Of a stretch of DNA of 64,000 nucleotides, positions 1 through 64,000 are shown piece by piece (the stretch's first letter is position 1; each line of letters starts with the position of its first letter). The stretch spans positions 20,458,001 to 20,522,000 of the forward strand of contig OX485804.1 of the NCBI GenBank assembly GCA_950295325.1, given 5' to 3'. The DNA is from Polytrichum commune (taxonomy: Eukaryota; Streptophyta; Polytrichopsida; Polytrichales; Polytrichaceae). Made by a program: the position numbers and the translations under genes. A model generated the notes under the pieces. That model was given only the letters and a program-made list of their open reading frames with translations, did not search any database and was not told the DNA's origin.

Positions 1-58
1 GGGTGGGGGGGTAATCAGAACGAGGAGAGAGCGAGCGCCGAGAGAGGCAGTGGTTCGC

Positions 59-3000
59 ATGGACTATCCTGAAAACTGGCCACAGCCAAGCGGCCTCACT
101 GCTGACGGTGCCTCCTCCTTTGCTTCTGCATATATCTCCTCTGTCTCAAAGGATGATGATTGGTGGGCCAAGGCTGAAGACCAGACTGCTGAGCTCATTA
201 CATCTATTCAGCCTATCCAGCCATCAGAGGAAAGAAGACAAGCTGTTGTTGACTTTGTCCAGCGCCTCATTAAGAAATGCTCTACCTTAAGAGATTGCCA
301 GGTCACTCCCTACACCAACACTGAATGCAGGCCTTTTCTAGTGGCTAATCTGAATCCTCAGTATTCTCATTAATGCAACACCTTTCTGGTCAAGGAGGAC
401 TAATTGCAGGTTCTGCCTGTATGATTTGGAACATTACCAACTGTTATTCCTGTGCTTTCTTGTTTTCTTGTTTTGTTTTGTACGTACATCTGTGTGTTAT
501 TAAATTACAGCCTAAAAACAATCTGGATGTGGTATTTTGAGAAAAAAGGAGACACGACTAGGTGAATGAAGTCGATATTCATTTATTATCTCTGCAGTAC
601 AGAGGGTAGTCTCATGCTTTTGTCAAGGTGGGTTATATTTCTTGTTGTGGGCATAATTTGCAAACATCCAATGAGAATAACTTTGAGCTTCCTTAGTTAC
701 TCAATCTAGATTAGGGACTTCTGCAACATTTTAAACTTAGGAGTGATCCACAGGTCAGACCTAAAGGACTGGTTTGCAGTTCCTGTTTCCATAAGACTTT
801 GGGTTTGAAAGTGAACTGGAGAGATAAATTTTGAACTTCAGAACAATTTCTGGAATTGGAAAGTGGAGGAACCCATGTTGTGGAAGATGTTTGGAGAGCA
901 GGACTTGTTACTTGTCCGGAGCATGACACAGACCTGCTTGATGTCAAAAGTAGAAGCAAGTTTTGCTTTGAAACATTTGTGATCTGGATGTATTGGTTTG
1001 TCAATTGTAGAGGGTAATATAGAGTCAAGTACAGACAATGCTTGAGGATGCTATTTATTGGAAAAGAAGGCTGACTTCATCACTAGTCCAGGGTGTGGAT
1101 AGGTGGAAACAAAATCCTGTGTTGGATTCTTGAGTCCTTAAGGAGACACATGTTCTGGGTGTACTAATTTTACTGTACATTTAGGGCATTTGTCAGACGT
1201 TTCTTTGTGGTGGGGGATCAGTAAGGCATGTCTCCCCCCCAGCCCAACCGCATTAGAAAGTGGTTGTAATCATTGTTTTTTCAAGGAAGTGGTTTGGCAT
1301 TGGGTGAGGTTTTTTCAATTTGACTTGGATTCTACATGCAACAATCAACTATTGTCCTAAGTTCCATTCACCAAATGCATGAGAGGCAAATGTATGAGAG
1401 GCAAGTGTCCCATTCAAATATCATCAAATAAAAACAAACTTAACATTCTGATATGCTGGAGCTTATGCTTTTGAAATAATGCACGAACTGGTAAAAGGTG
1501 ATGTGAGATATATCTCCTCAACCTGTCAATGACCTTCTGAGGCATTTACATGCATTTCTGCTTTTGTAAGTTCATGTCTGTTAAAAAGTTGAGTTAAGTA
1601 TCTTGGGTTGACTTGTCTCCATTGTTCCATCTTTCAAATGAAAGTCATGCTTTTTCCTATCGGTATAATAAGGTGGTGTTATATGGTGATAGGTAGTTGC
1701 ATTTGGGTCGGTGCCACTCAAGACATATCTCCCAGATGGTGACATTGATTTGACAGCCCTCAGCTTCAACACCGAGTTGAAAGAGACATGGGCAGCAGAT
1801 CTTCACAATATTCTTAAGAAGGAAGAGCAGAATGCTGATGCTGAATTTCGAGTTAAAGAAGTTCAATATATACATGCAGATGTGAGATTTTAATGAGATT
1901 TTCTTTGCATTGTTTATCTTTGTTTGAAGAAACATATGGTCAGGATTGATGTTACAATCAAGGTATTTCATGGTGTAATATTTCTATCCTATTATATCAA
2001 CAAGTAGTATACCTGCTCTTTTTTCCTATTTTTATCCTACTTCTCAGCTCCAATGTGTACCCCTACTTTCATTGGACTTAGGACCGTTCCTTTGTCATGT
2101 CTTACAGGTCAAGATTATCAAGTGTTTAGTGGAAAATATTGTAGTGGATATATCATTCAATCAGACTGGAGGACTATGCACTCTCTGCTTCCTTGAGGAG
2201 GTATGTAGGACCACTTCAGTTGTTGAACTCTGGCTCTCATGATACTAAATTTTGTCTTTTCAGTGACATGGCTGGTGCAATAGACTGGATATCGACACTT
2301 TGTTGACAATTACACTTCACCCAAAACAAAGCTCCTGATTGCTGTGGGAGGATGTAGTTGTCAGCTCTCCCATAAAACTACTGTATCTGTACCTTGTCAT
2401 TGGCAATTGATTTTCACATGCCACTTTTTACATGATCCTTCATCAGGAGTCTGCAAGTACATGCTGATGGATTGAACATTGCATGGGGGCTTGGGGTGCA
2501 GGTGGACAGGTTAATAGGCCAAAAACATCTATTCAAACGTAGCATTATTCTTGTAAAAGCTTGGTGCTATTATGAAAGCCGCATACTAGGTGCCCACCAT
2601 GGCCTTATTTCCACCTTTGCTTTGGAGACCCTGGTCCTCTACATTTTCCATGTCTTTCATGCTTCATTGCGGGGACCATTGGAGGTTAGTACTCTGAAAT
2701 ATTGGAGTTCAAGTTACGGGATTTATCTGCACTGTCCTGGTCTTGGTTGGTGATCACAAACTTATAGTTGAATTCCAAGTGATATGAATCATTGCACATC
2801 AGCTACATGTGGTCTGGTCTGTTCTTGGAAGTATGTGTTGTTTTCAACTTTCAATGTCACCTATGTGTCAAATATTACTCCTTGATTTCTTTGGCTACTT
2901 GTTCAATTCTGGGAAGCTTCTTTTAACTTCTACTGTATAGGAAATCTATAACTAGTACTTGTAATGATAAATGTCATACATGAACTGAGGACTGAATGGT

Positions 3001-6000
3001 ACGGAGTGAGGTTGTTGGCAGAGGAGCATGTAAAAGATAAATGTTCTCTTACTAGTTTCTGTTTGGTTGAATGCAGGTGCTCTACACCTTCCTGCAATAT
3101 TTCAGCAATTTTGACTGGGACAAGTATTGTGTCACCCTTTGGGGTCCGGTACCTCTTGAGGTCCTTGCAGTTACAGCTGCTGGTAAGCAGTGGCTGCCGT
3201 ACTTGATTTCTACTTTGATCTGTCTCTGGAAGGATAATATTTATCTCCTGTAAAAGAACTCCCATTTTTTCAGTTTAGTATCTGATGGATGTTGTGGGTC
3301 AAACTGTGGACATGTCTAGTGTTTGTTATTTTGCAAGGAATGTGTTAGATAATGACTTTCAACAATTTACAGGTTTGGGATAGTGTTATCTATTGGCACA
3401 GGTTGTTCCTACTTGCTGTTCTAGTTCAGGCTGGCTTTTTTTTTGGGGATTTTGTAGTCACCAAGATTTGTATTTTCAAAACCATTGTTTTACATATTTT
3501 TTGCTCTCAGAATAGACTTGCTGATTGTCATCTGTGCGTCAGCTGGTTTTTTAAAACTTTACCCACATGCATTTCTTGTTTTTCCTGTATTTTTCAGTTG
3601 ATGGAGCAGAACCTCCTCGGAAGGATGGAGGAAATTTATTGCTAACAAAGGAGTTTCTTGAAGAATGCAGTGCGACCTATTCAATCAATCCACTTGGTCA
3701 AGATAGTAACCAAGTACGGGCTTTTCAAGCAAAGTTTCTGAATGTTCTCGATCCTATTCGGGATACCAACAATCTTGGCCGTAGTGTCAGCAAGGGTGAG
3801 TTTACAGTTTCCTTCTTTAGTAATGTATTCTGTGTTCTCCACCTCACTGCTGTTTTGTCTTGGCCTGTTTTCCTTTTTGTAATTTCCTCAGATCATTCCT
3901 CAGGTAGTCTCCTGTATTATGCAAGTTTGAAAATCTGGATACTGAGGCAAGTCATGCAAAACAATTCCCTTGATTCTGGATATCCAGGGAATTTTGGAAG
4001 GATACGATTGGCATTTGGATATGGAGCAAAAAAGCTTAAGGAAGTCCTGGCAAAGGATGACATTAGTGCAGAATTTAAGCTGTTCTTTCCGTGTACGTTC
4101 ACAAGTCTCAAGCGGTATCACAGTGGTGGACGACCTGATACTGCTAGCCCCTCACGAGGATCTCAAAAGGCCAGCACAGGAGGTGGAAGTGTTCCTATAA
4201 AGGAGAAAGTGTCTTGTGGACAGAGACAAGAAAATGGAGAAGCTGCTCGGTATCCTGGGGCAGCTGAAACCTACATAGCTGAACCTGCAAGGCCACAGTT
4301 TCAGTATGGAGCTTGGCCTGCACAAATGTATACTCCAAGACCACAAAGTGGAATGGATCCGTCTGATTGGGTGAGCTACATGACTGGAACTCTCAATGAT
4401 CCCACAATGTGGATACGGGCCCCTACAACAATGAGTGATACTTCCTATTCCAAAGGTAGTGGAAGCACAATCAATGCAGTCTACTCTTCTTCGGACAAAA
4501 AACAAGAGAACAATACTGGAACAGACGCTGGGACAACCTGGTCAGCGTCTGGCAATGTGAATGTCGTGGGTGCTGAAGTGCAGTGGAGACCAGCTGACGT
4601 GAAAGGGGGGTATACGAACCAGGAAGGAGAGAAGGTTAGGTTGCCAAACAGAGGGCCTAGTTATGAAGCTTCACAGGGAGGTCCTGAGAAAACTACTGCT
4701 GGTAATCGCAGGTATGTTGCTTATTTAGACCCCACATGCACAAATTTGTTCTATGAGCTTTTTGAACCAAATTAATCACTGATATTCCTTACATAGGCAT
4801 ATCACTTCCTGCAGGTCTAGTGATGGACATGAACATGCAGTTCCTAAGGACTCCATGGGTGGTGAGTATCAAGCAACAGAGCCTAGCCAAGAATCAGCAC
4901 GGCCACTCTCAATAGATGATCCAGCAGGAAAAGGGGTTTCACAAAGTAGAATTGCTGCAGCATCAAATATCAACTATACAAATCACTACGTGGGTGGACC
5001 ACCAGGGTTTTCTGGAGAAGTTACAACGAAACTGAACCAAGGGAACCTCAATAGCAGGATCAGCTCAGGTGATAGCAGGGATTTGTCCACATCTGGAAGA
5101 AAGAGTGACTCAACATTGGTAGTTGAGGAAGAGACGACATCTCATAGTAAACGGATAGGCAGTCAGTCAGAACCTATACCCTCCATTGATTCTTCTTATC
5201 AAGGAATTAGTCAGGACCAAGGTAGTCAAAGTATGCTACATCTGCCACATTCTTCCACACAATTACCTCCCTTCATGCAATTGCCTTCATATGGCCACCA
5301 GGGTCAAATACACCTGGGTGTTTCAAAGCCTGGGTCGTCTTCTATGTCCATTCAAACATTGAATCTAGCAGGGCCTCCTCCTCCTCCATTAAGTTTGCAT
5401 TCAACTCATCCTAGTGCTTCAATGGGAGAGTCTACTCTTGGTCTTGGCGCACGGACAACTCCATTTTTGAATATACGTCGAGGCCCAGTGCCCCCCCCTC
5501 TACCACCACCTTATATGATTCCTATGGCACATTTAGGAGACACTACAGGCAGTCGTATGTCACCTTTTCCCACCTCTCATGGGGAGGAGCAACGGGATCC
5601 TTTGTGGTGGTCATCATCCCTTGAGGTGAGTTTTAACCTGTGCTTGGGTCATATCAGTACTCGAAGCCTTTTAATCCAGGTACTGTGATATTTGTCGTAG
5701 GATATGTAGTGGTTTATGTAGGTGATCAACTGAGTTGCACTAGATACATTTTTGCCCTTGTGCAATGCTCTGTCCTGGAGTCTCCTGTTGAAGACGCCAA
5801 TAGGCTGTTGCTGTCACCTTTTTGGAAGATGATTGTTTAGATTTTGTTCTTGTTCTCAAGGAGGTTTCCAATTTTCTGAGATGAATATATTCTTTTAGTT
5901 TGTGAATCGCTCAATCAGCACAAAAATAGATTTTATGTTGATATTCAGCAATGTGAATCCTGATTCTGTTGTTATTGCTGTGCTTAGGAACAAATGCAAC

Positions 6001-9000
6001 AACAGCATAGGCCTGTTGTTAGCACCAGTGCTTCTTCAGGAGGTCATTCTTTACCACCATTGCAAATACCAGAACGCTCGTTTCCCCTTGGGGGGTCACA
6101 ACTCTCTGCAGGATCTCCGAGTCCTTTTTTTCTGCCACCATCCATGATGCAGACAAAACCAGTACTATATGGTGTTGAACCTGCAATTGAGACATGTCTT
6201 GATAATGAGTCTGCATCGCATTCATCTATCGATGATGGTAGGCAGATGGACGGTCCTAGTCAGCGTCAAGAGGAGGCAGAATCTGCGGGCTCAAATTTGA
6301 GGAGCAGAGAAAACCATCAGAATGGAGCAGAAGTGAAAGCTTCAGTAGGGAAGCCTTTGAAAACTGCAAAAGAGAAACGGGTCTCTAGCAAGGCAAAAGT
6401 AGGTAGCAGTGATGATTCAATGGATGTTGTACGAGGTGGAGATGGTAATCCTGCTGAGAGTCCTCTTCATTGGCAGGGTCATCCCACCATTGACGAGCTT
6501 CCAGTTACAGGAATGCAGGCAGTTCCTCAGGTTGCTCAGGTTGCACCAGTATCTAAGTCACACCCCAATTTAACGTCTACTTCTCTTCCTCACATTCAAA
6601 ATGTGTCAGTCTCCTCAGGGAAGTCAGATGCACCTCTAGGGATGCCTTACCAAACTCTCCAGCTGCCTCCAAACCACCGAACAACTGTTGGAACAGATTC
6701 AGCTCCTTCTCCCACAACACAGATGATGTTACCTACTTCAGTTGGAGTTCCTATGGGCCCTTCCAGCTCGTTGCGTCCACCGGTTTCGGACTTTGGTTCC
6801 ATGTCAGTTGGTCCCTCTCCTCGAAATCGTTCAATGGAAACTGCTTCCATGCCTCCAACATACTACCCTCAACAATTTTACCTCCCTCTGTATCCTTCTT
6901 TTCCAGCATTTTACCTCCAGCCTCCCAGCACAGATTCCATGGCGACCCTTCATTCCAACGGTTTTATGGATAGTGGTATGGACACCTTGAGTTCTCAGGT
7001 TTCTGACGATTCTCGAGGAAGGAACATTGCACAGGTTAGTATGCATCACAGGTCAACTTCAGTTGCAAGGTTGTAAGTCAGTATCTTGTGCTTGTATTTA
7101 CATAGCACATATTGCACAGTAGTTCCCATAAGCGTGAAAGTACTCCTCTCTTGTTTGGTTTGTCTGTATTGTATTAAAATGAGAGATATGTAAATGCAGG
7201 TGGGTATGGGTGTTGGTGAGAGACTGACAGCAGCTGGAATTGCGATTAGCTCAGGCAGCAAAGCCGAAACCACAAATGTGGACAGAGCTAGTGAAGGCAT
7301 AGAGCTCAACTCCCCACCAGATATATTGATTGGTGACCTTGATTATCATAGGTATCATCTCTTGCGGTCATGTAATCCTCCCATGGCTAGTCCTATGCAT
7401 TACCCTCAAGCCAAGTACTTCCAAGGGCCTCGGTACTGGGAGGGTTCAGGCAGGCTAAATGGAAATATACTTCCTATGGGTATGAATATGTTACATCCGC
7501 TTGGGGGCTTGGCACCCTCATTGCACTCCCCTAGTCGGATGGGCGGTGGGAACTATCCACCACGGGGTTTTGCTAGTTATGGGAATGAGGAAACATCCCC
7601 TAAGCCTCGGGGCGGCACAGGCACCTATTTGCCCAACCCGGTAAGAATAACTGCCTGCTCTAGTCTCTTATTGCTCTCTTGAAATCCATTCCACTTTTAT
7701 TTCCTCCAAAGGTTACTCAGTTGGGCAAAATTTGATGTCTTGTGTTGGAACATTGATACCATGTCCAGTCACATGTGATCAACATATCTTGCCAGGTGGC
7801 TCAGGCTGCACTTAAATCATAGTGCTGATTTAAATTGTTATCTCCGAATAGGAGAAGCTTCTCTTGGAACTTGTCAGTCATAGCAGCTGTTACTTGTAGC
7901 TAAACTTGGTATCTGGGGGGACCTCCCTTTCTTTCCTTTCTGTTGGATTTCTTAACTGTCAGCACAAAAATAATTTCAGTCATTATGAATGTGTTGGACA
8001 ATTTCTCTCTTTCATAAATTATAAATTCTAGTGACTTCTTATTTGAGGTTGATTATTCTCTCCTCAGAGGCACACTTATTACAACCGAGAGAGACAGGCT
8101 CCTGGAGGTGGAAGGGGAGGTAGTCAGCATGGAGCCTACAGCCAACAGGAGCGGACTGAACGGACAAATGACCGTGAAGGAGCTAATTCGGCCCATGGAT
8201 CTCGTTACAGGGGTGTAGGGCTAGGTGGATCTCCAAACTCTATGCACTTGTTTGTCTGTGTATACTGAGATCCAAACAAAATGTTTCAATCATGATTAGT
8301 TTCAACCTGATCCTTCATCAGGCATCCCCTTCAATACACCAAGTGGCCCTCATATTTTCAAGGAGGGTGTTTTTATCTGGTTACACTGGGCATTTTACTC
8401 CTTACTTAGTTTTGATTTTGTGCTTTCTTTTTTCCCTGCACTTATTAGTCTGATGTGTGCTTTCTTGGAAACATCAACCCTGGTCACTATCAGGCGTCTC
8501 TTTGATATATCTAATTTTGTAAATATCTCTGCAGGGCGAGGGCAGCAGAGCAAGCAGGAGCACCGAGGGCAATCCTCAGCTTCGGGCGTTGGAACTGTGA
8601 CGAGTGACCCAAAAAGCTCTGCTTCTGACCGTGAGCGAAACAACACGAGAGCGCAGCAGCAGTCCTTAGAGTTCGGGTCATTGGGACCGGTCCCATTTGG
8701 GGCTGGTCTGGGAGGTCAAATGTCTGGTGGGCGAACATCTCAAGAGCAGGTGTTTGTGTCTGGGCCTCCAGGTTCTTCTGGATTATCTTCTCCATCAGGA
8801 GAGAGGTCACAGCAGCCATCATCTCCTCACCAAAGGTAGGGTTCAATCCACTAGCTTAGAAGTGTGTATAGCAGTAGGATAGGGTAAGAATGTACCAATT
8901 GAAATCTTGGGTTTTGCAATCCAGCAAGTGAGATCGCTTTGTAAAACTTTGCCATTCTACTTCAGCAGAATGTTTGGTCTTATTTGTAATCGTTGAGGCT

Positions 9001-10695
9001 CTTGAAAACGACTGTCCTGACCTTTACAAAATCTTTCGAATCTTTAGTTCTCATGTCTCATCGTTTAATATGCATGAATTGAATCATCCCCTGCCTTTAT
9101 ATGAATATGAAAGCACTCAAAAGCCATTCTAGTTTATTTTGTTATGAGGTAGGAGTATAGACTTGGTTGGTGTATAAGTGGGCTGTCTTCTGCTTGGAAA
9201 TGTCACTGTTCCTTAACTTCATACGTTTGATAGTACTAAAATTTTCATATCTTATACATGTATGTTGTCATTTCTAATGTCCAAATATGAGGTTCTTTGA
9301 GCTCAATGGTGCGAAGAACCAGTCTGTACATGGTTCATCAGTAAGCCTAACTTTTCTATATGCTGTCTTGTTTGCGAAGTGTAGAGTTACTATTTTGTTC
9401 GTATGGAGATGGCTTTTTGATATTGCCAGTGGATTCTCCTTGGAGAACCTTCATTGACCAGCTGGGAAAAGATCATGATTCCTTGAAAAGGGAATACTGC
9501 ATATGATCAATTATGCAGGTGCAGGCTGAAGTGGCCATGATTGAATACTTGGCTGAACCTACAGGATGCAGAAATTGGGTGCATCTGCAAGTATCACAAG
9601 AAATTGGTCTGATTTTTTGAGTCTTTGATCTGTTCTTATTTTCATACTTAATACTGTCGAGCAAGTGGGAGGATGGCAAAATGTCAACTTACATGCATGT
9701 AGGTTCACCAGCTAAGACATCTAGGATTGTTTGTGCTGGTTAGTCTTGTTATAAATGTCTGATCTGCTGTTTAGGAAATCACCTAGAGAGTTTTCCCTGA
9801 AACTGGATTCTGTTATTTCATTTGTAGGTGGATTTATTAGCATGTTGCATACAAGTATCTGTTCCTTCATCATGGTTTCCACTGCTACAAACTGTGGCAA
9901 CTTACACATATTCAATGGCGTTTACTATAGTATTTGAGCACTTCTATATCTAACACTTAAATTTCCAGATTGCACTCTGACCAATGCAGCTTGTATTCAG
10001 TCTGTCGCCTTTGAATGGCTGTGACCTCCATGCCTCTGCAGCTTACATCTTCCCACAGCATGTTTGGTTACCAATGCAAACCTGCTGTCATATGCATTTC
10101 CCTTTTGTGAATGAGCTCTGCAATTCCTACGTTTTCCAGTTCATGTAGAATGTGTTCTTTCACTTGTCTCACTCTTCAAATATTCCTTCCTATAAACATC
10201 TTCAACTCGATTTCTCCCTCCTTTAGGTGTCTATCTTTTATTCACATCCTAATGGTAGAGGATCCTTGTCCCTTTGGTGGGTTTCCTCCATACTCGTCGG
10301 ATTTGTGTAGGGGGCTTTGTTTGAGCAGGTTGATTTGCCAGTATTCGGCGTGGGTTTTTGGTTTGGCATGAGCAATCTAGGTTTGTTGCAGAACTCTGGA
10401 GGTACCCGTGGACCTGCTGGAGGAGCAAAATCCCACCTGCTCTGTAGGTCAGCTTTGCTTTAACATGCTAAGGTGTATGGCTGCTGACAGGGGCATGCGG
10501 CGGGCGTACCAGATGCAGGAAGAGGATTTCCCCCCTCTCTTGTCACGTAGCCAGGGAGCAACTGGCTTTGCAACTGGTCCAAACAGCTCCGCAAGCAATG
10601 CTGCTACCCAGGGCTCCCAGTATCAGAAACCCTATGTTAATGTTACCCTCTCTCCACCCTCCTGTATCCCTTTGGTCACCTCCAGTTCCTGGTAG
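59..10695 (+). CDS. Nucleotidyltransferase / PAP-OAS1 substrate-binding domain protein, 15 exons
   Basis: Model: 59-301, 1693-1881, 2108-2200, 2502-2684, 3077-3182, 3598-3795, 3988-4711, 4815-5625, 5988-7034, 7200-7640, 8068-8212, 8535-8835, 9292-9340, 10392-10447, 10491-10695; 4791 nt, about 1596 aa, all splice phases agree. The N-terminal third is a DNA polymerase beta-like nucleotidyltransferase fold: FGSVPLKTYLPDGDIDL (about residues 85-101) holds the GS motif and the metal-binding D-x-D, and VVDISF (about 156-161) supplies the third Asp. Then comes the PAP/OAS1 substrate-binding part (KAWCYYESRILGAHHG). Exons 7-14 code a long Ser/Pro/Gly/Gln-rich, probably disordered region. The end carries YQMQEEDFPPL, resembling the EDFPPL tail of plant homologues. 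The family is conserved in plants; nucleotide transfer to RNA is inferred from the fold, and the substrate is unknown. The start is the first ATG. Exons 13-14 are short and least certain. Confidence 0.85.
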
Positions 10696-11139
10696 TCAGT
10701 CCCTAGTAAAAGTGAGGCTGGAGGTCAGGGCAATTCTGTGATGCAAAATTGAGCATTACTTGCCACTTTATCTATTAGTTAGGTGTTGGCTCAATTGTGG
10801 CCATTTCTTTGAGGTTGAGTGAGACCTAGTACACACCCCACTCTTTCTATAGCGTGCATTTACCGAATTCCACTTTGGAGAGGAATGCTTGCTTGCTTAC
10901 AAGCAATTTCTACCAAGTCCACTCCAGGGATACTCTGCTGCTGCTTCCAGTTATCTGGTTGCCTCCTCCCGCCCTCCCTTGTCCCTGTAATATCTCATTA
11001 CATCATTGGCCGCAGCAGCCAGCCTTTGTTCTCAAGTCTTCGTACTGGTCATGTTTTGCTATCCTTTTTTTTCTGCTTGAGTGTTCTGTCTGGACGTCTG
11101 CTTGCCCATTCCATTTCCTGTGATTTGCAATGCTCCAGA
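10696..11139. other. 3' flank of the nucleotidyltransferase gene
   Basis: No coding sequence is supported. This probably holds the 3' UTR and polyadenylation region of the upstream gene. Short ORFs here have no recognisable domain and sit in pyrimidine-rich DNA. Confidence 0.4.
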
Positions 11140-11400
11140 TTCTTCGTGCCCAAAAATGGTGCCCTACCAAAACTTGATTCATTTCATTACTGATAGTGTT
11201 AATCCCTTCCACATGCCAACAAGATTTTGCACAATGGGTGAAAAAGCAAGCGTAAAAAGCATGCCCTGGGTACAGGCTCAAGTGCACACCTGTGATTGCA
11301 CTAATGCAAAGGAGAAGTCATATTGAAGAAGGTTGCTCTAGTATGAGCGTGCACTACTACTCTTCTATTTCTCAAGCATCGTAATGTTGTGGTGCCTAAC
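11140..11400. repeat. Dispersed repeat R1, copy 1
   Basis: This shares a core (CCTGTGATTGCACTA, then GGAGAAGTC, then TCTCAAGCAT) with 20400-20670 and 34960-35400. The three copies are diverged, so it is an old interspersed repeat with no visible coding capacity. Confidence 0.6.
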
Positions 11401-11802
11401 CTTCTTGGGTGTTGTTTTCATGGTTAAAATGTACTGACAACTGTTAGGAGATTGTTTCTCTTTCACTTCTAGTGTATTCTCTAAACAAAAAAACAAAATC
11501 TCACATTAAAACCCCTAGTAAGGCATGCCATTCTTATTCTCTACTGCCGACTTTGAATACCTAAACTGCATAATTGTCGCATTGGCCCTTGGGTGCAACG
11601 TGCGACATTAAGCAGTAAGCCTTCAAAACATGCCCCACAAACCAAGATTATGAATGGTGTCTTTGTAGATCGAGCACGACAGATTACAAGATACCAATGA
11701 TACCAAGAGGATGGTTGCAATTGGACTCTTGATCCTCGTGCTTACAGCAATATCACACAATCTACACAATGGTATGATAACTACACTTCATTATTCACCT
11801 TC

Positions 11803-12176
11803 TACACTACATAAGATATTAAGTGTATTATATGGTATTTTTATGTCACTATGGCAACTTTTCGGATGACACTTCTTAGGAATAAGTGACCAAATATTGT
11901 CATGGATGGTGGGTAAGTTCATCCATTGGCCAACCTTCTCTTGTCAGCAACTTGTGATGAAATATTGTTGTGGATTACTGAAATTAGGATGAAAAATTAC
12001 TTGGTATGTGAGTAATTGTAACGCTGTAAATGTATGATCCCTTAATTTTATTAAAGGAATGACAAATAATGTTGGGTTAACATTTAGTGTTGGTGACACT
12101 ATACCGTGGTTTACGATCAGTATTGAGCATGACATTTGGAATTGGTGACACAAAATATCATATTTAGTGTACCTCT
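11803..12176. repeat. MITE-like element with palindromic ends (family B)
   Basis: The left end reads CTACACTACATAAGATATT and the right end ACAAAATATCATATTTAGTG. Each end is itself nearly palindromic, and the two are inverted copies of each other. The interior (ATATGG..., GTCAC..., ...AATAAGT) resembles 25310-25440 and, in reverse, 32033-32156. It is non-coding. It shares the terminal motif with the element at 21770-22404. Confidence 0.55.
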
Positions 12177-13860
12177 TGCCTCTATAATTATTAAAGAATC
12201 CGACAAAAATGAAACGCTCCTCATCGTGAAATGTGCTATGATGAAGGTGAATTGTCCTTCGATCACGCCATCCGAAGCATTTGGTCCAATTGTCAACATT
12301 GTCTTTGACTCTTGTTTCCTCAACCCACCCTCAAAATTGTTGTGGTTTTTTGGGGTTGACATTGAGGTTGTTGCTTCACATGCAATTGGCACACGAGGAG
12401 ATCATATGGAGTCTACTAGAATATGGAATGAAGATGTAATAGGTAAGGCCCAAGTAAGACGACCTTTACTTCATGCAAATAGATGCCCTAAGGGGGGCTT
12501 GAATCATTAGAGTGGAACTAGAATTGTTCAAGTGGCAAATTTTGCGGCATTTGAATCTTCACACTTTCAAAATCATCCATTCATAACCCTCCATGAAGAA
12601 TTTCATACAAAATACAAATATGAAAACTCCAAAATGTCAAGGTTAACTTATATATTGTAAATTCATGGAGGATGGATTCATCATGTTGCCTATAAGTAGG
12701 ACATTTTAAGGTGCATCCAATAATTGATGTAATAGGTTTTTCTCTTGATAGTCTCTCCCGATGTCATGTATGATCCAAAAGTTTTGAAATTTGTCCCAAT
12801 ACATGCATCCCTCTACATAAATCTTCTAGCTTGGCTTATGGGGTGGGTACAGAGGTCGGTAGGAAAGATGCAAAATAATTAAAGGTTCTACCAAATATCC
12901 TGTAGAACCATGTCCACATCTTGAGTAGAAAATATCGTGGAGCATGTAAGAAACTAAAAATTTCTTAAAACACTCAAAAAAGTAGTAGTAGTATTTGTTG
13001 TTGTTGTTGTTGTTGTTGTTTTTTGGTTTTTTGGTTTGAAGTGTACAAATACAACCTAGGCTTTATCATCGATCTTTGGAAAGCTCAAAATTGAAAAGAG
13101 TCAATGAGTACAATTTCTCATGATGATTTATTTATTTTTAATTTAAGTTAAATTTACATCGAGATTTATCATGAAGAAGTTTTTCTAAAACAAGAAACTA
13201 GAAAACGAAACAAATCTCACCCAACTTATAATCTCCGACCCGTCCCCTAGTACCTAACAGCCATGGCCATCTAACGCACACCCTTACCCCCTGGTCCCTT
13301 GGTACCTAGACTTTCACCCATGTCGTGCATGTTTTTGTCGGACAACAACAACCATTCCGGACCCGTCTTGTCCCCGTCCCGTCCCCATCACTGTCTAATG
13401 GTGAGTCCACTCATGCATGTCTGCATGCGTGATTGGACTTTTTGTGAGGGCCGTTGGATCTGGGCCCACCCCATAATCTATTGTACATGAATTAAAACTG
13501 ATAATATAAGCCAAGTAATATTATGAAAATGAGTACCAAAAAAAAAAGAGAAAAGAAAAGAAAAGACAGAAAACACGGTCTATGTTGGTCTTTCATCCCT
13601 TGGCCGCTAAAAGTTGTGAAGTGCATTTTTATTTAATTTAATTTTTGTTTTCTTTTGTTTTCTTTCCCCCTTGCCAAAGAACAATACAACAAGAGGCTCC
13701 TAATAAACGTATTTGCTTCCGTGCACAGGGTCGTGCTTGGTTCAAATTACTAGGCTACCACATTCAAATTCAAAAATTATTCTCAAATGCTCAATAAGGC
13801 CATTCAAAGGTATTGTTGGACTCGTTGTCATGGGAGCATGCTTTAATGTGCTCCCTTCTT
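12177..13860. other. Gene-free AT-rich spacer
   Basis: No gene is supported. It holds a short (GTT)n tract near 13000-13021 and A/T-rich low-complexity DNA. ORFs of 60-124 codons here show no recognisable domain. Confidence 0.5.
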
Positions 13861-14055
13861 TGTCACCTTGGTTTTAGGGTTAGGGTTTCAAACTCGAACA
13901 AGTACTCCGATTCAATTCTCTTCGGTGTCGGACATATAGACACGCAATTGCGGAGAATAATAGGACGCATCGGACCACGCCCATGTCGTTGCTTTGGCCG
14001 GAACTTCTTAACATCGTATTGTGAATGCAGAGGACACATAAAAATTCAAGGTAGG
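13860..14055 (+). promoter_or_regulatory. Possible WAV2 leader exon with telo-box
   Basis: TTTAGGGTTAGGGTTTCA at about 13872-13890 contains plant telo-box (AGGGTTT) copies, which are frequent just downstream of plant transcription starts. A donor-like CAAG|GTAGGG lies at about 14053. Together with acceptor-like TTTATGCAG sites in the tandem array downstream, this could be a non-coding first exon of the WAV2 gene. This is inference only. Confidence 0.3.
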
Positions 14056-14465
14056 GCTTAGCTCGAATTTTTGTTTTCAAGTTCCTGACAAGAATCATCA
14101 AGTTACGAAACGATCGGGGATTGGTTCGACCATCTGAAATAAGGACTATTGGTTCATTTGAGAACCACGACATTGCTAGCTTCTGCAATTTATGGAAATG
14201 ACAATGAAATGTTGTCTATTGAAGTTGGAGGTAGCTGGCTTCAAGTTATGGTTTGGTGCGGAGAGACAAGTAGGTTGATAGGTATTCAGCTCACATTTTG
14301 GCAAATGATTTGTAGACCACGTTTGGTGCTTGTTTGACGATAAGGTTTCCAATGTGGCAAATTTGCTCCCTTGCTATGGATGGAAGCAGAGATAAGATGG
14401 CAGTCATCAATATGGACTTCAGTGAGAATTTGACCAGGCTCGACCGACGCAGGATACATTTACAG

Positions 14466-15305
14466 GATCGTTACTACTGAAAGCACATGAAAGCAGAAAT
14501 GCCGATTTGATAAGAACATAACAAGTTTTTAGCATAGATGAACAGGTTGTAGATTCGCATCAAAAGAACATGCACTTCGATGAAACATCGTCGTTGACTA
14601 AAACCCTACCGTACATTGTGAAGGATCCTGTAGCTGAGAATTACTGTCTGGTGATCTGAGATTGTTATTGCAACAGGATTGATATTACTGAATGCACATG
14701 AAAATGGCATTTTCGGATTGACATACCTTGTCATTATGTTAGGATAGGAGAGCAGCTTGTAGATTCACAGCAAAAAGAAATGCACTTAGATGGAACATCG
14801 TAGTCGACTGAAACCCTACCATACTTTATGCAGGATCCTGTAGCTGAGATTTATTGGCTGTTGAGCTGGGAATGTTATTGCAACAGGATTGATATTACTG
14901 AATGCACATGAAAATGGCATTTTCGGATTGACATACCTTGTCATTATGTTAGGATAGGAGAGCAGCTTGTAGATTCACAGCAAAAAGAAATGCACTTAGA
15001 TGGAACATCGTAGTCGACTGAAACCCTACCATACTTTATGCAGGATCCTGTAGCTGAGATTTATTGGCTGTTGAGCTGGGAATGTTAGTGCAACAAGATT
15101 GTTATTACTTTGTTACTGAATGCACATGAAGTGGCAATACCGGATTAAGATACAAGCCAATTTGTTGCCTAGAAGAGCAGGTTGTAGATTCACAGCAAAG
15201 AGAACTGTACTTAGATGAGCCCATTGTGGTCAACTGAAATCTTGCCATACTTTATGCAGGATTCTATATCTGAGAAATATTATCTGGTGAGCTGGGACAA
15301 GCAAA
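14466..15305 (+). repeat. Four-unit ~210-bp tandem array abutting the WAV2 start codon
   Basis: Units run at about 14466-14670, 14671-14880, 14881-15090 and 15091-15305. Units 2 and 3 are 210 bp each and differ at one base by eye; units 1 and 4 are clearly diverged. The anchor AGGATCCTGTAGCTGAG recurs once per unit. Units 2-4 carry an acceptor-like CTTTATGCAG just before the anchor. Unit 4 ends directly before the ATG at 15306, so it is the native leader and the others look like amplified copies of it. Confidence 0.92.
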
Positions 15306-18300
15306 ATGGGAAATTGGCTGAATGGCATGGTATATGGAGTCGGGGGCCTTGCATGTGCAAGTGTAGCCCTGTTGGTTGCTTTTCAGGAAAAACTTGTATA
15401 TGTGCCTGTCATCCCTGGTATGAAGAGAGGCTACCCAATCACTCCGGCACGCCTTTACCTGCGCTACGAAGATATATGGCTCACAGCTGCAGATGGCGTG
15501 CGTCTGCACAGTTGGTACATTGAAGCATCACCAGACTGCAGAGGTGTGTGCTTACACTACCAAAAATGACTTGTTTTTGAGCGTTGTTTGATATTCGTAA
15601 TGTGAATGAAAACCTGCAAACTGAGAATTATAAGTCGGGATTCAAGGGTTAGAGCAACCCTTCATAATCAGCTTTCAAACTTTTTGGCCCAAAGCCACAT
15701 GCTCATCCACCATCCATAAAGTCCATGTATATATGTGTGTGTGTGTATATATATACATATCATACAACTTCATTGACGACTGATTATTGAGAGAGAGAAA
15801 GACAATCCTTAAAGTCCTCACTCACTTGATCTTCAAGGGTGGGTAGGGGTTTGCTCTCTAAAGATCAAAGATGACTTATTTTTGAGTGATTGATACTGGT
15901 ATTGTACAAACCTGCTAAGCTGTAAGTTATAGTTCAGGATTCACGGTTATACAGTGGTTTTTGAGCACATTCCACAGATTTTTCCTGTAAGGAACTTAGG
16001 AGCCTTCAGTTCTTAATATATGATGACATTAACAAGCTTACCCTCCTCATAGTGGCTGTAAGAAGGTAATCATTGCTGTGAAATGGAGGTGATGCCTGAA
16101 GGATTAATTAAACATCATACACTGCATGCATGCAACATGCATAGGTGCATTTGGGTAAAAAGCTGTTGTTGCTCCTTTCTTCTTGTACTCTAAGACATAT
16201 CATAGCAAGTATAGGGTTATTATCCTTGTTTCGATATTAGCAGATTCTAAGGCTATGACTGACTACAATATCCTTTTCCTTGACACTGTTGCTGTCACAA
16301 AAATGATCCTTTGTTGGTTGAGCGTCTGCAAATTGTGGAAATAGTTAAAAGTCATGTAATTAATGTAAACTGCCTTGTTTGTCTCATTGCAGGTCCCACA
16401 ATCCTCTTCTTTCAAGAAAATGCTGGCAGTATCCTTTACATAGTTCCAAGGAGTTCATTTGGACTTGCTTGATGCATCACAGGGATTATCATCTGTATGA
16501 ACTTTGGTTGTTGAACTCTCTGGAGTTATTGTCAATCCATGAGTTTGAATTTCTTGCACCAGTTTTCAAAGCGGATACATCGAGCTTTTTATATCTGTAC
16601 ATCCAATGTCAGGAGTAAGTCTCAAAGTAAAAAGTGTAGCTTTCTTTAACAATCCTTTTTAACAGACATAGCACACAGATTGCAGTTTGTGGAACTCATG
16701 GTCAAGCGATTGAAGTGCAATGTGTTTATGCTCTCCTATCGCGGGTAAGAATTTTCTAACTTTACATAAGATGACTCCTGGTATGTACACAACTCTTCAA
16801 TTGTAGGTATTGAATCTGAATCTGAAACTGCTTGGAGATTGAATCCTGTGCCTTGGAGGAGGTTCCCATTGGAAGAGTAAGGATGTTGTTTCTAGGCATT
16901 CATGGGACAGAAAAGCAGACCATTACTAGAGGAATGGAGTAGCATGATGACATTCTCTGTGTCTAACACAAATTGTATTTCGGGTGCTTTGGCATCAGCT
17001 GGCTCTAAATCTATTTGCCTATGCTAATCTTCATTGTTTTGAGTCCTGGCATGTAGGTATGGGGACAGTGAAGGTTTCCCCTCTCAGAAAGGTCTTACTT
17101 TGGATGCTCAGGTATTTCCTCTGAACACCTGTTGTGCCAAACGACTATATTAAACAGAAAAACCAACCCTTTCTTTTTCATATTATATACTATCTTGACC
17201 TCCTTTTGCCAGGGCGCTAGAACAAATACAGAATTCATAGGAAATACAGAGTCCCATTATACGATCTATCAACTGAATGAACCAGGCAGGGTCTTGATTT
17301 GTTCTATTTAAGCATATAGCTTCTGTGAAGTCCCCCAAATCATTCCAGCAAAATTCTGACATTATGTTTATATGGTTCTTGCATTCACAGGCAGCACTGG
17401 ATTATCTGTGGTCCAGACCAGGCCTGGACCCAACCAGGATTGTGGTTTTTGGAAGGTCACTTGGTGGGGCTGTTGGATCTGCTCTTGCAAAGAACAACCC
17501 TGATAAGGTGCAGAAATGTTCATCATAAATATCAACTGAATTTTTTTGAATGATCATTCTGAGGATGGGAATAACTTTTCCAACTGATTGATGTTTTTGT
17601 ATCCATGAGATGTTATTTAAAAAAATAACAGTAAAATTTAGTTACTGTTAGCCTCCATGATTGTGGTAATTGGCCCAGGCTCAATGGAGTCCTTTTTTTT
17701 CTCCAAATTTTGCAGGCTCTGCGTGCCTCAGTTTCTGATACACATCTGACATGGGTGCAGGTTGCAGGATTAATTTTGGAAAACACATTCACATCTGTGC
17801 TTGATATGGCTGGAGTTATGCTCCCTGGCTTGAGGTTTGTAGTTGGGGGGAAGGGCAGATTGCTGAATTGGTTTGTGAAGTCTCCTTGGAAAACAATTGA
17901 GCTTATCAAACAGGTACATAACTCAGCTAGGCCTGTATTTATGTATTCTGGATGCCGTTTATTGCCCATCTTTGAAGTCTTTGTGGTCAAGTAATTTTAG
18001 GGGGCACTGTATACTGGAGCTTAAAAGCCCGCGACCATGAAATCTAAACTCTCTTGTTGGTGGAGAATGCCAAGACCGTCCCACTTCAATTTACAATAGA
18101 GCTGGAGGGCCTAAGGGACCAAGGAAGTTTGAATGGATGAAAAGCCTACTTGGAGTCTGACATAGCATGTAATGGATAATGTTTCATGGTCTACTGGATT
18201 TTGCGTCAAGCCCACCTCAAAGAGCTGGGTCTAATGTAAAGGGGAAACCATGGCACTTCAAATTCTCACAATCCTTGATTTATTATAACTTATTGTGTAG

Positions 18301-19276
18301 AAGGGTTGACATGAATAGGGTGGTAATGAAATAGCATTTGGTTGAGAGCCTGGTTACGTATGTCTCTACACTAATTTCGTGACCACACGAAATTCAATTT
18401 TATTTTATTATGATACAGCTTTAGATGAGTTTCAAGATGTTGTCACAATTTCATGGTCACGGCCCTTGGCCATAGTGTGAGGTCGTCCTCAAACATTACT
18501 GGGGTCAACATGTTAGGAAGGAATAAGAGATATCTGCCAATTCAACCATAAAGGGACCAAAGTAGAAGTCCAGTCCCACTTTGAGGGAGCTTTTTATTAA
18601 GAGCTCGCTAGAGCGTACTGCAGAGGGCTCTCTATTGCATCTTTACTAGTGCAAGACTTTAGTTTCCATGCGGGATTCAACAGGTTTCAATAATGTAGGA
18701 ATGGCACATCGTAAAGCTTGATGAAAAATTCATCATTGTTGTCAGAATAGAGAGCCCTGTACGATAATGTATTGAGGCCTGTACGGTATTGTATTGAAAG
18801 TTGGGTGGAATCTCTTAGACCTCGTCTTTCCACCCAATTCCTTTTTCCAAAGAAACTGGTTTTTTATAGCCCAGCCCCACTCTTTAGCATTTTGATTTTT
18901 AAGCGTCAATAAATCTTGGATCACTTTAAGCTTAAGGTCTCAAACTCACCGATTAGCCAGCCCACCAGGAGTTTAACCCTGAGACTTGATGGATAACTCT
19001 ATTGCTGAATGGCAGATCAAAACACCAATACTGTTTTTGGCCGGCCAATTGGACGAGATGGTACCACCCGCACATATGCACCAACTTTTTGAGGCAGCCC
19101 AAGAGCATTCGGTAGCCCAACATACATTTGTGGAGTTTCCAGATGGCATGCACATGGACACATGGATGCAAGGAGGAGAACGGTATTGGCGAAGTATTGA
19201 AGTGTTTATGCAAAATCATGCCGCAGGTTCTGCAGCCTCAAGTCAGGGTTACTCAGTTGCTGATGACCAAAGATAG
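15306..19276 (+). CDS. WAV2: WAV2 / BEM46-like alpha/beta hydrolase (ABHD13 type), 7 exons
   Basis: Model: 15306-15543, 16393-16428, 16666-16744, 17057-17111, 17391-17507, 17761-17913, 19016-19276; 939 nt, 312 aa, the same length as Arabidopsis WAV2. A single hydrophobic anchor spans about residues 8-27. The hydrolase core follows: ILFFQENAGN (oxyanion region), the nucleophile elbow GRSLGG (Ser about 159), DEMVPP (acid, Asp about 239) and GMHMDTW (His about 272), so the triad is intact. In Arabidopsis WAV2 restrains root bending in the wavy-root response; BEM46 proteins are membrane-tethered serine hydrolases of unknown substrate. Every exon junction keeps phase and aligns with the family without gaps. 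The last intron (17914-19015) holds repeat elements. An alternative in-frame acceptor upstream of exon 6 is possible. The leader lies in a tandem array. Confidence 0.95.
18000..18490. mobile_element. Inverted-repeat element of the GGGCCACTTCACAC family inside the WAV2 last intron
   Basis: The right end (CATGGTCACGGCCCTTGG, TGTGAGGTCGTCCT) matches the reverse complement of the terminal repeat of 39434-40350. The left end (GGGGGCACTGTATACTGGAG) is a more decayed copy. Interior stretches (CATGGTCTACTGGATTTTG; GCCCACCTC) match the same element. It is non-coding and old. Confidence 0.6.
18540..18960. repeat. Degenerate copy of the 44601-45205 repeat type in the WAV2 last intron
   Basis: The order TTTCCACC, then a lysine-codon-like A-rich block, then TATAGCCCAGCCCCACTCTTT and AGCATTTTGATTTTTAAGC parallels the right half of 44601-45205. 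Similarity is patchy. Confidence 0.35.
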
Positions 19277-19534
19277 CAAGCTTTTCTGCTGACCTGGAAG
19301 GGGAGTCACTCCCTAATATTGTACATCTTTGTGCTCTAATTTTTGTATAGTTGTCGGTTTGTAAACATTGGGCCAATGTCTCAAAATTAGTTCATGTAGG
19401 CGGAATTTATTTGATCGACTTGCATTTGACTTTCCTAATTCAACTGGTGCAGCAATTCAGCTGTTACCTATCAGTCACTTTTTCACAACCTTGTGTACAT
19501 GTACATATGAGTGTGTAAGTTAAACGGACCTAAT

Positions 19535-19745
19535 TCGGTTTCTTAATCTTAATTGGACACCTATATTTGAGTGGTGTGTGGGGTAGATGTGGAAGGCAAA
19601 AATACAACATGTGTTTTAATGAGGTTGGACTACGTGCTCAAAATTTGTTAACTATTATAGGTTAAATAGGTAATGAACACATTTGGCATGACCTATATGG
19701 TTATTTCAGAAGAAAGAGAATCTTCACTTTGATACTCAATAAGAT
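19535..19745. repeat. Dispersed repeat D, copy 1
   Basis: It shares TTGGACACCTA, TTTGAGTGGT, ATTATAGGTTA and GAAAGAGAAT...TTCACTTTGA in order with 49500-49690 inside a SEC14 intron, and the start of it with 38806-38880. It is non-coding and probably a small DNA element. Confidence 0.6.
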
Positions 19746-20399
19746 ATTGATATGAACTCTGAAAACCGCAAGGAAAATGGCTATGGCCTTGGATTGAGTT
19801 TGCTAATCATCTTGCACTACCTGCATGTTCTATAACCCCGGAGAAGTGGGCTGATCAGGAAAATAAAGTACGAATATAGGGGGCCTATTGACACGGTAAA
19901 ATCAAACTCATATGACATTTTTGACGAGGTGTACCCTTGGGTAGAGAAGTTTTCGTCCAGTATGTAAAACTAAAAGCAAGATGTGCAAAGTGGAGATTCT
20001 ATTTGAAGAAAAACCTGATGATTCATGTCTTCACTGATGATCTTAAGGAGAGATTTCTGCGAAGCCAAAGAATTGCTGTAGTAATGATTACAAACACAAC
20101 ATACTGTATGCAAACAAGAATTGATTGCTAGGTAATGGGAGTGGAATTGGATGGTCTACATGCTGATAATTTTTGTACTAAAATCAATTCAACTATATGA
20201 AGACACTACACCTGTCCGATTGGAAAAAATCTCACAATGGCTGAAATAACTTGTGTAAAAATAAGGTTTGTCGCTTGTGGTCCTGTTTCCTCACATCAAA
20301 CACAAACTTACATGTTCAACTGGAATAAGTGAGTTTTAGAAGCTTTTTTGCCTTCTCAAAACAGCAGGAGGCTGGCAAAGTTGTGAAAGTTTCATCAGG
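19746..20399. other. Gene-free spacer
   Basis: Nothing recognisable is visible: short ORFs without domains, AT-rich. Confidence 0.4.
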
Positions 20400-20670
20400 G
20401 TCGGTTTGTTGGATCCACGTCATGTCAAAAAATGAAGCATTCATTAGCAAAAGTACCCCTTGCCCATCCCAAAAAATTGAGCACAAGGAAAAGAAACAAA
20501 CAAGGGATCTTTTGCATGATAAAAGTAACATATTCTTGTGCCAAAGGTCTCAAGTGCAGACCTGTGATTGCACTAAGTAGTGCAATGGAGAAGTCCTTTT
20601 GAAGAAGCTTGTTCTCTTATATGTGTGTGCTCAAGTGCCTTTCATTTTTCAAGCATGTAATTGATGTGCG
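20400..20670. repeat. Dispersed repeat R1, copy 2
   Basis: Same family as 11140-11400 and 34960-35400. This copy keeps an uninterrupted GATTGCACTAAGTAGTGCAA, so it serves as the empty site for the nested insertion seen in copy 3. Confidence 0.6.
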
Positions 20671-21769
20671 ACTACACTATGTAGTCCTATAACTATGGGT
20701 GGAAAATTAGTGTGGAAATAATTAGCATGGGCTGCTCTAATTCTTTAGTTAGCGTGAAATTAATGTGGGTCCATCCTCTCAGTCTTCCTTGAGACTTTAG
20801 ATCAACACCTTACATAAAATAAAATAGTCAACTTACGTCAAAAGTAGCACAAAATGAATAAAATCACCCACATTAATTTTCTAGGCAAACAATCAATATG
20901 CCCCACCTTACTTTTGTACACAGAAATTAGCATGGGTTGAAAATTAATATGGACCAGTGACAATATAAAACTAGTTAGTGTACCTTATTTCAAATATTTA
21001 TTTATCATTATTAGTTTTAAAATAAATTTAAAAACTTACTATAGGCAACCATCCACATGTTGGTTAACATTAATGGTTAATAAAATGATTAACTCATTGA
21101 ACCATGTCACACTTTACACGCACAAAGACGCCACATGAGACCTAGATCAACTTAGGCTAGGACAAAAACTAAGTCATCTTACAAGCTCATCCACATGCTG
21201 GGAAATAAATCAAATCATGACCGTATCCTTGCTTGAGCAGAAAATATTGTTGGCCCAAAGTTATCTAAATTAATAAAATACCAACTTGCCTCCACCACAT
21301 GTGAACAAGCTTGTGATTAAATAATGATACCCTTGTGTAATTAAGATGACTTAAGATGAAAGATTCTCAATGCTCAATTTTTGTTGATATAAAATTACTA
21401 AACATTTTTTTTTACCACTTACATCCATTTGATTGACAACTAAATTCAACATCTTCGTATCCCAAAAATCCATGTACAAGATTATGAATACGTATATATA
21501 TATACAAGATATCATAAATCCATGTATGGTGATTTTCAATGCACTAACATCAATGCATAAGAATAATAATATGGAATCATAAGATCACAATTAACTCCTT
21601 ACAACATAGTTATGTTCAAGCAATGTTGAACATATAATCACATGTAGACACGATGATTAAAAAAAACTAGATTTGCATGAAATTGTACACTAAGCTCCTT
21701 CGCATACTTCACCCTGGTTCCAAACTCAAGCATTCAATCAAAGAACCTCATCAGAAAATTGAAGCTCAC
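20671..21769. other. Gene-free AT-rich spacer
   Basis: No gene is supported. Short direct repeats around AATTAGCATGGG (about 20722 and 20927) suggest decayed repeat DNA. A short TATA-rich tract lies near 21490-21505. Confidence 0.45.
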
Positions 21770-22197
21770 TACACTAAATATGATATTTAGTGTTTGATAC
21801 ACTAAATACGAACGCGTACACTAAATATCACTAACCCTATGCAAGTAAGTAACATTAAATGCAAACTCAAACACTAAATATCAACTATGGTAATATGTGG
21901 AAGTTACATGCATGAATTTAGTGTTTGTAAGGAGAACGTTCAGTTCCTCATTTCTTGATTTATTGCACGTAGGGATACATGGCTCAGACACAAGGCTCTC
22001 GAATCCCCTCAACAAACAATCACATGTATTGCACGTGACCTCATATTCATCTCCAACAAAAGAGCACACAATTTCCATCGACAAATCAAATGAACAAGCG
22101 CAATGCACTCATATGAGTCTTTGACGAGATTCCACTCGACCTACACATCTTAGATCGCGAGGGTTTTGGTTGACTGGAAACTTAAGGAAGTGAGGAG

Positions 22198-22234
<37 letters not shown>

Positions 22235-22404
22235 CTTGAAGCAATCGAAGAAGAGTGTTTCAGAGAAAGGAAGGTGGCAGTAGCGAAGGTGGCGGCGCAT
22301 TTATGACTAACACTAATCGTCAAAGAATTGAAAATTAGTGTTGAACAAGGTAGGGTGGTAACAACACTAAATATAATCAAACACTAAATATCATATTTTG
22401 TGTA
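21770..22404. mobile_element. 635-bp MITE with 29-bp terminal inverted repeats (family A)
   Basis: The left end is TACACTAAATATGATATTTA followed by GTGTTTGAT. The right end is its inverse with a single mismatch over 29 bases. The terminal repeat is itself a palindrome (ACACTAAATA/TATTTAGTGT). The interior includes a (GA)n tract at about 22201-22231 and no transposase. Related copies: a right-end fragment at 23160-23257 and a left part at 63712-64000. Confidence 0.88.
22201..22231. repeat. (GA)n microsatellite
   Basis: About 31 bases of pure GA inside the family A MITE. Confidence 0.95.
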
Positions 22405-22759
22405 CTTTTCTAAGAAACGACTCAAAATTGCTTCTATAGACAACGAATCCACTTGTCTTGAGTCTTCAAAACTTTTGTCAGGGCTCGAAGATTGACTTCG
22501 AAGGATCAAGGTAGCAAGAGGGCGACATCCTGATCGACATCAACATTGATTGAGATGATGACTTTCGAGCACTCAATCAACGTCGATGTGAGGAGCTCTC
22601 TTCTTCCTGCAATTAAATGGGCTTGTGTGAACCAAAAACACCATGTAAATAATCCAACGAGTTAACCTTTGTGCTAGATAACGAGAAGAAAAAAAAGTGG
22701 CCACCGTGATAAACGATCTATATTTTCATCAAGCATCTATCAGGATGTCTTAGTAATCA
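22405..22759. other. Gene-free spacer between two inverted-repeat elements
   Basis: Nothing recognisable is visible. Confidence 0.4.
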
Positions 22760-23159
22760 GGGCCGGTTTACACTATAGACCATGAAGTCGGACCATCGAG
22801 GATGGCCTTTGTCAATGGTCTGAGTTCATGGTCCGACTTCATTAAAAATTAGTTTTGAGAGCCTTGGGCCCCTCACTAGGTGTAAACCAAATGTGGACCA
22901 AGAAGAATGACCACGCACGAAAAAGTGAAAGGTGCTGATTTTTTTAATACATGCCCAAAAAGGGATATTTTGAAAAAATATTCAAGTTTGATCATTCTCT
23001 TGTCTTCTCTTGGGCTTCTGCTGTCTTCACTTCTTGTTAAATGTGTTGAAAATGTGGCTTGCAAATCTACTCACAACAATTTTTACAAAAAAAAAATGAG
23101 CAATTCAATTTGTACATGTTCAATGTAATTTACATGTGACATGTACCTTGTGTTGTCAC

Positions 23160-23257
23160 TACACTAAATAGGATATCTAGTGTTTGATTATATCTAATGT
23201 TGTTACCACCCTACCTTGCTCAACACTAATTTTCGATTCTTTGATAATTAATGTTAG
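23160..23257. mobile_element. Family A MITE end fragment nested in the 22760-23878 element
   Basis: It reads TACACTAAATAGGATATCTA then GTGTTTGATTATA and TTGTTACCACCCTACCTTG, matching the reverse complement of the right end of 21770-22404. The other end is missing. Confidence 0.75.
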
Positions 23258-23366
23258 AAGATTTCCCATTGCGCTTCTTTTGACCACCCTGATCTACAGT
23301 CACTAAAACGACTACAGATTTTTCTTTTTTGTTTTGCAACTGTAGTTTTTAAAATTTTTGGTGCGT

Positions 23367-23417
23367 GTAATATACCGTTGGAAAGATATTTTCAAGACCT
23401 TTCCAACGGTATATTAC
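23367..23417. repeat. Perfect 19-bp hairpin with 13-base loop
   Basis: GTAATATACCGTTGGAAAG (23367-23385) is exactly inverted at 23399-23417. It lies inside a non-autonomous DNA element. Confidence 0.9.
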
Positions 23418-23878
23418 AAACCCCCAAATTCCAAAAATTTCAGTTGGTAGACCAAGAAAACAAATCTGCACTTGAATACTTGAGTTCTAGATGTCCTGCG
23501 TTGTTTGATGAAACACGTGTAAGCCGGTTTAAGGGGTAGCGCAAGGTAGAGCTAGTATGAATCATGGGCTATGATATAATTAAGGCACAAACAAGGTAGA
23601 TTCATTAGAGCATTCTTGAAATGGCATTTCTTTGACATGGGCCCTTGCCTTTCCCTACCAGATCACCTCTCTTGCCTCTCTCACCGCAAAACCTGTTGGA
23701 CCATGTCAGTGCATTTATTAGGCCTTAAAAATTATATTTTGGGGACCTCAACCTCCATGGTCCCTCTGCCATTTTTTCCTTAGTGTAAACCGAAATTGTC
23801 CCGGGACAACTTCAAGAGCCAATCAGCTGCCTTGCAGAGCCATGATCCAACTTCATGGTCCATAGTGTAAACCGGCCC

Positions 23879-24734
23879 TTGTCACCAAACTATATAACCA
23901 ATACAATGTCGATCACCACATTAAACTTCAAACTGTACGTAAGAGATGAAGTATTTAACATTGACTTTATACAAGTTCGATGTCAAGTCTTTACGCATGT
24001 AGTGGATGTCAATGCACAATTTGTGATCATGTAACTCCCGACTGGATCGAGTACGTCCCATGCATCATTCATCTTGAAGTTAATAATTGTGGCATTGACT
24101 ATTGTTGGGTTTGGTGTAAGACTATGTCTTCTCCGGAGAGGTGAACTCATGGGTTCCAATCATTTTCTTTGTGTTTTTAAGTATTTTTCCTTCATCAACT
24201 GGCCCAACTATAATAGGAGGAACTTAAGATATTGAGCGTCACTTCTTACCACACTACGGTGAAAATGTAGTGCTATAATACATTGTATAGCCTCAAGGTT
24301 ACATGTAGTACGCAAATGTGTTACGGGAGAGTTTTCTTTGGAGAGGTGTTATCCATAGTCCCCGTCACTTCCTTTGCGCTTGCAAAAGAGATTTGTGTGT
24401 GTCAGTTGATGGCTTTGATTGTTTAGGAAGTTAAATTATTCATTATTACCTCTTGCCACACTCTAGTGAAAATTTGCATTAGATGGGGAAACACTGTGTC
24501 ACTATTCAACAATGGGTGCAAGGTAGAGTGCATTGGCGTTTTGTATCACCAAGTGAATTTGTCTACTAGTCTCAAAGTTGCGCAATGGATTGTGTTTCCC
24601 TCTCATGAGACAATTTCACTGGACACTGTGGTAGAAAAAGAAAAAGAGCAGTTGAATTTCCTCTTAATATCATAGCTACTGGCTGACACAAATAAAATTC
24701 TTGTGTAGGAGTTGAAAAGGGCATTTGTGGATAA
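23879..24734. other. Gene-free spacer
   Basis: No gene is supported. CACACT-C-GTGAAAAT occurs twice (about 24250 and 24458), hinting at a decayed duplication. Confidence 0.4.
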
Positions 24735-25230
24735 GGGGCGGTTTACACTATGGACCATGAAGTCGTCCCACGGCCGTCTAAGCGATGTGATTGGACGTTG
24801 AAGTCGTCCTGGGACGACTTGGGTATACACCAAGGAAAAAATGGCAGAGTGACCACGGAGGTTGAGGTCCACAAATTTGTTTTTTTAAGCCTACTCTATC
24901 CACTGCCATGGTCCAACGGGTTTTCCGTTGGGACAAGCAAAAGAGGTGGTCTAGGAAAAATAGCAAGGGCCCATGTCAGAAAAATGCCGTTTTAATGATT
25001 TTTTTTGGATTTTTTTAATGATTTTTTTCCAACTTAGTTAATGACTCCACTTTTTGGTGCATGGTCATTCTTCATGGTCCACATTCGGTTTGCACCTAGT
25101 GAAGGGCCCACGAACCATGAAAACTAATATTTTAGTAACTCGGACCATGGAAGTCGTCCCATGAAATCGTCCCACGCAAAATAGGCCTCTTACGTGGGAC
25201 GACTTCATGGTCCATAGTGTAAACCGCCCC
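24735..25230. mobile_element. 496-bp MITE, GGGGCGGTTTACACTA ends, TAA target duplication
   Basis: The ends are GGGGCGGTTTACACTATGGA followed by CCATGAAGTCGTCCCAC, inverted with almost no mismatch over about 37 bases. TAA flanks both sides (24732-24734 and 25231-25233). Interior blocks match the 22760-23878 element in opposite orientation. A 3-bp TAA duplication and the terminal Gs point to PIF/Harbinger (Tourist-like), by inference. Confidence 0.92.
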
Positions 25231-25309
25231 TAAGTTGAGGGTCCAAAAACGAGGCCGGGAACCCAAGTTCACAACTTAAGAATCCAAGGATGCCTGAGAG
25301 AGCTACACT

Positions 25310-25440
25310 TGTAACTATTTTATTTTGTGTCATATGGTAATGAATGTCAACGTGGTAACTTTTCTTATGACACTTTTTATGAATAAGTTTACAAGTACTG
25401 TCATTCCAACTTATTTTTAGTTCATCCACTTTCAGTTTGG
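25310..25440. repeat. Family B repeat fragment
   Basis: TGTGTCATATGGTAATGAATG and GGTAACTTTTC...ATGACACTT...TGAATAAGT parallel the interior of 11803-12176 in the same order. No ends are seen. Confidence 0.5.
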
Positions 25441-25477
25441 TATATTCTAGATCCTAACATTTCCATATTGAAAGAAA

Positions 25478-25506
25478 GAAAAGAAGAAGAAGAAGAAGAA
25501 GAAAAG
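25478..25506. repeat. (GAA)n low-complexity tract
   Basis: GAA/GAAG repeats of about 28 bases. Confidence 0.85.
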
Positions 25507-25844
25507 AACGTCAATGTGTTTATTACATTGACATGCGATATCTGTTTATTACCCCCTTCCTAGTCCTTGTGGATGTGGGTGGAGGTAGCTTTGATGCCTA
25601 TATTTCAATAGGTGGACCTTAGGTGAACTTTAGGAGTCTATGTATTTATTAAGGTGTAGGTTATTTTATTTTATTTTATGTTATGTTATGTTATGGTTTT
25701 TGGTTTTTTTTTTGTGTATTTTGTGTTTTTTGTCTTTATGTGAACTATAATGTGGTTGTGTTTGGGGTGAGGTGGCTAGTCGAGTGGGATTGGTGCTTGT
25801 TTCTTTTCAAGTTTTGTTTTGTTTAGGATAATGTGCGTTAGGTA

Positions 25845-26396
25845 TCACATGGAAATTTGTGAAAATATTTTCATGAGTTTTTGTACTTTAGTATTGGATA
25901 TTTTGAGGTCAAATAATGCTTTGGTAGTGTTGGTGTGAATGAATCTTAGTATGCTTACAGTGATGATTTTTGGGGGTAGAACTGACCATCCTTGTTGGGT
26001 TAGTAATGGTATGAGGGGGTCATATTTTTCTAGTTTTCTCATGGTAGCCACTTGAGGAAGTTTATCATTGCAGCATGTGTATTCAAAGATTTGGATTTTG
26101 AAGTTTGGTTGTGGTGAGAAACGAGGTTGGCATGTGGGCGTTGTGCCTAATATACATAGCATGTCTAGATGTAGTTGGGCGGGACATTTGTGATGTGGGA
26201 GGTAGCATAAGCATGGGAGGGGCCACAAAGGTATGGTGTAATATGGCGTCTTGTTCTTATTTTTTCCTACGTTGATGAGTGTCAAGCATCTTGTCATGGG
26301 GTGGGCCATTAGTGTGTTGCCTAGTGTGTGTACCGTCTTGTTGTGGTGGTTGGTGCGGAGATTGTTGATGTGTTTATTTGTGTAGCATGATAGCAA
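25845..26396 (-). pseudogene. Reverse-transcriptase C-terminal fragment (retroelement remnant)
   Basis: An open frame of 183 codons reads, near its end, EYTCCNDKLPQVATMRKLEKYDPLIPLL and GWSVLPPKIITV...IHTNT...DLKISNTKVQKLM. The pattern (charged CNDK, RK-EKYDPL, GW, IH, LKI) is like the tail of non-LTR reverse transcriptases. No catalytic core, endonuclease or gag is visible around it, so it is a fragment. The assignment rests on pattern memory and is moderate at best. Confidence 0.4.
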
Positions 26397-26559
26397 GTGG
26401 AGGCATGTGTCGTATTTGTTTAAGTGGGTTTATTAGGTTACAGGGGACCCCATGTCTTGTTTGATAATGTGTTTTTTTTCATAAGTTCCCCAGGTTTCTA
26501 CCATATTGAAATTTTACGACTTGGATGACTTGTGCATCTGCGATCCAAGGTGTGTCCCA

Positions 26560-26770
26560 AAAGAGTTTAGACCATTTTGGGTGAAATTCGTTGTTGGATA
26601 GCCATTTGTGGATGCTTGGTATCGTGTTTCTCCCCTATCCTTCTAATTGATCTTACCATGGACATTCCGGTTTGCTTCTGTGGATGTCCCTTATACTCCA
26701 CAACTTGGTTCCTCAAAAACCAAAGAGACAGTCTAGCCGAATTTTTCCAAAAACGCAAAGGAAGTGATTC

Positions 26771-26804
<34 letters not shown>

Positions 26805-26921
26805 AAAAAAAACGCCATCTCCACCCAACCCAGAAACAAGAGTCAAACAGCATTCCAACTTGTGCAGGTGCTTTGATCTCTGAATCTGATTGCTGCTGCC
26901 TGTATGATTGCACCTGCCGCC
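26560..26921 (+). promoter_or_regulatory. CT-rich putative promoter/leader of the 26922 mini-gene
   Basis: A (CT)n tract at about 26776-26802 lies some 120-145 bases upstream of the ATG at 26922. Pyrimidine patches of this kind are common near plant transcription starts. TTGTGCAG|GTGC at about 26868 could be a leader-intron acceptor. Confidence 0.3.
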
Positions 26922-27171
26922 ATGGCCCACTCTGGTATGGACCACTTTCTCTGCATGCACTGCTCATTTAACAATTATACATGTGCGTTGCTCACCAGAT
27001 CCACTCGAGTTCGCATCCCAGCCCAGTGCTCAACCACCTGCATCATCTGCATCCACCGAACTCATGCATGATCAGGAGCTACTAGCTAGGAATCATGGCA
27101 TTATACGGATTTCGAGTTTGGGGACTGAATTGTGTGTTGAAGCTGCTGATTGGGGGGAAGATGATGGCTAG
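26922..27171 (+). CDS. Possible 61-aa protein gene, two exons
   Basis: The ATG at 26922 sits in a textbook context (GCCGCCATGG). With 26922-26934 joined to 26999-27171 (64-nt intron, GT...CACCAG) the product starts MAHSDPLEFASQPSAQPPAS and ends GTELCVEAADWGEDDG. That is a Ser/Ala/Pro-rich head, a central acidic/hydrophobic stretch (DQELLARNHGIIRISSLG) and an acidic tail. Unspliced, the same ATG gives a 49-codon Cys-rich frame that looks less protein-like. I do not recognise a family. The intron is short for a plant. It could instead be leader sequence of the SOSEKI gene 1.3 kb downstream. Confidence 0.33.
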
Positions 27172-28217
27172 GGATTCATTCGCATGAGATGGGATTTAAA
27201 GTTTTGTAAGAAGCAGCATTTCAAGGTGCATGGAGGACAGTATTTTGTGTGAAGGTTAGGGTTAATGCTGCAATGAGCTGCGGATGTGAACTCAATTGAG
27301 GGATGAGCTGTTGTAAAATTTCTGTGTAGAATGCCTTCTGGCATAGAGTTGTTGCCTCGGATGTAAGTTTATTACTCTATGTTGACGGTGGGAGGGAGAG
27401 GAATTGGGACGAGTTAAATTGGATGGGAGTAAGCGCGGGAGATACATGCCTGTCTGTCAACATTCGGTGGTAATTGTCGAGAGAGGACGAGTGACGGATC
27501 GGCCAGCACGCAAATCTGTCAATTTACTCAAAGCAGCTAGCCTTGGCTCACTCGTGTGAATTAATTGGCTGTGAATTAGCAAGGTAGTATTGAACGTTGA
27601 TTGCAAGTAGCATGCACCTTCTCTGTCTGTTTCTCATTTGAGTCGAACTTGCGACCCACTTGCGAACTCCTCTGCCATCTTTGTCCATCCAGAAGTAGCG
27701 AGATTAAGTCAAGTTTCGTAAAAATGCCTCTTGCCAGTGGACTTTGAAGTTTGATCTAGCGAATGCGATGCAAGTGGAGAATGATCTCCATTAATCTGAA
27801 GTAACCAGGTCGTCCAGGTTTTTCGATTAAATGTCCCCGATTAGATATCCGCACTTGATCGCAAGAAATTCGAATTAGGATGGAGAAACCGTCGCACCCG
27901 TTTAACCTCAATGAATTCCTCATCAGCGGCTAGTAGTTTGCGAGACCTGCAATAATCCTAAGCTCTTGATACACTACACTAGATTCAGTGGCATTCTGAA
28001 TTCTTCTCAATGTTAGTATCTTCTTTCATGATAAGCTTAGTAGGTACTTCAGACATGGAGAATTGGTGCGGAGCTTGAACATTGTGTATCTTGCATTTCA
28101 CTACTTCTTGTATGTTTGTTGCCCTGCCCTTGTGGATGCTGAAAGGATTACGCAGTGGAATGCCATTCCAGCTTAGAAAAATATTGTGGAACTGAAGTTT
28201 GAGAGAGTTCGATCAGA
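27172..28217 (+). other. 5' flank of the SOSEKI gene
   Basis: No gene is supported. This is the likely promoter and leader of the gene starting at 28218. No TATA box or other element stands out clearly. Confidence 0.4.
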
Positions 28218-31200
28218 ATGGACCCGCCACAGCATAACCCTCCGACAGTCTCATACCGCACCGCGGAAGTGGTGTACCTGCTCAGCCGAGGCGCCTTGCA
28301 CTCTCTGGAGCCTCCGCACATGATCCAAGTCCAGTATCCGGCTTCGCATCAGCGTGGCCCTCAATTGCAAGGTAACGCACTTTGCATGTGTTGAAGAACT
28401 GCTTCTCAGTTGTGATTCTTTGTAATTTGCAATTGAGTTGTGACGACGGTGAATTTCTTGGTCAGATGTGAAGGCTCGCTTGTCTACACTTCGAGGGAAG
28501 GGCATGCCAGACTGTTTCTCGTGGTCATACAAGAGGTAAATCTCCCTGAACACTGCGACTCTGCATTGGACGCCATAGCTGGGTTTTCAGTCGAAATTCT
28601 GACCTTCATGAAAAGATAGATAGATAGATAGATAGTAGAAATGCCGGAGCAAAGCATGGAGCAAAGCATGAGGCAGTGGGAAATTTCGACTCCCTGCATG
28701 AAGTAAAGCTCTAGAATGTTAGATCTGTGTGGAAATTCAGACCTCCAATGGTACTTATTCTCTAACACTAATTCTGCATGATCTATGCTATAAACAATAT
28801 TCCCCAATTGTTCAGGAACTATAAAGGCACCTTCATCTGGTGCGACATTTTGGACACGGATGTCATTCTTCCGGTATCTGGAGGAGAGTACGTCCTTAAA
28901 GCTTTGGAGCTCATAGACGTCGATTCACAAGGTATCTATCCGGTCAATTTTGCTCCCCTGCACACCATTTTTCAATTCACTGGGCACATTATCAATAGTC
29001 CTGTCTCGCTGTGTTTTTAAATCTTGTAGGGACTGGGTTAATTCTTCGTAAGTAAAGATCCACGTGACGGTCATGATGCTTCAGAGAGAAGAAGGGATCA
29101 GCACGATGAGTTTCATTCAATGGCAAGACTAAGAAGCCTACGACCCGAACCCTCGAATTGTGTTATCCCGGGGGGCAATGTTTCAAGACAATCTTCAATG
29201 CGGAAATTAGAAAATGATTCCGCCGTAGCGTTACTTTCCCGAACCTTGATGACAGGTGATTCTCACGGTGTGGAGCTGAATGCGCAACTTCGGGAGAGAA
29301 GCCTCTCTGCACTAGAAGTGTGTGGCAGCCTGCACCATACCGACGTCTTTAGCAGCGGAACAATATTTCCATGTCAGGAAATCATCAAGAGCACAATTAA
29401 CTCAGAGATCACGAGGACATCAAGCACTGCGAGGCGCAGCGGGAGTGTGGCGAGCTTGCAGACAGTCGAGGGCATCGGTGTTGGCACAACCGCAACTAAT
29501 AACCATATAGGCAAATTATCTACTTTCTTGTTAACTCCGATTGACGGAGCACGGGAGAAACGCACCAAGAGTTGGAAGGGAGTGGAGGGCTCTAGGGAGG
29601 GTGCCAGTTTTAATGCCACGTTCGTTGCAAAGGCCGATCCATTTTTGTATGCGCTGAGGAAGGCTTCCAGATTAGGGCCGGTTTACTGCAAGCCGCAGCT
29701 GTGCAGCAACGTGGATGTTGTGCCGTCCACGCAGCAACGCGCATCGAAGGTGCGCCATGGCCGAAGGTCGAAACCTACATGGAGCGAAACCTACATGGCC
29801 GAGGTTCGAAACCTACATTCGGCGCCGTCCGAGAAGCTGATATTGAAGGAGGTGATGAGCTCCCGGGCCCGTGGTCACTATCTTCTTTACAACAGCTGCT
29901 TCTAAAACCATTTCTAATACTTGTAACGAATTTATTACTTGTTAATTTGCTATACGAGCATCAACGTGCGGCTTGGAAAGAAGGCATTGAGAGGAATATG
30001 ATATTAATCCATGGATATGATTTCTGTCTGATTTGGAGATGATTGCACTTTACAGGTATTTGATATCACAACCAAGAAAATTCCTAAACCTCAGAAATAT
30101 ACTTATAATGCGAAAGCAGCTCCAAAACAATGCTTGAAAAGTTCTAAAGAAGATGAGCTTTTACAGGAGAGCAGAGCAGCCTCGAGTGTAAGTCCCCGGA
30201 AATCAATAACAACACACACCAGTGCAAGCGATGACGACACAACGGGTACGAATGTGGTGCACGAGCAAACTCCGGAACTAATTGAGCTTCCTCGTGAGGA
30301 CACGGTGAAGAGCATGTCAAGGAGCGACCCGAAAGAAGGCAACAAATCGGAGACGCCAAAGAAAATTGCAAAACTAACCTCCAAGCAGGAAGAAGAGGCC
30401 TCTGACATCCAGGCTAATGTTACCAAAACTCAGGATCATGAGAGCAGCAGGTCAGACAAACCTCCTAAGAACAGATACTTGGCAGTTCCCGTGCAGGATA
30501 AGGCCGCTGACATCTCGTTTGTTACCAAAACTCGAGATCGCCATCCAAGGAGCAGTAGCGAAGAAACGCCCTGCAAGTCCGGAGGCGGCGAATCTGTCGT
30601 CAGCGAGTACTCCACCGAATCAAGAAAGATCTCTAATGAGACGTCTATATCCAAGTATCTCTCTCTCCCTCTCCCTCTCTCATGTTCTGGTCATTCAGAG
30701 CACTTTAAACATCGGGCAACGGAGACTGAAGGCAACGGGTGCCTTTTACAAGAATGATGCGATCAGATTATATTGAGGTCCAATAATACGGACAAGTATG
30801 TAACTATGAAACTATGAACCGCGATTGACCTGTGCAAAATTGTAAAACCGTGCAATGAAGATGGGAGGAATCCTCATTTCATTCAAAGGTTGTATGGAAT
30901 CATATTGCTATCCAATTTCAACACCAATCTAGGAGGATTGTAGCAACTTATAAGACTTGTACCACTTCCGCAAAAAAACTCGATACACGCATGCTCTAGA
31001 AGCGTTGGAAATGAAGCATGTTGCAACACCTACCATACATTGTGTTGCAATGTGTTCTTACTTCGCTTATAAGTAATACTAGTGTGAGCAGATCACCATG
31101 TTAAAGTTATATATAAATTGACGTTAGTACAACAGTGCTCGTGACTCGGGGTTTACATCAAAGATCTTGTGTAGCAGTGCGCGCAGGCATCGGAACACTG

Positions 31201-34200
31201 CTAAAATGCCGAACCCAGCTACCAGGAAGCTGGTGAGCAATGGCGCCTCCCCCGAGTCGCGTGACCCGGTACACGGATCCCTGCACACAACAGACACCGA
31301 AAGTATATTACGTCAGGTACCTGAAACTCATTCCGCATCGGACACCTCGTGGAGTAAGTCAGGATCGGTGGAATTGTTACCAACAATCTCCCAAGTGGCT
31401 GGATCATCAGCACTAATTACAGGTGCACCTGCCGAATCGATGAGACCCAAGGGTTACCACAGTCGGGATGAAAGGTTGTTCCTCCTCCTACCTCTGCCAT
31501 GCTTTGAACAATGTTGTGAATTCGGTAATCGGAGACCTTTTCATGATTTTGAGACTATTTAAGAACATAGTGTTTCAAATAAAGAAAAAGAAAAACACAA
31601 GAAATATATTCAATGTGACTTAATAAAGTGATTTGCATGGCTGCACTAACCAATTTGGCACAAATACATGTCATCACAATAAGAAATTGAACTAGATATT
31701 CAACCATTTGCATCTATTTTGAGACTTTCCAAAGTCTCTAATTAACGAATATAGTGATAATGTAAACGAATGTCTTGCTCAATACCAATTGTAAACCGCC
31801 TGTGTAGTGTTGCCAACCATAACATTATTCAGATGTTGCTTATTGTTGTTGTTGTTGAGTGGGGCCCCTTATTAGTGGGAATGATTCCCAAATAGTGGCT
31901 GCACTTAGTCTGAATGTGGAAGATACCCAGGTTGGCAGGGTCTGCCGCAGCTACTTGGCAAGCCATCTGAAGAATGGCTATCACTTACTAAGTGCTTTTT
32001 TCCATCTAAATTTCAATCTTCCATGACAATATTTCATTATAGAATGGTAAGTTGGGATAATAGTATTTGTGAACTTATCAATACAATAAGTGATATTAGA
32101 AAAGTCATTACAATGACATTAAATGCCATATGACACTAAATACAATATTTAGTGTAGTCCCCCCCCCCCCCGCCCCCCCTTTTCCTTTTCCTTTTCTTGC
32201 CACTATGTAACGTAATAGGCAGTGCATTCGGGGGAGTGCATTATGAGGAATAAGGACATTGTGCAAGGTGGTAGCCAAGGATAGGTGTCCATGTTACCCG
32301 TAATGCACTCCCCCGAATGCATTATTGAAACGTAAAGGCCCAAGGACGGAATTCAATGGTTCCGATTGGTTGGAGAAATGTAATGCCCTTCTTAGAAATA
32401 TAATGCACTCCAAAATACATGGGGTGCACTGCATAAAGTAAGGATTACCTCAAATTACAAAGGGAAATTCACCACAGGTCTTTACGGTAGGATACCCAAC
32501 ACATATAGAGGTGATATCATGCTAGAATTTTGTATTATTTTGTGTACATGTGCAAATATGAAGTGGGTATCAACAATGGCGTTGAAGGATATGATACCAA
32601 CTGGCCTTGCTAAGGATTCATGCCACTCAAATAAGTTGAAGGTGAAAATGTTGGGAATTATTTGTGCTTGCAGATATGTTGGAAGCTAAATCTCAACATC
32701 TTGACATATCATAGTACCATTACTAAGATTTCGATTGCAAATATCTATAAACAACTTCACAGCAATATAGAGTTCAGCGAAGTTGTGTCATCATGTTGAA
32801 AACTGCCTCGTGTACAACCTAGTATGAAAGATAGACATAAAAAACAACCATGTGTGGAAATGATGCCTCAAAGTACCAGACAATGTATAGAATTTGTATA
32901 CTCAATCTCTCCACGTACTTGACTGTAATTTCACCCTAATGTCAGCTTATTCAGAGAATCTCATGAGTATTTTTAATTCTAATCATTTCAATAGATAAAG
33001 GCTACTTGTTTTTTTTTTTTCCCCTATTTGATGAGAAATAACATATTTTTCTAACAACATAACGTCATTGATCTTGCCTCCAAACACTTATTGGAGCTTT
33101 TTGGGACGTTTAAAGGTTATTTACATGCATATAATGGTGTTGCAGGCCACTCACTCCAGGGTTAACAAGTTTGGATTGGGAGAGAACACTACAGGCAGCG
33201 GTCATGCAGAGCCAACCTCCTGTGGACGTGGTGCTGCAAAAATGCATGTAAGTATGGGTGGCTATGTTTAGCTCTATTTCATTGATTTACACTCTAAACT
33301 CCATAATATCATGCTTGTGGCAACCAAAGTGCACGAGAGATATTAAGGAGTTTTGTAGTGTTAACATGGATGTGTGACAAAAAGATGATTAATTAGTGTT
33401 AACATGGATGTGTGCTAAAAAAAAGAGAATTAATGCAACACGTGATATTATGGAATAACACAAAGTCAACCTGGCAATATTGATAATGATGACAACATGG
33501 ATGCGTGCGAGCATGTGGTTTAGATTCTTTGGTGGTTTACTTTAATGTAAAAACTATGATATATGGGAGGGAAACATGATAACAAGGAGTGAGATTTAAA
33601 TTGAGTACATATGTTCCTAAGGTTTTGGTATATAAGAGAAAGACTGATGCAAAGGAGTTGATATTAAGAATTTTAGAGTGTATATGGAATAGAGAGAGGG
33701 GAATTAGCGTATACGAGCGTACCTCTCATTCATCCAACGTAAAGCCTTGAAATTGCATACAACATGTAGGGTACTATTTTAACTTGATTCAACACCGGGA
33801 TTATCTTTAAAGGCCCCAAATTAGTGTATTTGAGGTCATTTGAGATGTATCAGCGACAAACCTACAAGGGGTCAAGTTTTTATCTTGGATGGATGAGAAC
33901 TATGCTCGTATACGGTAATTCCCTCTCTCTTCCCTTGTAGGTTTGTTGTTGATTCATCTCAAATGACCTCAAGCTATCTAATTCAGGGCCTTCAAAACCT
34001 ACATCATGGTGTCAAACCAAGTTACAAAAACAACCTATGGGTTGCATATAGTTTCAGGGGTTTATGTTGGATGAATGAGAGGTATGCTCGTGTATGATAA
34101 CTCCCTCACTCTCCGTTACTATACCACATCTTATGTTGGGTACCCAATCGGAACTTGAATCATTACAATTACACTGTTTATTTTTTATTAGTGTCACATG

Positions 34201-37200
34201 GGTATTAGGTTCACTCACCCTACTTTGAGGCATATGCTAGGATACACTAATCATTGACAACTCCACCATTAGTGTCATGTCGTGACACTTGGCATTCAAG
34301 TGCACTTACTGATATCTTGGCATGAGTATGTTTAATAGTGTTATGAGGTGCATGCCTATGTTACACAATGGTTTACAAGTTGACTAAAGTGTACACAAAT
34401 GACTCTTGACATTAGTATGCTAAAGCGTATCTTCCTCTTGCATGCTAAAATGTAAACACCTTGCCTTAGTACGCTCAAAAATATCTTCCCCTTGCATACT
34501 AGAACCCAAGACTGTCATCTAAAATATCCCAATATGCTACTTTAAGTGTCATTATGTAGATATTTTTTCACTTAAAGAAGTTACGTATGTTGACGAATGG
34601 AATCATATTGGCAATTATCAGGAGTCATACTATGAGACCTCTAGGCATCTAGTTTGGGCCCTTTGCAACATTGTCCAAGGAGAATTCTGGGCATAATCGG
34701 TTGAGATCCCAGTGTTCCCAAGTCCAACCGGTTACATGTTGACATCTTTCACTTTTTCTTTATTAATTTGAGGTATTTTTTTTATTAATTCCTCTAAAAT
34801 GATCAGTAAATCTCCTAAAGTCTTGAACTTCAACCGATTATTTCTCAAATTTAACAAGTGCATGTCTAACTAGTGGTTGGTTCTCCCCGTTCATTGCTTT
34901 GCAAATAGTGCACATGACACTAAATACCATAAACGGTGGAGTACCCTTCTCCCATGCCTAAACAAATTTAGCACAAAAAAGGAATTAACAAACAAAGGGT
35001 CCATGTCAAGACAAACATAGAAGTATTCCTTGGCTCAAATTGTGAAACCCTGTGATTGCACTACCCCGTTTATGGTAATTAGTATCACTTACTAATTGGA
35101 GTTACACAATGCAATAACTTCTTAACTCTGAAGTTCAATCTTCGCCTAGCAAAAATTGAATAGGTTTTTCGGACATTACAGAACATGAATGACTTTGCTT
35201 GGCAATAAACCACATTCTTAGTACATAGTCAAAGTAGTGAGTAACTCCGAATAGTAAGTGACATCAAATACCATATACAATGTAGTGCAAAAGAGAGGTC
35301 CTCTTGTAGAAGGTTGTTCCATGCATGTATGCAAACAACTACCTTCCATTTCTCAACCATCTAAATGTTGCGGTGACTAACCAACCTAGCAGTTGTCTTC
35401 CAATCTAAAATATTGAAGTGTTCCAAGGACTAACCTTTTTTCTATCCAGTGTAGACAACTATTCAAATGTCAGCTTAAGTTCCCCTGCAAGTGACGTATT
35501 GTCCATGTGGTGCAGATGGTTAAATAACTTGACAACCATTAAGTAGGATTCAAGTAAATATTGACGAAAAGACTTGTCCAATAATAATAATAGATATGAG
35601 GGTATGGGTTGTCAAGGTATGCAGGTTGAAAAATAGATTATTTGGGGGAAAACCTAGAAGCATATGATGAAAACCTTGATTTTATATACTTTGAGAAGCA
35701 ATAGGGTGGAAATACAATTCTAGATGTGTGTTTCATATATATGACACGATGTCCATACAACAAGAATACGTTTAAACAAGAGATTCACTCCACATGATTT
35801 GAGGGTCATGTGGCATTTAATTCATAGGGTCCACCAATAAAACTACTCGTATATAATTTCAAAATGTCCAAAATTCATGCATAAGTCTAGTTTTTATTTA
35901 ATAAAAAAAACCTAGTTAATAAGAGATTAACATTCTCTCCGCTTGTATGCCCCAAATATCCCATGTCATTGGGTGCCCAGGATTCATGCCATTGAACTTT
36001 GTATCAACTAGATGTGTTGAATTTACGTCATCATGAACATATAGTACACTGATTATTCCATTCTGTGCGTGTGGTACTAATTCCTAAAACATGCAGAGTT
36101 TTCTCAAATCTCAAAATTAGTGAGGCTCAAGTTTTTACTGAGTGATACTAATATCATGAACGCATGCTCATTTACCATACACTTGAAGAAAATTAGTGAG
36201 TGTCCTAAGGTGTTTCTAGAGTGCCTGGTTTGTTTTGGTGAGCTCAAAGAGGCTTCTTCCTCTTTTTTTCAATCAATGCCCCTCATTCATGAGGCATCTC
36301 CTAACACTTAGACATTGAAGAGAGCTTGCCTTGAGAGTTTCCGGCACTTTGACGCTTTAGGCTCCCAGATCCCTAGATCTTATGGTGGCACTAATTTCAT
36401 ATCGTATAGAAATTTAGTTTCACCTTCACTAACTTCCCACACACAACTATTAACCCACGCTCACTAAATAGAATAATCAATGTAGTGAGCTTTAAACCAC
36501 AATGCATAGAGGCTAAATTGCAATATCAATGACCATCCAAAATTCTCCCACGAATTAGTGTATATAAAGGGTTGTCTATTTTCATAAGAAATGCCATATT
36601 CCTAAATGCCAAAGAAGCCAAAAAGTGGATGTGAGCATTTTCCAAACATACTTCTTTATAAGCATAATCACAATTTTGGTACCTTTATTTGACCCTTTTT
36701 TTCCCCTTTTTGGTCCTGAAGGCCTCTCATGTGCCTACTTTAGATCGTTGGTCTTAGGGATCAAATTGCCTCATTGTGGAACATACTAGATGGTTACGGG
36801 TTAGTGATGTCATGTTGTTGTAGTTTCATCGGTTTTTTAGTCCACAATGACCTTACAATTTTAGTTGTTCGTACCTCAACATAGATAGAAACGCTTGCCT
36901 CTCATGGTCACAAGTGTGAATGAAGAGTCACTCTGTCTGTGGGCTACATCCACTCCTTGACGGTTCAATCTACAATACCTAAAGATAGAATCCACACACT
37001 TTGTTGAAGGAGAATTGTTGATTTGAAACTAATTCGAGTAATAACATGGCCCTCGATAATTTGTTGATATGTTTTTTTATTTAGTTGTGTTTTGCCTTCA
37101 CGGATGGATCTTACAGGGATAAGGTAGACCATATCGTGTACATGCTTGAATGCGCCTAACAAACAAAACACTAGTATGCGGGCCATGGACCTCAGATTCA

Positions 37201-37601
37201 ACGAACAACAATATTTGCAATGACCATGAGTACACAAAACTATTGTGGGTGAAAGATTAAATTCAACATAAATCAATTCAAAATTTGAGCAAAATGAAAC
37301 ATGTCACTAAGTTCCTATTAGCATTAACCTCAAAAATTTATTAAAAAAAAAATCTTTTTAAAATGTGTCACCTCCAAAAGTTAGCGTTTTGGCACCCAAG
37401 TGTTCAACCATGCTTATCACAAACGGTATATGGATGGGATCTAAACCTTGTGAAGAGAAGCTCGGAAATAAATCGCAAATTGGTGGGTCTTCATGCAGGC
37501 AGTGTAAGAGGACCTTTAAACCCGAGTCTTTGCAAGTGCACATGCGGGGCTGCCATGTGGGCATTAGTAAACCCGGCGTATTGAGAAACCAAGTGTCATG
37601 A
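28218..37601 (+). CDS. SOK: SOSEKI (DUF966) DIX-like polarity protein with C-terminal zinc finger, 8 exons
   Basis: Model: 28218-28371, 28466-28535, 28816-28931, 29085-29851, 30056-30654, 31175-31474, 33146-33247, 37499-37601; 2211 nt, 736 aa, all phases agree. Exons 1-3 code the DIX-like domain (residues about 12-110): VVYLLSRGALHSLEPPHMIQ, DVKARLSTLRGKGMPDCFSW, then YKGTFIWCDI and GGEYVLKALEL. SOSEKI proteins polymerise head-to-tail through this domain and mark cell edges and corners in plants. Exons 4-6 code a Ser/Thr/Lys-rich disordered middle. Exon 6 ends GYHSRDE; exons 7-8 continue RPLTPGLTSLDWE and VDVVLQ and form CMQC...HMRGC, a C2HC-type finger. Exons 7-8 lie beyond introns of 1671 and 4251 nt. 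An alternative mini-exon at about 29030-29047 would leave a 37-nt intron and is less likely. Without exons 7-8 the frame stops at 31562. Confidence 0.83.
28614..28635. repeat. (GATA)n microsatellite in SOSEKI intron 2
   Basis: About five and a half GATA units. Confidence 0.9.
32033..32156. repeat. Family B MITE end in SOSEKI intron 6
   Basis: In reverse it reads CTACACTAAATATTGTATTT, then ATATGGCATTTAATGTCA and AACTTTTC-like and TTCACAAATACTATT blocks, in the same order as 11803-12176. The palindromic tip ends against a C-run (32159-32171). Confidence 0.55.
32219..32325. repeat. Short inverted repeat, ~24-bp arms
   Basis: TGCATTCGGGGGAGTGCATT at 32222-32241 is inverted as AATGCACTCCCCCGAATGCA at 32302-32321. 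The two lie about 60 bases apart in SOSEKI intron 6. Confidence 0.85.
33358..33435. repeat. Two-unit ~38-bp tandem duplication
   Basis: GTGTTAACATGGATGTGTG occurs twice, about 38 bases apart, each followed by an A-rich stretch and AATTA. Confidence 0.8.
33692..34114. mobile_element. Fold-back element with ~175-bp arms in SOSEKI intron 7
   Basis: The left arm (33692 to about 33870) and right arm (about 33938-34114) are imperfect inverted copies along their length: ACCTCTCATTCATCCAAC vs GTTGGATGAATGAGAGGT; GAGGTCATTTGAGATG vs CATCTCAAATGACCTC; ACAAACCTAC vs GTAGGTTTGT. The loop carries a third copy of the tip (TATGCTCGTATACGG, about 33903-33917). There is no coding capacity. A transcript through it would fold into a long hairpin. 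Confidence 0.85.
34960..35400. repeat. Dispersed repeat R1, copy 3, interrupted by a nested element
   Basis: The R1 core is split at TGATTGCACTA. About 225 bases later it resumes with GTAGTGCAAAAGAGAGGTCC. The inserted part (about 35063-35290) has inverted ends: TATCACTTACTAATTGGAGTT vs AACTCCGAATAGTAAGTGACA (reverse-complement related). Confidence 0.65.
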
Positions 37602-39433
37602 GAACTAAGGTATGTGGCCCTACCGTTGCCGTTGGATCGATTTCGAGATTGCCTCATCGGGTTAGCAATTGTGAATCATGAAGATGGTCATTTCAAGTTT
37701 CAAAATCGAGAGTTGAGATGCCAAGTTTATAACCATCCAAGGTGGATGTTCTTTCAGCTCTTTAGATGAATTCATAGAGGTCTTCTAAATTGTGTTCACT
37801 ATTGATCCAAGAATGGCCAATGTGGGTTTGAGGACATGGTCCAATCTCATCGTGTTTTTGGTGTCTCCATTCTTAACTAGAAACTGTGTCATATGTGTAT
37901 CACTCAATATAGGTGCACGATCAAGAATAAACTGACCACATAGGGTCCCACACACCATATGGTAATTCAATTGTCGTTGTTCCTTGGCACATAACCTATT
38001 ATCTGTGCTCGTGATGATTTCAGTTGTATTTGATGGAGGGTTACAAGAGACATTTCATGACACAAAGAATCACGATGACAACGCATAACGTCAGTACGAC
38101 CCTGTAACTTATAGTAGTGCCATATGAATGGAACTATAACAACTAGAAATCCATGTTAGAGTTCATGCTAGTGGGACAAAATAGAGGTGTATGCCAAACT
38201 TAAGATAACTCCCACTATTAAGATAAGGCATTGAGGGTGGGGGATTTTAGATAAGCAAAGGTGAGGTGCAAGGGAGACCATGGCCTTAATTAGCTCAAAA
38301 TTTTGGGGTGGTTCTCATCTCAAAATGCAAGTGAGCCCAACATTGCATGTTGAGTTAGTGTCGATACACACCTTTCAAAGTTCATTGAACATAAATTCAA
38401 CTCATACATCACACTTTTGAGGTCTTGCTACTACAACGTAGAGAAACAAAAGATTAGAATCGAATCTCACCATAAGGATTTCAATGGTTCAAAGTTGTGG
38501 TTTAATGTGATTGAATTTATGTGACATCGATTTTGATGTATGATTGTTGAGGTTTGTGATGCATGTGCCTTGGATAGAAATCTAGGAATGGCTAGACTCA
38601 TAAGGAATACTTGCAAGAAGGAACACTTTTTACACACAAGGAGCTCATGCATGTGTGGTTCGAACACAAAAGCCTTGGTCTCCATCCTGGCCGCATGTAG
38701 CCAAGAGGAGTGGCTCAATTGATTATTATGCATTGTGATGAAGAGATGAACAACATCTTGTAACTCCATGCAACATCAATAAGGTAGATGGGTCTTAAAT
38801 GGCTCATTTTCTTAATCGGACCCCTATACTTGATTGGTGTGTGGTTCACTGAGCATCAAAGAGCAAACATCATATAGACACATGTTTAAAAGAGACTGGA
38901 CTAAGTTTTAGAATATTAATAAACACTGTACACTCAATAATGAAACACAACTGGGAGGACATATGTATCTACTTAAGAAATCAACACACGTGCAATTCTG
39001 ATAACCATAACTAATCACGGGAGGTCCACTCTTGAATCCGGTTTTAGCAGATTTGCTATTGCACCACGAGTTTTGTTGTGTGAATTTCATCTATAGAAGT
39101 TCAAGACCAAGAAAAAAAAACGGACCAAATAACACCCACGTACCTTACTCAGAAATGAAATGGAAAGAAAAGAACGTGGGTACTTACTCTTTGTCTCAGC
39201 CGAGAAATACATATTATGCATAAATTCCAACAAATGAACATGAAGAACATGTTGATGGATAATACTTAATTTTGTTCCAACTTGGAAGTGTGATACATGG
39301 CCCTTAAAGGGGCATGCTAGTGCCAAGCTTCAAGCCACATGGACCTAGTGCCATTATTCCCAACATTGAGACTAAAAATTAGATTATATAGTGATCGGAA
39401 CAGCTTGCGCCTTGCCCCACATAACATTACTCA
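37602..39433. other. Gene-free spacer downstream of SOSEKI
   Basis: No gene is supported. A partial copy of repeat D (CGGACCCCTATACTTGATTGGTG...) lies at about 38806-38880. Confidence 0.45.
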
Positions 39434-40350
39434 GGGCCACTTCACACATGAGCCAAGAGCCATGACCATAAAATTGTGAGAGCCCAAAAGAAAGTGTCCA
39501 AAGGCCGTCCCACCACACCTTCAAAATCATGTAGTGTGGTCACGGATCCTGGAGTGTGGTTCACGGGGAGGTCACTTCATTGTCAAGTTGACACCACGTG
39601 CGGACAAAGTTTGCTACCCTTATATTACATGCCATATATAATTTTAAAATTTATGATATTTTTTCTACATATACATAACCATTGATAGTATCTTTTGTAT
39701 ACTTTTTTGAAATTTTTAGTCATCTTTATTTATTTTAGTAATTTTTTTAGTTCAATTATGTGTCATTCTAGTTAGAAACGGTATGTTTTATGAAAAAAAA
39801 AATCATCAAATTTAGTTACCACTTTTGACTATGTCATAGGTACTGTGTATATCTACTCATGAAAAAAAAATTGATAAAATTTTGACCCATTTTGGTGGTG
39901 CAACTTACCAAAAGAAGATTTTTTTTGGTCGCACGTGGTGTTCAACTTGACAATGGAGTGATCTACCCGTGGTGTGGTTTGAAGTCATATGTGACCGGGC
40001 CCTCAACCAAATGCTCTTTCAATGAATTTCTATTCATGTGGGTCCTCACACATGGTACAGTAGAATAAATCAACGATTGTGTTCATTCAGAGTGCCATGG
40101 TCTCCTGGTTTTGTGTTAGGCCTACCTCCAAGAGGTGGTTTTTGAAAATAATCCAGTTGACCATGAAACATGATCCATTCGATGCCGTGTAGTAATCATT
40201 GTAGACTTTACATCTATCTTGCATTCACATACTCCGTTGGTCCCTCAAGCGTAGTGTGAAGCGAAGTTGGACCGGCTCTGCCTTTTCCACCAACGAGAGT
40301 GCTTGAAGTGTAATGATCACGGGCTCTCAGTCTCGTGTGTGAAGTGGCCC
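39434..40350. mobile_element. 917-bp inverted-repeat element, GGGCCACTTCACACA ends, TCA duplication
   Basis: The left end is GGGCCACTTCACACATGAGC and the right end its inverse (GTGTGTGAAGTGGCCC), followed by further matching bases. TCA flanks both sides (39431-39433; 40351-40353). A second, inner inverted repeat (TTGTCAAGTTGACACCACGT near 39581 vs ACGTGGTGTTCAACTTGACA near 39935) suggests a nested element. There is no transposase. Relatives lie at 18000-18490 and 62057-62383. Confidence 0.87.
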
Positions 40351-41294
40351 TCAGTAGATGAGTTTTGTTCATGGGCCCATCAATAGATTCAAGAATGAAG
40401 ACTTCGTATGCTTCAGACTAAATGTGAAGTTAAGGTAGTTGAGTAATGTTATGCACGTAGGCAGGCTAACGAGAATAAAAAAATAAAACGTGGTTTCGTA
40501 CTTCAGTGACGTACACCATTGGTCGTTCACCCCTCCAAAGTAACATTCATTCTACAACGGTGACCCAACATAAGTGAAGGATAATTCTTGCAAAATTCTC
40601 GACGCTAGGGGTACATTACCCTAGTGTTGAGTAATGTTATGTATTAATGCTCTAAGTTTTGAGTTGTCTTTATTATATGAGTCTCTATATATGTGACTAT
40701 CTGGATTGTGTGATGGATTGATTTTCAAACCCCTAGTTGCATCACTTTTTAATTGGTGCTAGGATCTCCATGTTTCAAATTGGGCTCACTTGACACTATC
40801 ACACCATTCAAAAAGAAAGTGTTAAGAACTTCTTTTGGAAACAAAAGGATATCAAGATTATAGACCCCTGTATCAAGGGGTTTTAAGGGTGCCTTCAAAA
40901 GTATGACCCCTTACATGATATACCCCCAAATACACCACTTCAAACTTGTCTCCAAAATAATAGGCCGAGTGAGCCCCATTGGACGTATGTATTTAATCAT
41001 CTAGAATAGTTGTAGAGTGTCAATTGAATGTAAGAAAAATAAGATAAATTTAATGTGCTTTTCTTTGAGCACATTGAGGAGCCCCATGAGAATTCAGTTG
41101 TGAAGATGGGTTACCCTCCTAGCACTCTACCACTATGGTGTAGACAATTCTGAATATTTTCAACCAAACCATGTGGGAACTCAAGGACTTGTTCTTTGGG
41201 CAAGATAATATTCAAGATGTTCACCTTGGGAAGAAGAAAAATGTGGTGTTCTTCAAAGTCCTCTTAATTGTCTCCATGCTCATTTTAGGGTGTT

Positions 41295-41323
41295 ATAGAT
41301 AGATAGATAGATAGATAGATAGA
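41295..41323. repeat. (ATAG)n microsatellite
   Basis: About seven tetranucleotide units. Confidence 0.93.
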
Positions 41324-41707
41324 CAAACATGTGTATTTTGGGTCATTTTCTAAATTTAAATAAAAATATTTATGAAAGCAAGTAGAAACAAAATTTGATA
41401 GCAACAGTGTAGCAAAAGAGAAAAGAAAGAAAGTCATAACATGATTCATAACATTGTTAAGATAGTGGGGAGCTAAATTTCTAAGTGTAAGTATGGATAG
41501 GGTTCAAGATGGGATGATTGAGCTTTATTTCCAAGATTCAACTTCAAAGTGGTGAAGAAGGGCCCATTATTCTTAATTTTGAGGCTCACCAAGGGATCCC
41601 AAATGAACATAAAAATTGTTGTCTTGTAGCAATTTGGATGCATGTCCATTGAGAAAGAGAAGCAAGGTAGAAGCATCCAATTCCATCAATGACCCAATTT
41701 CAACATC

Positions 41708-41724
41708 GGGGGGGGGGGGGGGGG
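41708..41724. repeat. Poly-G run
   Basis: 17 consecutive G; its length may be uncertain from sequencing. Confidence 0.9.
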
Positions 41725-43148
41725 AGACTTTGCACTAACATTTTGGATAACAAGAGAATCTTGACTTTCATCAATCATATCTAGATCGCACAATGTCAAA
41801 TTTTGATGAACTCAAGTGCATTATAGATTTGCTAATTCCTTGGAAAATTGTACAAAATTGTCTTATGCATAGTAAGTGTCTCAAGTGCTCAAATGATATG
41901 TCATAGGCAATTCTATCTTAGTAGAAGATAGTAAATTAAGAAGAGTAGTTGCCTACATTTGTTTAGGGTTTTGGGTCTTGATATATTGAGGGAGAACAAA
42001 TATTTTTAACCACAAAATTTAGTGAGCAATGCCAAATATTACTATGGATTTCTTTTTCTGCTCCATTCTATATTCATTTTATCCACTATAGGATGGAAAA
42101 CATCACAAATATTGGGCAAATGTTAAACCCCTACTAGAAGCTAGAAGCCCATAAAATACACATTGTTTTATTCAATGACCTCAAACTATGTATTGTTGAG
42201 TTTTAACCAAATATATAACATCAGTTGGACCATAATGGACCTTGTTGGGTTCTTATGGATATACATGGAGCCACTAAGTGATAAACTAGCAATGCACTTG
42301 TCATGATTAAGAAACGGTTTAAAGGCGACAAGTTACTCATTCATGTGGCCCTCTCACACTTAACCGTAAGGCAAAGTCCCTTGTAATTTGAGATTGAAGC
42401 AAAATTGTTGGTCTTTCATTCCCGTTGGCTGGTCACATTGAGAACAATGTCAAATTTCGCTAGTAACAGTCTTGATCAGGTGTCATCCAAATGATATCAT
42501 TAGTGTAAATCATTTAATGATCATATTTCATGTAATGACATGTGCATGTTGGCATATGAAACAATCACTCAATCATTTTGAATGTAATTGCTTCTGACAA
42601 ACTGCACTAATGTTCATTGTTGATAATTATCAAAAGCCCAAGACATATTTAGCACAACCTACCACAAAGAAGAAATGAAAATATGAATGTATATGTTGTG
42701 ATATGGATTTTAAATAGATGTGGTATGAATTTAACTCTAAATCATTTATACAAATCCATATCTTCTTCGGGTTTATCTATCTACATGTATGTTATAATTG
42801 GTAGAATGCAATTGATCAATAATTTATTTTTAGATGGGATCATTTCCGCCATGTTAAACCAATGCCTCAATACAACCCCTTTGAGGCCCATGAAGGGTTT
42901 CTTGCCTTTAAGAGCTAAACTAGGGTATATGATCATTATCACATAAAACCCATTACGTTTGTGACTAGACTAGAATTGTAATATATGCTTTAATGAGTAA
43001 TTAACATACCTTTGCTCTTTATTTGAAATTAAATAATCCTTTTTGGAACGAATTTGACTCATGTTGACATCTCACTGGTTGGACCCTGCCAAAATTCCAC
43101 ATGGCATTTACATTATGGCATTAAAAGTGCCGACCATATAGCATCATA

Positions 43149-43173
43149 TATTTATTTATTTATTTATTTATTT
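43149..43173. repeat. (TTTA)n microsatellite
   Basis: About six tetranucleotide units. Confidence 0.9.
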
Positions 43174-44600
43174 CATCATTTTAGAATTATATTTCTAAAA
43201 TAAGGTATACAAAGTCTTTTTGGTTATCCCTTTTTAGATCATTTTTGTATCATCCATGATCATTGTAGTTTAACTTCATTATTACTCTGACCACTTAAAA
43301 TAGCCAAACGAAATGTCAATCAATTTATCAAATGCCATACAAACATCAAACATATATTTAAACAACATGACCTCTCTATCATTAATTATGCATGATTCAC
43401 CTTTTTAAATCATAGGTCATGGATTTGCTTGACATTGGTTATTGAACGAAATGGTTATATGTTCAAAAATGGATTTGTCAATATTGGTGGGTGGTTTTAC
43501 ATGAACGTAGGAACTCACAAATAAGATAACTTGGCAATTGACATATTAAAAACACATATAAAAAACTTGTGAGTTCGTATTATTATCATAACATTTCATT
43601 GTGTGTATATAAAGTATGCACACATACTATGATGTAGTTTAAGCATTATGAAAAATAATTTGAATTAATTTGAACTAAGCTTTCAAATTCAATGCGCAAG
43701 TCCAAACCTTGAATTTCATTTCTCGATTCATGTGTGTCCGCCCAAATGGTCAATGCCTCGGTGTAAATAGAACTTCTTGTGTAAGTTATCACAAGCAACT
43801 TGCCAACGTCTTTCTATATTTTGCAACTTATCTCAACCATTTCTTGCGCTTGCGCTTCCTTGGTTGGTAGTGCTCTTCATGAATATGCCCATGTCTATGT
43901 GCAAGAGCGTGGCGAATTGCAGCACTTGCTCTTCTTGCAATTGCACTTGGACTTCTATCTACTTTTTGTTGCACAATTTCTCTTGATGGACCTGCAATTA
44001 TAAATAAGTCCCAAAATGATGACCCAAATCTTGAATGAATGAAAGCCAAAACTCATACAATGGGAAATGAAACGATCCTATATTAAGGGACAGTTCGCAC
44101 CTATGGGTAAGTCCTAATTTTTTATTTGCTAAATTTACAAATCTTAATGGTAAAATTACCTAACTTCAAATCAACTTTAATGTCATTTCATTCACACTTA
44201 GAGGCAACTTTACCAAGGCATCACCTATCTAGCATGGGTTACTATTTCTATGGACACATGGCCATCATTAAATTCACCTTGCTCGCCAAGTGTCATCATG
44301 TCAACATGTCATTTGATAATTAGTAAGTCAATCACTATCATGGTCTTTAAATGTAGTGAACCATCCTAGTACACATGAGGTAAGTTACCACCAAGGTTAG
44401 GCGCTAATTATGTTGTTAGAGTATAACAATGTGGTAACTTAACCTAGCAATGGCAACTCAATGTATGAGGGGTCAACTATGGGCCAAGTGTGAATGTAGA
44501 TAAACAATGATAATCATTATGATGTTAAGAAAAGATACCCACAGTGTGAACCATGCCTAAGTGATGTCAGTATTTCCTAGTCTAGCCTCTTATTGTGTGC

Positions 44601-45205
44601 ATTAGAGTTATCCATAAAGTCCCTCAAAGAGGGACAAAACCATGGGTTTGATCCTTCTTTGAGAAAAAAGTTCTATTAAGAAAGTTGGGTGAACCTTTTA
44701 GAACCTCCTCTTTCCACCTCTCAAACTTTGAGAGAATTTTAAGATCTATAATAGGGTATGCGCATGGGACCTGCCATCCTTAAATGATGGATTGGCCTAT
44801 GCAATGTTAACTCTAGTTTCTTTCTGACTGCATGCCAAGGTGTGGGAGTTGATGGCATGAAACCACCCCATTGTTGCAATTATACGAGATTTTAATCTTC
44901 TCTCAAGAGGTTAGTCAAGTTACTCGCAATATCATCTGCTGCCAAAAAAAGCAGGCAAGGAACTAGCACCTCGCACAAAGTGATCCATTATGCTAAAAAT
45001 TTATTTCAATAAATATGTTTTAGCCCATCCATCCTAGTAGGACAAGCTAGAAAACCGACTTTTAAATACCCAACACCACTCTTTGTGTGTGATAATTTAA
45101 GCATTAAAAAAAATAGGGTGACTTTGTGTTAATTCTCATAAACTCAAGGTTTGGGACTAAACCCATGGTTTCATCTCCTTTACTTTACAAAGAACCCTTA
45201 GGCTA
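44601..45205. mobile_element. ~605-bp degenerate inverted-repeat element
   Basis: The ends are diverged inverted copies: the left part reads AAAACCATGGGTTTGATCC and the right part, in reverse, GAAACCATGGGTTTAGTCCC at matching distance from the tip. The left tip ATTAGAGTTATCCATAAA recurs at 54481. No transposase. It lies just downstream of the trypsin-fold gene. Confidence 0.55.
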
Positions 45206-45267
45206 CTTATCTTCTTAGGATGTATAAAATGGCCCGAAATTAATTTGGAAGTTCTCTTTTTGTAAGA

Positions 45268-47738
45268 TCACACATAGTATGTTAAGCCGTATGATTTCAA
45301 TAAAACCACACCTGGCAATTCCTTTGGAAGCCAACTCATCCTCTCCTTGTCGGCATTGTGGCACTCGCGTTTAAAAGTCGCGAGTCGGTCATAAACATCC
45401 AAAAACAATGCAAGCTCCGCATAAGTCGGTGCGCTATTGTAGCTTTCCAACCACTTTTGTTTGGCGGAAGGTTGGGTTTGAGAATCATAGGAATCGGGTA
45501 TGGGCTCCCTCGATGGAGCGTGGCTTCCCAAAGAAGGGACCATCAAATCAAACGGATCTCCATCCCAATGTTGCGAAACCCACCGCCGTATGCCTTGCAC
45601 CATCACTCCCACGTGTTCCACCGTCTCTTTATTATGTGTCCGCACACGTTTCTTGTCCGATCCAACATCCGCACCCATGGAAGCGGGTTTTGTGAACGGA
45701 ACCCTTTGCGGGTTGCACACGAAGAATGCAAAGTTTCCACGCTCATCGAACCCCGCACATCCGGGAACCCAAGTTTCGGTTTCCGTTGCAAATTTCACAA
45801 ACATCGGGTCGCACTCCACAACGCGACCTCGACCGATTTTGAGTGGGCTATGGGTCTTGCCGCTTCGTGTGTGGCCGAGTATGTAGACATGGCGATCTAC
45901 ATCCAAGTTCCTCTTGTTTTGGCCGAGCCCAAGGCCGAGGGGAACCATTATACTCGGCACGGGGTCGCATGCGACGAGAGTGAGGTCGAGACCGCGATTC
46001 GTCATGAAAATCCTACACAAAAACCAAGAAGTCCCCTATGAAATTCCATGGGCTTTTTCCTCACATGCAAATCAAGAGTTTCATTCCACTCGTGATCCAT
46101 GACCAAAGGTGGCGGTGTTGGAATTTGAATGGAAGAGCAACCTATTTAGGTTTATGAACGGCCAAACTCGATTTTGCACGAGTTTCAACCTCGATTCATG
46201 AACCACCGAAGTGGAAGTTTCTTTGGTCAAACCTCCACGCCACCACCTCCGATCATGCACTGCAAACTTATCGAACATGGAAGCTTTTGTGCGCGAAACA
46301 ATTCAATTCCCAACAAAAAAAAGTGAGTTTTGAGTCAACGGGTTGGTAGATGACGCACCCATGACACTCACCTCGAAGGAAGAAGTTTGTGGGTGTGGGG
46401 CGGTCGTTTTGGTGTTCTCGAAGGTGTCGAGGCACCGGAGTGCGCCGGTGATTGTGTCCTTGATCCACCCCTTGACATGGATTTGGCCGATCTACTTCTC
46501 GACACCGGCTTGGACACTGCTTTTGATTCGCTTCTCGAACCTGGGGCTGAGTTTGACCGTTGCGGCCGATTCGCAAGCCCCTTCGCAATCTCGGCTTGCG
46601 TAGGGACGCACGAGAGCGACGGACTGTGAGCTCTGATGTTCCCGTAGTTGAGCAAAACCTCGCCTACCAACGCTTTCTTACTGTCGCTCACGTACTCGCA
46701 CGTCGTCAATACCAATGCCTTGTGCAGGAGGACGCCGTAGCCTGTCGGGACTAACGCCGTGCAGCCGGATTCACGCCGCTTGATACCTGCCATGACGAGT
46801 TTCGGGTTCTCGATTCCCCAACAGACGAGGCATTGAAGCTTCATCGTATGGCAATCGTACATGAATTGTGTGAGGAGGGATGAACGCTTGGTTTTCGCGT
46901 CCGCTTGAAAGCTTTTGAACCGTACTCTTGCTTGACCGGCCTTCACTTTCACATTCTCGCGTACAGCTTGGTACTTAACCTTCGTTTGCGCGGTTTTCGC
47001 TTTCACGCCTTCACGAAAAGCATGGTACTTAACTTTCGCTTGCGCACTTCTCACTTTCACAGTTTCACGGAACTCTTGGTACTTCACTTTCGCTTGCGCG
47101 CCCCGCACCTTCACATTCGCACGAAAAGCTTGGTACTTCTCCTTCGCTTGCACGCCGCCTGCTTTCATTTGTCCCGGAAGCTTTTGCAGCCTTCCTTTCA
47201 CTTTGGTTCCCACAGCGTTCATCCCCGCTCGCACCTTCCCTCCCGTGGTCTTCAACCCCGCTCGCACCTTCCCTCCCGTGGTCTTCAACCCCGCTCGCAC
47301 CTTCCCTCCTGTGGTCTTCAACCCCGCTCTCAGCTTTCCTCCCGCCAATTTCGCCCCGGCGCGTACCTTCACTCCCGTATTCTTCATGCCGGCGCGAACC
47401 TTTTTGCCAGTGATTCTCATTCCGCGTTGGACCTTTTTCCCAATCGGTTTCATTCCTTCCCGCAACTTCCCCCCCGCTGCTCTTAACCTTTCTTGCAAAC
47501 CCTTCACATTTTGTTGCTCTTCAACCGGACTTGTTACTCCAACCGTACTCACTGCTGCAACAACGCTTGTCGCGATTGCCAACCCCTCCACCACAAACTC
47601 GGGGAGGTCGGATTCCTTGGGAACCATGTCTGTGACCGCTTGCAAACCGTCAGACACAAAACTTGGGAGATTGGATTCTTCCTCAGGTTGCGGCTGGTTT
47701 CCATCCTCACCAGACTCACCTTCGGGAGGTGGATCCAT
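45268..47738 (-). CDS. Trypsin-fold protein with N-terminal 11-mer and 18-mer basic repeats, 2 exons
   Basis: Model: complement of 46372-47738 and 45268-46012; 2112 nt, 703 aa, phase 2 junction. Residues 1-85: acidic head with a duplicated LPxFVxxGLxxxT motif. Residues 86-184: nine 11-residue units (type KTTGGKVRAGL, three almost identical). Residues 197-286: five 18-residue units (type QAKVKYQEFRETVKVRSA). Residues 325-375: TALVPTGYGVLLHKALVLTT, resembling the first barrel of trypsin-like domains. Residues 395-440: Ser/Arg-rich linker. Exon 2 continues the fold: LDLTLVACDP, YILGHTRSG, GRGRVVE, then WVPGCAGFDERGNFAFFVC. Known plant relatives read about GSAGFD at the last site, so the expected Ser is Cys here, and no His follows LVLTT. 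It may bind rather than cleave. A further 3' exon cannot be excluded. The function is unknown. Confidence 0.75.
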
Positions 47739-48330
47739 TGCAAGATAGACGTAATCCTCAACAAAAGACGCCGACTAGATTGAAAGCACAAATGCTCATG
47801 CGGGAAGGTGTTATTCACAGATGCATCATTCATTCACTCCTTGTGAACCATGCTGGTTACAGCTTCCAACCCCTTTGAAACAAAATTGGGGACTCCTCTG
47901 CAGATTATGTGGTTGGTTCTCAGTCTCCACATTCTCATCATCAACAGGAGTATCAGCAGCCTCGCCTTTCAGGAGGTGGCCCGATTGCAAGGTAAATGCA
48001 CCCCGCCTCAACAAAGGCACAGACCTAATTGCGAGCAGGAAAACGTTTGTGCAGGAAGAAGGTAATAGGTATTCACAACTGCGTCACTCATAATACACGT
48101 TGAGAATCATCCTTGTTACAGCCTCCAACCTCTCGGACATGAAATCGGGGCCAATCAACTCCTCTGTAAGTTGCGCCGGGTTCCGAGTTTCGACATTCTC
48201 ATCCTCAACAGTAACAGCAGACTCACCTTCAGGAGGTGGGCCCATTGCAAGGTAATACGCACCCTGTCTCAACAAAGGGCACCGACTGGATTGCAAGTAT
48301 AGATGCTGATGCAGGAAGGAGGTAATAATA
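47690..48330 (-). repeat. Three-unit ~250-bp tandem array over the first exon of the trypsin-fold gene
   Basis: The anchor CC-TTC-GGAGGTGG-CC-ATTGCAAG recurs at 47719, 47965 and 48226 (spacings 246 and 261). Unit 1 holds the start codon of the gene. Unit 3 keeps an ATG and an open frame reading MGPPPEGESAVTVEDENVET onward to ERLEAVTRMI, clearly the same exon. Unit 2 has ATC for ATG and a frameshift. Units 2-3 may be old exon copies or alternative first exons. Confidence 0.82.
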
Positions 48331-49127
48331 GACACAGGCACATCACGTCGGGGCATTCCCTTGCTTGGCATCAGGGCGCCAATTCTAATCTGAAACAACC
48401 ACCCTATTCACAGTTGATTATATTTACAATGATAAAGAAAATTTATAAGCAGTTGATTTCCAAACCAGGCAACATGCTCATCCTATCACTACCACTTCGA
48501 TTCCCTGCATGGCTGGGAGATTCAGGCCACCAGCAAATCTTGCAACCCGAGCTGTAAGCAAAGAACGTCAAGGGGCACAAAGCCCATGGATGTAATCTTT
48601 GAAGGTGAAAGGAAGTTGGTAACAAGGACAATCACTACAGTTTTATTGAGGGTGGAAAAGACCGACCCTGTTCTGTCCCTCTCTATCTGTATGTGTCTCT
48701 TCATGTCTTTGCCATCGTCACTTGAAAAGTTCGTTCCTTAATCCACATGTCCTTCGAAACCAAGGCTCAAAAAGAAAATGTTGAACATAAGAGACAAAAC
48801 TGAAGAAGCAACTTAATGGTCAACAACCAAGTCCACGAAGCTTTCATATCGGACAACCTTGTCCACTTTATTCTTTCAATCCGCAAGCATTGAAGACACA
48901 CCCAAAATGCTAGATAAATAATAAAAAACAATGATGCACAACAAAATATATAGAATATACTTGAAGGCAAATAATAATGTATGGCAGCTGATTTGGAATG
49001 TGTTGCTTCCAGATTAAAGCCGCACTCTACAAGAGTAACCACTCTACTACAGCAAAGTCTATTTCGGCCTTGCTTGCACAAAAATGTACCAATGCTACTA
49101 GAAATGCTGTGTCTGTAGCAGGTTCTC
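48331..49127. other. Intergenic stretch: leader of the trypsin-fold gene and 3' flank of SEC14
   Basis: No further gene is supported. A minus-strand AATAAA-like site (about 48876-48882) lies some 250 bases past the SEC14 stop and could serve as its polyadenylation signal. Confidence 0.4.
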
Positions 49128-51616
49128 TCATGAGGCAGCTACTACTGGGGAAACAACTGGAACTTCGGTGTGGCCATTTTCCACAGGCTCTTCAATCTTC
49201 AGAGAATCCACATCTGGGGTTTCAATTATGCCCTTGGACTCAGTGATGGTTTCACCTCCCTTCCAGTGCAAGGAAGACTTCATGTCATCCTCCTCCATCA
49301 ACTTGGAGTACTGTTCATGGTTGTAGTCGTTCGGGTTGTCAAAAGTGCCCTTGAGTGTGTCCTCATCAAAAAGCTCTGACAAAATCTTCATCGACTCAGC
49401 ATTCTTGGAGTACACGAATTTCACCTTACGGAAAGTCTTGGGGTCAAGAAAAGGCTTCACAATCTGCACAAGACACAATATTGGGCCTTGTTTGGTCACT
49501 CTTCTAAATTGGACACCTACATTTGAGTGGTACGTGGCAAGGCTTTTTACTTCACAATGAACACTGAAACGACACATGCTCAGAATGTAGACACCATTAT
49601 AGGTTACATTGTGAACATCACAATTGGAATGGTCTATGTGATCATTTGAAGAGAAAGAGAATTTTCACTTTGACCTCTTGCCTCTCAACTGCAATTCTGA
49701 AACTTGAAATGTTAATCTTCACAGGTACAATTTCAATGGAGGAGAGATACTTACAGTCCAGAAGGCTTCAAAGACACGTGGGGGGTTGTACAAAATGGCT
49801 ACATAAAGTCGCTCTGGGTAATGATTTTGAAGGATGTTAGCTGTCTCCCGGGCAGTGCTGATAGGGGTGGATTGCTTAAGTCCCCAGCCTTTGAAGTCAA
49901 TCAACCAGATCATCTGTTCCTGTCCCTCAGGAAGGTTCAAAATTGCATTCTCCAAGGAATACACCAACTGCTTGATTTGTCCGGCTTGAGTATTTGTGTT
50001 CTACATGCAGGAAGATGTCCATTGTACATCACATTAGTGGGTAAGAACCACGGATTTGAAGGTGAAAATTTTGACCAAAATTAAATAATTGTAGGTAGTG
50101 GACCTTGATGAGTCCCATCAAAACAAAACAAAATCCAAAAATCACCTGTCTTGTGGGATGCATCACAAGGACAGTGTGGCCTTGCTTGTCGTTGAAACTG
50201 GCCCTGTAGGTTTTCCCAGTTTCCGTCTCTCCAGCAATATCACTCTGCACATAAATTACACACAAATTCTCAACAATTTTAGAGACTCACAAAAAAGACA
50301 CCACCTGCAAGGATACCCCAAAATGTCTGCGACAATAAATGAAAAAACCCTGGGTCATTGTGAATTGAAATAACATCCTGCTTCTCTAGCTGAAACAAAA
50401 CAAACAAATTTGGTTATGGATCAAATTATCTAAGGATCGGAAAACCACTTCAACCGAGTTCAAGGACCTAACCCAGCGTATTTCTTCGGGCTTGTAACTT
50501 TCCCTCCAGGCCAAAGAGTCTCTCATCATCTTTTCAGCCTTCTTGAGGTTCCAGCTTCTTGCCCGTAAGTAACGCTTAAGGCAAGCATCGTTGGCGTACT
50601 GCTCTGCCTTTCCAGTGAGTGGGCCCAAAGCTGCTCGGAACTGCTCGACCTGCACATCAGAAAGAAAATGGGCCGAAAAAATCATTGGCCTCTGAAACTT
50701 ATTAACCTCTCAAAAATCCAAAAGCAATCAATGCTGTGACTATTCCTACATAACATCATCCACGATGTCGAGATGATGTTTCCCTTGCCTCGCAGGTTGA
50801 CTCAAAAGAACCAAAGCCTCGTGCTCTCACTCACTCACTCACACCCATCTAAGCTCCTTACAGCGTCTGAATGATTGAATGAAGATGGGTTTCTCAGTCC
50901 ATCACCAAATAAACTTCCCCTAGGAAAGAATTAATGGGCACCTCCGATTTCAAAAAGCATTAACCTTTGCAAACTCCCCAGAGAGTAAATCCCAAGAGAA
51001 ACCCCAAAGACTATAGCTCCTACATCATTATCGAAGTAGAGAAGGTGTCCTCCTTGCCTCGCAAGTTAACACCCAGAAAAAACAAAGCGTCATTCATGCT
51101 CTCATCCCACCCACACCCATCTAAGCTCATTACAGAGTCTGATTGAAGGGTTATCTGTCCATCCCCAAGTAGGCTTCCGTCTTCCGTAGGAAAGATGTCA
51201 CCAGCACCTCCGATTTCGGAACGTGCCACATTCGCAGACTTCTGAAACTCAATTACCTCTGAAGCATCCCAAACAAATGAACACTGTGACTTCCCCTACC
51301 CATGTCATCACCGAAGTAGAGAAGGTTTTACTCATAAAACCCATAGTCTTATGGCTGCTCTCGTCTCACACCCATCTAAGCTCGTTACAGAGAGATATTG
51401 ACATATGAAAGATAGGTTCCTCTGTCGAGCTCCAGAAGACATCGATCATCCCACATGAAGGAATTTACAAGCACCTCCGATTTCATAAGATGGGCCAAAT
51501 ACACAGATCAGAGAAGCAAGAATCCTCACCTTCACTTGCTCCTCCTCAGGAGTGGAAGGCTCATCCCCACCTCGGCTACCAGCCTTGCTGCTGCTCTTCC
51601 TCAACATGCTAGTCAT
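49128..51616 (-). CDS. SEC14-like CRAL-TRIO lipid-transfer protein, 5 exons
   Basis: Model: complement of 51530-51616, 50473-50649, 50146-50244, 49755-50000, 49128-49463; 945 nt, 314 aa, every intron in phase 0. A Ser/Lys-rich head (MTSMLRKSSSKAGSRGG) is followed by the CRAL-TRIO N-terminal helices (residues about 30-88: LKRYLRARSWNLKKAEKMM, WRESYKPEEIRW). The SEC14 lipid-binding domain comes next (about 100-260: GHTVLVMHPTRQ, LVYSLENAILNLPEGQ, MIWLIDFKGW, ILQNHYPERLYVAILYNPP, then IVKPFLDPKTFRKVKF). The tail is acidic. Plant relatives are short, soluble Sec14p-like phosphatidylinositol transfer proteins; lipid exchange at membranes is inferred. A second in-frame ATG lies three codons in. A 5' leader intron is suggested by CTGCAG just upstream of the start. 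Intron 1 has a tandem array and intron 4 a repeat D copy. Confidence 0.93.
49500..49690. repeat. Dispersed repeat D, copy 2, inside SEC14 intron 4
   Basis: It matches 19535-19745 in several ordered blocks (ATTGGACACCTA, ATTTGAGTGGT, ATTATAGGTTA, GAAAGAGAAT). It fills most of the 291-nt intron 4 (49464-49754), so the intron was probably much shorter before insertion. Confidence 0.65.
50750..51500 (-). repeat. Three-unit ~260-bp degenerate tandem array in SEC14 intron 1
   Basis: The anchor ACACCCATCTAAGCTC recurs at 50841, 51113 and 51368 (spacings 272 and 255). CACCTCCGATTTC recurs once per unit near 50940, 51206 and 51474. Other shared blocks are GTAGAGAAGGT and CCTTGCCTCGCA. The array occupies nearly the whole intron. 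Confidence 0.85.
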
Positions 51617-52344
51617 CCTTGTAGACGTCCGCTACTTTCGGATGGAGCCCTGCAGTTCACAATCCACACACTCTTGTTCAAATTCTCACATGTATCAATA
51701 AGACAGACTCTCTCTCTCTCTCTCTCTCTCGCTCGCTCGCTCGCTCGTAGGGAATAAAGGATAGGTTATGATTTTTTTTGAAATGAGATCTTAAATATCT
51801 GCAGGTGCTCATATCACATGCGAACGAGACGGGGTCTTAAAAGAAGTGGGTTCTCGGTGGCAGTTAGATCCTGTTGATCACATCACATCACATCACGTCG
51901 CACCCACCAACCTTCCTTCGCCTGATCCGGAGGCGGAAGGAAAGGAGGTCTGTAAAGACCACAATGGCTTCCGTGATCGGAGGCCGCCTCGTACGGATTC
52001 AAATGCTCATCTGCAACCCGCGAGTAAAACAAGAAATGTCCGTGGAGGCAACAGATGGGAGGAAAACGCAAGGATGTGCACACAGGAAACGGATGCTTAC
52101 GCGCAGGGAGTGAGCGAGGAGCAGAGCGGGGAGCAAGCGCGGCGGGTGAGGCGAGAGCGTGCTGCGATGACCCTCCTTTACAAATTAGAGGAGGAGCATG
52201 AGAGGGCGAGGAGAGCGACGTCCCATTCTTTATTTGCGTTGCGAGAGCGAGGGCACCCACCAATGTGTCAGGAGAGTCCCCAGGTGCCAGGGGTTTTACC
52301 ACAGAATAAATATTATTTTGTTCTCTTCTCAAGCACAGTGGCAT
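51617..52344 (-). promoter_or_regulatory. SEC14 5' region (leader and promoter)
   Basis: This holds a (TC)n tract (51708-51730) running into (GCTC)n (51731-51747), then a comparatively GC-rich stretch of about 51840-52270. It is likely the leader, a leader intron and the promoter of the minus-strand SEC14 gene, and it ends against the tRNA. Long ORFs across it are best explained by the base composition. Confidence 0.45.
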
Positions 52345-52416
52345 GGTCCCGTAGTCTAGTGGTCAGGACATTGGACTCTGAATCCAGTAACGCGAGTTCA
52401 AATCTCGCCGGGACCT
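52345..52416 (+). tRNA. tRNA-Gln, anticodon CUG
   Basis: The 72-base cloverleaf is complete: acceptor GGTCCCG/CGGGACC, D arm with AGTGGTCAGGAC, anticodon stem TTGGA/TCCAG around loop CTCTGAA (anticodon CTG), T arm GCGAGTTCAAATCTCGC. The B box GTTCAAATC is standard. A T5 run follows at 52430-52434. Confidence 0.97.
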
Positions 52417-52429
52417 TCAATCTGAGCCA

Positions 52430-52434
52430 TTTTT
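52430..52434 (+). terminator. RNA polymerase III terminator of tRNA-Gln
   Basis: TTTTT, 13 bases after the tRNA end. Confidence 0.75.
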
Positions 52435-52502
52435 CCTGCGTTCCTTTTCTGCTTTGTGCTCTTTCTAAGAAGTTACAATTTGCACCTTTGCTTGTGGTCT
52501 CC

Positions 52503-52857
52503 TTAAGGTAGGGGTGGCTATTTCCGTCCAAATTTCAGATGTGCCTAGTTGGGATGCTGAAACTATTTTTTTATAAATTTTGAGCGCTCCGCAAAGTTGG
52601 TGCAAGAGCAACTATGAAAAAATCAAAATTTTCCGGCATGTTTATGATTTCCTACAAATTTTTAAAGGAAACCTTTTAGAGTGACCAACACTCGCACATA
52701 GGGTACATGGTATATCCACCGGGTGGATTTCTAAAACCGACCGCTGGCAGCCAATGAAATGTTGGCAGCGCTGTGAATGGTAAAAGCACCTAGAAAGGTG
52801 CTTCCGACGTAGAGGTTGACTTTAGGACCCGCACGGAAATTGCCACCCCTACCTTAG
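52503..52857. mobile_element. ~354-bp MITE just downstream of tRNA-Gln
   Basis: The left end TTAAGGTAGGGGTGGC-ATTTCCGT is inverted at the right (ACGGAAATTGCCACCCC followed by TACCTTA). TTAA/TTAG flank the ends and could be a decayed target duplication. Non-coding. Confidence 0.82.
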
Positions 52858-52919
52858 TTGGGTAACTTTTTCCAGAAGTTTGAAGGCCCGAGCATTGTGT
52901 GCAGTCCATACAACCATCG

Positions 52920-53660
52920 TTAATACAACACCCTCAATATTGCAACACTCTTTTTTCATGACCCAACTTTTTAGGTCCAAAACTCCCTCTTTTATACAAC
53001 TCCGACACTCGATAATGCGACGTTTAGAATCTCCGTTTTGTCATATTTAAAGAGGTAGTTAATGCTAAGATTCCTTTCATCTATGTTATGTACATTGATA
53101 ATACATCCATTTTCACTTGGGAACTTCACTTATCATTGGGAACTTGATGATAATTAGGGTTACTAGTGTGGAATGGATATGGTTAGGGTTAGAGTGGCCT
53201 CATGTCTAGTATGTTGCCTTGTACACGGGTGATATAATACCACTAGTATCTTGATGCTAAACCTCATGCGTCATTGTTGTATGGTTGCTTATTAGAGAAC
53301 TCTTTATATGTTGGTGTTAACTTAACTTAATGTTGGTGTTATCATTAACTTAGTGTTCAAAAGTTAGTAGGGAATGTAGATAAGATGGCAGTTGCTAACA
53401 CTTGAGATCATTGAACTTCTATTTCAAGAGTTCTCGAGAATATTTGTATTTGTTTGGAGTTATAAGCTATTATTTCATGCCATCTATATTGCTTAAACTC
53501 GTTGTATGTATTTTTAAGCTCATATTACTTATGTTTCATATTCCCTCAATAATACGACAACTTTACGCCATTTGTGATATTAATGAGAAGATGACACCTT
53601 GATAATACGACTTTTGTGTTTCCCAACCGTGTCATACTAAAGAGGGAGAACAATACTAAG
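52920..53660. repeat. Pair of diverged direct repeats ~600 bp apart
   Basis: CCCTCAATATTGCAACA...ACTCGATAATGCGAC...AAAGAGG (52929-53053) recurs as CCCTCAATAATACGACAA...CTTGATAATACGAC...AAAGAGG (53543-53646). It could be a short terminal-repeat retroelement remnant. No primer-binding site was recognised. Confidence 0.45.
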
Positions 53661-53799
53661 AAATGTGGGGCGAGAACACACTTTCCTATTTGGGCTCGAC
53701 ACTTGTAAATATGTCGACACACTTTCCCATTGGGGTCATGATTTGAATGACTGCCGTGTCAAAAGGGAAGTAGTGGAGGTTAAAGAGCCGGTGCCCTTA

Positions 53800-54560
53800 A
53801 GGTGGGTCCAAGACCAAGAAAAAGTCCAAAATTCACCAATCATCTTCGGACCCAATGAGTTTACACTAGGGTCCGGGTCCAAGGTATGGGTGAGTTCAAA
53901 TCTCTCACCCATACCTCATCAACAATTTAAATTGTGCACATTTGCTTTCACTCTCCCTAATGTGGTTTGTTGCCACACATAACGTGGGCTCAAGGATGCA
54001 ACTTTAGTGGCCCAAGGTAGAAGAGTTGGAGCTCTTAGGGTGGGTTTGCACTAAGGTTTGAGATTAAAAAAACTCCGATCTACTGACCTAATTTGGACCC
54101 CAATGAATTTACACAAGGGTCCAAGGTATGATAAACGAAGTGGCATTGATGTGCCATCACTTTCCCACCAAACCTCATTGGTCCTCACTTCATAAAATAC
54201 TCTTCCAAGTTTGAGAAACTTATCTTCAACCTCGAGTCCACTTGTGAGTCCAAAAATAAGGTTTATTAAAGGGTGCATTTATGAAATGGGCTCGTGAATC
54301 CCAAGATTCTTAGACCCAAAACTTCAAGTAAACCCACCTCGTTACAATAGAAGAGTCCAAGATTAAAACTATTAATAAACAACAAGTAATCTTATTAGTC
54401 AAAATTAAAAACTTGGACCCCAAGGAGCTTACATGAGGAAGGTCCATGTCCAAACTATGAAAAAACAATTAGTCTTCGCTATTAGAGTTATCCATAAACT
54501 CCCCGGTCAAAACTCAAAGTGAACCCAACCACCCTAAAGCCTCAATTAGCTCTTTTACCA
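53800..54560. repeat. Decayed repeat DNA with recurring GGTCCAAGGTATG blocks
   Basis: ATTTACAC-AGGGTCC...AAGGTATG appears near 53860-53890 and again near 54105-54130. The tip ATTAGAGTTATCCATAAA of the 44601 element recurs at 54481. No gene. Confidence 0.45.
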
Positions 54561-55962
54561 TGTTCGCCCACAAGACTTGCAAGCTTGGTCTATGTGTGGC
54601 TTGACCTAGGTGTGGTTGGGCCATTCAAAAAGCCACATGTTGTTGGGAAGGGTGCCACGTGTCATCTCTAAATTTTAGGCTTAACCTCGACACTTGGATT
54701 TTCACCATATTTTTGTCGAAACTCGAACCATTAGCATTAACATTAAGGTGTGTGCTTTTAAGTAGGACTCTTCTAAATGAGTGCGGCGGCAAGCGAAGTA
54801 GAGAAAAAACAATGTTCTAATGGTTTTTTGTTCATTTATCAATGTGAACCATGGGGAGGGAGTGCCACTTGTAGGTGAACATGGAGACATGTGGAAAATT
54901 GTCCGCCAAGAGTAGGGGTACTAGTGCTAATGGTTCGAGTTTCGATAAGAGACCTATCATAGCTCAAATGTGTGGGTGGGCCTTTGAGGTCAATAGTGTG
55001 GAGAGCCCATAAAAACATATGAAAATCAAACAACATCGACCAATGAGAGCAATGGTCAATGAAAGGTGTTGGAAGCTATGGATAGGGCGTGGAGAAGCAA
55101 TGTGGTAAGGACTTCTTAGGTCAGATGCACATTCCTCAGATCTTCATGACCTTTGAGATTAATTTGAAGGATATATTGTACCATCATTCGAGGCCATCGA
55201 TGTACAATTTTTGGTTTTGACTAATAATTACATGTCTTTAATTTCCATTGGTTATTTCATAATTTTGGGCATGACTCTATTTTTTATGTTTGTTCTATTT
55301 TAGGAACATGAACCAACATTTGGATAGTTGGCCACAACAAGCGGCAGGTTTGTCGACCGCAACAACCACATGCTTGAAGATGAAAGGCGACATGTCAATC
55401 ACCATGCCACTTAGATGCTTGAGAAATGAAAGACGGATTTGTGCACATATAAGAGAACAAACGTTCTTCAACATGGTTTCCTTCTCCTTTTCAACTTTTG
55501 CACTTGAACACGAAATCGTTTCTATAAAGAGGGGTTGGGGGGGGGGGGGCGGTAACGAGAGCTAGGTGGTAATAGTCCACATCAAATGTCAAGAGCGGAC
55601 CCAACAAACAAGACGGTTGTCATGAAACTTCTTCGATTCCTCATGGCTTTGTGGCTTTGCACCTTTTTTGGGGGGGAGGGGAGAAACCAATCCCGAGAAT
55701 GCCACTTGTCCAATTGAGCCTCGTGCATGTGGTGCGCCATTCATCGCGACCATGTCCAAACTCCATTGCCACAAATCTTGGATACTTTGACACAAATCTG
55801 TGGAACTTATAACCATGCATGTGGACCTTAATAAGTAAGCTAGGCATGTAAGTTAGTGTTGTCCCTTCCGCCGCCATGTTCAATGTTGCACATCTAGCTA
55901 GGAGTACTGCCACACTAACTTACCACCGTTGCAACACATGTTATAATTGACTCATCCGATAG
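54561..55962. other. Gene-free spacer
   Basis: No gene is supported. G-runs at about 55542-55552 and 55670-55682 are the only striking feature. Confidence 0.4.
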
Positions 55963-55975
55963 TGGAGTGATTCGA

Positions 55976-56341
55976 AAGGCACCACGGGCCTTGGCTTGGT
56001 GGTTAGGGCTCATGACCTCCAATGAGGAGGTTGTGGGATCTATTCCCCATGCTGGCGTGGTGCTCACCACCTTAGTCCACCCAACTATGGTGGGGGGTCC
56101 TTGGACCTTGTTGCATGGGTACCTCAAAGCCCTTTGGGGGGATACTATGTCCGGTATCTTCAAGGCACTTGTGGCTAGCTAGGAACTTGTATAGTGTGTC
56201 ACTATAGTGTCCATCCTCGAAAGGGGAGAGTAGTATTGTCCCAATGTCCCCTTGTCCAGTGGGCATCGGGTCATTGGCATTACGAACGGACACTTTATTC
56301 ACGCCGGCCCCTTGCTTGAAAGGGGTTGGAGTTTCTATCTA
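55976..56341 (+). mobile_element. tRNA-derived SINE with 13-bp target-site duplications
   Basis: The head looks like a tRNA: A box TGGCTTGGTGG (55992-56002) and B box GGATCTATTCC (56036-56046; consensus GGTTCGANNCC). TGGAGTGATTCGA flanks it exactly on both sides (55963-55975 and 56342-56354). The 366-bp body ends TTTCTATCTATA rather than in a clean poly(A). The intact duplication implies a fairly recent insertion. Confidence 0.9.
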
Positions 56342-56459
56342 TATGGAGTGATTCGACACCTCGAGCTCAAGTAAGAATTCGAAAAGGAATTGAAAATAGC
56401 GTGTGCACCGGAGTGCCAAGTTGCCAACCACCATACATACATGCGTGCAATGGGTGCAC

Positions 56460-57310
56460 GCTATCCCACTATTTGAGCCATTTTGGTGGTGGGGGGGGGG
56501 GGGGCGGGTCCTTTGCTAGGTGGATCAGGGGTTGGGGCCTGCAACCTGCGAGCTTTGGGTGGTTGTTTGGTCCTATTTGGTCTGAAAACGTTGCTCAATT
56601 CCGTCCGAGCTCGAAATTGTTGTCTTTCTCCCTTGAAGGAACGCTTGCCCACAAAACCCATATCGACTTCATCTTACATTGAAGGCTCAAAATCCAATGT
56701 ATTGGTCCGATTTCATTTACAAAGTAAGCAATTTAGTAGGTTTCATTTACCCAGATGAAAACATCAATAAGGAGTATTTTCACCCTTATTAAAATCAAAG
56801 AGTCATTTTTATTATATATCTATCAACTCATCAAGAACTCGTTTTTCCTCCTTTTTTTCTTTTTCAATTAAATGGAAGAGTTAGTATTGATGTTTTCATC
56901 CAAGTAGTGAAATCTAGTCAATTGCTTACTTTGTAAGTGGAATTGGACCTATAGCTTGGAATTTGAGAATTCAAAGTGAGTTGCAGTCAATATGGGTTTT
57001 GTGGGCAAGCGGTCCTTCGAGAATGAAGGCAAAAGCTCTTGAGCTTAGGCGGGGTCGGGTAGCATTTTCTAGTTGGGTAGGATTTTTTTATTTTTTTTAA
57101 AGAAATTTTTTGAGACAAAAGGCCAACCCAACCCACGCCAATGAATTGAAACCAAGAGAAAAACCACACCCATCAACGGGGGAGGCGGAACCCCTGGGGT
57201 GCGGGACACCGCCACGTAAATGTAACCAAAACCACTACCCCACCACGGACAACCCACCGACCCCACCAAGCCAAGGTGCCCGCCCCCCCCCCCCCCCCCC
57301 CCCCAAACCA
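56460..57310. repeat. ~830-bp fold-back with poly-G and poly-C arm tips
   Basis: G14 at 56491-56504 faces C22 at 57283-57304. Inside them CTTGCCCACAAAACCCATAT (56644-56663) is inverted exactly at 56990-57009, and GTAAGCAATT...GATGAAAACATCAATA is inverted around 56865-56935. Arms are about 300-400 bp with diverged stretches. Confidence 0.8.
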
Positions 57311-57399
57311 CTTGCCAAGGACAACCCCCAAACCACCTCCCCGCCCCCGAGGTGGGGCAAACACTACCTACCAACACCGTCTCTTTCAATTCCACTCGA

Positions 57400-60300
57400 T
57401 ATGTAAGTTCCTTCTCCTACATAAAACATTCCTAGCCCCCCAAGTTTTGTCAAAACCTTGAAGCATTGCCACCGCCGAGAAGCTACTAATCTTGATGTGT
57501 TCAAGTACATGATTCCATGCTGCCTTGGCGTAAATGATAAGGTCATCCCAAATTCTTTGCTTAACTTTAGACGCGTGCCATTGTTCTTGGTTGAAAACCC
57601 TATCATTACGCTCGATCCAAATGGTTCAAAGTGTAATCCCTCTTAGTAGGTGCCAGACTTTAATCATTTCGCCATATCGCTTAGGGATTCTTCCCCAAAC
57701 AAGGCTTGTTTCCAATTGAAACTATCGTAATTATTCGTTCTCGCCCTGCATAGCTCATGCATGATGAACATGGCCCATCTCCATGCCCTTCTTGCTTGGA
57801 TGCAATCCCAAAATTTATGTTTGACCAACTCGCTAATGTTAAGAAGGCAAAAAACACATTGTTTTGAGATGGATGCCAGGGCGATGTGGGCCCTCCACTC
57901 GTTGACGGCGACCGCCTTGTACCAAATTGACCAGAGGAATGCCGCTTCTTTTCCAGATCGTAGTGGATCCCAAACTTGTGACCAATAGAACATGTAGTTG
58001 TCCGGAAGGTAGCCCTACCATTTCTCAGCCGCGCGGGTGGTGCCCGGTTTATGTTAATGATGGAATCACGCCCATCCTTGGTAGTATAGTCCAGGAAGTG
58101 ACCTCCATCAATCCACCGCCACATGTCTGGGTCCCACCCAAGTGTAGCCAGTTTGCCATAGAAGAAAAAAATCTATTCTCTTTCCCCTTCTTTTTTCGGA
58201 CCCCTATTGGTGTGAATAATTTTCACCTTGTGGGAGTAACCTTCTATCTCACCTAGTGGCCTTTCCCATACTCTAAGACATCTAGAGCGAGTGCCCACCG
58301 TGTAGCATTGCATTGGGAAGGGAAGGGTAGCATTATGCCACTGTAGGCATTCTGGTATGAAACCTTCTTTACATTGGAAGACACATACCGAGTCTTCTAC
58401 ATCCTTTATATAAAATCCGAGCCATTATCCAGGGTATGCATTGTCCTCATCCTCCATAAGGAGGTTACGCCATTGTTCCGATATCTTGTTCGTCAATTCT
58501 ATCCAATCCCCTTGCTCCGTATTCCTAAGTCAAAACTTCTCTTGCGCACTTTCCCATGTGTAAAAATCTTGTTGATTGCTATCCCATATGTCATCAACAC
58601 ATCTGATCCCTTTGCGGTAGATGTTGAGGCTTTTCTGGTATGCAAACCGTTTGTTTAGAAGTTCCACCCCCTCTGACCACCAAATGTTTGAGTTAAGTAC
58701 TTCAATCCGTGGACGTGGCAGAAGTTGGTACAAGCTCTTAACCAAGATTTTCCATGTCTTGCTTATATGTCCCCAAATTTTGGAACCCGGAAATTCTTGA
58801 TATTATTTGCATCAACCTGGAGAACCAATCCAAACTAACCCCCCAGCTATTTCCCCTTTGTGGATTATACCTTGCCAATCTGTACTGGAACATAAGTTGG
58901 AGGTTAGATTCTCTCGGCTCCATTGTTTTAACAATCCATTTGCATAAAATGCTTGTCTTGGCTGCCTCGGAGTCGACCAAACCCAAACCTCCATATTTTT
59001 TTTCTTAAGACAACACTCTTGCCAACTAACTCTTGTATGGGTTAGTTGTTTCTTTCCTGACCAAAAGTAGTTGCAAATTGCGCCTCTAATATTAATTAAA
59101 ATCTTGTTTGACTCTCCCCAAACCGTAATGAAAAACCAAAGTATAGAAAGTAACACTTGGTTGCATATTACCGTTCTCTCGGCAAAAAAAAGTTTCATTG
59201 TGCTCCAATAATCAAATTTTTTGATAATTTTCCTATAGAGGAAATTATCTACATTCTATGTGTTGAGATTTAGCCCAAACGGGGTGCCTAGCAATTTAGA
59301 TAAGTCAGTTTTTTCTGCCCACTGCCAATTATATCCATTCAACCATTGATGTTTGTGTGTGAACTTGTTGAACTAGTTGCGCATGACTTCTCCCAGTTGA
59401 TCTCCATTCCAGATGTTACACTGAATACTTTTAAGAGGCGTACCAATTCATCCACATATTTCCTCTCCCCTTTTACCATAAACAACAAATTGTCCGCGTA
59501 TTGTGAGATGCTCTGTTATTTTTTTCCCCTCATGATAAAGTAATTCCCTTCAATCTTCCCTCTGCCACCGTTTTCTTAATGATGTGTGTAAGGACCTCTC
59601 TTATTATGAAGAAGATATATGGTGCAATCGAGCAGCCTTGTCTCACTCCTCATTTAACCTTAAAAGTACTCCCTAGATTCCTATTTAAGTTTACCGCGGT
59701 TGATGCGTTTTCCAATAGCAATTTAAGTCACTGGATAAATTTATTGCTAATGTTCATCTTATGCATAATGCTAAGCGGAAAATGCCACGATATTTTGTCA
59801 TAAGTTTTAGAAAATCCAACTTAAAAAATACCGTTGGTTGTTTTGACGTTTTAGCCCAATGTAAGGTTTCTTGTGCTAGGACTATACTATCTAGAATGAA
59901 CCTTAATGGAAGGAATGCAGTTTGTTCTAGGCTAATGACGTCCCGTAGGATGGGTTGAAGCCTAAGTTGCAAGGTTTTGATAAAGATTTTATAGCTATTG
60001 GTTAAAAGGGTGATGGGCCTTCAATAGTTAAGATCTTTAGCATATTCCTCCTTTGGAATGAGGCTAATGGGCCCCCTCGTGACCCCCTCATTAAAGCCCC
60101 TTCTTCGATACCTTTAAGAAGCATGCGACGAAAATCACTCCCGATTGTAGACCACAATTCTTGGAAAAACTCTATCGGAATCCCATTATATCCTGGTGTT
60201 TTTTCTTTTGCCATTGAAAGGACAACTGTTGATAATTTTTTTTCCGTAATGTCCTTGGATAGTGTTTCATTCATATCACAAGTGAAAGTGGCCGGTAGGC

Positions 60301-61620
60301 CATCAAGTACTTTATTTATGGCCCCCTCCGAAATTTCTTTGTGTTTATACAAATTTTTATAAAAATCTAAGCAAATTTCCTTAAGATCTTCATTCTTAGT
60401 GAGAGTCCTCCCCTGGTTGTCTCTTAGTTATGAGATAATTGCTTGCACATTCCTTGGTCTACCCGACTTGAAAAATTCTCCTGAGCATTTTTCCCCTACA
60501 TTTTTCCATTTAACCCTCGCCCTTATTGTTGCTCCTCTTGCTTTCCTAGTCTCTATTCTCTCAATAATGTTCTTATACTTGGTAACCTCGCCTTGCTTGT
60601 CCATGTCATAGATGTCCTTGTGTAACCTAGTTGTGGCAGTTTCTAAGTTTGCTCTAGCATAGAGTTCTTCTCTCTTATGTTCCTTTGCCATTTGTTTACT
60701 AAATTGTCTATAGTATCTGGAGATATGCCTAAGTTTTGAAAAAAACATAGCTTCTCCAGGTAGCTTTGCCCACAATTCTCTAAGCTTGGTTATCATCTCT
60801 CCTTTGAGATGTGCGACATTCCATTTGAAGGTTGATTTTCTTATCTCCCTACTACCGATATGCAATTCTATTTGTACCGGGGCATGGTCGGAGCCTACAG
60901 GGTACCCGTGAATGAAATAATCGTTGTGGTTAATTCCTAACATACTTACTTCCGGCATGTAGAATCTATCCAACATGGCAAGTCTTCTTACATGTCCTGC
61001 CTATCCTGCCTGTCCATTATTCTATGAGAACCTTGGACCTCCTTGATGTATGAATACGTCCTTCACTTGGAAAGTATTAAGCAATTCATTCCATGTGAAT
61101 CGTTCCAAGTCGCTAATGCCTCTGCCACAATCATGAGATTTATCTTGTGGCCGCTCGGTCATATTAAAATTTCCCCCTAAGATCCACTCACAGTCTTTCA
61201 GTAGGGCATCTACCATGATGTGCCATAGATGCCGTTTTTCTGTGGGAAAATTGGGTGCGTATATGCACGCAATTCTTGTGTTACCTCCTTCAACACCTTC
61301 AAGTTTGATCCATACCACTCTATTATCGTATAGAGCACCATAATATGTGACTAACCTTGCATATTTATGTGCCAATAAAAAATACCAACCCCTCCCCTTT
61401 ACCTGCTGCATTTGGGTTAATCCAACTTTATTCCCATGGGGCGGCTTCCAATATCCAGCTTGCACATGGGTAGGAATTTTTTGGGTGTAGCTACCTGAGG
61501 ATTGCGGGTCGTGGACCCTAGCCCTAAATCCACCTAGGAGACCCCCCCCTTGAAAGGGCTTGTACAAGGGGAATAGTGTCTGCCTATATAGTCGGTCACT
61601 AAACCACTTGGTTTTTACAT
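57400..61620 (-). mobile_element. Decayed LINE (non-LTR retrotransposon): endonuclease, RT, zf-RVT
   Basis: It reads on the minus strand. 61567-61022: AP-type endonuclease (RIACIYAPNFP, WILGGNFNMTE). 60976-60428: endonuclease end (VGSDHAPVQIEL) and linker. 60352-59754: RT fingers and palm in broken frames (KTPGYNGIPIEFFQ, SLEQTAFLPLRFILDSI). About 59520-59380: the catalytic loop reads YADN where active enzymes have YADD. 59198-58812: RT end. 58124-57664: zf-RVT-like C-terminal zinc region. Several frameshifts and stops separate the pieces, so it is inactive. Plant L1-like order. Confidence 0.9.
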
Positions 61621-62056
61621 ATTTTTGGCAGGTATTAAATATCTAATGCATGTTTCGTTTCTAGATCGTATTGTTGTAATGTTAATGGTAGTAAGTGTTA
61701 TGTACACTATTTGCGAAGGGCATAAAGAAGATGCCTAGTGGTCTCAAGGAGCGAGGTCCGCTAATTGTCAATACGATATTATTTGTCAATACAAGTAATT
61801 TTTTGAATTGAAAGTTTACTTACATTGGGATACTTTAGATGATAGCTTTGCATTTTAGTATGCAAGGGGAAGATATCATTGATCATACTATAGTATGCAA
61901 ACTATAGTAGTATGACAAGTAGCATATATTTACACTATACACATGTGATACTAAATATTGTAGACAATTTAGTGCTTGCCAACCATCGAATGAACTTGGA
62001 TCCCGTGAATTTTATGTTCCTGCAATCACCTTTTCGACATTACATATAGATGACTT
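61621..62056. other. AT-rich spacer
   Basis: No gene is supported. TACACTAT...GTGATACTAAATATTGTAG near 61930-61960 may be a scrap of the family A/B MITE tips. Confidence 0.4.
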
Positions 62057-62383
62057 GTGACCGCTTCACACAAGAGCCAAGAGTCGTTTTCATGTAATTA
62101 TGAGAACCTTGGGTTCTCATCCAAAGGTTGTACCAATTGTGTTAATTGACATGGCCTATCTCTTGGAGGTGGGCATGACGGAAATTCCTACAAACCATGA
62201 AATATTGTCCATAGTATGCCATGTAGAAATCCATGTAGACTTTTCATCCATGATAATTTCATTGGGCCCTTAAGACCCCACCTTCTATCATGAAATAAAC
62301 TTGAATGGTCTCGACCTTTTTGCCCAATGAGAGATCTTAGAATGCAATGGTCATGGGCCTTCAGTCTCGTGTGTGAATTGCCC
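62057..62383. mobile_element. Third copy of the GGGCCACTTCACAC element family
   Basis: The left part GTGACCGCTTCACACAAGAG then CCAAGAG and the right part TCTCGTGTGTGAATTGCCC match the ends of 39434-40350. TCA follows on the right. About 327 bp, interior shortened. Confidence 0.7.
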
Positions 62384-62529
62384 TCAGATTCAAGCTCAAA
62401 ATAACAATATAACAAATAGCCTTTTATTGATCACACGTAGTTTACCTGTGCCGCACCATAACTTATTGCACATCTCTTTGCTCTTTCCCTTGCATGTAAT
62501 CTCACTTCAAGCCACTTGCAAACATTCAT

Positions 62530-63010
62530 TTTTTCTTTTTTTTGGCACAAATAGAAAAATCAATTGCAAAAAGAACCCAAAATACAACCAACCTGGGCAA
62601 ACCAGCGCGGCCCAAGTGGAAATCAAGAAATAATGCTCATATTCGGCCTATCCATCCAAGTGACAACAAGGTCACTCCGGGTCACAATAAGGTTTTTGAC
62701 ACCCCAAGTCGTATCAAATCCATTCAGGACGTCCTAATAGGCCACATCCGGGGCTTTCTCCAAATCCTCAAGAGTCTATTTCCACTCGATCCTGCCATTA
62801 TCTTGTAGAGCGTCCCAAATGACTTGTCGTGTTTTCTCAACAGACCACTGCAGATTGTTGAAAACCAAATCTATCTATTGACGCCAGATAATCCACGGAA
62901 GACCGCTCCTCAAAGACAACCAAATGCGACTGAACCATTTAAGCTGTCAACTGAATGTGCCACTTGCAAACATTTCATAAGGGGTAGCTACCAATCTTGT
63001 GCAAGTATAT
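62530..63010 (-). pseudogene. LINE 3'-end remnant (zf-RVT tail)
   Basis: Minus-strand translation gives LPWIIWRQ, DLVFNNLQWSVEKTRQVIWD, ALQDNGRIEWK and APDVAY in one frame interrupted by stops. This is the usual tail of plant LINE reverse-transcriptase ORFs. No catalytic part is present. Confidence 0.7.
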
Positions 63011-63711
63011 TGGGTTGCACCAAAGTATGATAAAACGGGTGCATGAGTACATACTCAATTGGTATCAAGAATTGCGTTACCATGTGAAGATCGAGTCCCC
63101 ATTGTCATCATAATCATATTAAAGACCATTCCCTATACCATACTATATTGTTGGGTCAATATCATGTTAATACATGTGTAATGTGGTCCAAGTATTAAGT
63201 GATAGGGTGGTGCTTAGAAAAGTAGTCTTTGTTAAAAAATACCTCTTTTCTTCTAATGAGATCCCGCGATTAAGAACGTAAGTTGAATTCAAGATGCAAA
63301 ACACATTTATTTATGTGAAGTTTGAATAAAACATGTGTACAATCTTAGTATATTCATTCACTGCTTCTACACATGAGTGCATTTTTTTCTTTCACTCAAA
63401 ATTATGTTGTCCACACATAATTAAGTTAATTAAGTTAATTATGAGGCTAATTAAGTTAATTAGCCTTGGGGCACACACTCGTTACATGGTATCTTGCTAT
63501 GATTTATCTCTCATGAATATATTTACAATCACAATTCCAAGCATGGGTTTTTTTTTGACATGTCGTGATGTTGATTTTTATCTTTCACTTGCATGGGTGT
63601 AATCATTAAGTAATTTGCAACCTAGCATATATGGTATTTGAGCATCGAAAGTCTTTCATCTTGAGTCATCTCAATTTTGTATGAACACCACTTGACCCTT
63701 CATTGTGAAGC
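63011..63711. other. AT-rich spacer
   Basis: No gene is supported. TTAATTAAGTTAATTA repeats lie near 63418-63462. Confidence 0.4.
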
Positions 63712-64000
63712 TACACTAAATAGGATATTTAGTGTTTCGTAAACTAAATACGAACACACACACTAAATGCCAATAACCCTATGAAAGTAAGTAAGATTCA
63801 ATATAAACTCAAACATTAAATATCAACTGTGGTAATATGTGCAAGTTACATGTTTGAATTTAGTGTTAAAAAAAATGTGGAGAAAAATAAAATAACAAGG
63901 ATAAAAGGAGAATTCCAACATATCTTCTAGCATATCTTCTAACACTAATCGTCAAGGATGTGAAAATTAGTGTTGAGCAGGGTAAGTGCAGTAACAACAT
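63712..64000. mobile_element. Family A MITE, cut by the window end
   Basis: It starts TACACTAAATAGGATATTTA then GTGTTTCG and keeps the interior order of 21770-22404 (ACTAAATACGAAC, CCCTATG-AAGTAAGTAA, TCAACT-TGGTAATATGTG, AATTAGTGTTGA). The right end lies outside the window. Confidence 0.85.

Follow-up and report, generated by a model that had tools for sequence, protein, structure and literature searches.

Perilipin 4 (Plin4) and perilipin 3 (Plin3) contain tandem 11-mers without aromatic residues, in which Thr, Gly and Val are among the commonest residues (PMC5889406). Plin4 has 29 33-mers with a charge of +1 each (PMC5889406), and perilipins have been described from animals, fungi and amoebas (PMC4562238). 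Repeats of 11 residues that make a weak one-faced 3-11 helix are also present in alpha-synuclein. Table 1 of PMC5889406, in which the values of long helices are means over consecutive helices, gives hydrophobic moments of 0.257 for Plin4, 0.30 for alpha-synuclein and 0.35 for Plin3. A similar periodicity is captured by the Pfam profile of apolipoproteins A1/A4/E (PF01442).

The gene described here lies in a window of 64,000 nucleotides of Polytrichum commune (assembly GCA_950295325.1, contig OX485804.1, positions 20,458,001 to 20,522,000 of the forward strand), to which all coordinates below refer. Its predicted product shares with the perilipins tandem 11-mers that lack aromatic residues and have Thr, Gly and Val among their commonest residues, and the moment of these 11-mers is 0.33. 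Unlike Plin4 it has nine 11-mers, carries a charge of about +9 per 33 residues and continues after the 11-mers into a second array of another period. The perilipin/PAT profile gave no match with exon 1 (E up to 10) or with residues 299-703, in searches whose HMMER filters drop most weak matches. With alpha-synuclein the protein shares the 11-mer repeats and the weak one-faced 3-11 pattern; it differs in that an acidic region precedes the array and a basic part comes after it, and exon 1 has no match to the synuclein family in Pfam (E up to 10). The charge per 11-mer unit is higher here than in alpha-synuclein. The likeness to PF01442 is one of periodicity, its score falling far short of the curated threshold of 90 bits. 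Each array is of a kind already known; among the matches listed by a literature search (titles and abstract starts), which is no substitute for a protein database, no plant protein with such an architecture was named.

Gene model and coding status

The gene is encoded on the minus strand, where an open reading frame of 456 codons extends over 46368-47738 with its ATG at 47738. The sequence indicates that the gene probably continues past exon 1 (46372-47738; residues 1-455 plus two bases; donor AG/GTGAGT) through a 359-nt intron of the form GTGAGT...TGTGTAG (46013-46371), whose removal leaves the frame open, to exon 2 (45268-46012), which runs up to the stop codon. The two exons joined by this predicted splice give 703 codons without a stop. 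Exon 1 begins with an acidic region (residues 1-77, 47508-47738) that is recognizable by sequence and composition and has two LPxFVxxGLxxxTxxV motifs; the net charge over residues 1-85 is -14. This region holds an internal pair, LPSFVSDGLQAVTDMV and LPEFVVEGLAIATSVV, spaced 21 residues apart within residues 24-60 (47559-47669, minus strand). The two repeat arrays follow, and the exon ends in a basic stretch rich in Ser, Arg and Pro (residues 385-455, 46372-46586) with a mean window charge of +3.5.

Comparison of repeat units with one another in the proposed frame gave a pN/pS of 0.45 (bootstrap 0.29-0.67) for the 18-mers and of 0.49 (bootstrap 0.29-0.72) for the 11-mers. For each array the proposed frame has the lowest value of the six, the other five ranging over 0.60-1.39 for the 18-mers and 0.57-1.50 for the 11-mers. 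The low between-unit pN/pS favors the arrays being coding, as support and not as proof, because unit pairs are not independent of one another. On the plus strand, frames of 193 aa (46905-47486) and 181 aa (47203-47748) are open across the arrays, probably as a side effect of repeats that stay in frame. Antisense coding was considered and rejected, as the sense-frame pN/pS is below that of all three antisense frames (lowest antisense values 0.60 for the 18-mers and 0.57 for the 11-mers).

Repeat arrays

The preliminary description of this DNA placed two basic arrays, of nine 11-residue and five 18-residue units, at 46881-47483 on the minus strand (residues 86-286), and its coordinates and unit counts proved right. 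The strong basicity that it reported also holds, with a net charge of +28 over the 99 residues of the 11-mers and of +20 over the 90 residues of the 18-mers. By sequence, an imperfect 11-mer unit (residues 78-88, 47475-47507) stands ahead of the nine units (residues 89-187, 47178-47474), which are of the type GGKVRAGLKTT and are delimited by lag-11 autocorrelation, tandem-repeat detection and helical moment. A Pro-Gly hinge, PGQMKAGGV (residues 188-196, 47151-47177), leads to the five 18-residue units (residues 197-286, 46881-47150), which have the consensus QAKVKYQAFRENVKVKAA and are marked by lag-18 autocorrelation, the harmonic and lag-9 tests and a helix predicted by AF2. The fifth of these units is degenerate, with 46-54% DNA identity to the other four.

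Self-identity is 57 of 96 at lag 11 (z 15.1) and 43 of 90 at lag 18 (z 14.5), with z taken from 300 shuffled versions of those residues. At the DNA level the period of 33 nt has 93% matches over 3.8 copies and that of 54 nt has 76% matches over 3.9 copies. The 11-mer array expanded recently, as two of its 33-nt units are identical and neighboring units are 88% and 82% alike.

A period that is commensurate with a helix does not alone make an amphipathic helix. The 11-mer array has a hydrophobic moment of 0.330 at 98.2 degrees, the angle of a 3-11 helix (0.31 when averaged over 18-residue windows). On the helical wheel T, V and L/M cluster, with Arg-5 and Lys-9 on one edge and Lys-3 on the opposite edge, and the center of the outer face is mostly A and T. 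Lys-3 is present in all nine units, position 4 is V or L in all nine, and position 8 is L or M in eight of the nine. Gly makes up 23 of the 99 residues. The moment is unremarkable against permutations of the array's own columns (P 0.18-0.31 on four scales), and the strongest harmonic is at 163.6 degrees (0.414 vs 0.330 at 98.2 degrees), a value that lacks significance once all harmonics are considered (Pmax 0.22). The wheel has a weak one-faced pattern, with an apolar face flanked by Arg and Lys, and we infer from the sequence that the 11-mers resemble a weak one-faced 3-11 helix of the kind that binds lipid surfaces.

The 18-mers behave differently. Their moment at 100 degrees is 0.119 (column-permutation P 0.71), lower than the moment of any helix listed in Table 1 of PMC5889406, and their strongest harmonic is at 160 degrees, with a value of 0.447 and a P of 0.027 across all harmonics. 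For a helix, this harmonic is twice 100 degrees and describes two opposite hydrophobic stripes. It recurs on two other scales (P 0.018 and 0.014) but is lost with the Wimley-White scale (Pmax 0.90). Hydrophobicity is correlated at lag 9 (0.66, P 0.011), and the unit may be read as a diverged pair of 9-mers, which agrees with the two-stripe harmonic. On the wheel the stripes A2/F9/V13/Y6 and V4/V15/A8/A18 lie on opposite sides, with the basic residues K5/R16 and R10/K3/K14 between them and E11 inside the second stripe. The long amphipathic helices that had been expected of both arrays are thus matched in part: the 11-mers have a moment in the range of perilipins and synuclein, though with the permutation P given above, and the 18-mers have no significant one-sided moment. 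A single long helix lying on lipid therefore misfits the two arrays taken together, since the 18-mers present two stripes.

AF2, run on the single sequence, draws both arrays as helices, and its confidence is good solely for residues 201-270. The helix over the 11-mers (residues 73-175) has a pLDDT of only 45-66 in blocks of residues 81-180. The predicted helix of residues 191-306 has a pLDDT of 62 at 191-200, 82-90 at 201-260, 75 at 261-270 and 60-41 at 271-300; over the last residues of the 18-mers the confidence drops to 60 and then 46. The helices break at residues 176-190, which overlaps only the first residues of the Pro-Gly hinge. An angle of 160 degrees would suit alternating beta-strands just as well; the beta-strand reading of the 18-mers is disfavored, and the two-stripe helix preferred, because AF2 predicts a helix with a pLDDT of 75-90 at residues 201-270.

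Family profile searches

No Pfam family matched the arrays at or above its cut-off. PF01442 scored 40 bits (E 4.5e-10) with the real arrays (residues 76-296) and 36.5 bits with exon 1, the match spanning residues 76-229; the cut-off of 90 bits was reached by neither. The 11-mers alone scored 24.1 bits, the 18-mers alone 13.2 bits, and the arrays with only the 18-mers permuted 23.4 bits. At E up to 1, no match was obtained with any of six permutations of both arrays, with one permutation of the 11-mers alone or with one of the three full shuffles made; these column permutations (seven in total) were not selected by moment. The reversed sequence scored 24.3 bits, and all five permutations that were picked for a moment of at least 0.33 matched (17.2, 32.8, 19.7, 37.9 and 13.3 bits, the weakest with E 0.069). 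Since controls with the periodicity match as well, the profile sees the one-faced helix pattern and not common descent, and apolipoprotein ancestry was rejected on account of the reversed and high-moment permuted controls. Apolipoprotein E in the PDB was a weak match (E 0.3).

Further matches below cut-off were DUF5916 with the arrays (E 0.082 and 0.018), DUF945 with the 18-mers alone (E 0.0058) and the sll1863 stress-response family with the 18-mers (E 0.052). Collections of viral and prokaryotic contigs contained no relatives by exact peptide patterns, an absence that says little given such patterns and such sources. Among the best candidates scored in a search of the moss's own genome (408 Mb in 64 contigs), exon 1 found itself and one other place, which aligns with residues 97-183 at 35% identity (E 3e-4), contains seven stops and looks like a chance match.

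C-terminal part

The preliminary description placed a trypsin-like fold after the arrays, most of it in what is now exon 2. The order of short motifs there, judged by eye only, could be read as a trypsin-like barrel of the HtrA/Deg kind. Profile, alignment, PDB and structure searches did not confirm it, and the resemblance is no more than an impression. Residues 299-703 have no Pfam family above cut-off and no trypsin-like match at E up to 10, the best match being C19orf84 (E 0.0094, 16.1 bits against a cut-off of 40 bits), and a further Pfam search gave no match whatever. The C-terminal part likewise has no NCBIfam family above cut-off and matches no sequence in the PDB (E up to 10). Against E. 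coli DegP, DegQ and DegS, hhalign gave a score of 16.9, which 5 of 100 shuffles reached, with the aligned region outside the expected core, and global alignments gave P values of 0.33, 0.16 and 0.33. The catalytic His and Ser are not evident; by eye their places, which are not fixed by a significant alignment, would read C/E and A (LTTCEYV and PGCAGF).

The AF2 model of exon 2 alone has a mean pLDDT of 33, and with a model of such low confidence neither outcome of a Foldseek search carries much meaning. The search gave 359 matches at E up to 10 and none at E up to 0.001, and none of the 50 matches listed is described as a trypsin-like protease. Two of these 50, 9qj4_B and 3hrz_B, come from complement complexes in which a trypsin-like protease is present, with TM-scores of at most 0.10.

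Proposed function and alternatives

As our tentative choice, held at rather less than even odds, we propose from the sequence a strongly basic protein of two rods, with the 11-mers on anionic lipid and the 18-mers packing together. The 11-mer array (about 100 residues) would be loosely structured in solution and would become a weak one-faced 3-11 helix upon contact with an anionic lipid surface. V, L, M and T would then be buried, Lys and Arg would line both edges, and the center of the outer side would hold mostly small residues (Ala and Thr). The Pro-Gly hinge would separate the jobs of the two arrays. The 18-mers, about 90 residues long in all, would make a stiff helix on which two hydrophobic stripes run along opposite sides, separated by two basic ridges, a shape that would suit side-by-side packing (self-association) better than a position flat on a membrane. 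In this arrangement the 11-mers would anchor the protein at the surface, where the 18-mers would gather it into clusters, presenting the C-terminal domain. Both the membrane binding and the self-association are deduced from helix geometry. The more elaborate combination of a lipid-coating one-faced 11-mer rod, a side-zipping two-striped 18-mer rod and a catalytically dead trypsin-like domain, an architecture without a name, is improbable.

Several results speak against the two-rod reading, namely the permutation P values of the 11-mer moment, the harmonic at 163.6 degrees, the low pLDDT and the Gly content of the 11-mers, the fall in pLDDT late in the 18-mers, and the loss of the two-stripe signal on the Wimley-White scale; nor did the searches yield a relative that would reveal which features are conserved. 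The charge of the 11-mers is also far above the +1 per 33-mer reported for Plin4 (PMC5889406), and nucleic acid could be an equally fitting partner. By the HeliQuest discriminant rule given in PMC3189734, D exceeds 0.68 in all 82 windows of the 11-mers and all 73 of the 18-mers, and likewise in all 54 of the Ser/Arg stretch; D therefore mainly reads charge here and cannot separate lipid from nucleic acid. It is conceivable, if somewhat unlikely, that the arrays bind a polyanion such as DNA, RNA or chromatin, with Lys/Arg ridges on long helices gripping phosphates, the acidic N-terminus shielding unbound arrays and the Ser/Arg/Pro stretch serving as a regulated, phosphorylatable nuclear segment. 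The net charge of +51 and pI of 11.8 over residues 77-290 (+55 and 10.1 for the whole protein), the basic stretch at residues 385-455, the two basic ridges of the predicted 18-mer helix and the invariant Lys-3 of the 11-mers would all suit such binding. The consensus of nuclear signals is K[KR]x[KR], to which KKVR at residue 112 and KRVR at residue 577 conform. A simple polycation would, however, have no need of hydrophobic 11-mer columns that are kept in kind (V/L and L/M, as counted above), the kept Gly columns are left unexplained, and no family of any kind reached the Pfam cut-off with the arrays.

We regard as unlikely a mostly neutral origin, in which slippage of 33-nt and 54-nt units within an exon of a fast-evolving gene made the arrays, which would act as a spacer lacking a precise function; tolerance of in-frame repeats that form stable helices would account for the helix-like periods. 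The identical and near-identical 33-nt units are in keeping with slippage, as are the two extra copies of the 5' end that lie upstream of the gene and the one-faced amphipathicity that is not significant against column permutations. Drift fits poorly with the bootstrap upper limits of pN/pS (0.67 and 0.72, from unit pairs that are not independent), with the two-stripe order of the 18-mers, which is significant on three of four scales, and with 703 codons free of stops. Very improbable is a stress protein of the group 3 late-embryogenesis (LEA) or antifreeze-like type, whose 11-mer helices would form on drying or bind ice. The 11-mers are rich in Gly and Lys and are predicted with low confidence to be helical, as this would ask; group 3 LEA repeats are rich in Ala and Glu, whereas Glu and Asp together account for one of the 99 residues here. 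No LEA family in Pfam matched exon 1 (E up to 10) or the arrays (E up to 1), and LEA_1 was seen only with the reversed control (E 0.95). If the two-rod reading is true, a plant protein independently evolved an 11-mer coat and joined it to a second array that faces two ways, and it would offer a natural test of how the length of a repeat determines what its helix does, 11 for surface binding and 18 for packing.

Gene surroundings

Two copies of the gene's 5' end, 73% identical to each other, lie upstream of it on the minus strand. The nearer one (47820-48060) is degenerate, shares 60% identity with the 5' end of the gene itself and reads ATC where the start codon would be; the other (48070-48330) is 63% identical to that end and has an ATG and a short open frame. 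Both bear a motif like the LPSFVSDGLQAVTDMV/LPEFVVEGLAIATSVV pair, and they may represent either alternative first exons or what is left of a tandem duplication. Farther upstream, exons of a CRAL-TRIO (SEC14-like) gene are present at 49128-50685 on the minus strand, with PF03765 above and PF00650 just below the cut-off. Elsewhere in the window, a tandem array with a 210-bp unit (3.6 copies, 87% matches) occupies 14529-15297, and a tRNA gene is located at 52345-52416 on the plus strand (Rfam, 71.4 bits).
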